Assembly (NCBI RefSeq): GCF_900141705.1
Contig: NZ_FQYM01000023.1
Span: 1-50,230, forward strand
DNA length: 50,230 nt
From: Fibrobacter sp. UWP2
GTDB taxonomy: Bacteria > Fibrobacterota > Fibrobacteria > Fibrobacterales > Fibrobacteraceae
Direction of reading: 5' to 3'
Part shown: positions 1 through 50,230 of the stretch, one piece after another
Numbering within the stretch: the first letter of the stretch is position 1
Layout: each line of letters starts with the position of its first letter
Program-made: the position numbers and the translations under genes
Notes under the pieces: model-generated
What the model was told of the DNA's origin: nothing
The model's input: the letters and a program-made list of their open reading frames with translations, nothing else
The model's database searches: none

Positions 1-285
1 TACGCGCACCTTCGCCTTGCCGCCCGCGATGTACACGGAACCGCCCTGGCTGGACCACTTCTTGAAGCCCTCCCTGGGGTGGTATGCTGCACCGCCGAGC
101 TGTTCCCTTTCGGCCAGGAGTATCGCCTCCACGAGCCTTGCGCCCATCTCCCTCGACAGCGCGTCAAGGCAGCTTTTCCCCTGTTCGGCAAGGTCGGCCA
201 GAACCACCCCGATACTGGTCGAAATGTCGATTTCTTCGCGGCGGACGATTGACAGTTTTGGGGTTCTTTTTGTACTTTTCATCAT
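1..285 (-). CDS. IS256/mutator-family transposase, N-terminal 95 residues (partial)
   Basis: The frame is open from an ATG at 285 (a second ATG follows at 282) to the window edge. AGAGGA lies about 9 nt upstream. The visible protein begins MMKSTKRTPKL. Around residues 70-95 it has a pattern (AYHPREGFKKW, then GSVYIAGGKAKVRV) like the conserved N-terminal segment of mutator transposases, which typically reads YHRGE..R.G....GSV...G.K..V..PR. The DDE catalytic core would lie off the window. Whether the copy is intact is unknown. Confidence 0.65.
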   Translation of the reverse strand, partial: MMKSTKRTPKLSIVRREEIDISTSIGVVLADLAEQGKSCLDALSREMGARLVEAILLAEREQLGGAAYHPREGFKKWSSQGGSVYIAGGKAKVRV

Positions 286-323
286 GGTGGTTATCCTCTT
301 GCTTGGTGTTTTTTTGCTGAACC

Positions 324-343
324 AAATTTACAAGTTGGAGACC
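324..343. repeat. Terminal inverted repeat of the left insertion sequence
   Basis: Read inward from 343 it begins GGTCTCCAACTTGTAAATTT. The copy at 50166 begins GGTCTCCAACTGGTGTAAAT. The first 11 bases are identical, and the remainder aligns with a 2-base gap. Matching ends at two separate loci, one of them interrupting a gene, support a terminal repeat. Confidence 0.65.
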
Positions 344-408
344 ACCTTTTTCTTTTTGGTTGCAGAAATTTCAACTAACTTTGGGGCATCTTCCATACAG
401 CATCGTCC

Positions 409-1257
409 TTAAACTATGTTTTTTTTGCGCAAAGTGCGAGGGCGACGCACCACAAAAAGTCCCGCGCCTATAAGAACCAGGGTCACCGAGATGATTTTCC
501 CTATGGGAAAAGCCTCCGAGAACACAATCGCCCCGGCAAGAGTGGGCACGGCAGCACCGACAGCGGCACTGAACGGGATGATGAACAGGGCTCGCCCTCT
601 GGAAAACGATATCTGCGAATACAGGAACGCAATCCCGTACGTGGCCACGTAGCCCCAAACGCGCGGGTCCAAAAGAAGTCCGAACACGGTCGACGCGCTC
701 ACGGCATCGAGGTCAAAATCCATCGCCACGCTCTTGTAGAACGCCGCCGAAACGCCAAAGCCCACGCCCATGATGAGCGAGTCCACCATTTCACGGTCCT
801 TGCACCACAAGTGGGCAAAGAAGGTCACGGCGCAAAGCGCCCCCGCATACGCCCAAAGCACGGTCACATTCTGCACGCTGGTCGATTCACCCAGGCTTTC
901 TACCGAGTAAAGCAGGCCCGCCACCACAAAGCAAATCGCAACCACAATCCGCTTGGTCAAGGCTTCGCGCAAAATGCAAAAACCCATAAGCGCCGTCAAA
1001 ACCGGATTCAAAACCATCATGGGCTGCACCTGCGAGAGGTCGTAACGCGCCATCGCAATGTAATAGCCCAAGGTCGCAAGGCCCGAACAACCTATGCCGA
1101 ACCACCAGAACTTGTTCGTAATTACACCCTTGAAGAATTCCCACGGTCGGGAAGTTCCGCCAGTACGCTTGCCTACCGTAGATACCCCTGACTTTTCAAG
1201 GATATTGCCGCAGGCAAAGAGGAACGCCGGACCGATTGTCAAAAGGAGGAACAACAT
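409..1257 (-). CDS. EamA/DMT-family membrane transporter
   Basis: A 282-residue protein made almost entirely of hydrophobic segments, with about ten predicted membrane helices and a basic C-terminus (RRPRTLRKKN). It resembles the drug/metabolite transporter superfamily: two repeated halves, an early helix starting at the N-terminus, and conserved glycine-rich helix ends such as GAGLFVV near the C-terminus. Its substrate cannot be predicted. It starts 3 nt after the stop of the lytic transglycosylase gene, so the two are probably co-transcribed. It is the last gene of a long minus-strand run. I see no terminator between its stop and the insertion sequence. Confidence 0.75.
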   Translation of the reverse strand: MLFLLLTIGPAFLFACGNILEKSGVSTVGKRTGGTSRPWEFFKGVITNKFWWFGIGCSGLATLGYYIAMARYDLSQVQPMMVLNPVLTALMGFCILREALTKRIVVAICFVVAGLLYSVESLGESTSVQNVTVLWAYAGALCAVTFFAHLWCKDREMVDSLIMGVGFGVSAAFYKSVAMDFDLDAVSASTVFGLLLDPRVWGYVATYGIAFLYSQISFSRGRALFIIPFSAAVGAAVPTLAGAIVFSEAFPIGKIISVTLVLIGAGLFVVRRPRTLRKKNIV

Positions 1258-1260
1258 GCG

Positions 1261-3624
1261 CTAAATCTCGTCGTAAATTTCCTGATAAATCCAGTAATTC
1301 CCCATGACGCGCTTGACGTAGTCCCTAGTTTCCCAATAGCTGATTTCTTCGGCACGCACATCCCACGGGAGGCCCTCGCCAGCAGTCTGCCAGCGCTTGG
1401 TGGGCTTCGGACCCGCATTGTAGTTGCCCAGCACATACATGTAGTCGTCATTATATTCCGCCTTGAGATCGACCAGGTAACGGATGCCCAAGCGAATGTT
1501 CATGTACGGGTTGTAAAGCAGCTTAGGGTCGAACCAGTCGGCAATGCTCTCTTTTTCAGCAAGCATCTTGCCTGTCGCGGGCATAATCTGCAAAAGACCG
1601 CAAGCCCCCACCGGAGAGGCAATCTGGAAGTTGAAAATGGATTCCTGGCGCATCACACTGTACACAAAGAACGGGTCGATACGTTCGCCGGAATGAAACT
1701 TCACCTGTTCCGTGAACGGGATCGGGTAAAGGTAATGCAGCACGCTAATGGGCGGCGACATCAGACGACGGCGGTCAATATTATTCTGGAACTGGCGCGC
1801 CAGGCGGTAACCCGCTGCAGTCTCGCCCACTTCGTAAAAGAGCATTCCGTATTCGTAAAGAAAATCCAGGCGCTTGTAGTTCTTTTTGCGGGCTTCGTCA
1901 TAAAGCGCAAAGGCCTCGTCGGTAAAGCCGTACAGGAACAAGTCCTTAATGCGCCGGTAACGGGTCGGGTTGTAGCTCGAGTCGACCTTGGTCTGCTTTT
2001 GCGAAGCGCGAATCCAAGCGAGGGTCTCTTCGGGCGACATGGCGACCCCATGGGCGAACGGGACCTTGTCGGCATCCATCAGCTTGTTTTCTACAAGCTT
2101 GAGACGCGAGCGGTGCGCATAGTAGGCCAGCGGGAAATCCCTGATGCAATCCAAGTAGGCCTCGCGGGCGAGCGAATCCTTGCCGAGCATCATGTAGGTG
2201 TCGCCCAAGAACATGCGGGCGCCGCTACCGCTCCACAAGAACGGATCCTTGGTGGCGTCAATAAAGGCGTCGACAGCCTCGTTCCACTTTTCTTGTTTGA
2301 AGTAGATAAAGCCTATGCGGAACTTGGCCCACTGGCGCTTGATGTTGTTCTTGAAGCGTTTGTTCGAGAGCTGCCTAAAGCAAACGATAGCACTGTCGTA
2401 CATCTGCTTTTGCTCGTATTCAAAGCCACGGACCCAGAGGTTGTTGGCGTTTTCCTTGCTAAACTGGCTCACGTCCTGCAAAAGCGAATCCATAGTCTTA
2501 ATTTCTTTGGCGTAGGTTTTCGCGTCATTGCGATACAGGCGGAGCGTCGACTGCATCCACAACGGGCGCGCCTCCACGGAATCGAGCAAGAACTTGAACT
2601 GTGCAATGGACTCTTTTTCGCGTTTCAACGCACGCAAGGTTACCGCCCGCTTTTCCCAAAGCATGATTCGCGTATCCATGTCGAGCGTGCTCGGCGGGAG
2701 CTGCTTTTGCAGGGAATCCTCGGGCAGCGGCACTGCCGTTTCGGGAGCCTTGGCGAGTTGCAGCGAATCCAATATGCGGATGGAATCCAGCAAGGCGAGA
2801 CACACGTTCGCCTCGTCCTTCGCGCAAGCCATCTTGGCGTAGGCAACCTTCTCGCTCAGCGATTCAGGACCACCGCGCACCTTGCGAAGCCTGCGGATTG
2901 CCGAGAAAGCAGAATCCTTGTACACGGTTGCACTAGTCAGCAACTGCATGTAGAGGCGTTTCGCCTGTTTGGGCTGTTTGAACTCTTCCAAGAAAACCGC
3001 GTAACGATACTTGAGGGCGGCGGCATCGTCCCCCTTGGGGTACTTGTCCAAAAAAACTTTCAGGGAATCCGCATGGGCTCGATCATTCAACGTGGTATCG
3101 GCCATGGCAGCCTCGATGCGCATGCGCGAAGCCGACTTGTCAAAGCCGGCATCTTTCTCAAACTTGGCACCCAAGGCGAGGGCCGCTCGCATTTGGCTGT
3201 AATCGCCCTGCATAAAGCGGGCCTTGGCCATACGCAAAATCACCGTCTTCTCGAGCACGGTGTCACGGGAACGCAAGGAATCATAAGCGGCATAGGCGCT
3301 GTCCCACGCCCCGGTATAAAAGAAGGCAGCGGCCTTGGCAAAGTCACGCACATTCTTGGGGAGCGTTGAATCGGCAGCCGCCTTTTTAGAGCGTTCCGCG
3401 CGAACTACCAGGTTTTGAAAATCCACCGAGGGAATCTTTTCCAGTTCCTCATAGGGGTCCAGCGGCGTCACCGGCATGGTCGCAATCAAGCTGTCCGTAG
3501 CAATTGTCGGAGCCGGCACGGGATCCACTTTTGTCGTCTCGGCACCGGCATTACATACAAAGGTAAAAAAAGCAAGGGTCAATAAACCATGGTTCAGCCT
3601 AAGTCTGTTTTTCACTATCACCAC
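1261..3624 (-). CDS. Secreted lytic murein transglycosylase (Slt type)
   Basis: A protein of about 787 residues. It has an N-terminal signal peptide (hydrophobic stretch around residues 14-28), a long alpha-helical region with TPR-like periodicity (about 100-600), and a C-terminal SLT lysozyme-like domain (about 620-770). The domain shows the family signature RQES, with the catalytic Glu, followed by GACGLLQIMPATG and, later, NYNAGP. The family cleaves peptidoglycan glycan strands between MurNAc and GlcNAc to give 1,6-anhydro ends, in the periplasm. Several in-frame GTG codons (3624, 3621, 3615) precede the signal peptide, so the exact start is uncertain. The gene overlaps the end of ptsI by about 26 nt and is followed 3 nt later by the EamA gene. 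Confidence 0.85.
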   Translation of the reverse strand: MVIVKNRLRLNHGLLTLAFFTFVCNAGAETTKVDPVPAPTIATDSLIATMPVTPLDPYEELEKIPSVDFQNLVVRAERSKKAAADSTLPKNVRDFAKAAAFFYTGAWDSAYAAYDSLRSRDTVLEKTVILRMAKARFMQGDYSQMRAALALGAKFEKDAGFDKSASRMRIEAAMADTTLNDRAHADSLKVFLDKYPKGDDAAALKYRYAVFLEEFKQPKQAKRLYMQLLTSATVYKDSAFSAIRRLRKVRGGPESLSEKVAYAKMACAKDEANVCLALLDSIRILDSLQLAKAPETAVPLPEDSLQKQLPPSTLDMDTRIMLWEKRAVTLRALKREKESIAQFKFLLDSVEARPLWMQSTLRLYRNDAKTYAKEIKTMDSLLQDVSQFSKENANNLWVRGFEYEQKQMYDSAIVCFRQLSNKRFKNNIKRQWAKFRIGFIYFKQEKWNEAVDAFIDATKDPFLWSGSGARMFLGDTYMMLGKDSLAREAYLDCIRDFPLAYYAHRSRLKLVENKLMDADKVPFAHGVAMSPEETLAWIRASQKQTKVDSSYNPTRYRRIKDLFLYGFTDEAFALYDEARKKNYKRLDFLYEYGMLFYEVGETAAGYRLARQFQNNIDRRRLMSPPISVLHYLYPIPFTEQVKFHSGERIDPFFVYSVMRQESIFNFQIASPVGACGLLQIMPATGKMLAEKESIADWFDPKLLYNPYMNIRLGIRYLVDLKAEYNDDYMYVLGNYNAGPKPTKRWQTAGEGLPWDVRAEEISYWETRDYVKRVMGNYWIYQEIYDEI

Positions 3625-5404
3625 CCAACAAACTAGAAATTCCTAAATCCTTAATGGTTTGCGCGTACTTTTTCTTCAAATAGGCATCCACATTCTCAGC
3701 ATCATCCATCTGGAGCACAGTCAACGCCGTTTCACGCACGTCCTCAAAGTTAATGGAGCGAATAATCTTCTTGGTCGCCATCACGCTCCAAGGCGTCATG
3801 GATAGTTCATCGACTCCCAAGCCCACCAACAAAAGCACACTGAACGGGTCCGAGCTCATTTCACCGCAAACCGCCACGGGGATTCCCTGGCGATGCGCCG
3901 CCATCACCGTCTGGTAGATCATGCTAAGCACAGCCGGGTGGTGCGGTTGGAACATGTCGGTAATCAATTCGTTTGTACGGTCCACCGCCAAGGTGAACTG
4001 GATTAAGTCGTTGGTTCCAATACTAAAGAAGTCTGACTCCTTGGCAAGCAAGTCCACAAGCATCACGGCAGCAGGCACTTCAATCATCACGCCCACCTTG
4101 ATATCTGCAACTTCATGGCCTTCGGCAATCAGTTCTTCGCGGCACTTGGCAATGCACGCCTTTGCCCTGCGAAGTTCCGAAAGTCCCGATATCATGGGGA
4201 GCAGCACACGCAAATTCCCCTTGCTGTTCGCCAAAAGGAGAGCCCGCAACTGCGTACAAAAAACATCTTCACGGTCCAGGCACACGCGAATGCTGCGCCA
4301 GCCCATAAACGGGTTCGCCTCGTTGACCGCCGAGATTCCCGACACCAGCTTGTCTCCGCCAGCATCCAGCGTACGTATGGTCACAGGGCACGGCGCCATG
4401 GTGTCCAAAATTTGCTGGTAGGCTTCCCGCTGTTCATTCTCGGTCGGGGCATCCTTCCTAAAGAACAGGAACTCAGAACGGTAAAGCCCTATACCCGTCG
4501 CGCCAAAGTCGGTCACCTTTTCGGCTTCACTCGGGAGCTCGATGTTCGCATGCAGCGTGATGTACTTGCCATCGCGAGTCATAGGTTCAAGTCTACGCAT
4601 CGTGAACAATTCACGGCGTTGACGTTCGTAAACCTCCTGGCGTTCACGGAACCTGCGAATATCTTCTTCGTTCGGGTTCACAATGACCATGCCGCCGGAA
4701 CCATCCACAATGATGGTGTCGTCGGGCTTGATCAAGGCTGCCACGTTGCGGAGGCCCGACACGGCAGGGATTTGGAGAGAGCGAGCCAAAATGGCCACAT
4801 GGCTTGTGCGGCCGCCAGTATCCATGGCGAGGGCGCTCGCCTGGCCCGGCTTCACGGACATCAAAAAACTCGGCAAAAACTCGTGCGCCACCAGAACCAC
4901 GCCGGCTTCGATAGATACTTCCTCTAGTACCGGTCCGGAGTCTTCCATGGCCGCCATCAAACGGTTGTACAGGTCGCGCAAGTCGGCGGCTTTGTCACGG
5001 GTCGCCTGAGAATCAATCTTCTCGAACTTGTCGATATAGCCGCCCAAAACCACGTGGACAGCCCACCGGGCGTTCTTGTGCCCCTTCTTGATTTTATCAA
5101 GGATCCCATTGATCAAGCCCGGGTCCTGCAAAATCATAAGGTGGGTAGCAAAAATCAAACTGTCCTGGAAGCCCGCACGACTTTCGGAAACTTCCTTGAT
5201 CTTGTTGATTTCGGTGACGGTCTTGGTGACAGCCTTCAAAAAAAGCTGTTCTTCGGCAGGGATTCGGGACTCCGGCAAAGTCTCTTCAACAACAGAGACC
5301 TCCCGATTGATAATCGGGAACGCCTTCCCCATGGCAAAACCCGGGGACGCCGGAACGCCCACCAATACGATGCGTTCAGCCTGGTTCTTCGTTGAACTTG
5401 TCAT
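3599..5404 (-). CDS. ptsI: Phosphoenolpyruvate-protein phosphotransferase (PTS enzyme I)
   Basis: A cytoplasmic enzyme of 601 residues that transfers phosphate from PEP to HPr. The phosphohistidine lies in GGRTSHVAILAR (His202). The C-terminal TIM-barrel carries the PEP-binding motifs TLDAGGDK, GVMIEVPAA and FSIGTNDLIQFT and the CGEMSSDP cysteine motif. I chose the ATG at 5404 rather than an upstream TTG at 5455, because 601 residues and a start just before ERIVLVGVPASPG fit the family. The start lies inside the 3' end of ptsH (29-nt overlap), so the two are likely translationally coupled. No sugar-specific enzyme II gene is visible in the window. Confidence 0.93.
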   Translation of the reverse strand: MTSSTKNQAERIVLVGVPASPGFAMGKAFPIINREVSVVEETLPESRIPAEEQLFLKAVTKTVTEINKIKEVSESRAGFQDSLIFATHLMILQDPGLINGILDKIKKGHKNARWAVHVVLGGYIDKFEKIDSQATRDKAADLRDLYNRLMAAMEDSGPVLEEVSIEAGVVLVAHEFLPSFLMSVKPGQASALAMDTGGRTSHVAILARSLQIPAVSGLRNVAALIKPDDTIIVDGSGGMVIVNPNEEDIRRFRERQEVYERQRRELFTMRRLEPMTRDGKYITLHANIELPSEAEKVTDFGATGIGLYRSEFLFFRKDAPTENEQREAYQQILDTMAPCPVTIRTLDAGGDKLVSGISAVNEANPFMGWRSIRVCLDREDVFCTQLRALLLANSKGNLRVLLPMISGLSELRRAKACIAKCREELIAEGHEVADIKVGVMIEVPAAVMLVDLLAKESDFFSIGTNDLIQFTLAVDRTNELITDMFQPHHPAVLSMIYQTVMAAHRQGIPVAVCGEMSSDPFSVLLLVGLGVDELSMTPWSVMATKKIIRSINFEDVRETALTVLQMDDAENVDAYLKKKYAQTIKDLGISSLLGGDSEKQT

Positions 5405-5648
5405 TAAACAGCTGTTCCAACTTTTGTGAGACTTCTTCTTCGTCTTCACCGTCAACTTCGAACTTCACTTCGGAGCCAAGTGGAATGGCCAGCATCATCA
5501 CGTTCAAGATGCTCTTTGCATTTGCCTTGGATCCTTCGAAAACGATCGAGACGTCACTCTTGGCGGGGCCAGTAATGTCGACAATCATGCCAGCAGGGCG
5601 CGCGTGAATTCCAAGTTTGTTAGTGACTGTAAGAGTCTTAACTATCAT
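5376..5648 (-). CDS. ptsH: HPr phosphocarrier protein
   Basis: A 90-residue protein of normal HPr length. The active-site histidine sits at position 15 in NKLGIHARPAG. A serine sits at position 46 in KSILNVMML, the place where HPr kinase acts in Gram-positive bacteria and some proteobacteria. The ATG at 5648 has a strong ribosome-binding site (GAGGA, 5 nt upstream), better than the longer frame starting at 5672. It lies 7 nt after the MCE gene and overlaps ptsI. The retained Ser46 context suggests a regulatory role, but this is inference. Confidence 0.93.
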   Translation of the reverse strand: MIVKTLTVTNKLGIHARPAGMIVDITGPAKSDVSIVFEGSKANAKSILNVMMLAIPLGSEVKFEVDGEDEEEVSQKLEQLFNDKFNEEPG

Positions 5649-5655
5649 CTTTTCC

Positions 5656-6564
5656 TCAGAAAAAATCCACATTCACATCGAGGCCATCGTGCAGAATCAC
5701 ACGGAACAGGCTATCGGCAGAATGGACGGTCTTCACCAGATCGTCATGCAAAGTCTTGTCGGCAAGCAAGGTACCCACGGTATTGTCCTTGGACTGGACC
5801 TTGGCAATCAGTTCGTCCAAGTGCTTGGTCACGCCTTCGAGATCCGAAATCAACGAATTGGCGTTGTTCATCACCTTGTCGGCGCCCGCAAACATGTTGT
5901 CGATTGGCGGCTTGACGCCGTCCACCAGTTCGCCCACCTTGGCGGTCACCTGGTTCAACCCGTCCAGACTCTTCTTGAGCTGCGGGTCGGTCGTATTGAC
6001 CATGCTCATCAAACGGTCTTCCAAAGTTTCCGCCTTGGCCAAGAGAGTCTTGAATCGGTCCTGGAATTCAGGATTCGCGATGGTGCCGTTCAACGCCTGC
6101 TTTACCGACTCCAATAGAACCTTGGTGCTGTCACAAACTTCACCGGCAAGGCCAATGGCCTCGGCGATACCGGCATCGAACTGACCGTCAATAGTGTCGT
6201 TCGGGGCAAAATACTGCGTGGAATCGCCCAAAATCATACCGATCTGGCGTTCGCCCATAATGCCGATATTCTGCACCCGGATTTCGGAATCCTTGGGAAT
6301 CTTGACATCGGTACGAAGACGGATGCGGACGACCACGCGATGGCCGGCAAGGCTGATGTCCTCGACCTTGCCCAGCTTGACACCGTTCACCTTGACCGGG
6401 TCATCGAGCACAAGCGTGCTGACCTGGGTAAAACGGAGGTAGAACGTATTGAAAGTTTCCCTGGGGTCTTTCTCATTCAGGAAGAACACCCCGAAAACCA
6501 AAATGACGATGGCGAGGAGAACAACCAAGCCAACAGAGAAATAGAGTGCAGAATTCTTTTTCAT
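5656..6564 (-). CDS. MCE/MlaD-family protein (lipid transport, substrate-binding subunit)
   Basis: A 302-residue protein with one N-terminal membrane anchor (about residues 8-29). An MCE domain follows (about 38-115), with the typical sequence DDPVKVNGVKLGKVEDI and then RVQNIGIMGERQIGM. The C-terminal half is predicted alpha-helical and coiled-coil-like (about 130-285). Members of the family form rings in the periplasm that carry phospholipids between membranes with an MlaE permease and MlaF ATPase. Neither partner is in the window. The gene sits directly upstream of ptsH on the same strand, an unusual neighbourhood. Confidence 0.85.
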   Translation of the reverse strand: MKKNSALYFSVGLVVLLAIVILVFGVFFLNEKDPRETFNTFYLRFTQVSTLVLDDPVKVNGVKLGKVEDISLAGHRVVVRIRLRTDVKIPKDSEIRVQNIGIMGERQIGMILGDSTQYFAPNDTIDGQFDAGIAEAIGLAGEVCDSTKVLLESVKQALNGTIANPEFQDRFKTLLAKAETLEDRLMSMVNTTDPQLKKSLDGLNQVTAKVGELVDGVKPPIDNMFAGADKVMNNANSLISDLEGVTKHLDELIAKVQSKDNTVGTLLADKTLHDDLVKTVHSADSLFRVILHDGLDVNVDFF

Positions 6565-6647
6565 TCTAGCTTCAAATTAGCTTATTCACGAAATTTTTCA
6601 AAAACTCACTTCTCAAAACGGGGGCTTTTCAAGCCTTTTTGACCATT

Positions 6648-7301
6648 TTAGCCTTCGATTCTCGTTATTGGGCTGTTATTTTCGATGCCGTTCACATGGC
6701 GGTCCAGCCAATCGTGCAACAAGGCGTCCCGTTCGGCCTGAGGCAGCAGGAACTTCTCGCGCCCTTCCTTCTGCATAAAAACGTCCAAGTAAGTCATCAG
6801 GACGCCGCCCGCAACCGACACGTTCATGGACTCCGTAATGCCGTACTGGGGCAGTTTGAACTCGTAGTCGGCGTGGGCTAGAGTATCGGGATGGTTCCCG
6901 TGGAATTCACTCCCCAGATAAAAGGCAGTCGGCTGACTCAAGTCCAAATCCAGGACCGAGTTCGTGGTGTTCGTACTCGCCACCGCGATCTTGTAGCCCT
7001 TTTCGCGAAGCTTTTCCATGCAGAGCATGCGCTTTTTGTACAGGTAGATGCTCATCCACTTGTAGCTGCCCTTCAAAATGGACTTGTTCACGCTGTAGGC
7101 GTTGTCCTCTTCGATCACATGCACGTCCTGAATACCAAAGACCTCGGCTGTACGGATGACGGCCGAAATATTGTGCGGGTCGAACAAGTCCTCGAGCACC
7201 ATGCAAAAGTGCCTGGTACGGCGATTCACCACGCCCGTCAGCAGTTCCTGGCGGCGATCCGTTACTCGAGCCAACAGCGATTCCAACGATTCTTCACTCA
7301 T
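6648..7301 (-). CDS. TrmH/SpoU-family RNA 2'-O-methyltransferase
   Basis: A 217-residue protein with the three SPOUT motifs of the TrmH family: motif 1 around residues 37-55 (DPHNISAVIRTAEVFGI, with the catalytic Arg), motif 2 YLGSEFHG, and motif 3 SMNVSVAGGVLMTY. The family uses S-adenosylmethionine to methylate the 2'-OH of a tRNA or rRNA ribose. The compact size and layout fit tRNA Gm18 methyltransferase (TrmH), but an rRNA target cannot be excluded. Its start overlaps the stop of the upstream unknown gene by 4 nt (ATGA), a sign of coupling. An 83-nt gap separates it from the MCE gene, and no clear terminator is seen there. Confidence 0.85.
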   Translation of the reverse strand: MSEESLESLLARVTDRRQELLTGVVNRRTRHFCMVLEDLFDPHNISAVIRTAEVFGIQDVHVIEEDNAYSVNKSILKGSYKWMSIYLYKKRMLCMEKLREKGYKIAVASTNTTNSVLDLDLSQPTAFYLGSEFHGNHPDTLAHADYEFKLPQYGITESMNVSVAGGVLMTYLDVFMQKEGREKFLLPQAERDALLHDWLDRHVNGIENNSPITRIEG

Positions 7302-8374
7302 TTTACCATCCTCGGTTCTTCAACTTTCAGGGGAGCGGGAGCAGGCCGTTCCTTTTCCCTTTGCCTTTGCAGTCTTTCAAAATCACCCAGCTTCCACGGG
7401 GCGCCATTCACCACGGTCTCGAAATCCAAAACATACTGGACATTCTCTTGCGACTTCAAGGCAGCACTTTTGAGCATGGGCTCCTTGTTGCCGCCAAAGT
7501 ATTCCTTCGAGGCCTTTTTGACATCGTCCACGATGTGGTCGATTTTATCGTTCACCACGCTCTTGAATACATTCATCTGCATAATGGAATTCAAAATGGA
7601 ATTGGCCGGGAACACAATAGCGGTCAGCTTATACGAAATCTTGTTCGGGGCGATTTCGTCCATGTCCAGGTAGGCGACTGCAGTACCGTGGAGAGACCAT
7701 TTCAAGACCTTCGCGTGACCATAGCCAAAGAACACGTTCCGCATGCCGAGTTTTTGACCGGCGCTATCCTGAAGCACCCAGTAGAACTCGCCCGATAGGC
7801 TGCGGCCATTGCTGCCATGGAAAAAACGGCGGTTTCGGCTTGTGTAACCCAGTTCGTAACCCGAGCCCAAGTAGGCGTTGATCAGTTGCGCCGTAAACGG
7901 CATGTTGTCGAACAAATAGCTGATGGCGTTTGCACCCAGCGGGAGCGTTCCCTTGTTCTCGTAAATCGCCCTGTACTGACGACCCAAGCGGGCATAGACC
8001 TCGGCAGCCATGGGCTGCTTCAAATCGGCAGGGAATCCACGCCTGGTAATTTCCTTGAACGGTTCACAGAACTCGTCGTCGTACTTCGTCTTGGGCCAGG
8101 GCTTTAGGTCTTCTTGGGAGCAAAAATCGTATTGGATGTCCAGGCATTTTTTGACGCCCGAGCAAAGGCTGCGCACATCGTCTTCCTTGTTGGCCAACTG
8201 GCGCAGCACCAGCCCGCGGAAACGCACCTTGGCAATGGAATCGCGTTTGGCGTCCATCAGTTCCGCCTTCGAGAGCGCCTCCGGGTTAGAGGGCATGTAC
8301 TCGCCGGCATAAGCCGTCACCAGCGACACCAAAAGGATCGCCACTACACATCTTATGCCCTTGCCAAAAAACAT
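7298..8374 (-). CDS. Secreted protein of unknown function
   Basis: A 358-residue protein with a clear signal peptide (hydrophobic core about residues 9-22, ending VTAYAG). I do not recognise a family. The N-terminal third is charged and helical and holds three cysteines (CSGVKKCLDIQYDFC). The middle is aromatic-rich with beta character, and the C-terminus is basic and proline-rich. It overlaps the M16-like gene upstream by 1 nt (TAATG) and the methyltransferase gene downstream by 4 nt, so the three form one transcription unit. A periplasmic or outer-membrane role is likely from the signal peptide only. Confidence 0.8.
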   Translation of the reverse strand: MFFGKGIRCVVAILLVSLVTAYAGEYMPSNPEALSKAELMDAKRDSIAKVRFRGLVLRQLANKEDDVRSLCSGVKKCLDIQYDFCSQEDLKPWPKTKYDDEFCEPFKEITRRGFPADLKQPMAAEVYARLGRQYRAIYENKGTLPLGANAISYLFDNMPFTAQLINAYLGSGYELGYTSRNRRFFHGSNGRSLSGEFYWVLQDSAGQKLGMRNVFFGYGHAKVLKWSLHGTAVAYLDMDEIAPNKISYKLTAIVFPANSILNSIMQMNVFKSVVNDKIDHIVDDVKKASKEYFGGNKEPMLKSAALKSQENVQYVLDFETVVNGAPWKLGDFERLQRQREKERPAPAPLKVEEPRMVK

Positions 8375-9897
8375 TATCTAAAATCCAGGCTATCGAGCGG
8401 GATCACCGTAAACGGCTTGAGAGCTTCCAGCTTTGCGACGGGCGCCACAATGGAAATCGTCATCTTGTTCTTGTCAAAATACTTGGCGACCATCGCCTTG
8501 ACCTGATCCTTGGTCACGGCATTCACTTCGGTTACAAAATTCTTGTAATGTTCCGGGGACTTTCCCAAAAGTTCATCTTTCGCAAAGATGGTCGCAATGG
8601 ATTCCGGGGAATCAAATAACGCAGGCAGACTTTCGACAATCGCCTTTTTAGCCTGGGCTAGTTCCTCGTCGGTGGGGCCTTCCTTTGCCAGCTTTTCCAC
8701 CTCTTCAAAAATGAGCTTGAGGGCAAAGTCGACCGATTCGACCTTGGTCTGCAGGGCGATGGTCGTCATGGCGGAATCACGATAGTCGTTGCCGGCAGAG
8801 CTATAAACACTATAGGCAAGTCCCTCGTCACTGCGCACGCGGTTCACGAGCCTGCTGGTAAAGCTGCCCCCGCCCAAAATAAAGCTTGCCACCGCCGTCG
8901 GGTAGTAGTCGGGGTGAGGGCGTTTCACAAACGGCTGGTTCATGGTAATGTTCGCCTGCGAAATGTCCTTGTCGACCACATAAACGCCCGGTTTACGGAC
9001 AAAGGCGATTGTCTCGGGCTTGGGCCTTGCCACCTTGGGGGCGTCCACTTTCCAGCCAGCAAAGAACTCCTTCATTTGCGTCACGGCGGAATCGCGGTCC
9101 ACATCGCCCGAGAGGGCGAATACAATGCGCTTCGAAGAGTAGGTCCCCTCGGCCAAGCGTTTCACGTCGGCAACGCTCACCTTCTTGTACTCGTCGGCGG
9201 TGGCGTCCCACATCCGCGGGTTCGGCGCATAGTTCACCTTGGACTTCAAAGCCGAGAGAATCTTGGCTGGCGTCTCGTAACGGCGTTCATGAGCGGTCAC
9301 AAAGTTCGCCTTAACAATTTCCAACTGGTTCTTGTCAAATGCAGGGGCGGTCAGGACCTTCTTCGCCAGTTCCAAAAGCGCAGGGAAATCCTTCGAAAGG
9401 CAGTCAATATCGAATGCCGAGAGGAACGTGCCCGCGCTAGTCGAGAGGGAAGCGCTGACAAATTCCAGGGAATCGTCCAGAGCGTGCGCCGAGATACCAC
9501 CGCCCGCACCGCGACGGAGCATGGTTCCCACCATTTCGGAGGCGGCCTCGTCCTTGATGTTTGACGCGACGTTCGATTCTTCAAAATAGACCGTCAAGTT
9601 CACCAGCGGAAGAGCGCGGTCGCTCACAATGTAGCCCGAAACGCCTTCAGCGATTTCGACGCGATAGTCCTTGGGGTACGGAGCCACATACTTGAATTCG
9701 GGATACTTGATGTCCTTGTAACTTGCCGGGACAACGGAAGGTTCAGAGGCGGGAGCCTCGGCAACCGCAGGGGCAGCCGTATCGGCGACCGCCGGAGCGG
9801 GGCTCGCCGTTTGGGGGGCGGGCGCAGAGGAGCACGCCGCAATTACGGCAAAACAGCCCGCGGCGACAAATCCAATTGAACTAGATCGTTTAAGCAT
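8374..9897 (-). CDS. M16-like (insulinase-fold) lipoprotein, probably non-catalytic
   Basis: A 507-residue protein. It begins with a lipoprotein signal peptide (lipobox around VIAAC, then a Ser/Ala/Pro-rich linker to about residue 60), followed by two M16 domains (about 65-280 and 290-500). The second domain has the family's substrate-binding pattern RLVNRVRSDEGLAYSVYS. The zinc motif HxxEH expected near residues 110-120 of the first domain is absent. The aligned segment reads ASEMVGTMLRRGA, so this should be an inactive partner subunit or a non-peptidase. No catalytic partner is adjacent. No good ribosome-binding site precedes the ATG, and a TATATT lies only 8 nt upstream, so a leaderless mRNA is possible. 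Confidence 0.82.
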   Translation of the reverse strand: MLKRSSSIGFVAAGCFAVIAACSSAPAPQTASPAPAVADTAAPAVAEAPASEPSVVPASYKDIKYPEFKYVAPYPKDYRVEIAEGVSGYIVSDRALPLVNLTVYFEESNVASNIKDEAASEMVGTMLRRGAGGGISAHALDDSLEFVSASLSTSAGTFLSAFDIDCLSKDFPALLELAKKVLTAPAFDKNQLEIVKANFVTAHERRYETPAKILSALKSKVNYAPNPRMWDATADEYKKVSVADVKRLAEGTYSSKRIVFALSGDVDRDSAVTQMKEFFAGWKVDAPKVARPKPETIAFVRKPGVYVVDKDISQANITMNQPFVKRPHPDYYPTAVASFILGGGSFTSRLVNRVRSDEGLAYSVYSSAGNDYRDSAMTTIALQTKVESVDFALKLIFEEVEKLAKEGPTDEELAQAKKAIVESLPALFDSPESIATIFAKDELLGKSPEHYKNFVTEVNAVTKDQVKAMVAKYFDKNKMTISIVAPVAKLEALKPFTVIPLDSLDFR

Positions 9898-9995
9898 TTG
9901 CCAAAATATAGATTAAATCGGGAATCCAGAAAAGCATTCTTCCAAGTTGGAGTAACAAATAAACAAGGAGTGTGTTCCAAATCAAAAAAAATCCG

Positions 9996-10001
9996 TATAT
10001 T
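9996..10001 (+). promoter_or_regulatory. Possible -10 element for the candidate small RNA
   Basis: TATATT on the plus strand, followed about 7-10 nt later by the first base of the closing stem of the structured element at 10009-10087. No convincing -35 hexamer is seen at 17 nt spacing (TGTTCC region). Confidence 0.3.
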
Positions 10002-10008
10002 AGTCAAT

Positions 10009-10091
10009 GAGCCCTTCTGGTGGATAACTTCCGGCATCGCCCAGCGAGCCGCCCGTCTCCAAGAGAGACACATCCACCAGAAAGGCTCTTT
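10009..10091 (+). ncRNA. Candidate small structured RNA with a three-way junction
   Basis: A 17-bp closing stem pairs 10009-10025 (GAGCCCTTCTGGTGGAT) with 10071-10087 (ATCCACCAGAAAGGCTC), with one mismatch. Inside are two hairpins: CGGC-A-TCGC / GCGA-GCCG at 10032-10051 and GTCTC/GAGAC at about 10055-10069. On the plus strand the closing stem is followed by TTTT and preceded by a TATATT. On the minus strand the one mismatch becomes a G-U pair, so strand is not certain. It matches no RNA family I can recall. It lacks the small SRP RNA tetraloop region and is too short for 6S RNA. No ORF explains the structure. Confidence 0.4.
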
Positions 10092-10107
10092 TCTCTATCC
10101 AAAAACT

Positions 10108-10139
10108 AAAAGGACATCGCCCGAGCGATGCCCTTTTTT
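10108..10139. terminator. Bidirectional intrinsic terminator
   Basis: The stem CATCGC (10115-10120) / GCGATG (10125-10130) is extended by AAGG/CCTT. It is flanked by T-runs on both strands (CCTTTTTT on plus; CCTTTTAGTTTTT on minus). It would end the minus-strand VWA gene whose stop is at 10159, and possibly plus-strand transcription of the candidate RNA. Confidence 0.75.
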
Positions 10140-10158
10140 GCTGTACAGAGAAATCCAA

Positions 10159-11187
10159 TTAACTAAAACGACCGTTGAGTTGCTTGCGACGGCGGCCCCG
10201 TTCCGATATCATCGCCTCGATCAGGAACAGCAATGCCGAAAATCCCAAAAAGATCTGGTAACGGTCCTGGTAATTTTCCATGCGGTCGCTCGCCTGGTCC
10301 TTCTTTTCGAGACTCGCGATTTCGGTCAACACCTTTTGCAGTTGGAACTCACCCGGACTCGCGTAAAAATACAGGGCTCCCGTGACGCTTGCAATCTCCT
10401 GCAAAGTCCCTTCCTCGAGTCGCGTCGTTACAATGTTCCCTTGAACGTCCTTCTTGTAGGCGACTTCGCCGTTCTTTGTCTTGACCGGTATGGGCACGCC
10501 CTCGCGGCTTCCTATGCCGATGGTGTAAATCTTGATGCCCATCTCGGCGGCTTCCTTGGCGGCGTTCACGGCTTCGGCTTCAAGTTCCTCGCCATCACTC
10601 ATCAAGATCATCACAGAGTACTTCCCCGCCCCGCCGGAGTTCTTGAACAAATCCATCCCCTTGCGGATGGCGTTCTCGAGGTTCGTGCCCGGCATGAGCC
10701 AACCGGGGTTGAGTTCACGGAGCATCATTTGCACCGTGCCATAATCCAGCGTCAGAGGGACCATCACCTGCGCCTCGCCGCTAAAAGCGACCAAGCCCAC
10801 TCGGTCCCCCGAAAGCCCTTCCAAGAACGAGGAGATCTCGTGACGGCTGCGCACTAGGCGGTTCGGTTTCACATCCTCGGCAAGCATCGAGAGCGAAATA
10901 TCCTGCAAAAGCACAAGATCCAAGCCACGACGTTCGATGTGTTCCATCTTGCGCCCCCACTGTGGACGGGCAAGGGCCACAAACAAAAAGGCTATGGCCA
11001 AGAGTAGTAGGAGCACCTTGGTGAGGCGGCGCCACGGCGACACGCTCGTGGTGAGTTTGGGGAGCATCGAAAGCGAGACAAATCGGGCCGCCAATTTTTT
11101 GCGACGGCGGTACGCGTAATAGAACAGCAACGCGAATAGCGGCAGCGTAAACAGGCACCACAAAAAGTTCGGTTCGGCAAAACGCAT
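10159..11187 (-). CDS. VWA-domain membrane protein (BatA/BatB-like)
   Basis: A 342-residue protein with two N-terminal membrane helices (about residues 6-24 and 52-70), a von Willebrand A domain (about 85-285) and a C-terminal membrane helix (about 312-330). The metal-binding MIDAS motif is seen as DISLS, with the downstream T (GTNLENAI) and D (MSDGEE) elements. The ATG at 11187 has GGAGG 5 nt upstream and is preferred over the in-frame start at 11205. Such proteins usually form membrane complexes with MoxR ATPases (Bat operons), but no MoxR gene is present here. A paralogue lies at 12526-13629. Confidence 0.85.
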   Translation of the reverse strand: MRFAEPNFLWCLFTLPLFALLFYYAYRRRKKLAARFVSLSMLPKLTTSVSPWRRLTKVLLLLLAIAFLFVALARPQWGRKMEHIERRGLDLVLLQDISLSMLAEDVKPNRLVRSRHEISSFLEGLSGDRVGLVAFSGEAQVMVPLTLDYGTVQMMLRELNPGWLMPGTNLENAIRKGMDLFKNSGGAGKYSVMILMSDGEELEAEAVNAAKEAAEMGIKIYTIGIGSREGVPIPVKTKNGEVAYKKDVQGNIVTTRLEEGTLQEIASVTGALYFYASPGEFQLQKVLTEIASLEKKDQASDRMENYQDRYQIFLGFSALLFLIEAMISERGRRRKQLNGRFS

Positions 11188-11344
11188 CAAGGCCTCCAAA
11201 AACACAAGCCAATGGGGTCAAAAACCCTGGAATTGACCATGAATATACAAAAAACCATTCTTTTCGCCCCAGTTTTTACAGAAAAAAGCGATTTTTGGAC
11301 AAAAAATGCATTTTTGAAATTGATACAGCATTTTTCGGGAAACT

Positions 11345-11353
11345 TGTTATATT
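11345..11353 (+). promoter_or_regulatory. Extended -10 promoter for the GGDEF-like gene
   Basis: TGTTATATT (TGn plus TATATT) lies about 22 nt before the start codon, with the ribosome-binding site AGAGGG between them. A TTGATA at 11320-11325 is too far away (22 nt) to be a standard -35. Confidence 0.45.
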
Positions 11354-11374
11354 TTTCTTACAGAGGGACTGTCT

Positions 11375-12499
11375 ATGTTTGAAAATTTAGTCGGGATAGA
11401 AGTCAATGTCATTTGCCTGCTAACTGCCTTACTCATTCTGGGCACCTTGCAAAAGTCGTACCAGCGCAAGCTCCAAACGCGAGCGTTCTGCGCCCTACTA
11501 CTGTGGTTCATAGCCTTCTGCGTCATCGGCGGAATCACCCACATTGTGGACCCACAGAACATCGCCGCAATGCACGTCCTTATTTGCCTCAAGGTTATCA
11601 CCTGCGTTTTTGTGGGCTACAACTGGTTCACCTACACTTTCTACGCTACCGCCAACAACTCCTATGGGATCCGGCGATGGGCGCCCCTTGTTATTGCCCC
11701 GCCTCTCGCCGTGAGCATCTATGCCATTGTCGTGTGCATTAAGCACATCAGCGATACAGAGCTGCTCCTAGACCCGCTCCTTTGGCTATTCTTGAACATC
11801 GTCGGCAACGTCTATTTTATCGCAGCCGTTGTCGTCTCCGTCAAGAGGTCGTTCCGAAGCGCGAACCCTTTCCAAAAGGGAGAGTATCGCCGTCTGAGCC
11901 TTGTGGCAATCATCCCCCTTATCGCCATGTTCGTCCAGTACAAGTTCATACAACTGAACATTACGTCCCCTGTCATTATCCTCACCATACTGTACATGTA
12001 CCTGCTCTCGCTTAAGCAACAGATATTTACGGATCCCGCCACCGGTCTAAACAACAAGCACAAGATGACCGACCACATCGACAAGGTCCTCCAGAACCCG
12101 GATCCCGAAAAAAGGCTTTTCTTTGTGCAAATTGGCGTGGATTACTACGAAAAAATCCGTAAAAAATTCGGCAAGAAAAAAGCTCTTCTTGTCATTGAAA
12201 AGGTAGCCTGGTTCCTCCGGAGCCAGTGCCACGGGCAAAATGCGTTCCTCGCCCGCTACAGCGCAGACAAATTCGCCATCATCTGCGAAAAAGAAACGCT
12301 CTCGGAACTGGAATTCCTGTGCAACGAAATCATCCGCAACAGCGAAACCGGCGAGATCCAATCCGTCATTCCCTGGAAAATCTCCCTCAACGTCTACTGG
12401 TCCGAATACGGCACCGAAAAGACCCAGACTGTAGACGACTGGCTCAACGGCGTTTACGACAACTGCATCAAGCCCGCCACCGAGACCCCCGAGTCATAA
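11375..12499 (+). CDS. 7-TM membrane protein with degenerate GGDEF domain
   Basis: A 374-residue protein. It has seven hydrophobic segments (about residues 8-24, 39-58, 64-88, 105-124, 133-155, 170-188, 195-213) and then a C-terminal GGDEF-like domain (about 215-365). The domain start DPATGLNNKHKM matches the family pattern D.LTGL.NR. The signature that should read GGDEF is instead SADKF in ARYSADKFAII. Diguanylate cyclase activity therefore looks lost, and the domain may bind nucleotide or protein as a sensor output. The gene is on the opposite strand between two VWA genes and ends 26 nt from the convergent one. Confidence 0.75.
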   Translation: MFENLVGIEVNVICLLTALLILGTLQKSYQRKLQTRAFCALLLWFIAFCVIGGITHIVDPQNIAAMHVLICLKVITCVFVGYNWFTYTFYATANNSYGIRRWAPLVIAPPLAVSIYAIVVCIKHISDTELLLDPLLWLFLNIVGNVYFIAAVVVSVKRSFRSANPFQKGEYRRLSLVAIIPLIAMFVQYKFIQLNITSPVIILTILYMYLLSLKQQIFTDPATGLNNKHKMTDHIDKVLQNPDPEKRLFFVQIGVDYYEKIRKKFGKKKALLVIEKVAWFLRSQCHGQNAFLARYSADKFAIICEKETLSELEFLCNEIIRNSETGEIQSVIPWKISLNVYWSEYGTEKTQTVDDWLNGVYDNCIKPATETPES

Positions 12500-12525
12500 A
12501 CACGGAAATCGACGGCAAAGGATTA

Positions 12526-13629
12526 TTACGGGATGCGCACAAAGCGCGTATTTGCAAGCAGCAGTTCCAAAAGAATCAATGCCGCCCCCAGCAAAAGCCA
12601 CGGGTAGAATTTCTCGGCATAGCGGGCATAGGCGACCGTCTCAATTTCGGTTTTTTCGAGTTGGTCGATTTCGGAGTAGATTTCTTCAAGTTGTTCCTTG
12701 TTCTCGGCACGGTAGAACTTGCCGCCCGTCTTTTGGGCGACGGCGCTCAAGGTCGCCTCGTCAATGCCTTCTTCGGGAGTGATGTCGCGCTCGGTCCACG
12801 AGATTTCGCCTGTCCACGCGTTCTGCTGGAACCCAAGGATCTTGCCCCGTTTTTTACCCACGCCAACAGTGTAGACCTTCACCCCCAATGACTGCGCGAC
12901 CTCGGCGGCACGAACCGGGGAGATGACGCTTGCGTTGTCCTTGCCGTCGGTCAACAGGACCACCACGCGGCTCTTGGCCTCAGATTTTTGCAAGCGCGCC
13001 AAGGCGTTCATCAGACCGTCGCCAATGGCGGTGCGGTTCGCGAACACGGAGTCGCGTGCCAAATCGTCCGTCGCCCCGAGAATTTCGAGGAGGCTCCCGT
13101 AATCAAGAGTCAACGGGCACTGCGTCACGGCACGGCTGCCAAAGGCGGAGAGGCCTATGCGGTCGCTGTGGCGCTTTTGAATAAAGTCGGCAATCACTTC
13201 TTGGGCATAACCCATGCGGCTGTACTTCCAGTACTCTCCCGACTTGAGAATGCGTTCCGCGTTCATCACGCCAAGTTTCGCCTGTTCGGCGCGGGTGAGC
13301 ATGTCGAGCGTCCCCATGGAGCCCGAAACGTCCAAAACCAGCATGATGTCGACACCGTCGGTACTGGTGTATTCCACCTCCATGGCATTTTGCGGGCGGG
13401 CAAGAGCCACGATAAAGCAACAAAGGGCAGCCATACGGAGGGCAGGCACAATGTGGCGCAAACGCACTCGGCGACTAGGCGACGCCTTTTTGGCGATAGC
13501 CAACGCCGGGAACTTGATGGTACTTTTGCGGCGCTGCTGGCGGTACACGTACAGCGCTATCAATACGGGAACAAAGATAAAGAGCCAAAAGGCTTCAGGA
13601 TTCTGAAAATGGAGGGCACCTATATCCAT
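12526..13629 (-). CDS. VWA-domain membrane protein (BatA-like)
   Basis: A protein of about 367 residues: an N-terminal membrane helix (about 12-27), a second helix (about 55-70), a VWA domain with an intact MIDAS motif DVSGS and LTDGKDN, and a C-terminal membrane helix followed by a short tail. I start it at the ATG at 13629. The frame opens further upstream to 13734, but that part lies inside the terminator of the GH8 gene and cannot be coding. It is a paralogue of the gene at 10159-11187 with the same layout. The ribosome-binding site is weak. Confidence 0.85.
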   Translation of the reverse strand: MDIGALHFQNPEAFWLFIFVPVLIALYVYRQQRRKSTIKFPALAIAKKASPSRRVRLRHIVPALRMAALCCFIVALARPQNAMEVEYTSTDGVDIMLVLDVSGSMGTLDMLTRAEQAKLGVMNAERILKSGEYWKYSRMGYAQEVIADFIQKRHSDRIGLSAFGSRAVTQCPLTLDYGSLLEILGATDDLARDSVFANRTAIGDGLMNALARLQKSEAKSRVVVLLTDGKDNASVISPVRAAEVAQSLGVKVYTVGVGKKRGKILGFQQNAWTGEISWTERDITPEEGIDEATLSAVAQKTGGKFYRAENKEQLEEIYSEIDQLEKTEIETVAYARYAEKFYPWLLLGAALILLELLLANTRFVRIP

Positions 13630-13689
13630 GCCCGAGAATATACAAAAAAACAAAAGCGCAAATTTTGCGCTTTTACGGCAAAAAACCGC

Positions 13690-13727
13690 AAAAAAATGAC
13701 TCCCGAAGGGGGGAAGCCTTCGGGAGC
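13690..13727 (-). terminator. Intrinsic terminator of the GH8 gene
   Basis: The stem CTCCCGAAGG (13700-13709) / CCTTCGGGAG (13717-13726) is followed on the minus strand by ATTTTTTT. It lies 23 nt after the GH8 stop codon. Confidence 0.9.
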
Positions 13728-13749
13728 CAAACACATTAGGATTGTTTAA

Positions 13750-16005
13750 TTACTTTACACGGACCGTGCTGATCTGGTTACCCACACGGAGCAGGTACTG
13801 ACCCTTGCTCGGCATGACGATGTTCTGGTTGGCACCATCGATGCGGCCAGAAGCAATCACCTTGCCCTGCATGCTGAACACGGCATAGTTGGAGCCGATC
13901 TTGGCACCGCTCAGCTGGATCTGCATACCAGAGACGCTCACCTTGGCGACGCTCAAGGCGTCCACAGCCACGATGGCATCCTGACCGCTGGCAGAGCTAC
14001 CCGGGTTCACAACACCCTGAGAAGAGCTGGTCGGGTTGACGCCCTGAGAAGAGCTGGATGTCGGACTCGAGCCGCCATTGTACTTGGAGAAGTCGTTCGG
14101 GACAGCGAAGCCTACAAGCTTCACCGGATCGACCACATTGCCACTGGCATCGAGGAATTCAATAGACTTCACAGACACGGAGCCCGTTCCACCATCCGGC
14201 ATCTTGGCTTCAAACTTCACGCCAGATGCGGTGGCCATAACGTCGTTGGCGCCCGCAGCAGGAACCGATTCTTGTGTCATCCAGCTATCAATATTAAGGT
14301 CTCCAAGGATGTAGCCATTCGGCTTCAACTTGAACGTGAGGGTTTGATAATCGTTCGTCGGATCCAAAAGGATACCCGGTTCGCAACCGGCGCAATGAGG
14401 TTCCGCATAAAGAATCGCAAAGCGCATTGTTCCCGTTGTTTTCACATTGATGCGCACGGAAGCAACGTTCAGTGCAGTCAAGTTCACGCCGGATTCGTCA
14501 CCCTTGAACGACATGGCGATACCGGCAGAAGGATACTTGAGCAAACCAGCTTGCTTCAGTGCTTCATCATACTCCGGTTCCGGACCGATTTCCATGGATG
14601 CATTGGCATAAACTTCATCGCCGATGAGGTAAAGCGGAGAAGAACCAGAGTCCGGGTCCATCTTTGTACCAATACCAAGCTTATCATGATAGGCACCCCA
14701 GTTCCAGAAACCGGAAACACCCACCAAGGAATCGCCCTTATCCAAGTGAATACCTTCACTGGAGGTAATTTGCTGTCCCAAGGACGGGTCCGGGGTGAAC
14801 GAAGTAAAGCCGGTCATGTCGTAGAAGTTGGGCATGTTGCCCGTCATGAGGAGCAAATAAAGCAAATTCAAGGTCGCCGGATAGTACTTTTCACCAGGGA
14901 CGCCTTCACCACAGCCGCTTGCCGAAGCACAGCTAGTCTTATTTTTCAAAGTCTTGTAAACCGTTTCCAGGTACGGTTCTGCTTCGTCGGCACTAGCGGC
15001 AGCGAGGCCCAAGCCACCAGAGAACGTGGAGGAACTGAAGTTGTCACGCTTCTGAGACATCGTGCCATCGGGATAATAACCGGAATTGATACCGCCAGCG
15101 TTCATCTTCGTTTCCTTGTACATCCAAGGAACGATTTTATCGTTGAACTTTTTGGCGTTGGCGTTACCATACCAATAATAGGCCCAAGCCATGCGCCATG
15201 GCGTACGGGCGGCATCGTCAAAGAAGCCCGGATTGTCGGCCTGGCCAACCGCAGCCTGGGAATTGACGGCAGGCTGATGGCTGTTCCAATCACACCAGTC
15301 CGTGACAAGGCCGGTAGTGTTGTTCTGACATGCAAGGAGGTCCTGTTCGGCCTTAGACTTCACAGTATTCCACTTACTGTCGTTCGTGACCTTGGCAAAA
15401 AGTTCAAAGTTGGCGAGAGTACCATAGCTCGGATTAAACATCAGGTTCCAATCGCTACCCGCCTTGACAGAATTATTGCCATCAATATCGTTGGAAGCAA
15501 TCCAACTGATGAGGGCCTTTGCGTCAGTCAAGTACTGGGCGTTGTTCCACTGCTTCGAAGCCATAATAAGAGCGAGGGCGGCATCAAAGTCAGCATCGGA
15601 TGCTGTACCACCGTGAGAGCCTTCACCCACACGCCAGTTCATACCACCGCCATTTCCCTTGGCGTTGTTCTTCCACGTGGCATAGAGCTTGTCGAATTCG
15701 GCCTGATGGTCGTCATTGGTGCTAGACATGTAGACCATGATCATCATGCCGTATGCAATACCCTCGGACACGGTTGAATTAGTCCCTTCTGGGCTCAAAA
15801 TCCAGGCTTCGTTGCCCTTATCCTGATACCAGGCACCCTTCCACTTTTTAAAGTGATCCTGAATCACGGACGGATCTGCATACAACGCAGTTGTACCATG
15901 CGGGCTCTTTTTGTTCTGCGGGAACGGGAATTGCGGTGTACCAGCCGAAGCCACCACAGACGTCACCGCTACAGCGGCAAGCGCAATTTTGAAAAAGTTT
16001 TTCAT
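13750..16005 (-). CDS. Secreted GH8 glycoside hydrolase (endoglucanase or xylanase)
   Basis: A 751-residue protein. It has a signal peptide (1-21) and a GH8 (alpha/alpha)6-barrel (about 30-400). The proton-donor Glu lies in SEGIAYGM (Glu81) and the conserved acidic cluster in SDADFDAALAL (Asp137/139). A beta-rich region that may bind carbohydrate follows (about 420-650), then a Ser/Pro linker with two SSSQG repeats and a C-terminal module of about 65 residues ending QYLLRVGNQISTVRVK. The last resembles type IX secretion sorting domains. The family acts on cellulose, mixed-linkage glucan, chitosan or xylan. The start has AAGGA 8 nt upstream. None of the hemicellulase operator repeats precedes it. 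Confidence 0.88.
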   Translation of the reverse strand: MKNFFKIALAAVAVTSVVASAGTPQFPFPQNKKSPHGTTALYADPSVIQDHFKKWKGAWYQDKGNEAWILSPEGTNSTVSEGIAYGMMIMVYMSSTNDDHQAEFDKLYATWKNNAKGNGGGMNWRVGEGSHGGTASDADFDAALALIMASKQWNNAQYLTDAKALISWIASNDIDGNNSVKAGSDWNLMFNPSYGTLANFELFAKVTNDSKWNTVKSKAEQDLLACQNNTTGLVTDWCDWNSHQPAVNSQAAVGQADNPGFFDDAARTPWRMAWAYYWYGNANAKKFNDKIVPWMYKETKMNAGGINSGYYPDGTMSQKRDNFSSSTFSGGLGLAAASADEAEPYLETVYKTLKNKTSCASASGCGEGVPGEKYYPATLNLLYLLLMTGNMPNFYDMTGFTSFTPDPSLGQQITSSEGIHLDKGDSLVGVSGFWNWGAYHDKLGIGTKMDPDSGSSPLYLIGDEVYANASMEIGPEPEYDEALKQAGLLKYPSAGIAMSFKGDESGVNLTALNVASVRINVKTTGTMRFAILYAEPHCAGCEPGILLDPTNDYQTLTFKLKPNGYILGDLNIDSWMTQESVPAAGANDVMATASGVKFEAKMPDGGTGSVSVKSIEFLDASGNVVDPVKLVGFAVPNDFSKYNGGSSPTSSSSQGVNPTSSSQGVVNPGSSASGQDAIVAVDALSVAKVSVSGMQIQLSGAKIGSNYAVFSMQGKVIASGRIDGANQNIVMPSKGQYLLRVGNQISTVRVK

Positions 16006-16046
16006 TCAAACAATCCTTGTTAATGTGTAAGCCCAATCCCCCCTAA

Positions 16047-16052
16047 AATATA
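16047..16052 (-). promoter_or_regulatory. Possible -10 element of the GH8 gene
   Basis: TATATT on the minus strand, about 42 nt before the GH8 start codon. No strong -35 is seen. The 147-bp region 16006-16152 separates the divergent GH8 and CE4 genes and holds both promoters. Confidence 0.3.
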
Positions 16053-16128
16053 AGTTGAAAGCATCCAAAATTGCACCCAGGAAATGTAACAAATCCGTTT
16101 CAAAGCGCCATTTTTGAGTAAAAAAAAT

Positions 16129-16134
16129 TATAAT
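16129..16134 (+). promoter_or_regulatory. -10 element of the CE4-type gene
   Basis: A perfect TATAAT 18 nt before the ATG at 16153, with GATGGAG as ribosome-binding site in between. No clear -35 hexamer. The short leader implies a transcription start near 16141. Confidence 0.4.
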
Positions 16135-16152
16135 GAAGATGGAGTGTGCTAA

Positions 16153-17349
16153 ATGTCACGTTTTTTTAAGATAGCCTTGGCGACAGCGTTCGCCGGCGGA
16201 GGTTTCGCCATGGCGGCAGGCCCGATTACCACTGTCCCCTGGAACGGGCACGTTGGCGCCGTTTCGTTCACCTTTGACGACGGCATGCAGAACCAGATTG
16301 ACAACTTGAAGCCCATTTTGGACAAGATGCCCGACGTCACCGTCACCTTTTTTATCCCGGGATTCAGTTCGGTTTGGCAAAACAACCCAAACGACCTCGC
16401 AGCCCTCGCCCAGGCGGGCCACGAAATAGGGAACCACAGTCTCTCCCACCCCACGTTGACCGGGCTTTCGGCGGATTCCCTCACCAAGGAAATCGTGAAT
16501 TTTGCGGAGAGTCTCGAAAAAGGCATCCCGGCACCCAAAATTACCGCCTTCGCCACGCCATTTTGCGCCAACAGTGACGACGTCACCGCCGTCATCAAGC
16601 AAAAGCACTTCATCAACCGCGACTGCGGCGACTGGGCATACCGAAACGGCTGGAACAAGGAGCCAAACTGGTTCAAGTTCCCCGCCCTCACCTGGCTCCG
16701 CTCGTCCAAAAAGCCCGAGGACATCACCGTCGCCCTAGATACCTGCATAGGGAATGCGGACTTTAGCGGGCTCCCTTCCTGGGAATCGCCCCCCGGCCCC
16801 GAAGGCGAATGGATGGTTGTCTTGAACCACGGCGTGGCGCAAGACAACGACGATTACGCCATCGACCCCGCCGACATCAAGAAGATTATCCAGCACGCCC
16901 GCGACAACAAGATGTGGGTCGCCTCGTTCAGCACCATCGGAGCCTACTACATGGCGCACTTTACGCTGGACGCCGTCAGCGAAGCCTTGGGTGAATCCGC
17001 CAACATTGACGCCGGAATTAAACTCGATTGGAAGTTGCCCAGCGAAAATATGCCCGAGAGCATCCCGCTCAAGGTAAAGCTCGGCGGCCCGCTAACAGCC
17101 GTCAAGGGCAAAATAGTAATGGACCAAGGCGACAAGGCCATTTGGCCCGACAGCAGCGGCCACTACACCATCGAGTTCACCAAGCTCTCGCTCAAGGTGC
17201 GCCTCGCCACCGCCGAAGAAATCGAGAACCACGGCAACAATACCACTGCCCTCAAGCGCGCAAACCAGCTAAACAAAAAGCCGCGCAGCTCGGGGCCGCA
17301 CGGCACATTCGACCTCATGGGCCGACGCGTCAAGAACGAGAAGCGTTAA
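16153..17349 (+). CDS. Secreted polysaccharide deacetylase (CE4/NodB type)
   Basis: A 398-residue protein with a signal peptide (1-21) and a NodB domain (about 30-250). The metal triad is visible: Asp in TFDDG and the two histidines in GNHSLSHP. The catalytic-base side is TFDD, and the late histidine motif VVLNHG is present. A beta-rich C-terminal part follows (about 275-385). The protein then ends abruptly at GTFDLMGRRVKNEKR, the first strand of the C-terminal sorting module seen in its neighbours without the rest. The family removes N- or O-acetyl groups from chitin, peptidoglycan or xylan, and the substrate here is open. It overlaps the convergent acyltransferase gene by 4 nt. Confidence 0.85.
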   Translation: MSRFFKIALATAFAGGGFAMAAGPITTVPWNGHVGAVSFTFDDGMQNQIDNLKPILDKMPDVTVTFFIPGFSSVWQNNPNDLAALAQAGHEIGNHSLSHPTLTGLSADSLTKEIVNFAESLEKGIPAPKITAFATPFCANSDDVTAVIKQKHFINRDCGDWAYRNGWNKEPNWFKFPALTWLRSSKKPEDITVALDTCIGNADFSGLPSWESPPGPEGEWMVVLNHGVAQDNDDYAIDPADIKKIIQHARDNKMWVASFSTIGAYYMAHFTLDAVSEALGESANIDAGIKLDWKLPSENMPESIPLKVKLGGPLTAVKGKIVMDQGDKAIWPDSSGHYTIEFTKLSLKVRLATAEEIENHGNNTTALKRANQLNKKPRSSGPHGTFDLMGRRVKNEKR

Positions 17350-18515
17350 CGGGCGGCTTTCGCCTTGGCTCGCTTCTTTTTCCAGATTTTGAACTCCATG
17401 TAGAGCGTGCTCACCGTGTAGACAAAGACCATGAAAATGATAGTATTCTTGGGAGTATTCAAGTTACAAATGCCCCAGGCGATGGTAATGAGCGGCAAAT
17501 GGATGAGGTACGGGTAAAAACTGGCCCTGCCGACCTTCCGCACAATCCCAATGCAAAAGAACCGCGCCATGAAGCCCTTGCCCGAGAGAAGCGAGAGCAC
17601 AAAGAGACCGTAAATGAGTATGGGCAAGCTATGGTGAAGGAAGTAGTTGACCCCGGGGTTCCACTGCGGGCTCAAAAGGAAGAGGCTCCCGTACAGCGCC
17701 CAGAGCAAAAACATTTGCACCATGCCGCTCACATAGTCCCTCTTCAAAAACTCGAAGCAGCCCTCAGCATACAGACGGTAAATGACCATGCCAAAAATGT
17801 ACTCGAACACGCGAACCGGCGCGAACATGTGGAAAAAACGGTACTTGGCGGCATAGCCGTCAAACCACAGGTTGCCCGTAGCACCGAACACCACTGCCCA
17901 CAGGATTCCCGGGATAAACACCGTGCCGAACAGCACCCAGAGCGTGCGGCGGTTCTGCTTGAACAGCCAGCGGCTGAACCAGGGCGTAATGGCGTAGCAC
18001 ACAAAAAAGCTGGTGAGCGACCACGAAGGCTCGTTCAGTTTCATCCCCAAGTCCGGGACAACGGACCAGGCGAGAGTCAGGTGCAAAACGAGGCTCCGCC
18101 AGGGGTGCACCATATTCGCAATCCCCTTGCCAAAGCAGTCGGGAATCTCGCCAAAGGAGGGCAAATGCGCATAGCCGCTGAACTTGAATACGAGCACCAC
18201 AAACATGAGGAGCGTCATAAAAAAGTGCAGGCGGTACAACTTGGCAATACGGGCGAACATGAACGGGACAACCGGAATGCTACGCTCGGGGTCGCTAAAC
18301 TTGCTTGCGAAGAGGAACCCGGCAAAGACGTAGAAGATGCCCGCGGCAAAAGCGGGGGCGCTCACAATGGGCATGAGCCACTTGCAATCGGCCATGTACT
18401 GGAGGGCGTTGCTGCTCCCCAGGTGGAGCATCACAATGTTGATGCTCGCCAACAGACGCAAACCGTCTATCGCCGGGAAATAAGGACGCTTGGATTTTTG
18501 CTCTGGCTGTTCCAT
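17346..18515 (-). CDS. Acyltransferase 3 family integral membrane protein
   Basis: A protein of about 389 residues with around ten membrane helices and the family's N-terminal signature (FPAIDGLRLLASINIVMLHLG). There, the Arg and the His in the first helices are the expected functional residues. These proteins transfer acyl groups, often acetyl, across the membrane to sugars of surface polysaccharides or antibiotics. I prefer the ATG at 18515 (MEQPEQKSK) to an upstream TTG at 18554, although no strong ribosome-binding site precedes either. The C-terminus is very basic. It is convergent with, and overlaps, the CE4-type gene, whose C-terminal module looks cut short at this junction. Confidence 0.8.
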   Translation of the reverse strand: MEQPEQKSKRPYFPAIDGLRLLASINIVMLHLGSSNALQYMADCKWLMPIVSAPAFAAGIFYVFAGFLFASKFSDPERSIPVVPFMFARIAKLYRLHFFMTLLMFVVLVFKFSGYAHLPSFGEIPDCFGKGIANMVHPWRSLVLHLTLAWSVVPDLGMKLNEPSWSLTSFFVCYAITPWFSRWLFKQNRRTLWVLFGTVFIPGILWAVVFGATGNLWFDGYAAKYRFFHMFAPVRVFEYIFGMVIYRLYAEGCFEFLKRDYVSGMVQMFLLWALYGSLFLLSPQWNPGVNYFLHHSLPILIYGLFVLSLLSGKGFMARFFCIGIVRKVGRASFYPYLIHLPLITIAWGICNLNTPKNTIIFMVFVYTVSTLYMEFKIWKKKRAKAKAAR

Positions 18516-18556
18516 CGTGGGGCTAAATGTAGAATAATCCTTCCCGTTCCACAAAA

Positions 18557-18583
18557 AACGGCAGTCCTAAGACTGCCGTTTGC
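18557..18583 (-). terminator. Intrinsic terminator of the clan GH-A gene
   Basis: The stem ACGGCAGTC / GACTGCCGT with a 4-nt loop is followed on the minus strand by TTTTTTGTGG. It lies about 30 nt after the stop at 18614. Confidence 0.9.
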
Positions 18584-18613
18584 TTCAATCAAGGTAGGGA
18601 ATGATTTTTCACA

Positions 18614-20560
18614 TCACTTTGCCGTGCGGATTAAGTAAGTCTTAAATCCTGGGACACGCACCAAATAGGCTCCTGGACGCTTGGTGGCCTCCTTGCTCAC
18701 GCGATTGCCGTTCATGTCGAAATATTGGGCTTCTACGGCAGTATTGCCCGGAGTCCTGCGGAGGGAAGTTAAGCCCATCTGCTCTTCCTCCTGTGCCGCC
18801 TTGGCATCGACAAACTCAATCCAGTCGATGTTGACGTAGCTCCCGGTAATCGCAAGCTTCAATATATGCTTGCCCGCCGTAAGCGTCTTTTTGCCCAGTT
18901 CAAACACCTTGTACGTTTTCCAGTCCTCGCCCGTCTGCGGAACAGCAAAGGACTCGGTAATTTCGGCATCATCCATGAACAGCTGGAAACTGGAAGTCTC
19001 GCTACCGCTCGCGACGTTCGCCTTGATCAAGTACTCGCCCTCCTGGGCGACCTCGACCGTGTATTCGAGCCATTCGTCGGCAATGGTATAGCCGATGGCG
19101 TAATTGTCGCCGCCCTCCTCGATATCCACACCATCGTCGCGATAGGCGCCACCCTGGTTGTCGGAATCAGTATCGCGGTACGAGAAACCCTGACCAGCCT
19201 CATCGTAATTTTCGGCTTCGACCTTGCCCGGGATGGACGCAGCCACGTTCTTGTAGGGATTCTGCGGCACATCGATCGGAGTGAGGTACACGCGGTAACC
19301 ATAGAACTGGCTCTCAATTTTCACCTGGACCGTAAGGCTTGAACCCGTAAGCGTCATCTCTTTCTCGGAGACGAGCTCGGTCGAGGCCACCGGCGTATCC
19401 TTGTCCTTCCAGGTCACACGTTCCACGGTGACTTTCATTTTACCCCCGAGGAAAGCCGGGAGTTTTTCGAACACGACGTTCACATTGCCCACAGAGTTTC
19501 CGCCCAGCACGAGGCTAGCATAATTCTGCTTTGCGTCTACGGCAGCGAATCCATCAACGCCTTCGCTCTTGTCGTTTGGCGGCGTGACACGGGCCATGTA
19601 GCCGCTCATGTCGCCATACCACTTGTAGAGCCACCAACCGCCCCCTTTTTGATTACTTGCGGTGAGGAGGCTGCCGAGACGCCCAGGCAGGTTTGTGAAC
19701 CACCAGGAAATCATAGCACTTTCAACATTGTAACGTTCGAACTTGGCAATGTACGGAACCGAGACGCCAGGGGCACCTTCGTAGGTGTGCGTATCGGAAG
19801 AATATTCGTTAATGCTAAGCGCACGCGGCGAGATGTTATACTTCTTTTCGATATTGCGGAGGCTCTCCACGGCTCCCACAAAACCGCCACTGCCCCACTG
19901 ATGCCAGCTAAACACATCGGGCAAGCAGTTGTTCTGCGAACAGTACTTGAGGAATTCATCCACACGGTTGGAGTTGAACCACGAATACGACGGGCCAATG
20001 ATTTTAGCCTTCGGGTCCAGCTTGCGGATCAAGTCGTAAGTCGGCTTCCAGCAGTTGGTGTAAAAATCGCCATTCTCGTTTTTCCAAGTGCCGTCGGGTT
20101 CGTTCCAAATCTCGTAGCCGTCAAAGTTGTTAAGACCGGAATTCAGTTTCTTTTTGATAATCTCCTCGACACTCTTGAGCCAAGAATCCTTGCCGGGCCA
20201 GCGGTACGGCCAGCCGGGAAGGATGTCGGCCAATCGAATCTGAACCTTGCCCGTAGTGTTCACCAGACGCTTGGCAACGTCAAAGGCGTCACCAATGGGC
20301 TGCTGATGCCCATTGCCGCTAATGGCGGGTTGCACATAGACATTCCCCTTGAGCGGGGCAATGTGGGCAGAGACATCGGCGGGCAAATCCGCCGTAATGC
20401 CGTAAAGGGCTCCCGACGCGCAGTGCGTCACAGTACGGATGCTATCGGTCAAATCCACCTTGAGGGTGGCGTCGGCAAAAGCCGTCGTCGCAGACAAGGC
20501 TACAAAAGCCACTACCGTGCCCTTAAGCGAGGCCTTGCGCCCCATATCCAAACATTTCAT
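18614..20560 (-). CDS. Secreted clan GH-A glycoside hydrolase (GH39-like) with CBM6
   Basis: A 648-residue protein. It has a signal peptide (about 1-32) and a TIM-barrel catalytic domain (about 35-350). The candidate acid/base Glu is in YEIWNEPDGTW and the nucleophile Glu in SINEYSS. A beta-sandwich (about 350-440) is followed by CBM6 (about 447-580, EAENYD start) and a short C-terminal module (QYFDMNGNRV ... PGAYLVRV). The NEP/NEY pairing and barrel layout fit clan GH-A and look most like GH39, but I cannot fix the family or substrate. I chose the ATG at 20560 (AGGAG 7 nt upstream). The longer frame to 20719 includes a terminator-like hairpin. Confidence 0.82.
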   Translation of the reverse strand: MKCLDMGRKASLKGTVVAFVALSATTAFADATLKVDLTDSIRTVTHCASGALYGITADLPADVSAHIAPLKGNVYVQPAISGNGHQQPIGDAFDVAKRLVNTTGKVQIRLADILPGWPYRWPGKDSWLKSVEEIIKKKLNSGLNNFDGYEIWNEPDGTWKNENGDFYTNCWKPTYDLIRKLDPKAKIIGPSYSWFNSNRVDEFLKYCSQNNCLPDVFSWHQWGSGGFVGAVESLRNIEKKYNISPRALSINEYSSDTHTYEGAPGVSVPYIAKFERYNVESAMISWWFTNLPGRLGSLLTASNQKGGGWWLYKWYGDMSGYMARVTPPNDKSEGVDGFAAVDAKQNYASLVLGGNSVGNVNVVFEKLPAFLGGKMKVTVERVTWKDKDTPVASTELVSEKEMTLTGSSLTVQVKIESQFYGYRVYLTPIDVPQNPYKNVAASIPGKVEAENYDEAGQGFSYRDTDSDNQGGAYRDDGVDIEEGGDNYAIGYTIADEWLEYTVEVAQEGEYLIKANVASGSETSSFQLFMDDAEITESFAVPQTGEDWKTYKVFELGKKTLTAGKHILKLAITGSYVNIDWIEFVDAKAAQEEEQMGLTSLRRTPGNTAVEAQYFDMNGNRVSKEATKRPGAYLVRVPGFKTYLIRTAK

Positions 20561-20644
20561 AACGGTACTCCTATTTTCCTTTAAACTATTTTTTGGAGCA
20601 GCCGTTTTACAGGGGGGCAAGCGATATACTTTTGGAGTTTTGAC

Positions 20645-20676
20645 AAAAGAGCCTCCGAGTAAAACTCGGAGGCTCT
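20645..20676 (-). promoter_or_regulatory. Terminator-like hairpin in the leader of the clan GH-A gene
   Basis: A 13-bp perfect stem, AGAGCCTCCGAGT / ACTCGGAGGCTCT, followed on the minus strand by TTTTGTC, sits 88 nt before the start codon. The xylanase gene upstream already has its own terminator at 20793-20828. This one could therefore be an attenuator or a second terminator. The 308-bp gap 20561-20868 otherwise holds AT-rich sequence and no ORF I can support. Confidence 0.5.
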
Positions 20677-20792
20677 GATCCATAACCAACCCTATTTTTC
20701 TTTGAATCTTTCGATTCAACAGCTATAATTTAACCCCTTTTGAGGGTAATTTGTTACACCGCAAAATATATTTCATTTACAAAATGTAAATA

Positions 20793-20828
20793 AAAGGGTT
20801 CCCGGGGCACCCCGGGAATCCTTTTAGG
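20793..20828 (-). terminator. Intrinsic terminator of the first GH10 gene
   Basis: The near-perfect stem AAAGGGTTCCCGGGG / CCCCGGGAATCCTTTT with a 2-4 nt loop is followed on the minus strand by TTTTATTT. It lies about 40 nt after the stop at 20869. Confidence 0.9.
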
Positions 20829-20868
20829 TGTCAACTCCACTTGGAGTCTGGATTAGGATCATTTTGGA

Positions 20869-22725
20869 CTAGCGAGCAACACGGACTGCCTGCATTTTGC
20901 CGGTAAAGCGGTTGCGCAGGTAGTAGATGCCCGAGTTCTTGATATCGCCAGTAGTTTGGAGAATCTGGGCCGCACCATCGAAACCGTAGGCAGAGAGGAC
21001 GCCCAAGTTCACGCCGTGTACGTCAAACACGAAGTAGTCCTGAAGGCTGTTTTCATCGACCTGGAAACTCGGCTGTGCAAACTGGGGATTGTCTTCGGCA
21101 GCAATCGGTTCAGGGTCGGTAGCATTCTTACCCTTGACGAAGGTAAAGTAGTCCACGTCGAACCAGGCGCCGGTCACGTCCATGCGGAGGATGTGCTTGC
21201 CAGCCGGGAGAGTCACGTTGGCGGAGACCTTGTTGTAGTCATCGTAGTTTTCTTCGCCGGACTTTGCAGCAGGAACCGAAATCACGCTGGTCAGTTCCTT
21301 ACCGTCAAGAGAAAGCTGGAAGCTAGAAGTAGAACCTGCGGCAGCCACGGCAGCAAACATGGTGTAGTCGCCAGCTTCAGCCACATTCACGGTCCATTCG
21401 AGCCAATCGCCTTCGCTGTTGTAGCCCACAATAACGCCGGTCGCCTTCTTGTAGAGGTCTACGCCGGTATCTTTACGGTAGTCGCTGTCGCCATGGTTCT
21501 CGGAATCGTCACCATAAGATTCGTTGCTCGTGCCGTCTTCGTTACGGCCCTTGCCCGGGATGTCGAAGTCTTCGGCTTCCACCTTGCCCGGGATGGCGAT
21601 GGCCTCGCCCTTGAACGGGAGCTGCGGTTCGGGATCCACAACAGTCAAGACACCCGTGGCAAGGCCAGTCGTATTGACGCCCTTGTTCTTGGAGAGGTAG
21701 TCCCTGAGCCAAGCCATGGCGGCGCGGTCCTTGCCGTCCTTGATAATGCCGGAGCAACCGCCTGCAGTGCCGTTACAGTCAAGCCAGGTGCGGCCATAGA
21801 TGTAGCCCCACAAGGTAATACCGGCAACGTGCTCGTTTTCCATGAAGTGGGAAATCTGTTCGGAGTAGCACTGCTTCTGGATATTGTCGTCGGTCGTCGC
21901 AATGTCGTATTCGCTAATGAACATCGGGGTCTGGGTCTTGTCCCAGATTTCCTTGGTAATGCTCTTGAGCGTATTGATGTTCAAGCAGACGCCACCGCCA
22001 CCGGTACCGCCCTGGCCACCGCCCTGGCTCATCATGTCGTGGGCCTGCAAGCCGTAGGCATCGACCGGGGCACCGTTCTTCTTGATGGTCTGGATAAGCT
22101 GGATGCCCTGGTCCTTGTTCCACTGGACGGTGTTGTAGTCGTTATAAATGAGGATAGCCTTCGGCCAACGTTCACGAGCCATCTTGAAGGCCGTCGTCAC
22201 GAAGGTGTAGTCACCATTGTTGTCGCCGCCAAGTGCCGGAATGATATTGTTGTTCTTGCCGTAAGGAGAATGATAGCTGTTGTTGCCCGTGCGGATAGCT
22301 TCGTTTACCACGTCGATCATTTCGAGATCGGGGTAATGATCCTTGACCGCATCGAACCAGGCGGTAATCGCTTTCTTCGTTTCGTCCGTGCTGAGGCCGT
22401 TAAGCCAGCCCGGATACTGGGAGCCCCACACCAAGGCGTGGAACTTGAAATGCCCACCGTTATTCTTTGCCCAGTTATAGGCGGCATCGCAGGCGCCCCA
22501 GTTGTAACGGCCACGGGTACCCTCGACGGAGCCCCACTTACAGCCGTTTTCGGCGGTAGCCTGGTTCCACAGTTGGGTAAAGTCGTTGCCAACCGAGTTA
22601 CTTTGGGTAATGTTACCCACGAATTTGGCTGCACCATCAGCCAAACCGGGGCCGGCTAGCGAAAACGAAGCCGCGGCGAGAGAAATCGCCAAGGCTCTAC
22701 TTGCAATTGTTTGTAGTGATTTCAT
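20869..22725 (-). CDS. GH10 endo-beta-1,4-xylanase with CBM6 and FPm-1-like C-terminus
   Basis: A 618-residue secreted enzyme. It has a signal peptide (about 1-29) and a GH10 barrel (about 30-350) with the acid/base Glu142 in DVVNEAI and nucleophile Glu272 in FISEYDI. A glycine-rich loop (GGGQGGTGGGG) lies just before the nucleophile strand. CBM6 spans about 377-530 and a C-terminal module about 550-618, ending RVAR. It hydrolyses the xylan backbone outside the cell. The ATG at 22725 has AAGGG 9 nt upstream. The ATG at 22734 abuts that site and is unlikely to be used. The closest relative in the window is the third GH10 gene. An operator repeat lies 104 nt upstream. It resembles the tandem xyn10 genes of F. 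succinogenes. Confidence 0.93.
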   Translation of the reverse strand: MKSLQTIASRALAISLAAASFSLAGPGLADGAAKFVGNITQSNSVGNDFTQLWNQATAENGCKWGSVEGTRGRYNWGACDAAYNWAKNNGGHFKFHALVWGSQYPGWLNGLSTDETKKAITAWFDAVKDHYPDLEMIDVVNEAIRTGNNSYHSPYGKNNNIIPALGGDNNGDYTFVTTAFKMARERWPKAILIYNDYNTVQWNKDQGIQLIQTIKKNGAPVDAYGLQAHDMMSQGGGQGGTGGGGVCLNINTLKSITKEIWDKTQTPMFISEYDIATTDDNIQKQCYSEQISHFMENEHVAGITLWGYIYGRTWLDCNGTAGGCSGIIKDGKDRAAMAWLRDYLSKNKGVNTTGLATGVLTVVDPEPQLPFKGEAIAIPGKVEAEDFDIPGKGRNEDGTSNESYGDDSENHGDSDYRKDTGVDLYKKATGVIVGYNSEGDWLEWTVNVAEAGDYTMFAAVAAAGSTSSFQLSLDGKELTSVISVPAAKSGEENYDDYNKVSANVTLPAGKHILRMDVTGAWFDVDYFTFVKGKNATDPEPIAAEDNPQFAQPSFQVDENSLQDYFVFDVHGVNLGVLSAYGFDGAAQILQTTGDIKNSGIYYLRNRFTGKMQAVRVAR

Positions 22726-22829
22726 GATCCACATCCCTTATTTTAAACTGAGGATTTACACCCAAATAATCCCTCATTTATAAGATACCCCGAACCATGA
22801 AAAACATCCAATCAGGAATATCACTTCTC

Positions 22830-22846
22830 ATGGATAATTTGACAAT
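22830..22846. promoter_or_regulatory. Hemicellulase operator repeat, site A
   Basis: ATGGATAATTTGACAAT. One of nine related 17-bp inverted repeats (consensus ATGGAYANTTTGTCCAT) lying 69-105 nt before hemicellulase start codons. Here 104 nt before the GH10 gene at 20869-22725. The half nearest the gene is the better conserved. Confidence 0.6.
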
Positions 22847-22885
22847 GCCTTTGTAAATGAAAAAAAATGAAGTTGCGAAAAACAT

Positions 22886-22913
22886 CAAAAAACGCCCCCG
22901 ATTTCTCGGAGGC
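22886..22913 (-). terminator. Intrinsic terminator of the second GH10 gene
   Basis: The stem GCCCCCGA / TCGGAGGC (one G-U pair) is followed on the minus strand by GTTTTTTGATG. A second small hairpin (GCCCC/GGGGC) lies between it and the stop codon. Confidence 0.85.
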
Positions 22914-22957
22914 ATTCGGGTTGCCCCTTTCGGGGCGTGGATTAGGATCTTTGCGTA

Positions 22958-24835
22958 CTAGCGGACAATACGAGTAAACTGCATTTTGCCAGTAGTGCGA
23001 TTGCGGAAGTAGTAAATTCCCTGGCTCTTAGCCACATCGGAGTTTTTGAGGTAATCAACCGCCTCGCCAAAACTGTAGGCGCTCATGCGTCCCAAGAAAG
23101 CCCCCTGCATGTCGAACACGTCGTAATCAGTAAGAACAGGCACATTCATTTGAACCGTATTCGCGATGATCGTTTGTCCGCCATTGTTAATGGGTTCCGG
23201 GTCGGTGGCATCTGCGCCGGCAACGAAGGTGATGTAGTCAATGTCAAGCCAGGCTCCCGTCACAGTAAAGCGCAGAATGTGCTTGCCCTGGGTCAAGTTG
23301 ACATTGGCAGAGACCTTGTTGTAGTCGTCATAGTTCTCTTCGCCAGACTTCGCCGCAGGAACGGCGATGCTTTCGGTAATGTCATTGCCATCCATAGAGA
23401 GCTTGAAGCTCGAGGTGTTGCCAGCGGCAGCCACGGCGGCGAACATGGTGTAGGTACCCGTCTCCTTCACGTCGACAGTATATTCAAGCCAGTCGCCTTC
23501 GCTGTTGTAGCCAACAATGACACCAGTAGCCTTCTTGTACAGGTCAACGCCGGTATCCTTGCGGTAGTCGGAGTCGCCGTGGTTCTCGGAGTCGTCGCTA
23601 TAAGAAGCGTTGGTCGTACCGTCCTCGTTGCGACCCACACCGGGGATATCAAAATCTTCCATCTCGATTTTGCCTGGAATAGCCAGAGGTTCGCCCTTGA
23701 ACGGAGTCTGCGGTTCGGGCTCCACGGTAGTCATGCTGCCCGTGGTGTTCTTGCCCTTGTTGAGATTGTTGGCAAAGTATTCCTCCAGCCACACCATGGC
23801 GGCGCGCTTGCGGCCATCCTTTTCCATGATGCCGGTATTGGCAGCCCATGTGGCGCCATTGATGTAGCCCCAGATGGTGATGCCGCCAACCCATTCCGTT
23901 TCCCACATGAAGGGAATCTGGTTGGCATAGTCGTTTTTCTGCTTGTTGTCATCAGCTTCGCCGATATCGTATTCCGAAACGAGGAGCGGAAGGCCGGTCT
24001 CGTTATGGATTCGGGTCATCTTGCTTTCAAAATCGCTCTTACTCATGCCCTTACAGTCGTGCGCCTGCTGACCATAGAAGTCAATCGGGGCGCCGTTCTT
24101 GAGCAGGGTCTGGATCATCTCGATACCTTCGTTCATCTGCCAAGAGAGGGTGTTGTAGTCGTTGTAAATGAGCTTCGCGTTCGGCCAGCGCTTGCGAGCC
24201 ATCTCGAAGGCGGTCTTCACAAAGGTGTACTGGTGCTTGCCGTTCACAACCGGGTCGCCGCCGAGGGCGTCGATGATGTAGGTACCACCGCAGCTCGGGT
24301 CGTCGGTACTGATGCCTTCGGCACCGTTAGCGGGCTTGTTGTAGCCGGAGTGGTAGTTGTTGCCCGCCCAAATGGCCTCGTTCACCACGTCGATGAACTC
24401 GAGATCAGGGAACTTCTCCGCCACGGCATCGAACCATTCGGTAATGTACTGCTTGGTCTTTTCGACCGTAATGCCCGGGTTCTTGGCCGTGCAAAGGAAA
24501 TCCGGCTTCTGGGAGCCCCAGATAAGTGCATGGAACTTGAAGTGGCGACCGGGTTCGGCCTTTGCCCACTTGTAGCCGTTTTCGCAGCTGTCGAAGCCGT
24601 TAAAATTGAACTTGCTCTTTCCGCTATTGTCAACAGAATGGATGGAGCCCCACTTACAGCCGTTTTCGTTCGTAAGCTGGTTCCAGTAAGTACCCATGTC
24701 GCTACGAATCTGGCTGCTTGTCGTGATATTGCCAAGGAACTTGGCGCCGCCATCGGCGAGGGCGGCAAAAGAAAGAGTCGCCGTGGCAAGAGAAAAAGCC
24801 AAGGCCTTAGAAGCAATTGAATGTACTGATTTCAT
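22958..24835 (-). CDS. GH10 endo-beta-1,4-xylanase with CBM6 and FPm-1-like C-terminus (divergent copy)
   Basis: A 625-residue secreted enzyme with the same domain order as its two neighbours: signal peptide (about 1-27), GH10 barrel (about 30-365; acid/base Glu153 in DVVNEAI, nucleophile Glu288 in VSEYDIG), CBM6 (about 385-535), C-terminal module (about 555-625, ending RIVR). The catalytic domain is clearly more divergent. It lacks the glycine-rich loop before the nucleophile and has extra residues around 110-125 and 168-205 with a cysteine pair. The CBM6 is nearly the same as in the neighbours, suggesting exchange or recent duplication of that part. The start (24835) has the same leader layout, and operator site B lies upstream. 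Confidence 0.93.
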   Translation of the reverse strand: MKSVHSIASKALAFSLATATLSFAALADGGAKFLGNITTSSQIRSDMGTYWNQLTNENGCKWGSIHSVDNSGKSKFNFNGFDSCENGYKWAKAEPGRHFKFHALIWGSQKPDFLCTAKNPGITVEKTKQYITEWFDAVAEKFPDLEFIDVVNEAIWAGNNYHSGYNKPANGAEGISTDDPSCGGTYIIDALGGDPVVNGKHQYTFVKTAFEMARKRWPNAKLIYNDYNTLSWQMNEGIEMIQTLLKNGAPIDFYGQQAHDCKGMSKSDFESKMTRIHNETGLPLLVSEYDIGEADDNKQKNDYANQIPFMWETEWVGGITIWGYINGATWAANTGIMEKDGRKRAAMVWLEEYFANNLNKGKNTTGSMTTVEPEPQTPFKGEPLAIPGKIEMEDFDIPGVGRNEDGTTNASYSDDSENHGDSDYRKDTGVDLYKKATGVIVGYNSEGDWLEYTVDVKETGTYTMFAAVAAAGNTSSFKLSMDGNDITESIAVPAAKSGEENYDDYNKVSANVNLTQGKHILRFTVTGAWLDIDYITFVAGADATDPEPINNGGQTIIANTVQMNVPVLTDYDVFDMQGAFLGRMSAYSFGEAVDYLKNSDVAKSQGIYYFRNRTTGKMQFTRIVR

Positions 24836-24936
24836 AATCCACATCCCTTATGTGACAGGAATCTACACCACATAAATTCCATATCCAGAAAATATCTTGA
24901 AACATGGCTATTAAATCATCGCGAAAACAACTTCTC

Positions 24937-24953
24937 ATGGACAATTTGACAAT
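24937..24953. promoter_or_regulatory. Hemicellulase operator repeat, site B
   Basis: ATGGACAATTTGACAAT, 101 nt before the second GH10 gene. It differs from site A at one position, and the flanking bases CTTCTC are also shared. Confidence 0.6.
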
Positions 24954-24998
24954 GTTTTTTACATTCAAAATCGGCTTTTTTGGGGAAAAACGCAAAAA

Positions 24999-25018
24999 GC
25001 CCCCGATCGCTCGGAGAC
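24999..25018 (-). terminator. Intrinsic terminator of the third GH10 gene
   Basis: The stem GCCCCCGA / TCGGAGAC (one mismatch) is followed on the minus strand by TTTTTGCGTTTTT. It is related in sequence to the terminator at 22886-22913. Confidence 0.75.
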
Positions 25019-25063
25019 TCTTTGGGCAGCCCCTTTCGGGACTTGGATTAGGAATTCTTACGA

Positions 25064-26920
25064 TTAGCGAACCACGCGGACCTTATACATCTGGCCCGTC
25101 TTGCGATTCTTCAGGTAGTAAATACCCGAAGCCGTCACCCTGGGAGATTCGCGAAGCATCTCTCCAGCGGCTTCAAAGCCGTAGCCGCTAATGACGCCCA
25201 TGCGGACACCCATCGGATCGATCACAAAGTAATGCTGGAGCGTGTTGTCGAACTGCAGGTTCGGCTGCACGAACTGCGGATCGGGTGTAATCGGTTCGGG
25301 GTCGGTGGCATCCTTGCCCTTCACAAAGGTGAAGTAGTCTATGTCGAACCAGTCGCCGGTCACATCCATGCGGAGAATATGCTTGCCCGACGGAAGAGTC
25401 ACGTTAGCAGAGACCTTGTTGTAGTCGTCGTAATTTTCTTCGCCAGAAGATGCCTTCGGCACAGAAATCTTATCGGTGAGAGCATTTCCATCCAAGGACA
25501 TCTGGAAACTAGAAGTATTGTTCGCAGAGGCCACGGCGGCAAAGAAGGTGTAATCGCCAGCTTCGCTCACGTTAATGGTGTATTCGAGCCAGTCGCCGGT
25601 CTGGTTGTAGCCCACGACAATGCGGTCGCCGCTCTTCTTGTACAGGTCTACGCCCGTATCCTTGCGGTAGTCGGAATCGCCGTGGTTTTCGGAATCATCG
25701 CCATAGGACTGGTTGCTCGTACCGTCTTCGTTCTTGCCCTTGCCCGGAATGTCGAAGTCTTCGGCCTGAATCTTGCCCGGGATAGCGAAGGCTTCGCCCT
25801 TGAACGGGAGCTGCGGTTCAGGCGGGACCGGAGTCACGTCACCTGTCGGAAGGCCAGTCTCGTTGACGCCCTTGTTCTTGGAGAGGTAGTCCTTCAACCA
25901 TGTCATAGCGGTACGGTCCTGACCGTTCCTGATGAGACCGGAACAACCATTTGCCTTTCCATTACAATCCAACCATGTCTGGCCATAAATATAGCCCCAG
26001 AAGGTGATTCCCGCCACATGCGGATCTTCCATCCAGTACTTGAACTGTTCACTGACGCACTGTTTCTGAATACCATCATCGGTACTCGGGACGTCGTACT
26101 CAGAAATGAAGATGGGGATATTGTTCGTCTTGCTATGGATTTTTTCCATAGTGCTCGTGAAGGTATTGTAATTCATGCAGTCGCCACCACCACCGGTACC
26201 GCCACCATTACCACCATTGGTCATCAAGTCGTGAGCCTGCAAGCCGTAACCATCGATGGGGGCCCCATTCTTCTTGATCGTATTGACAAGATTGATGCCG
26301 CCGTCAACATCCCACTGGATGGTGTTGTAATCGTTATAAATGAGAATTGCATTCGGCCAACGATCACGGGCCATCTTGAAGGCCGTCGTGATAAAGGCGT
26401 AGTCACCATTGTCGCCACCGAGAGCCTGGATAATCTTGGTATTGTTGTAACCCGAATGGTAATTGCCGTTTCCACCACGGATAGCCTCGTTCACCACGTC
26501 GATCATCTCGATATCCGGATAATGATCCTTGACCGCGTCGAACCAAGCCGTAATCGCCTTCTTGGTCTCGTCAACACTCAGGCCAGGAAGCCAGTTCGGG
26601 TACTGGGAGCCCCAAACCAGGGCATGGAACTTGAAATGCCCGCCATTGTTTTTTGCCCAGTTGTAGGCAGCATCGCAGCCAGCCCAGTTGTAGCGGCCGC
26701 GGGTACCTTCGACAGAGCCCCACTTACAGCCGTTTTCGGCGGTAGCCTGGTTCCAGAGCTGGGTAAATTGGTCATTAGCACCAGGAGAATTGTTAGACTG
26801 GGTAATGTTACCCACGAACTTTGCTGCGCCATCGGCAAGGCCAGGGCCAGCAAAAGAGAAAGAGGCAACAGCGAACACTAGCGCCAATGCCTTGGGTGCT
26901 TTTGAGAGCATCTGATTCAT
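25064..26920 (-). CDS. GH10 endo-beta-1,4-xylanase with CBM6 and FPm-1-like C-terminus
   Basis: A 618-residue secreted enzyme, the closest paralogue of the gene at 20869-22725 (same length, and the same glycine-rich loop, NGGGTGGGG). It has a signal peptide (about 1-29), a GH10 barrel with acid/base Glu145 and nucleophile Glu274 (FISEYDV), CBM6 (about 377-530) and a C-terminal module ending RVVR. One difference in CBM6 is KKSGDRIVVGYN in place of KKATGVIVGYN. The start at 26920 has AAAGG 9 nt upstream. Operator site C lies 101 nt before the start, in the divergent region shared with the plus-strand esterase. Confidence 0.93.
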   Translation of the reverse strand: MNQMLSKAPKALALVFAVASFSFAGPGLADGAAKFVGNITQSNNSPGANDQFTQLWNQATAENGCKWGSVEGTRGRYNWAGCDAAYNWAKNNGGHFKFHALVWGSQYPNWLPGLSVDETKKAITAWFDAVKDHYPDIEMIDVVNEAIRGGNGNYHSGYNNTKIIQALGGDNGDYAFITTAFKMARDRWPNAILIYNDYNTIQWDVDGGINLVNTIKKNGAPIDGYGLQAHDLMTNGGNGGGTGGGGDCMNYNTFTSTMEKIHSKTNNIPIFISEYDVPSTDDGIQKQCVSEQFKYWMEDPHVAGITFWGYIYGQTWLDCNGKANGCSGLIRNGQDRTAMTWLKDYLSKNKGVNETGLPTGDVTPVPPEPQLPFKGEAFAIPGKIQAEDFDIPGKGKNEDGTSNQSYGDDSENHGDSDYRKDTGVDLYKKSGDRIVVGYNQTGDWLEYTINVSEAGDYTFFAAVASANNTSSFQMSLDGNALTDKISVPKASSGEENYDDYNKVSANVTLPSGKHILRMDVTGDWFDIDYFTFVKGKDATDPEPITPDPQFVQPNLQFDNTLQHYFVIDPMGVRMGVISGYGFEAAGEMLRESPRVTASGIYYLKNRKTGQMYKVRVVR

Positions 26921-27021
26921 AATCCACATCCTTTGTTATGGTTACACTTAGTATCCCATACAAACCATCAATAAAAGTACCCTGGGAAAACACATATATC
27001 TCAAAAGCCCCGAAACGTTTC

Positions 27022-27038
27022 ATGGACAGATTGTCCAT
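27022..27038. promoter_or_regulatory. Hemicellulase operator repeat, site C
   Basis: ATGGACAGATTGTCCAT, a perfect 7-bp inverted repeat with a 3-nt spacer, 101 nt before the third GH10 gene. Confidence 0.7.
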
Positions 27039-27135
27039 AAGGACTTCAAATTTACGGAACTTTTTGTAACGATTGGAACGTTCCAACATATCCACATTCC
27101 AACATATTTTGTTAATTTCTTTTTACAAAAATGCC

Positions 27136-27152
27136 ATGGATAAATTGTCCAT
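27136..27152. promoter_or_regulatory. Hemicellulase operator repeat, site D
   Basis: ATGGATAAATTGTCCAT, 105 nt before the plus-strand CE1 gene. The intact half (TGTCCAT) faces the gene, as at the minus-strand sites when read in their own direction. Confidence 0.65.
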
Positions 27153-27257
27153 GGCCAGCCTTTTTTTTTACATTATCGAAAAGCCCACGGCTTCTAAGTT
27201 TAGGGTTAGGCGTTGGGAAGTTTGGAAAAACCGGAAAAACTCAAAAAAGGAGTAAAA

Positions 27258-28754
27258 ATGGCTTTTCCAAAGATGGCTGCTGTTGCGGGAGGAGTGGCAA
27301 TATGCAGTTCTATTGCATTTGCTTGGAGTATAACAGGAAAAGTGACCTCTGCAGGGTCAGGGCGCGCCCTAGCCAACGTTCAAATATCATCATTCAATTT
27401 TGCATCTGTAACTGCAAAAACAGACGCGCAAGGTGCATTCAGCATTAGCGACGAACAAACGGGCCTCAACGAGTCGTTTACCTCCGCAAGCCAGGTCTTT
27501 TTTGACGGGAACATTCTCTCCGTAAACAACGTGAACGCGAAGACGCTCAAGATTTACGCGATCAACGCCCTCGGCAAAGTCACCTACCAGCGTACTTTGC
27601 ACAACATTTTCGGTTCCGCCAGCTTTGACATGGCCAAAAACCAGAGCGCAACCCCCAAGTTCATCCGTATAAGCATCGACAATGCGACCACAAACTACAT
27701 CATCGGCGGCAAGGGCGTACTCCTCAAGGAGGGAGACCCGCTCCCGGCATTCCAGTTCGCATTGGACGGCTACAAGAGCACCATCCACCAAATGACCCAG
27801 GAAGTGGAAACCGATGTCCAAGTTAAAATGGAAAGAGGCAACGACGGTCCGGGAACTTCTTCTATAGTCGAACCCAAGTCCAGCGAAAGCGCAACTCCGA
27901 CATCTTCCGAAGCGGCACTTTCCTCCTCGTCCAAGCAAGAGGAAGTGGTCGACTGTTCCGGCAAGACTATGAAGGCCGGCACATCCATCACTGTGGATGG
28001 TCGTAAAATCGACATCAAGTTCCCGAACGGTTACAAGGGCGACAAGCCGGCACCTCTGCTCGTTTACTACCACCCGATTGGAGGTAGTTCCAGCAACGCT
28101 GATGGTTCTTCTACCGTAAAAGCAGCCCTTGCCGACGGCGCAATCGTAGCAGCACCCAACGGTGGGAAAACCCCCGCAGGAGGCATGATGGGCGGTGTCC
28201 AGGCTTGGAACGTCGGTCCCTGCTGCACTGATGAAGACGACGTCACTTTCTCCAAACATTTTATTGCAGAAATCCAAGAAAAGGCTTGCGTCGATCCGAA
28301 GCGCATCTATGCATCCGGATTCTCGATGGGTGGAGGCATGTCCAACTATGCAGGCTGCTTCATGGCCGATATTTATGCAGCCGCGGCACCTTCCGCATTC
28401 GACCTCGCCAAGGAAATCGTCGATGCAGGCAAGTGCAAACCGGCACGTCCCTTCCCGATTCTCAACTTCCGCGGCACTAGCGACAATATCGTGATGTACG
28501 ACGGCGGACTCTCCCAGGTTGTTCAGGGCAAGCCGATTACCTTCATGGGCGCAGTCAACAATATGAAGGAATGGGCCAAGATGAACGGCTGCAAAGACAG
28601 CCCCAAGCAGAACACGCCGGGTAACGGTTGCCAGATGTACGAAGACTGCGAAGGCGGCGTCAAGGTCGGTCTCTGCACCATCCAGGGCGGCTCGCACGCT
28701 GAAGGCGACGGCCAGATGGGCTGGAATTTCTTGAAGCAGTTCACCATGCCATAA
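27258..28754 (+). CDS. Secreted CE1-type esterase (feruloyl/acetyl xylan esterase)
   Basis: A 498-residue protein. It has a signal peptide (about 1-22), then a beta-sandwich resembling carboxypeptidase-regulatory domains (about 23-70, ITGKVTSAGSGRAL). A segment like a C-terminal sorting module follows (about 85-130, KIYAINALGKVTY). After a Ser-rich linker (about 195-230) comes an alpha/beta-hydrolase (about 235-498) with Ser356 in GFSMGG, an Asp in GTSDN and His480 in GGSHAEG. The family releases ferulate or acetate from xylan. Unlike its neighbours it has no CBM6 and no C-terminal module. It is the only plus-strand gene inside the hemicellulase cluster. The start at 27258 has AAAGGAG 5 nt upstream. 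Confidence 0.85.
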   Translation: MAFPKMAAVAGGVAICSSIAFAWSITGKVTSAGSGRALANVQISSFNFASVTAKTDAQGAFSISDEQTGLNESFTSASQVFFDGNILSVNNVNAKTLKIYAINALGKVTYQRTLHNIFGSASFDMAKNQSATPKFIRISIDNATTNYIIGGKGVLLKEGDPLPAFQFALDGYKSTIHQMTQEVETDVQVKMERGNDGPGTSSIVEPKSSESATPTSSEAALSSSSKQEEVVDCSGKTMKAGTSITVDGRKIDIKFPNGYKGDKPAPLLVYYHPIGGSSSNADGSSTVKAALADGAIVAAPNGGKTPAGGMMGGVQAWNVGPCCTDEDDVTFSKHFIAEIQEKACVDPKRIYASGFSMGGGMSNYAGCFMADIYAAAAPSAFDLAKEIVDAGKCKPARPFPILNFRGTSDNIVMYDGGLSQVVQGKPITFMGAVNNMKEWAKMNGCKDSPKQNTPGNGCQMYEDCEGGVKVGLCTIQGGSHAEGDGQMGWNFLKQFTMP

Positions 28755-28817
28755 GGATTTGTGCTATAAGGCAAAAGGATTCATAACCTCCCCCAACACC
28801 GCCACCTTACGGTGGTA

Positions 28818-28848
28818 AGAGTCTCCGCGAATGCGGGGGCTCTTTTTT
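28818..28848 (+). terminator. Intrinsic terminator of the plus-strand CE1 gene
   Basis: The stem AGAG-CTCCGC / GCGGGGG-CTCT is followed by TTTTTT on the plus strand, about 65 nt after the stop. Confidence 0.85.
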
Positions 28849-28867
28849 ATACCCCGCACTCGACAGA

Positions 28868-28897
28868 AGAGCCCGGGGCGTAAATGCCTCGGGCTCT
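28868..28897 (-). terminator. Hairpin downstream of the minus-strand CE1 gene
   Basis: The stem AGAGCCCG-GGC / GCC-CGGGCTCT with a 6-nt loop lies 23 nt after the stop at 28920. Only a weak T-run follows on the minus strand, so this is a probable but weaker terminator. Confidence 0.55.
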
Positions 28898-28919
28898 GTT
28901 GTTAGGAGTGTGTTATGTA

Positions 28920-30380
28920 TCAGTTCCTGATTGCCTTGAGCAAGTACGCACCGCTCGTCTTCGCAAGCCCGCGAGCCCGCGCATGGGCATCCTGCAAGTT
29001 CACGCCCTCGACGCGGCCCAAATAGACGCCGTTCATGTCGAACACGTTGTAGCGGCGGGTCATGCTTACGCCTGCACGCAGGCCAATGGCTGCGGGCGGA
29101 TCGTCGGGTTCCGTAGTCTTTTTGAGCACCACGTTGTCGAGCGTGAGCGTCCCCGTGGCGGCGCCCGCGTTGAAGCTCAAACGGCTGTTGGTGTCGGTGG
29201 CCACAGTCATCTGGAACTTGAACGTGAATGTCTTCGCGGTGGTACCGAGTTCAAAATTCTGCTTTTCGGTGAGGTAAGATGCCCACGGGTCGTTATGCTG
29301 TTCCACGTTCACCTCGAGCGTACGGGCAGCACCCGCGCTCGCGTCGAAACTGATTTCGTACCACTGGCCCTTTTCGAGGCGCAGGTCGTGCTGGATGAGC
29401 TGCACCTGGTAATTCTGCGTACCGACGGCGGTAATGTCCAGCTGGTACTTACCGTCTTTTGCGGTTCCAGTCGCCTGCGCGTCGCCATGCAACTGCAAAT
29501 CCCAGGCCACCGCGCTGGAGTCGAAGCCGCCGTTAAAAATGCTGTCGCGGTTCGTAGGCACAATGACCGGAGGCGTAATGCTTGAACCGTCAAGCGAGTA
29601 GTTCTTCACAAAATTCCAAATCTCGACGCTCGTGTTGACGCTCACGGCCTCGTCCATGGAATACCAGTGGCCCTTGCCGTCAATCGTCAGCAGGCGAACT
29701 TCAACGCCATCGGTGCAGCCACTCCAGATTTCGAGCGACGCAGCAGAGCCCGGTTTGGTTGACGGATACGGCTTGATTTTCTGAGAGTTGGAGGAGCACT
29801 TCTGCGCACTGACCCAGTTCTTGAGGGTATTCACGGTGCTGTTGTAGTTCACCACGTCGTCGGTGGTGCCGTGCGTGTGCATAATCGGCATGGCACGCTT
29901 GGGCGAGTTCACGCCGCCGCCACCCGACACAGGCGCAATGGCCGCAATCTGGTCGCCCATCTTGTTTGCCACGTGGTAACTCATCATGCCGCCCATCGAG
30001 AAGCCCGAAACGTAGACGCGCTTCCTGTCGATCCCGTAGCGCTTTTCCATCTCGTCAATGATCGCCTTGAGGAAGTTGATGTCTTTGTCGCCTCCGATGT
30101 CCCACGCCTTGTTCTCGCCGTTGGGGAACACGACCACAAAGCGGGCCGTATCGGCAATGGACTCCCACTTGGCAGCATTCTGCTGGTAGGGGGCATCCTG
30201 GTTCATACCATGCATCTGTATAATGAGAGGGCGACCCTTCTCGAGGCCCGACGGGGCATACACGATCATGGAGCGCGACTTCCCATTGACCTGAATATTT
30301 TCAATAGCGAATGCGGTCGACCCGCAAATGAGGGCAATCGCTAAAACGGAGGCGAGCCTCTTTCCAAACATTCCAAACAT
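28920..30380 (-). CDS. Secreted CE1/LpqC-type esterase with CBM4/9-like module
   Basis: A 486-residue protein: signal peptide (about 1-26), alpha/beta-hydrolase (about 27-262) with Ser128 in GFSMGG, an Asp at about 174 in GTTDD and His238 in GKGHWY. A CBM4/9-like beta-sandwich follows (about 275-425; FNGGFDSSAVAWDL start, LDNVVL end), then an FPm-1-like C-terminal module (about 440-486, FDMNGVYLGRVEG). The family includes feruloyl and acetyl xylan esterases as well as polyhydroxyalkanoate depolymerases. The cluster makes an esterase on xylan the better guess. The start has AAGGAG 6 nt upstream, and operator site E lies 88 nt upstream. It is convergent with the other CE1 gene. Confidence 0.85.
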   Translation of the reverse strand: MFGMFGKRLASVLAIALICGSTAFAIENIQVNGKSRSMIVYAPSGLEKGRPLIIQMHGMNQDAPYQQNAAKWESIADTARFVVVFPNGENKAWDIGGDKDINFLKAIIDEMEKRYGIDRKRVYVSGFSMGGMMSYHVANKMGDQIAAIAPVSGGGGVNSPKRAMPIMHTHGTTDDVVNYNSTVNTLKNWVSAQKCSSNSQKIKPYPSTKPGSAASLEIWSGCTDGVEVRLLTIDGKGHWYSMDEAVSVNTSVEIWNFVKNYSLDGSSITPPVIVPTNRDSIFNGGFDSSAVAWDLQLHGDAQATGTAKDGKYQLDITAVGTQNYQVQLIQHDLRLEKGQWYEISFDASAGAARTLEVNVEQHNDPWASYLTEKQNFELGTTAKTFTFKFQMTVATDTNSRLSFNAGAATGTLTLDNVVLKKTTEPDDPPAAIGLRAGVSMTRRYNVFDMNGVYLGRVEGVNLQDAHARARGLAKTSGAYLLKAIRN

Positions 30381-30468
30381 TTTTTACTCCTTGCCACGAA
30401 CACCAAGTTACGGCAATTTAAAGATATATTCCCCAAGAAGCATATTCGCCCCCAAACAGCCTAATTCC

Positions 30469-30485
30469 TTGGACAGTTTGTCCAT
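30469..30485. promoter_or_regulatory. Hemicellulase operator repeat, site E
   Basis: TTGGACAGTTTGTCCAT, 88 nt before the CE1 gene at 28920-30380. Confidence 0.65.
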
Positions 30486-30602
30486 GGTGGACTAGTGCGC
30501 TTGACGAGCATATTAAAAAATAAGGTATTGCATGGGAGTTTTGCCCCAAGGTAAAACATTTACCTTTGAGAAAAACGCAAAGCGACTATTGTCAACAAAC
30601 GC

Positions 30603-30637
30603 AAAAAAAAGCACCTCAAGCCGGAACTTGAGGTGCT
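30603..30637 (-). terminator. Intrinsic terminator of the GH27 gene
   Basis: A perfect 11-bp stem, AGCACCTCAAG / CTTGAGGTGCT, followed on the minus strand by TTTTTTTGCG, 30 nt after the stop. Confidence 0.93.
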
Positions 30638-30667
30638 TAGGATGGGTGTGGTTATGGAGTTATTAAC

Positions 30668-32545
30668 TTATTTGAGACGGCGCACGTAGAACGCCTGGTC
30701 ACGGGCCATGCTGCGGGCGGCGCGGTTGACTTCCTGGGCGCTGGTCGCAGAGACCTTCCCCATGAGTTTGCCGTTCAACCCGTACACGCCGTAGACACGC
30801 GGGACCAGCTCAACCTGGTAGGCAACTCTACCGATGGTCGTGGTCGTATCGTCCTTGCCACCAATCGGATCCGGGTCCTTCTCGCCCTGACCAACGAAGT
30901 TGATGTAGTCAATATCCATCCAGTCGCCGGTCACCGTGAAGCGGAGGATGTGTTCGCCTTCCTTCAGGTTCACATCGGCGCTTACCTTGTTGTAATCGTC
31001 GTAGTTGTCTTCGCCCTCAGAGGCGGCAGGCACAGCGATTTCTTCGGTAATGTCCTCGCCGTCCATGGAGAGCTTGAAACTCGAGGTGCTGTTGGCCGAT
31101 GCCACGGCTGCGTACATGGTGAAGGTAGCGGTCTTAGCGACATTCACAGTGTACTCGAGCCATTCGCCCGCCTGATTGTAGCCGACGATAACGCCCGTAG
31201 CCTTCTTGTAAAGGTCGACACCCGTACCCTGACGATAGTCGCTGTCGCCATGGTTTTCGGGATCCAATTCGTTATAGGAGGTATTGCCCTGGCCCACGCC
31301 GTTCACATCGAAATCTTCCATCTCAATTTTGCCTGGGATGGCGAGAGGTTTACCCTTGAACGGTTCGCGGGGAATCGGCTTGAGAACCAAGCGGAGGAGA
31401 GCAGAGCCGTGAGCTGGGAGTTCAGCGGAAATGCGGGATAGGAGGCCTAGATCCTTCTTTTTCCAGGCATCGCGAACTTCCACTTCGCCTTCTACGCCGA
31501 TGTCTGCAAAGTTGCATTCGACCGTCTGGGTAGAGTTGTTGTTGTTGAGGAGTGCCACGGCAAGGTCACCATTCTTCAAGGGCTTGGTCCAGACCTGCTT
31601 GCCGTTCACATCAGAGATGCGGTGACCCTGAACACCCAGGGAGTCCTGGTTGATGGCAATCATGTCCTTATTCAGGTACAATTCCTTGGTCTCGTTGCTC
31701 ATGTTGCGCACGTCGGAACTGATCATGATGGGGGCCGCCATGATAGACCACATCGTCATCTGGGAGCGCTGTTCTTCGTAAGAGAGGCCCCTATTGCCCA
31801 CTTCGAGCATGTCCGGGTCATTCCAATGACCGGGCTTTGCAATCTGCCAGTACTTGTTGTTCGCGTCAATAATTTCGTAGACGCCACGGTACCAAGAGGT
31901 GGAAATCCATTCGGGACCGATATCGAAGGTGGTGCGCCACAAGTTAGCAATCTTAGGCATCCAGTCCTTGTATTCCCACATGCAAATGCTGAACACGATA
32001 TCGCGTCCAGAATTGCGGAGAGCGTTGGACATGGCAGTGTAATCTTTTTCCTGGGTTTTCGGATCGGAATCGCAGTTATCGTACTTCCAGTAGTCCACGC
32101 CCCATTCGGCGAGCTTCTTGGCGTCCTGTACCTCGCGGCCATTGGAACCGCTTTCGCTTTGCCAGTTGCTATTGTAGTGGTGGCAGGTGCGTTTACCGCG
32201 GTCGCCGTAAAGGCCAAACTTCAGGCCCTTATTATGCACGTAATCGGCCATGGCCTTCATGCCGCTCGGGAAAGTCTTCGGGTTGTTCTGGAGGTTGCCC
32301 TGGGCATCACGCTTGGTATCCATCCAGTTGTCGTCCAGGTTCAAGAAAATGTAGCCTGCATCCTTCAAACCGGAAGAGACCATCGCATCGGCGATTTCCT
32401 GAATCTGCTTTTCGTTGATGTTTTCGTGGAACACGTTCCAGCTGTTCCACCCCATAGGAGGAGTGAGCACCAGATTGTCGCTTTGTGCCATGACCGGGAG
32501 TGCAGCCAGTGCAACTCCTAAGACGGAAAATCCAAACTTGTTCAT
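30668..32545 (-). CDS. GH27 alpha-galactosidase with CBM6 and short FPm-1-like C-terminus
   Basis: A 625-residue secreted enzyme: signal peptide (1-20), GH27 barrel (about 25-310; LTPPMGWNSWN start, nucleophile Asp156 in YWKYDNC, acid/base Asp in WNDPDML at about 243-245), a C-terminal beta-domain (about 310-395), CBM6 (about 400-545) and a shortened basic module ending YVRRLK. It should remove terminal alpha-D-galactose, here probably from xylan or mannan side chains. It follows the GH95 gene by 53 nt. An operator copy lies inside the 3' end of that gene (site F), so it may have its own promoter. Confidence 0.92.
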   Translation of the reverse strand: MNKFGFSVLGVALAALPVMAQSDNLVLTPPMGWNSWNVFHENINEKQIQEIADAMVSSGLKDAGYIFLNLDDNWMDTKRDAQGNLQNNPKTFPSGMKAMADYVHNKGLKFGLYGDRGKRTCHHYNSNWQSESGSNGREVQDAKKLAEWGVDYWKYDNCDSDPKTQEKDYTAMSNALRNSGRDIVFSICMWEYKDWMPKIANLWRTTFDIGPEWISTSWYRGVYEIIDANNKYWQIAKPGHWNDPDMLEVGNRGLSYEEQRSQMTMWSIMAAPIMISSDVRNMSNETKELYLNKDMIAINQDSLGVQGHRISDVNGKQVWTKPLKNGDLAVALLNNNNSTQTVECNFADIGVEGEVEVRDAWKKKDLGLLSRISAELPAHGSALLRLVLKPIPREPFKGKPLAIPGKIEMEDFDVNGVGQGNTSYNELDPENHGDSDYRQGTGVDLYKKATGVIVGYNQAGEWLEYTVNVAKTATFTMYAAVASANSTSSFKLSMDGEDITEEIAVPAASEGEDNYDDYNKVSADVNLKEGEHILRFTVTGDWMDIDYINFVGQGEKDPDPIGGKDDTTTTIGRVAYQVELVPRVYGVYGLNGKLMGKVSATSAQEVNRAARSMARDQAFYVRRLK

Positions 32546-32598
32546 ACCCTTTAATCCTTGATTGTACCTATAAAATTACCCTACAAAGGTCAGTTTTT

Positions 32599-35505
32599 TT
32601 ACTGTACAACTACTAGTTTTGTGGACTTTTTGTCCACAACAACATAGCGACCTGGGCGGAAACCTTGCGTTTTTAGCTTATTTGGGGCATCCTGCCAGTT
32701 TTTGAGCATCATTTTGCCCATATACTTGCCGTTGACATCAAAAATCTTGACCGGATACGCCTCGGCGTCCAGGGCAAAGCCCGCGGGAGCGATGGTCATG
32801 CCATCGCTCGTGAACTCGAACCAGTCCACGTTCATGAGGAAATTGTCCTCACCCACGAATTCGAACTTGAGTTTCTGTTCGCCTTTCGGGAGGGCGATCT
32901 GGGCTTCCGACACCGTCCAGTCGTTCCAACCCGTGGTCGGGTTCACCTTGAGGGTGGCAAGTTCCTTGCCTGCGGAATCCTTCACGACGATGCTGCTCGC
33001 ATTCTCGGCGGCGGAACCTACAGAAGCGCGGAGGGTATAGGAGGCGGCTGCCGGGGAGTTCACAAAGTAGATTGCGTAATCACCATCGTTGATCCAGCCC
33101 ATGTTCGTGTTGCCCTCGGCGTCATCCTCAATTTCAACACCCGACATCTCGACATACTCCTCGGCATTGATCTTGGCGGGGAGCGCCGTCGCCTCAACAG
33201 GCTGGTTCAAAAGTTTGAGGTTGCCGTCCAGTTCGCAGCTGGAACCGCTCTTGGTGGCGATGGAAAGCTTTTTGCCCGCATATTCCACATTCAAGGTGCC
33301 GCCGTTTTCGGAGGTGAGCTTGATGTAGGCCAGCTTGCCGCCTTTCCATGCCAGGGAATCGACCACCACGCCACCGCGGGCACGGATACCCGAAATGGAG
33401 CCGTTTGCCCACTTGGACGGGAGTGCCGGGAGCACGCGAATCTTGCCGCCCTGGCTCTGCAGGAGCATTTCGTTGATACCCGAGACCGCGCCAAAGTTGC
33501 CATCAATCTGGAAAGGCGGGTGGGCGTCAAAGAGGTTGTTGTAGGTGCGGTCCGGAGTCAAGAGCATGCGCACCAACTTGTAGGCATGGTCACCATCCTG
33601 CAAGCGAGCCCAGAGGTTGATTTTCCAAGCGAGGGACCAGCCCGTGGCCAGGTCGCCGCGCTGCGTCAAAGTCGTCTTGGCGGCCTCGGCGAATTCCTTC
33701 GTCTCATCCACCGAGATCTGCGAACTCGGGAAAAGGCCGTACAAGTGCGAAACGTGGCGATGGTCGCTGCGCGGGTCATCCCAGTCCTCGAACCATTCCA
33801 TAAGCTGGCCGTATTTACCCACCTTGTTGGGAGGCAGGCGCTTGACTGCAGCCGCGATTTCGCCCTGCAAATCTTCGTCAGTACCCAGAATCTTCGCCGC
33901 TTCCATGGTGTAGTTGAACACGTCGCGAATAATCTGGTTGTCCATTGTGGGGCCAAAACAAACATTGAACCCACCATGAGTGTTCTCCGGGGAATCGCTC
34001 GGTGCAGTCACCAGATACTTGTTACCGCTTTTGGGCTCCTCGACCAAGGTAGCCAAGAAGAATTCGGCGGCACCCTTCAAAGCACTGTAGTTATTCCTGA
34101 GGAACGTCTTGTCTTGCGTAAACAGGTAGTGTTCCCAAATGTGCGTACTGAGCCAGCCCGCACCAGAGGGCCACACGCCCCACGAGCCGTCCACCGGACC
34201 CGTACGGTTCCAAAGGTCGGTATTGTGGTGGACCACCCAACCGCGGTCCGCACCCCAGTTGCTCTTGGCGGTCTTGGCGCCCTGCACCATGAGGCCCTTG
34301 ATCTTTTCAAAGAGCGGCATAGAACATTCCTGCAAGTTGGCAGATTCCACCATCCAGTAGTTCATTTCGAGGTTGATGTTGGTGGTGTACTTGCTTCCCC
34401 ACATGGGAGACGTATCACGGTTCCAAATGCCCTGCAAGTTCGCCGGCTGTCCACCCGGACGCGAGCAAGAAATCAGCAAGTAACGACCAAACTGGTAATA
34501 GAGTTCCACAAAAGAGGGGTCATCGGTCGAATTGAAGTTCTTGACACGGCTCGTGGTCACGTCGCCGGCGTTGTTCGCCGGAGTGCCCAGGTCAAGGCGC
34601 ACGCGGTTGAAAATTTCCTGGTAGTCCTTGAGGTGGGATTCCTTGAGCTGTTCATAGGTCTTTTTGCTTGCTGCCGCGATGGTCGCCGTCGTGAGGGAAC
34701 CCGGATCGGCAGAGATGTCCTCGAAGGTCTTGAAGTTCGTCGCGATATTCAGGACGATGGTCGCCGAGTTGGCTCCCGACACGTTCACGGAACCATTACC
34801 CGCCGAAACAGTTCCGCCATCGGCAGAGACTACAAACCGTACCTGGAACTTGATGGAATTGACCGTCCCGTCCATCACAAGGGTATTGCTACCCGAATTC
34901 GAGACCCTGTTATTTTTATGAGGCGTGGTGAGGCTGGCGCTAAAAGAGACCTTGCCATTTTCGCTTGCCGAGAGATGGACCACGATGACTTTGTCAGGAT
35001 AGTTCGCAAAGTATTCACGCGTATAGGTGACTCCGCCCGACTTGTAGGTCGTTTTCGCCATGGCCGTATTTAGGTCCAATTCACGGCGGTAATCCGTACC
35101 CGTGTGACCCACGTTCAGCACGAGGTCGCCCACCGGCTGGAACGCCGCAATGTCATATGTGGCAAGCGAACCCGTAAGCGATTCCGCCTGGGAGTAGTTA
35201 CCCGAGAAAAGGGCCTGACGAATAGCCGAGAGTTTGCTTGCGCCATCGGACTTATTGTTGTTACCAGGGCCGCTGTTCCAAACGGTACCCTCGTTCAAGT
35301 TGATGACATCCTTGGAGACACCGCCGTAAACCATACCGCCCATATAGCCGTTGCCAATGGGAAGCGCGTCGGTAAAGGTGTTGCCGGCATCACTGTTATA
35401 CCACAGCACATGCGAAGATTCAGGAGCGGCAAAAACCGCCGAAACAGCCAGCGCCGTGAAAGTCAGCGCAAAAGCGGCGCCAAAGCGAATCAACTTGTTC
35501 ATCAT
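32599..35505 (-). CDS. GH95 alpha-L-fucosidase / alpha-L-galactosidase with CBM-like module
   Basis: A 968-residue secreted enzyme. It has a signal peptide (about 1-27) and a GH95 N-terminal beta-domain with the signature ALPIGNGYMGGMVYGG and LNEGTVW. The (alpha/alpha)6-barrel carries the family's catalytic region: the Asn pair in TNINLEMNYW, Glu in SDSPENTH, HVSHLYGLFP, and Asp in FQIDGNFG. A CBM6/35-like module (about 785-905) and an FPm-1-like module (about 915-968) follow. GH95 enzymes cleave alpha-L-fucose, and some cleave alpha-L-galactose on complex grass xylan; the cluster suggests the latter. Its start is only 10 nt after a terminator T-run, with AGAGGG as ribosome-binding site. Confidence 0.92.
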   Translation of the reverse strand: MMNKLIRFGAAFALTFTALAVSAVFAAPESSHVLWYNSDAGNTFTDALPIGNGYMGGMVYGGVSKDVINLNEGTVWNSGPGNNNKSDGASKLSAIRQALFSGNYSQAESLTGSLATYDIAAFQPVGDLVLNVGHTGTDYRRELDLNTAMAKTTYKSGGVTYTREYFANYPDKVIVVHLSASENGKVSFSASLTTPHKNNRVSNSGSNTLVMDGTVNSIKFQVRFVVSADGGTVSAGNGSVNVSGANSATIVLNIATNFKTFEDISADPGSLTTATIAAASKKTYEQLKESHLKDYQEIFNRVRLDLGTPANNAGDVTTSRVKNFNSTDDPSFVELYYQFGRYLLISCSRPGGQPANLQGIWNRDTSPMWGSKYTTNINLEMNYWMVESANLQECSMPLFEKIKGLMVQGAKTAKSNWGADRGWVVHHNTDLWNRTGPVDGSWGVWPSGAGWLSTHIWEHYLFTQDKTFLRNNYSALKGAAEFFLATLVEEPKSGNKYLVTAPSDSPENTHGGFNVCFGPTMDNQIIRDVFNYTMEAAKILGTDEDLQGEIAAAVKRLPPNKVGKYGQLMEWFEDWDDPRSDHRHVSHLYGLFPSSQISVDETKEFAEAAKTTLTQRGDLATGWSLAWKINLWARLQDGDHAYKLVRMLLTPDRTYNNLFDAHPPFQIDGNFGAVSGINEMLLQSQGGKIRVLPALPSKWANGSISGIRARGGVVVDSLAWKGGKLAYIKLTSENGGTLNVEYAGKKLSIATKSGSSCELDGNLKLLNQPVEATALPAKINAEEYVEMSGVEIEDDAEGNTNMGWINDGDYAIYFVNSPAAASYTLRASVGSAAENASSIVVKDSAGKELATLKVNPTTGWNDWTVSEAQIALPKGEQKLKFEFVGEDNFLMNVDWFEFTSDGMTIAPAGFALDAEAYPVKIFDVNGKYMGKMMLKNWQDAPNKLKTQGFRPGRYVVVDKKSTKLVVVQ
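32621..32637. promoter_or_regulatory. Hemicellulase operator repeat, site F (inside GH95 coding sequence)
   Basis: GTGGACTTTTTGTCCAC, a perfect 6-bp inverted repeat, 75 nt before the GH27 start codon. It lies within the last codons of the GH95 gene (encoding VDKKST), yet at the same distance from the next start as the intergenic copies. Confidence 0.5.
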
Positions 35506-35515
35506 TGAACCCTCT

Positions 35516-35547
35516 AAAAAAAAGCCGCACCACCCCCATAGTGCGGC
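35516..35547 (-). terminator. Terminator-like hairpin between GH2 and GH95 genes
   Basis: The stem GCCGCAC / GTGCGGC (35524-35530 / 35541-35547) is followed on the minus strand by TTTTTTTT. It fills a 51-nt gap, and its T-run ends 10 nt before the GH95 start, so there is no room for a promoter after it. It may work as a partial terminator that lowers GH95-GH27 expression. Confidence 0.8.
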
Positions 35548-35556
35548 AATCCTATT

Positions 35557-39498
<3,942 letters not shown>

Positions 39499-42036
39499 TT
39501 ATTTTTCAACTCTTTTCAAGAATTTTCCGCTCGGGGTCTTCACCATGTAAACTCCCGGACGCAAGGCGGCCTTGTTCACGCGGTTTCCCTTGAGGTCAAA
39601 GTACTGAACGCGGTCACCCATTTCGAGGGCACGCAGGTCAAGCGTATTTGCCTTGGCAACTCCACGCGGGTGGAAGCCCATCAGTTCATCTTCGGTCAAG
39701 GCGAACTTAATCCAGTCCACGTTTGCGTAACTTCCGGTAATCTTGACGCGCAAAACGTGCTCGCCCTTTTCGATTTTCGCGGTCTTGCCGTCCACATCGC
39801 CGTAGGCATTCCAGTCTTCGCCGGCGGGGATGGCGATAGTATCGGTTACGGCGTCGCCATCGATATACAGCATAAAGGAACTGCCGGCAAGTCCACTGGC
39901 CACATGGGCACGGAACAGGAATTCGGCGGAAGTCACCACATTAATCGAGAATTCAAGCCATTCGCCAGCATTGGTATAACCGACAGCGAAGCCTTTGCAG
40001 TTTTCGGTATTGAGCGTATCGCTGCAGCCAAGGCCTACCACGTCCACGCCGTCTTCGCGATAGACCTTGCCCTGGTTCTCGGGATCGTTATCCGCATATG
40101 AGATTCCGGAGCCGCCCTGGTCGTAATCTTCCATCTCGATTTGTCCCGGCAGGGCAAAGACCGCCTTGAAGGGTTCCTGCGTAAATGCGCCAGAGAAGTC
40201 CGGAGTCGGCACAGTCTTGTTCCTGATGGACTTGTAATCGCCCTGGAGGCCCGCGGCATCGGCGGTCGCCTGGCTAAAGCCCTTGTTGTCCGTCTCGGTA
40301 AAGTGCCCAGCCTGGTTCTGCCCCACACCCGAGGGAGCGTTCTTGTAAGAGTTGTGTTCCACGGCAAAGCCGCTAGAACCCTCATCCAAGTAAATCGGCA
40401 AAATCCAGTAATCCGACCATTCCGAAGCAGCGAAGTCATGGAGGTAATTGTACTTGATTTCGCTTCCCGTGCCCTGGTTCGAAAGCGTATAAATCGGGCC
40501 CGAATCGCAAAGCAAGCGCGAAATGTGGTGGATATCGTTCTTGTTGATGTGGTTATTGGTCATGGCGGTTTCGTTCTTGGTCCAACCAAAACCCACCGAG
40601 ATTCCCGAATAGTTTGTATAAGAGACTTCGTTATTTTCAATGACCACATAGCGGGGGTAGCCCGCGGCAATGCCCACGGTGCCCTGGAACTCGTTGGTCA
40701 CGTTGGTCACCAGGTTGTACTTGAGCGTATCACGGGTGCTAATTTCGTCCTTGTCAGAGGGGTTGTAGCCCTTGTGGATTTCGGTCAAGGAATCCGGAGA
40801 GAACTTGCCCACGGAAATTCCGGAACCGCCGATTTCCATGAACACGTTGCCCTGCACTCGGGTATCGTTGGTACCGGAAGTCAAGTCGAGACCGGTGCCA
40901 CCCATCATGGTGAACACGTTCTCCTCGATTTGCAAGCGGCTGGCGTTAGTCACCTGCATGCCCGCATTCGGGTGCCACAACATAAATTCGTTGGAGTTCA
41001 GGTTGCCACGGTTCACCACGTTCACTGCGAACTGACCCGCCTGCAAATCCAAAAATCCGTCAACACTCGGGCGCATGAAGTTGGTATGCGCAAAGACAAT
41101 TCCCTTGAAACCGATGTTTTCCACCTTGTTCTTGGTGCTTTCGCCAGTGATTTCAACGAGGGTTTCCAGGTTCGGGGCGACCGTCACGGCAGTGTTCAGG
41201 TTCTCGCCCGAACGCGGCTTGTAGTAAAGCGTATTCGTAGTCTCGTCGAGGAACCATTCGCCCTCGACATCCAGGAGGTTAATGTCGTTTTCGAGGTAAT
41301 AGACCTGCTGCTTGGGCGGGTTGCTCATAAACGCCGTGCCAAGCATGGGGTACTTACGGTAAAACAGGCGCGTACGTTCGGGATCCTGCGGAATAATCTT
41401 CGATACGTTCCCGTTGTTCTTGATTTCATCTAAACGGAGAATCTGGTCAGCCCAGGCCACCATTAGGTGGATTTCGGTTTTTTTGACGTTCTTGGGCTGC
41501 TTGATTTGGTCGGTGTAGACATCAAAAGCACGACCCGCCGAGTCCACCTTGGCAAGGCGGTTGAAGTTGTGCGAACCATCGGCTTTGAGGTTCGGGTGGC
41601 GGGCGCGAATGGCCTTCTTGTTGTTGATGTAGAGCTGGCGAAAACGGGCGTCCACGCCCTTCACGCACCAAATTCCATTGGCCTCGTCGCAGACTTCCCA
41701 ACCCACGATGGGGATGCCGCCGGTCACAAGCGGGGTTTCACCCGGGTAGGCCTGCCAACGTACATAATGGCCATTCTTACCGCCGTCGGCATTTGTTAGG
41801 CGAAGCGTCTGGCTCAAGGCATACGTGCCTTCGCGGAGATAGACAACAATGTCATCGGTCATGCTTCCGTTAACGCCGCGCACGGCCTTTTGCGCCTGTT
41901 CAAGGGTCTTGAACGGCTTTGCTTTGGAACCGTCATTGGAGTCATTTCCAGACGGAGAAACATAAAATTCCGTCGCAGCAGCAGAATTCAGGCAAAGTCC
42001 AAGTACGGCGAAGGCACTTATTGCGAGTTTGTTCAT
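39499..42036 (-). CDS. Secreted beta-helix protein (GH141-like) with CBM6
   Basis: An 845-residue protein: signal peptide (1-21), a right-handed parallel beta-helix (about 23-650; starts EFYVSPSGNDSNDG, repeated N/V/I strands such as NVTNEFQGTVGI and YTNYSGISVG), CBM6 (about 665-795, with a CSDTLNTENC loop) and a short C-terminal module ending FLKRVEK. The N-terminal pattern and length resemble GH141, a family holding alpha-L-fucosidases and xylanases, and more generally beta-helix lyases. I cannot identify catalytic residues with certainty. It lies between GH43 (17 nt) and GH2 (21 nt) genes in one operon, consistent with removal of a xylan or pectin side chain. Confidence 0.8.
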   Translation of the reverse strand: MNKLAISAFAVLGLCLNSAAATEFYVSPSGNDSNDGSKAKPFKTLEQAQKAVRGVNGSMTDDIVVYLREGTYALSQTLRLTNADGGKNGHYVRWQAYPGETPLVTGGIPIVGWEVCDEANGIWCVKGVDARFRQLYINNKKAIRARHPNLKADGSHNFNRLAKVDSAGRAFDVYTDQIKQPKNVKKTEIHLMVAWADQILRLDEIKNNGNVSKIIPQDPERTRLFYRKYPMLGTAFMSNPPKQQVYYLENDINLLDVEGEWFLDETTNTLYYKPRSGENLNTAVTVAPNLETLVEITGESTKNKVENIGFKGIVFAHTNFMRPSVDGFLDLQAGQFAVNVVNRGNLNSNEFMLWHPNAGMQVTNASRLQIEENVFTMMGGTGLDLTSGTNDTRVQGNVFMEIGGSGISVGKFSPDSLTEIHKGYNPSDKDEISTRDTLKYNLVTNVTNEFQGTVGIAAGYPRYVVIENNEVSYTNYSGISVGFGWTKNETAMTNNHINKNDIHHISRLLCDSGPIYTLSNQGTGSEIKYNYLHDFAASEWSDYWILPIYLDEGSSGFAVEHNSYKNAPSGVGQNQAGHFTETDNKGFSQATADAAGLQGDYKSIRNKTVPTPDFSGAFTQEPFKAVFALPGQIEMEDYDQGGSGISYADNDPENQGKVYREDGVDVVGLGCSDTLNTENCKGFAVGYTNAGEWLEFSINVVTSAEFLFRAHVASGLAGSSFMLYIDGDAVTDTIAIPAGEDWNAYGDVDGKTAKIEKGEHVLRVKITGSYANVDWIKFALTEDELMGFHPRGVAKANTLDLRALEMGDRVQYFDLKGNRVNKAALRPGVYMVKTPSGKFLKRVEK

Positions 42037-42053
42037 CTTCCTAACCTCTTTTT

Positions 42054-44126
42054 TTAAAACTCTGCGGTGTTGATTTTTAGATTCTTACCGTCGACCGTAC
42101 GCACAAAGTAAACACCCGAATCATACCCATACATTCTCAAAACTTCAGGCAATCCGCTCCTAGCCATGTAACCCACACGGACTGTCCCCATATAGCGGCC
42201 CTGCATATCGAACACCTTAATGAGACCCGCTGCAATTCCCGTGCCAGCATTCGCACCGAAAGCCACGCGGTCCTTCAATGCGGTTGTCGTGTCGGCGCCA
42301 ATCCTGATCCAATCAATGTTGGCATAGTCGCCAGTGATGGTCAAGCGGATAACATGTTCGCCGGCAGAAAGAGTCACCTTCCCCGCTTCAACTTCAGAAT
42401 AAGTGTCCCAATCTTCACCCGCAGGGACCTTGATGGTATCTGACACCACCTTGTCGTCAACCGAGAGGATAAACGAAGAAGCGTTACTGCCGCTAGCCAC
42501 GCGGGCTGTCAGCGGGTAATCCCCAGCAGCGGTCACATTCACCGTGTATTCCAACCATTCACCAGTTTGAGTATAACCGATGGCAAATTCGCATTGCCCC
42601 GCCGTGGTGCAGGATTCATCGAGAGCGACCACGTCGACTTCATCTTCACGGTAGACCTTGCCCTGGTTTTCGCGGTCGTTGTCGTAGAAGGCCTTGTTAT
42701 GGCCGCCCACATCGTAATTTTCGGCCTCGATTTTGCCCGGAATTGTCGCCGGCTTATCGTTGTATGCCGTCTGCGGAACAGCTGTCTTTTCGCTTTCCAT
42801 GTACCAGTAGTCGAAATCAAACCCGCCCTGCTTTACCACAAAGAACAGGTCGTCGACGCCGGCAGCATTGGCCACATCGAAGGTATGTTCTTCCCAAGCA
42901 GAACTTGAAGGGATATTCATGGATGCAAGGAGAGCGCCGTTTTCGGAACCGGCATGCAGTTCAAGCTTACCGCCGTTACCCCTGGTGCAAACGATAATGC
43001 GGTCGGCACCGTCGCCCATGTCAACAGAGCGCACCTTGGTATAGAATCCGCTGTTCATCTTGGTGAGGAATACATTGCCGTATTCGGCACCGACATGCTC
43101 GATGATGGTGTAGCCACCCGACGTATTGACAGTCATGCCGCCAACCCAGGACTTGGTTTCGGCTTCCACGCGCACGAACGGGTCGAGGTTCTTGATAGGC
43201 TTCACAACGCCATTGTTGGTGGCACGGATTGTGGGAATGGTACCGTCGGCATTCCAGGTGAATTCCTCGATGGCGGTAGAACGGCTGTAGCCGCCGCCCT
43301 TCACGTTCTTCTGGTTGTGGTAGAAGAAGAAGCTGCGGCCCTTAAAGTCGACAATGCCGGAGTGGACGGTGAATGCGGAACCCGGTTCGCTACTCGGCAT
43401 AATGACGCCCTTGTAGGTCCAGGGGCCCGTCGGGGAATCGCTCCAGGAATAGTCAATGGATTCGGGAATGCCACCGGCGGCGTAAATCATGTAATACTTC
43501 TTGCCGCGCTTGTGAATCCACGGGCCTTCGGTATACTTGCCGTTAAAGGTGCTCATATCGGAGACCTTGATTTCGCTTGCGCATTCGATCATGTTCTCCT
43601 TGAGGGGGCAGTAATAAAGCTTCGGGTTACCCCAGTAGAGCCAAGCCTGGCCATCGTCGTCAATAAACACGGTGGGGTCGATGTAGTCCCAGTTGGGACC
43701 CGCCAGGTGCTTGCCGTTCAAGGCATCCTTGAAGGGGCCTTCCTTCTTGTCGGACACACCCACGTTGATGGCGCGGCCTCCGCGGGTGGATTCCACGGTC
43801 ACGTAATAATAGTACTTGTCATTGCGGCGAATGCATTGAGAAGCCCAGTCGCCGTTCTTCTTGGCAGAACCGTTAAAGTCACCCGCTTCCAAAATGAGGG
43901 TGTTCATGTCGGTCCAGTTCACCATATCCGTGGTGCAGGAGACGCGCCAGCCGTGCATCGTGAAGAAGCTACCGCCCTCGTCGTTGCCGGAATAGGTGCA
44001 AAGCGTATCGCCAAACACCACAGGCGCCGGGTCCGGAGAGTAGTAAGTCTGGATAAGCGGATTTTCAGCGTATGCGAACGCAGCACTCAAAGCCAGCGCA
44101 ACGGCAACTTTGTTTTTACCAAACAT
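42054..44126 (-). CDS. GH43 glycosidase with two CBM6-like modules
   Basis: A 690-residue secreted enzyme: signal peptide (about 1-20), five-bladed GH43 propeller (about 22-315) with base Asp32 (SPDPAPV), pKa-modulating Asp150 (YIDPTVF) and acid Glu200 (TEGPWI), a first CBM6-like module (about 320-445), a second CBM6 (about 460-600, CTTAGQC loop) and an FPm-1-like end (about 625-690). Family activities are beta-xylosidase and alpha-L-arabinofuranosidase. I use the ATG at 44126 (GGTGGG 5 nt upstream) rather than 44138, which has no ribosome-binding site. It is the first gene of the GH43/beta-helix/GH2 operon. Operator site G lies 78 nt upstream. Confidence 0.9.
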   Translation of the reverse strand: MFGKNKVAVALALSAAFAYAENPLIQTYYSPDPAPVVFGDTLCTYSGNDEGGSFFTMHGWRVSCTTDMVNWTDMNTLILEAGDFNGSAKKNGDWASQCIRRNDKYYYYVTVESTRGGRAINVGVSDKKEGPFKDALNGKHLAGPNWDYIDPTVFIDDDGQAWLYWGNPKLYYCPLKENMIECASEIKVSDMSTFNGKYTEGPWIHKRGKKYYMIYAAGGIPESIDYSWSDSPTGPWTYKGVIMPSSEPGSAFTVHSGIVDFKGRSFFFYHNQKNVKGGGYSRSTAIEEFTWNADGTIPTIRATNNGVVKPIKNLDPFVRVEAETKSWVGGMTVNTSGGYTIIEHVGAEYGNVFLTKMNSGFYTKVRSVDMGDGADRIIVCTRGNGGKLELHAGSENGALLASMNIPSSSAWEEHTFDVANAAGVDDLFFVVKQGGFDFDYWYMESEKTAVPQTAYNDKPATIPGKIEAENYDVGGHNKAFYDNDRENQGKVYREDEVDVVALDESCTTAGQCEFAIGYTQTGEWLEYTVNVTAAGDYPLTARVASGSNASSFILSVDDKVVSDTIKVPAGEDWDTYSEVEAGKVTLSAGEHVIRLTITGDYANIDWIRIGADTTTALKDRVAFGANAGTGIAAGLIKVFDMQGRYMGTVRVGYMARSGLPEVLRMYGYDSGVYFVRTVDGKNLKINTAEF

Positions 44127-44204
44127 ATATCCCACCATGTTAATGTTCTATACTCAAAAATATTTGATAATCACCTTTTTTTCACCGAGGTCACATGAGT
44201 TTTC

Positions 44205-44221
44205 ATGGACTGTTTATCAAT
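44205..44221. promoter_or_regulatory. Hemicellulase operator repeat, site G
   Basis: ATGGACTGTTTATCAAT, 78 nt before the GH43 gene that heads the GH43/beta-helix/GH2 operon. The distal half is degenerate. Confidence 0.5.
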
Positions 44222-44261
44222 AACCGTATACAAAATGTCAATGTTTTTTTGCGCTTTTTGC

Positions 44262-44292
44262 AAAAAAAAGCCCCTCTGGAAACCAGAGGGGC
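44262..44292 (-). terminator. Intrinsic terminator of the second GH43 gene
   Basis: A perfect 10-bp stem, GCCCCTCTGG / CCAGAGGGGC, with a 3-nt loop, followed on the minus strand by TTTTTTTTGC. Confidence 0.95.
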
Positions 44293-44320
44293 AAGGAGGA
44301 TATGGTATTATGGAGACTTT

Positions 44321-46615
44321 TTATCGGCTTTTTTCAACACGGACCAATCGGGTGCCAAAACCAGGGATCTTGACCAGGTAGACACCAGCCTTCTTAATTG
44401 CCGACTTTTCTAGGCGATGGCCCTGCAAATCAAAGTACTGGGCATCGCGGGCTTTATTCATGTCAAGCATGACACCGCGATTCACAAGATTGGTCGGTCC
44501 AATGGGTTCCGGATCCGTAGCGTCCTTGCCCTTCACGAAGGTGAAGTAGTCGATATCGAGCCAGGAGCCCACAACCGTGAAACGGAGCACATGTTCGCCC
44601 GCGGGGAGCGTCACATTGGACTTCACCTTGTTATAGTCATCGTAATTGTCTTCACCGGAACTTGCCGCCGGCACCGCGATTTCTTCGGTGATGTCCTTGC
44701 CGTCCAAAGAGAGCTTGAAGCTAGACGTGGAGCCCGCCGCCGCAACAGCCGCAAACATGGTGTAGTCTCCTGCTTCTGTCACATTCACGGTGTATTCCAG
44801 CCAATCGCCTTCGCTGTTATAGCCCACAACGATGCCAGTCGCTTTCTTGTAGAGGTCAACGCCGGTGCCATTGCGGTAATCGCTGTCGCCGTGGTTCTCG
44901 GAGTCGCCATCGTAGTAAGATGTACCATCCTTGCCCTTGCCCGGCACGTCGAAGTTTTCGGCCTCGATCTTGCCCGGGAGCGCAACGGCGGGGCAGTTTT
45001 CACCTGCGGCGCAGAACGGAGTCTGCGGAACAGGTTCAGAAGCCGCACCATCGAGGTAGATTTCGTCGTTCACGTCGGTACCGACCTTGAACCAGTCAAA
45101 GTCCGCATAGCCGCCGGCCTGCTTGGTAGCCATGTTAAAGAGGCCCCAGCGGACACCCACGAACATGTGGAGGTCGTAATTGAGCTTCACGTCGCTGCCG
45201 ATCTTTGTCCAGGTGTTGCCATCAGTACTGTAGTAGAAGTACGCAGTACCGCGGTCAATCGGCAAGTCGAAATCAATTCGCAGGTAGACCTTGGAACCCG
45301 AAATTGCCTTGGTTTCCTTTTGGCTTTCGCCGTCCTTGTTTCCGGTGTACATCACCACCTTGTAGCTACCGCCATCTTTAGCAAGCGCCACAAAGCCCTT
45401 GTCATCTTGCAGGGCAACGAGGCCAGCCATGTCGCCATCCTTCATGCCGGTACCATCGACAAGCGTACGGCCCGAACTCTTGGGGCCAAAGGAACGCTGT
45501 GTCAAGGTGTTCTTCGCAGTCACCACGCGGCTATCGGTGCGGCTCGTTGTAATGCGGTAGAATCCCGGATTTGCAGAGAGGCTCCAGTTCTTGTTATCGG
45601 GATTGTGGTTGAACTGCCATTCAAGAGCAAGTTCGCTGGATTCAAAATCATCGCTGGTGACCATGCCATAGCCCGGGAGCGGGGTTTCAGGCAAGTCAAT
45701 CGTCGAGGGAGCCTTGCTTCCGCTGGTAGGAACCGGCCAACCGTCCTTCCATTCCATCGGGACAAGGTGCGACATACGGCCGACCGGGCCGGAATCGCGG
45801 AACAGGAGGGCATACCACTTGCCATCGGGAGTATCGAAGATGCCGCCCTGCGCAACACCGTTATCGGAAAGGAAGTACCTTCCGCTAAATCCAGAGAGCA
45901 GGCTCTTGGAACGGTAAACAATTTCGCTACGGCTCTTGCCCGCCGGCCAAGAAATCGTGAACAGGTAGTATTCGCCGTTCACCTTTTCCATGTGCGAGCC
46001 TTCCTGCTGCACATAGTAGTTGCTGGTACCGGTCACCTGGTTGACGCTCACGCCACCGAGTTTGCCACTCTTACCGCCCTGCTTCACGCCGCTTGCATCG
46101 TCGTTCAGCTGCACGTAGCTGATCTGGTCGCCACTGCCGTAGAACACCCACACGGTGCCGTCGTCATCGAAGAACAGGGAGGGGTCATGGTAGAACGGAA
46201 GTTGGACTTCGGACCACTGGCCGCTTTCCACGTCGGCGGTCTTGTACAGGTGAGTCTTGCCCGTAGTGTAAGACGGGGTCAGCACGTAGAAAAATCCCTT
46301 GTGGTAACGGATGCTCGATGCCCACGAGCCCTTACCGTAGGCGTCCTTGCCGCCATTCAGGTTTTGCTGGTCGTTGTTGGTGAGAGTCTGGTAGGCATAG
46401 CCCACCGTGCGCCACTGGGCCAAATCCGTGCTCTTGAAGACGGGCACGCCCGGGGCAAAGTGCATGGTCGTCGTCACCATGTAGTAGGCGTCGTCAACGC
46501 GGACAATCGAGGGGTCCGGGCTATCGACATACATAATCGGATTGTTGACTGTTGCTGCGCCAGCAAGACCCGCCAAAACGAGCGTGGCACCCGCCAATTT
46601 TTTGAAACATCCCAT
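44321..46615 (-). CDS. GH43 beta-xylosidase/arabinofuranosidase with C-terminal beta-sandwich and CBM6
   Basis: A 764-residue secreted enzyme: signal peptide (1-20), GH43 propeller (about 22-315) with base Asp34 (SPDPSIV), Asp144 (YHDPSLF) and acid Glu205 (QEGSHME), a concanavalin-like beta-sandwich typical of GH43 beta-xylosidases (about 325-525), CBM6 (about 555-695) and a short C-terminal module (QYFDLQGHRLEKSA ... GVYLVKIPG). The extra beta-sandwich points to a beta-xylosidase-type active site, but arabinofuranosidases also have it. The start has AAGGAG 7 nt upstream. The gene has its own operator (site H) and its own terminator, so it is monocistronic. Confidence 0.92.
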   Translation of the reverse strand: MGCFKKLAGATLVLAGLAGAATVNNPIMYVDSPDPSIVRVDDAYYMVTTTMHFAPGVPVFKSTDLAQWRTVGYAYQTLTNNDQQNLNGGKDAYGKGSWASSIRYHKGFFYVLTPSYTTGKTHLYKTADVESGQWSEVQLPFYHDPSLFFDDDGTVWVFYGSGDQISYVQLNDDASGVKQGGKSGKLGGVSVNQVTGTSNYYVQQEGSHMEKVNGEYYLFTISWPAGKSRSEIVYRSKSLLSGFSGRYFLSDNGVAQGGIFDTPDGKWYALLFRDSGPVGRMSHLVPMEWKDGWPVPTSGSKAPSTIDLPETPLPGYGMVTSDDFESSELALEWQFNHNPDNKNWSLSANPGFYRITTSRTDSRVVTAKNTLTQRSFGPKSSGRTLVDGTGMKDGDMAGLVALQDDKGFVALAKDGGSYKVVMYTGNKDGESQKETKAISGSKVYLRIDFDLPIDRGTAYFYYSTDGNTWTKIGSDVKLNYDLHMFVGVRWGLFNMATKQAGGYADFDWFKVGTDVNDEIYLDGAASEPVPQTPFCAAGENCPAVALPGKIEAENFDVPGKGKDGTSYYDGDSENHGDSDYRNGTGVDLYKKATGIVVGYNSEGDWLEYTVNVTEAGDYTMFAAVAAAGSTSSFKLSLDGKDITEEIAVPAASSGEDNYDDYNKVKSNVTLPAGEHVLRFTVVGSWLDIDYFTFVKGKDATDPEPIGPTNLVNRGVMLDMNKARDAQYFDLQGHRLEKSAIKKAGVYLVKIPGFGTRLVRVEKSR

Positions 46616-46684
46616 AATATAACTCCTTGTATCCTAAAAATATTTTCTACGGCGCCCCACTTCGCACCCACGGAACAACGTTTT

Positions 46685-46701
46685 ATGGATGTTTTGTCAA
46701 C
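46685..46701. promoter_or_regulatory. Hemicellulase operator repeat, site H
   Basis: ATGGATGTTTTGTCAAC, 69 nt before the GH43 gene at 44321-46615. The weakest of the nine copies. Confidence 0.45.
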
Positions 46702-46723
46702 ACCGTAAACCACGCCAAAGGCG

Positions 46724-46750
46724 AAAAAAAGCCCCGGCGACAGCCGGGAC
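46724..46750 (-). terminator. Intrinsic terminator of the CE6 transcript
   Basis: The stem GTCCCGGC / GCCGGGGC with a 4-nt loop is followed on the minus strand by TTTTTTT. It lies about 30 nt after the micro-ORF stop at 46780. Confidence 0.88.
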
Positions 46751-46779
46751 CTTTTGAGTTCAACGATTAAGGAAATGAT

Positions 46780-46863
46780 TTAACCGTAAATGAAGCCTAA
46801 AATGGCAGCTACGGCCGTAAAGAAGATAATCTGCTTTACTACAAAGAGCTCGCTAGTTTTCAT
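46780..46863 (-). CDS. Candidate 27-residue membrane peptide overlapping the CE6 gene end
   Basis: ATG at 46863, TAA ending at 46780. The start lies inside the last codons of the CE6 gene (11-nt overlap, different frame), with AGGTGG 6 nt upstream as a plausible ribosome-binding site. The peptide begins MKTSELFVVKQ and ends in a hydrophobic stretch of about 15 residues (IIFFTAVAAILGFIYG), enough for a single membrane segment. It falls before the transcription terminator, so it would be the second cistron of the CE6 mRNA. It could be chance. Conservation in related genomes would decide. Confidence 0.4.
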   Translation of the reverse strand: MKTSELFVVKQIIFFTAVAAILGFIYG

Positions 46864-48505
46864 AGACTACCACCTTTTGCATTTGGAGTTGTTTACCTTT
46901 CTTCTTAGAAACTACAAAATATACCCCTCCCAAGACAATGTTCTGCGTCACACCTTTCCGGGTCATGTCCACAGCTTCCGCCATGTTTTTCGCCTTGAAA
47001 GACGCCACCTGGTGGCCCTGGAGGTCAAAAACGCTGAACGAGGATTCGGCTTCGGTCATACCCATGTCCAGTTTTTGGGCGAATATCGCCGTTTTTCCGG
47101 AATCCGAGGCGCTCTTCGCCTTGAACTCGACATAGTCGATGTCGACCCAGTCATTGGTAATCTCGAGCTTCAGTTCGTGCTCGCCCGCCTTGAGGGTCGC
47201 TGTGCCGCCGCTCACAACTTCGAAGGTTTCGAAGCCTTTACCCGTATTCACCATCTCGGTACCAATCTGTTGGTCATCCATGTAGAGCACAAAGCCGCCC
47301 GTGCTGTTTTCGCCAGCGACATTGGCAGAAATCTCGTATTCGCCGTCAGCAGCCACGTTCACGGTGTACTTGAGCCATTCGCCCTTCTGGTTGTAGCCAA
47401 CGACAATGCCCATGTTCGGCTGGTAAATGTCCACATCGTCCTTGCGGAGCTTGCCGCCCTCGTTCCCCTTGTTCAGGTCGTTATAAGCCTTGCCGGCACC
47501 GCCCTTGTTGTAGTTTTCGGCTTCGACCTTGCCCGGGATGGCAATCGGGTCGGTGTAGGGGCCATATTCCTCAGGAGGTTCGTCAGGAACCGTAGACTGG
47601 CTCGGGTCCACCAGGTTTACAGGAGGAGCATCCGGGTCAATCGTCTTGTCAATCAGCTTGAGCATCTCGGAGCAGTAGCGCTTGCCGAGTTCAATCACGC
47701 CCGCGCGACCAAAGTGGTACGGGTCCTTGCCGTTGCCCTGCAAGCCCTTCGAAGAGGCGAGCCCGAACTTATTGAAGTTGTTCTTGAGCTGGGCAATGCC
47801 GCCATTTTTGCTTGAGCAGCAGTTGTTGCCTTCCTGCAGCAGTTCGCCGGCAACGAACGGCACCTCGTTCTCGTCGAGGTCGAGCGCGTCGATAATATCC
47901 TTGTAGGTCTTGTAAACGGTCTTGCGCCAGTTAGCATCAGTGCCGTCACTTTCGCCCTGATGGAAGATGAAGCCCTTGATGACGCCCACTTCCTTAGCCT
48001 TCTTGGCGAGTTCCAGGATGCGTCCCGGAGGATTGTTGTCGTAATCCTTGGGCCAGCCCCAGTTCATGATGTCCTTGCCGTCGCCCTTGAAATAGCTTTC
48101 GTACTGGTCCTTGTCGAAGGCACGGATACTCACCGCACCGATAGCGACCGGGATAATGCCCACAGTCACACCCGGGAGGGAATCGACCATCGCGCGGCCG
48201 AAGTAATCCGCCGGGGAGAGGTTCTCAAAGGCATGGAACATCGGGGGAATCGCGGTATACCATTCGCCGGTCTTGATGGATTGGTTCGTCTTACCGCTGC
48301 GCTGGCTCGCGTTTGCGTTATGCGAGGCGAGCATCAGGAACTTGTCCTTGTACTGGTCCTGGTCCTCGGAGGGCACAATATCGCCATTACCCGCCATGTT
48401 GGACTGCCCGTAAGCAATGTAAATGTGGAAGTTGGGGTTCGGCGCCGCAAAAGCTGCACAAGCCGAAATAGCGGCCAAGCCGAGAATTTTTCTGATACAC
48501 GCCAT
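46853..48505 (-). CDS. CE6 acetyl xylan esterase with CBM6 and FPm-1-like C-terminus
   Basis: A 550-residue secreted enzyme: signal peptide (1-20), SGNH-like CE6 domain (about 25-290) with nucleophile Ser35 in YGQSNM, the conserved FHQGESDG segment (about 181-188) and the Asp261-x-x-His264 pair in DPYHFGRAG. CBM6 (about 323-470) and an FPm-1-like module (about 490-550; FDLQGHQVASFKA, GVYFVVSKKKGKQ) follow. It removes acetyl groups from xylan. The domain order CE6-CBM6-FPm-1 matches, from memory, the Axe6 esterases of F. succinogenes; I do not assign which one. AAAGGG precedes the start, and operator site I lies 81 nt upstream. Confidence 0.93.
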   Translation of the reverse strand: MACIRKILGLAAISACAAFAAPNPNFHIYIAYGQSNMAGNGDIVPSEDQDQYKDKFLMLASHNANASQRSGKTNQSIKTGEWYTAIPPMFHAFENLSPADYFGRAMVDSLPGVTVGIIPVAIGAVSIRAFDKDQYESYFKGDGKDIMNWGWPKDYDNNPPGRILELAKKAKEVGVIKGFIFHQGESDGTDANWRKTVYKTYKDIIDALDLDENEVPFVAGELLQEGNNCCSSKNGGIAQLKNNFNKFGLASSKGLQGNGKDPYHFGRAGVIELGKRYCSEMLKLIDKTIDPDAPPVNLVDPSQSTVPDEPPEEYGPYTDPIAIPGKVEAENYNKGGAGKAYNDLNKGNEGGKLRKDDVDIYQPNMGIVVGYNQKGEWLKYTVNVAADGEYEISANVAGENSTGGFVLYMDDQQIGTEMVNTGKGFETFEVVSGGTATLKAGEHELKLEITNDWVDIDYVEFKAKSASDSGKTAIFAQKLDMGMTEAESSFSVFDLQGHQVASFKAKNMAEAVDMTRKGVTQNIVLGGVYFVVSKKKGKQLQMQKVVVYEN

Positions 48506-48586
48506 AACAAACCCTTTCCTTAAAGAAGTTCTACCCTAAAAATACCCCTCAAAAACCGCAAAATTTCACTAATTTCAGCAATTTCT

Positions 48587-48603
48587 ATGGACAATCCGTC
48601 CAT
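48587..48603. promoter_or_regulatory. Hemicellulase operator repeat, site I
   Basis: ATGGACAATCCGTCCAT, 81 nt before the CE6 gene. The arms ATGGAC/GTCCAT are perfect; only the centre differs. Confidence 0.65.
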
Positions 48604-48631
48604 AATTTGCATACGAAAATGTTATAAAACA

Positions 48632-48662
48632 AAAAAAAACAGCCCTCCAACAGGAGTAGCCG
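48632..48662 (-). terminator. Probable terminator of the GH30 remnant
   Basis: An imperfect stem (GGCTACTCC / GGAGGGCTG) with loop TGTT, followed on the minus strand by TTTTTTTTT, about 30 nt after the stop at 48686. Confidence 0.7.
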
Positions 48663-48685
48663 TTTTTTCAAAAAATTTGAGTTTT

Positions 48686-50165
48686 TTACTTCGCGACCGA
48701 GATGCGGTGCATCTGGCCTCCGCGGAGGGACTTCGCCAAGTAAACGCCACCGCGTTTCACAAGACGGGAGGCATTTGAGCGGAGTTCACCCACGCCGTTT
48801 GCATGAACTATGCCGATATAGCCGCCGTTCATGTCAAACAGACGGAACGCCTCGGTTTCGGTCATCGGGACAGCGCCGACCGCAGTCGTAATGCCGGTCG
48901 TGCCGCCAATCGGTTCGGGGTCGGTCGCGTCCTTGCCCTTCACGAAGGTGAAGTAGTCCACGTCCATCCAGTCGCCAACCACAGTAAAGCGGAGGATGTG
49001 CTGGCCGGCAGTGAGCGACACATTCTTCTGCACCTTGTTGTAGTCGTCGTAGTTCTCCTCGCCGTCATTCTTCGGGACAGAGATATCGCCCGTGAGTTCA
49101 TTGCCATCGAGAGTCATGTTGAAACCGGAGGTCGCATTGGCGGAGGCAACCGCGGCAAAGAAGGTGTAGTCACCCGCTTCCTTCACGTTCACCGTGTATT
49201 CAAGCCATTCGCCAGCCTGGTTGTAACCCACAATGTAGCCGGTCGCCTTCTTGTAGATATCGACACCGGTTCCTTCGCGGTAGTCAGAGTCTCCGTGGTT
49301 ATCGGAATCGTTCTCGTTGTAGGTCTTGTTTTCCTTGCCCGTACCCGGAATGTCGAAGTTCTCGGCTTCAATCTTGCCCGGAATTTCAGCGACCTTGCCG
49401 CCGAACGGTTCGCGAGGAATAGGATTGGCCGGAGTGCCCACGCCCACGAGCGTCACGATGCAATCCTTGAAGTTGTTGCCACCAGATTGCATTTTGATAG
49501 TCACTTCGCCGTTCTTGACTTCGACTTCGCCTTCGTCCTTGGCGTTCTTCGTTTCGCTAGTGGTGTACATGTGGAAGGTCTGGACATCGGCGCCCTGCAC
49601 CTTGACGGTCACTTCCTTGTCGTTGCCGTAATCGCGGTTCACGAGCACAACGATGACGGAGTCGCCACCGGCGCTCTTGTAGGCGCTCGCAAACAGGTTC
49701 GCCTCGGGCTTTGCCGTTGCACCCACGCGCACAGCACCCGGGCGGATAAAGCGGGCGAACTGGCTCATCACGTAGCCGCGCTTCGAGACCTTGCCGATTT
49801 CGTTGGACGGAATCTGAAGCTTATTGCCAAAGTCCTTTTCCATGATAAGGCCGTAGCAGCGGCGAATGTACCACCATGTGTACTGGCTGAAGTTGCCCAC
49901 GACCATAGCGCGGTGGATTTCGTAACCCACGTCCATGGCATTCACGGTATCGCGCTTGTTCTGGTTTGCCTGGTCACCCGTATTCGTAATCGTACGCCAG
50001 TAGTTACCGCTGCCCTGGCTTTCGGTGTAGTGTTCCGTCATCCAACGTTCCACCCCTTTTTGGTCGGCCAAGGAATACTGGAACCAGCTATCGGCAGTAT
50101 TCCTGTCACTTGCATAGAAGTGCGCACCGAGAATAGAATTTGTCCCTTTTTTAGTTGAAAATCCA
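48686..50165 (-). pseudogene. GH30 glucuronoxylanase (subfamily 8-like) with CBM6, 5' part cut off by an insertion sequence
   Basis: The open frame begins directly at the insertion-sequence end (50166) with no start codon. It reads GFSTKKGTNSILGAHFY, then the nucleophile motif ERWMTEHYTES, WWYIRRCYGL and SKRGYVMSQFARFIRPG. These match the C-terminal half of XynC-type GH30 xylanases. CBM6 and an FPm-1-like end (FDMNGGYIGIVHA ... RISVAK) follow. The signal peptide and the first part of the barrel with the acid/base Glu (roughly 200-250 residues, by comparison with the family) are missing. The fragment cannot be an active or secreted enzyme as it stands. The 5' part probably lies beyond the element, outside the window. 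Confidence 0.85.
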
Positions 50166-50185
50166 GGTCTCCAACTGGTGTAAAT
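50166..50185. repeat. Terminal inverted repeat of the right insertion sequence
   Basis: GGTCTCCAACTGGTGTAAAT, matching the left element's end (324-343, inverted) over the first 11 bases and again over TGTAAAT. It abuts coding sequence of the broken GH30 gene. Confidence 0.65.
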
Positions 50186-50230
50186 CTAGGCTATTAGCGC
50201 TTCATTGTCAAGTAGTTTCATGCTCTTTTC
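50186..50230 (-). CDS. Possible C-terminal end of the transposase (partial)
   Basis: A frame open from the window edge reads EKSMKLLDNEALIA and ends in TAG at 50186-50188, directly before the terminal repeat. The position fits the 3' end of a transposase gene, but 14 residues are too few to identify it. Confidence 0.35.
   Translation of the reverse strand, partial: EKSMKLLDNEALIA

Follow-up and report, generated by a model that had tools for sequence, protein, structure and literature searches.

A candidate, previously uncatalogued small RNA gene of Fibrobacter with a conserved three-way junction and a palindrome-associated promoter

Locus and fold of the RNA

The window, a stretch of 50,230 nt from Fibrobacter sp. 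UWP2, contains a structured RNA between a divergent M16 peptidase gene and a convergent VWA gene, both of which lie on the other strand. The region 10009-10139 on the plus strand has a minimum free energy (MFE) of -58.0 kcal/mol, compared with -28.2 +/- 3.7 kcal/mol for 200 dinucleotide shuffles (z = -8.12, none of the 200 as stable), a value that covers the core together with the downstream terminator, to which part of the excess stability belongs. The 80-nt core alone reaches -42.4 kcal/mol, which comes close to the most stable tiles of 86 nt in the window.

The core (10009-10088, plus strand) folds into a three-way junction, in which a closing stem (P1) carries two hairpins (P2 and P3). The two strands of P1, 10009-10025 and 10072-10088, form 16 pairs over 17 positions (10009-10013 with 10084-10088, and 10015-10025 with 10072-10082), interrupted by the single mismatch C10014-A10083, as described for the closing stem in a previous sequence-only reading of this DNA. 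Both enclosed hairpins were called perfect in that reading, which is true of P3 (10055-10069, GUCUC-CAAGA-GAGAC, 5 bp) and not of P2 (10032-10051), which has 8 bp and one bulged A. No ORF explains the structure, as had also been noted; on the plus strand, the longest reading frame spanning it is an arbitrary one of 319 aa that overlaps the minus-strand VWA gene. A six-codon micro-ORF (MSPSGG, from ATG at 10007 to TAA) was rejected as coding, being absent from the homologues of other groups. Elsewhere in the window, the most stable structures are found at 28811-28910, where two strong terminator-like hairpins of an ordinary kind are located between convergent genes, and two more strong terminator-like hairpins flank an AT-rich gap at 20640-20830.

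Conservation and distribution in the genus

A single copy of the RNA was found in its own genome by BLAST, and a BLAST search of 61 related genomes gave strong matches (67-86% identity) within the same genus. Two covariance models, R1 and R2, were built from 13 and 33 homologues respectively, and searches with them detected the RNA in 64 of the 79 Fibrobacter genomes, always in single copy. No convincing homologue was found with these models outside Fibrobacter, where only short stem-like matches were obtained, such as those in G040 (37 nt) and G046 (58 nt), which were taken as chance. A weak R1 match within the window at 44263-44296 on the minus strand (22 bits over 34 nt) covers a stem only and is probably due to chance as well. 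Scanning GTDB genomes for the promoter plus 5' stem pattern returned 20 records, all from Fibrobacter except one from a 'Fibrobacterales bacterium'.

The homologues fall into four sequence groups, A (the type of the window), B (with a long P2), C and D, plus the single intermediates L089 and L090. Group D scores lower with R2 (31-36 bits); the exact promoter layout is nevertheless common to these loci. In groups A and C and most of group D, the RNA is placed between the divergent M16 peptidase gene and the convergent VWA gene. Most of group B carries it after a presumed biotin synthase gene (bioB-like), at L030 it follows what is presumably an ornithine or aspartate carbamoyltransferase gene, and at L089 an M16 gene is directly downstream on the same strand. 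RNA and promoter stay together in different gene neighbourhoods. Seven near-complete genomes of the genus (99% complete) gave no match to the RNA, and the M16 and VWA genes are adjacent without the RNA between them at locus L161 of G124 (99% complete); therefore, it is widespread in Fibrobacter yet apparently dispensable. In a further clade, the VWA gene has another neighbour and the RNA was not found. The VWA homologue of G115 (L170) has one in-frame TAA, denoting either a pseudogene or an assembly error.

All 48 distinct homologues, folded singly, take the same shape of two hairpins on a closing stem, and at least 9 of the 14 closing pairs are present in the MFE structure of every one of them. 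A plain MAFFT alignment analyzed with RNAalifold was uninformative, with the long P2 insertions misaligned, and a model-guided alignment of 33 sequences was used instead. In this alignment 94.6% of the cells pair and nine of the 27 pairs are changed on both sides, including five of the eight P2 pairs and two of the five P3 pairs; the P3 cells are paired in all cases (100%). Cells with double-sided changes number 39, as opposed to 11.7 in shuffles. The covariation score of 0.163 is twice that of shuffles and compares with 0.032-0.090 in slid registers, every one of which is worse. An alignment fitted to a structure leans towards that structure, while the single-sequence folds are independent of it. 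Compensatory cases can be seen in P3, where GUCUC/GAGAC is replaced by GACUC/GAGUC in group C and by AUCUC/GAGAU in L089, and in P2, where UCGC/GCGA is replaced by UCAC/GUGA in L012. The sequence-only reading had proposed a compact three-way-junction RNA, to be checked by a covariance search and by looking for compensatory base changes in the stems; the fold and the homologues found bear the proposal out on both counts. P2 lengthens to about 40 nt in one lineage and varies in sequence as well as length, whereas the junction is retained. Conservation is highest at paired bases (GUGG/CCACC and AGCC/GGCU), and the loops are variable.

Promoter, palindrome and 3' end

The -10 element TATATT of the RNA gene (9996-10001, plus strand), already noticed ahead of the stem in the sequence-only reading, is present in all 51 homologous loci compared, with its first base 13-16 nt, nearly always 14, ahead of the stem's AGC. 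Since TATATT precedes the stem by 14 bases in nearly every homologue, transcription is predicted to start at the foot of P1, about 10007-10009. A palindrome, TTCCAAGTTGGAG, is located at 9940-9952 on the plus strand, centred about -62 from the predicted start, and is a probable activator site in view of its fixed spacing and its association with promoters throughout the genus. In all 51 loci, which cover at least three gene contexts, the palindrome TTCCAAnTTGGA starts exactly 56 bp before the -10 element, though the loci come from related genomes and the spacing counts are thus non-independent. The 43 nt between the palindrome and the -10 element are only about 42% identical between groups, so it is the spacing that is conserved and not the sequence. 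One group has a palindrome with a degenerate right half (TTCCAAnnTAGAcCA). Class I activators, e.g. CRP, act near -62 in other bacteria. No recognisable TTGACA -35 box was seen at the RNA promoter, which would fit an activated promoter.

Palindrome matches with at most one mismatch number 29 in the own genome versus five for a reversed control, with palindromic sites counted on both strands. The combination of palindrome and TATATT gave matches in 31 of the 41 genomes searched and none for the control. By these counts, TTCCAAnTTGGAA is a genus-wide promoter-associated site of Fibrobacter. Its distances to TATATT cluster at 42-47, 55-56 and 65-67 bp, in steps of roughly a helical turn, a spacing that is suggestive only, as many of the loci are orthologues. 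Genes 3' of the sites presumably include those for an MFS sugar porter, response regulators, FIST-like proteins and secreted proteins. At L110, one copy precedes a gene that begins like one for a PadR-type regulator.

In the window (9897-9952), the M16 peptidase gene and the RNA diverge from promoters on either side of the palindrome. The -10 element of the M16 gene (9905-9910, minus strand) is 42 bp from the same palindrome, and an equivalent arrangement was found by pattern at L134. The M16 gene and the RNA may be co-regulated via the common palindrome. That the -10 element and palindrome serve as the M16 promoter only was rejected, as they accompany the RNA also at loci that lack an adjacent M16 gene.

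Downstream of the core, a U-tract and pyrimidine-rich linker, UUUUCUCUAUCC, occupies 10089-10107 on the plus strand, followed by a terminator hairpin with T6 at 10108-10139 (hairpin 10108-10137, T6 10134-10139), which has an A-run upstream and is possibly usable from both sides. The TTTT following the stem (10089-10092) and the terminator beyond it had been read likewise before. The linker is kept in some lineages, where a separate terminator hairpin comes after a pyrimidine-rich stretch (UCUAUCCUCC-like); in others, U6-U8 directly follows P1 and the CU-rich tail is absent. In the window, P1 is followed by U4 and then by a strong terminator hairpin from 10108 on, so that transcription may stop near 10092 or 10139.

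The sequence-only reading had also considered a minus-strand origin of the structure, as part of the VWA mRNA 3' end. In the minus-strand fold the single mismatch does become G-U, as had been pointed out, the minus strand folds more stably (mean -42.4 versus -36.3), and VWA converges on the RNA in three lineages. However, the terminator hairpin 10108-10139 separates VWA from the RNA, the minus strand lacks a U-tract after the structure, and where VWA is no neighbour (mostly after the bioB-like gene) the RNA is kept with its fixed plus-strand promoter. Wobble pairs do not decide the strand, because G-U and A-C cells of the closing stem balance over the 48 homologues (18 versus 19); their count was set aside as a neutral strand test. 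We consider a VWA 3' end very unlikely. A plus-strand promoter and an intrinsic terminator, both recognised by sequence only, were found along with a structure supported by compensatory changes, and the RNA is almost certainly encoded by a stand-alone plus-strand gene with its own promoter and terminator.

Proposed function and relation to known RNAs

None of the 4227 models of Rfam release 15 matched the window at the gathering threshold, in agreement with the failure of the sequence-only reading to recognise an RNA family; isrD, mir-316 and SurC appeared at a relaxed threshold, far below the cut-off, and were discarded. In the open-access literature, neither a report of this RNA nor any small regulatory RNA of Fibrobacter was found, and in one paper (PMC2864571) Fibrobacteres is named solely in a reference title. 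The RNA is thus a candidate for a previously uncatalogued small RNA gene of Fibrobacter. A 6S identity was rejected, with no match to RF00013 even at E <= 1 in the genus genomes sampled and a fold that lacks the rod with central bubble. An SRP RNA identity was rejected as well, the Fibrobacter SRP RNA (RF00169) matching at another locus (G000 contig 14). Hfq was found in none of 13 genus genomes, with positive controls, and CsrA in none of the 13; a Hfq-dependent base-pairing sRNA and, with a single GGA in the core 10009-10088, a CsrA-sequestering RNA were both rejected.

The sequence supports a model in which an activator-type promoter (palindrome near -62 and -10 box) would give a plus-strand transcript from the foot of P1, containing the conserved three-way junction and followed by factor-independent termination. 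The transcript would be from about 85 nt (termination at the stem end) to about 131 nt (at the next hairpin). A dimeric activator bound to TTCCAAnTTGGAA might switch the RNA on together with genes for sugar uptake, signalling, secreted enzymes and the M16 protease. Without Hfq, the RNA would then act in trans. Its unpaired parts, the P3 loop and the CU-rich tail of those lineages that have one, would most likely pair with ribosome-binding regions, and P1 and the junction would provide stability or a protein handle. We favour such a trans-acting regulatory RNA because of the activator control, the small size and the CU-rich tail of several lineages, and our confidence in an activator-controlled, Hfq-independent sRNA that works by base pairing is evenly divided.

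The same gene could possibly, with somewhat lower probability, produce an RNA that binds a protein (RNA polymerase, the ribosome or another partner) and pairs with no mRNA. This explanation deserves a real share, because Hfq and CsrA matches are lacking, the invariant bases are paired and the loops are variable; antisense pairing explains conserved bases that are paired no better than a protein ligand does. Invariant positions cluster in the stems, P2 is free to vary in sequence and length as long as the junction is kept, and neither Hfq nor an Rfam 6S was found. On the other hand, no known protein-binding motif was recognised, multiple GGA motifs are missing, CsrA was not found, and the shape is not the 6S rod with central bubble. 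A more specific form, a lineage-specific protein-binding global regulator under a carbohydrate-linked activator, e.g. a ligand of RNA polymerase or the ribosome replacing 6S-type control, seems improbable. A riboswitch, leader or attenuator acting in cis is more doubtful still: three-way junctions do occur in riboswitches and L089 has an M16 gene directly downstream on the same strand, but the window neighbours are both on the opposite strand, a conserved same-strand downstream gene is lacking and an intrinsic terminator follows the RNA. We give hardly any weight to a mobile or repeat element or a chance inverted repeat, which could account for a long inverted repeat in an intergenic gap and for its clean absence from the L161 genome, where M16 and VWA are adjacent; it is at odds with the single copy per genome, and compensatory changes and a fixed promoter are not expected in a dead repeat.

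Fibrobacter is a major rumen cellulose degrader, and the RNA gene now has predicted ends and a promoter site common to a putative regulon. The palindrome points to a regulator of sugar and secreted-enzyme genes, and the genomes without the RNA (e.g. that of L161) are natural nulls that make its function directly testable.

Among known systems, 6S RNA (RF00013) is likewise stand-alone, mostly double-stranded and single copy, and the genus has no 6S match by the Rfam model; the Fibrobacter RNA is half as long and branched, in contrast to the 6S rod with central bubble. The small SRP RNA is similar in length, with the Fibrobacter SRP RNA encoded elsewhere. CyaR and Spot 42 are activator-dependent regulatory small RNAs of enterobacteria. 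The Fibrobacter RNA differs from them in having no known sequence relation, no Hfq found in the genus, a palindrome unlike the CRP site and a conserved three-way junction where they have simple hairpins. What it would share with them is a stand-alone intergenic gene of about 85-130 nt, with a regulator site at its promoter and an intrinsic terminator, and a regulator that is linked to sugar genes too.
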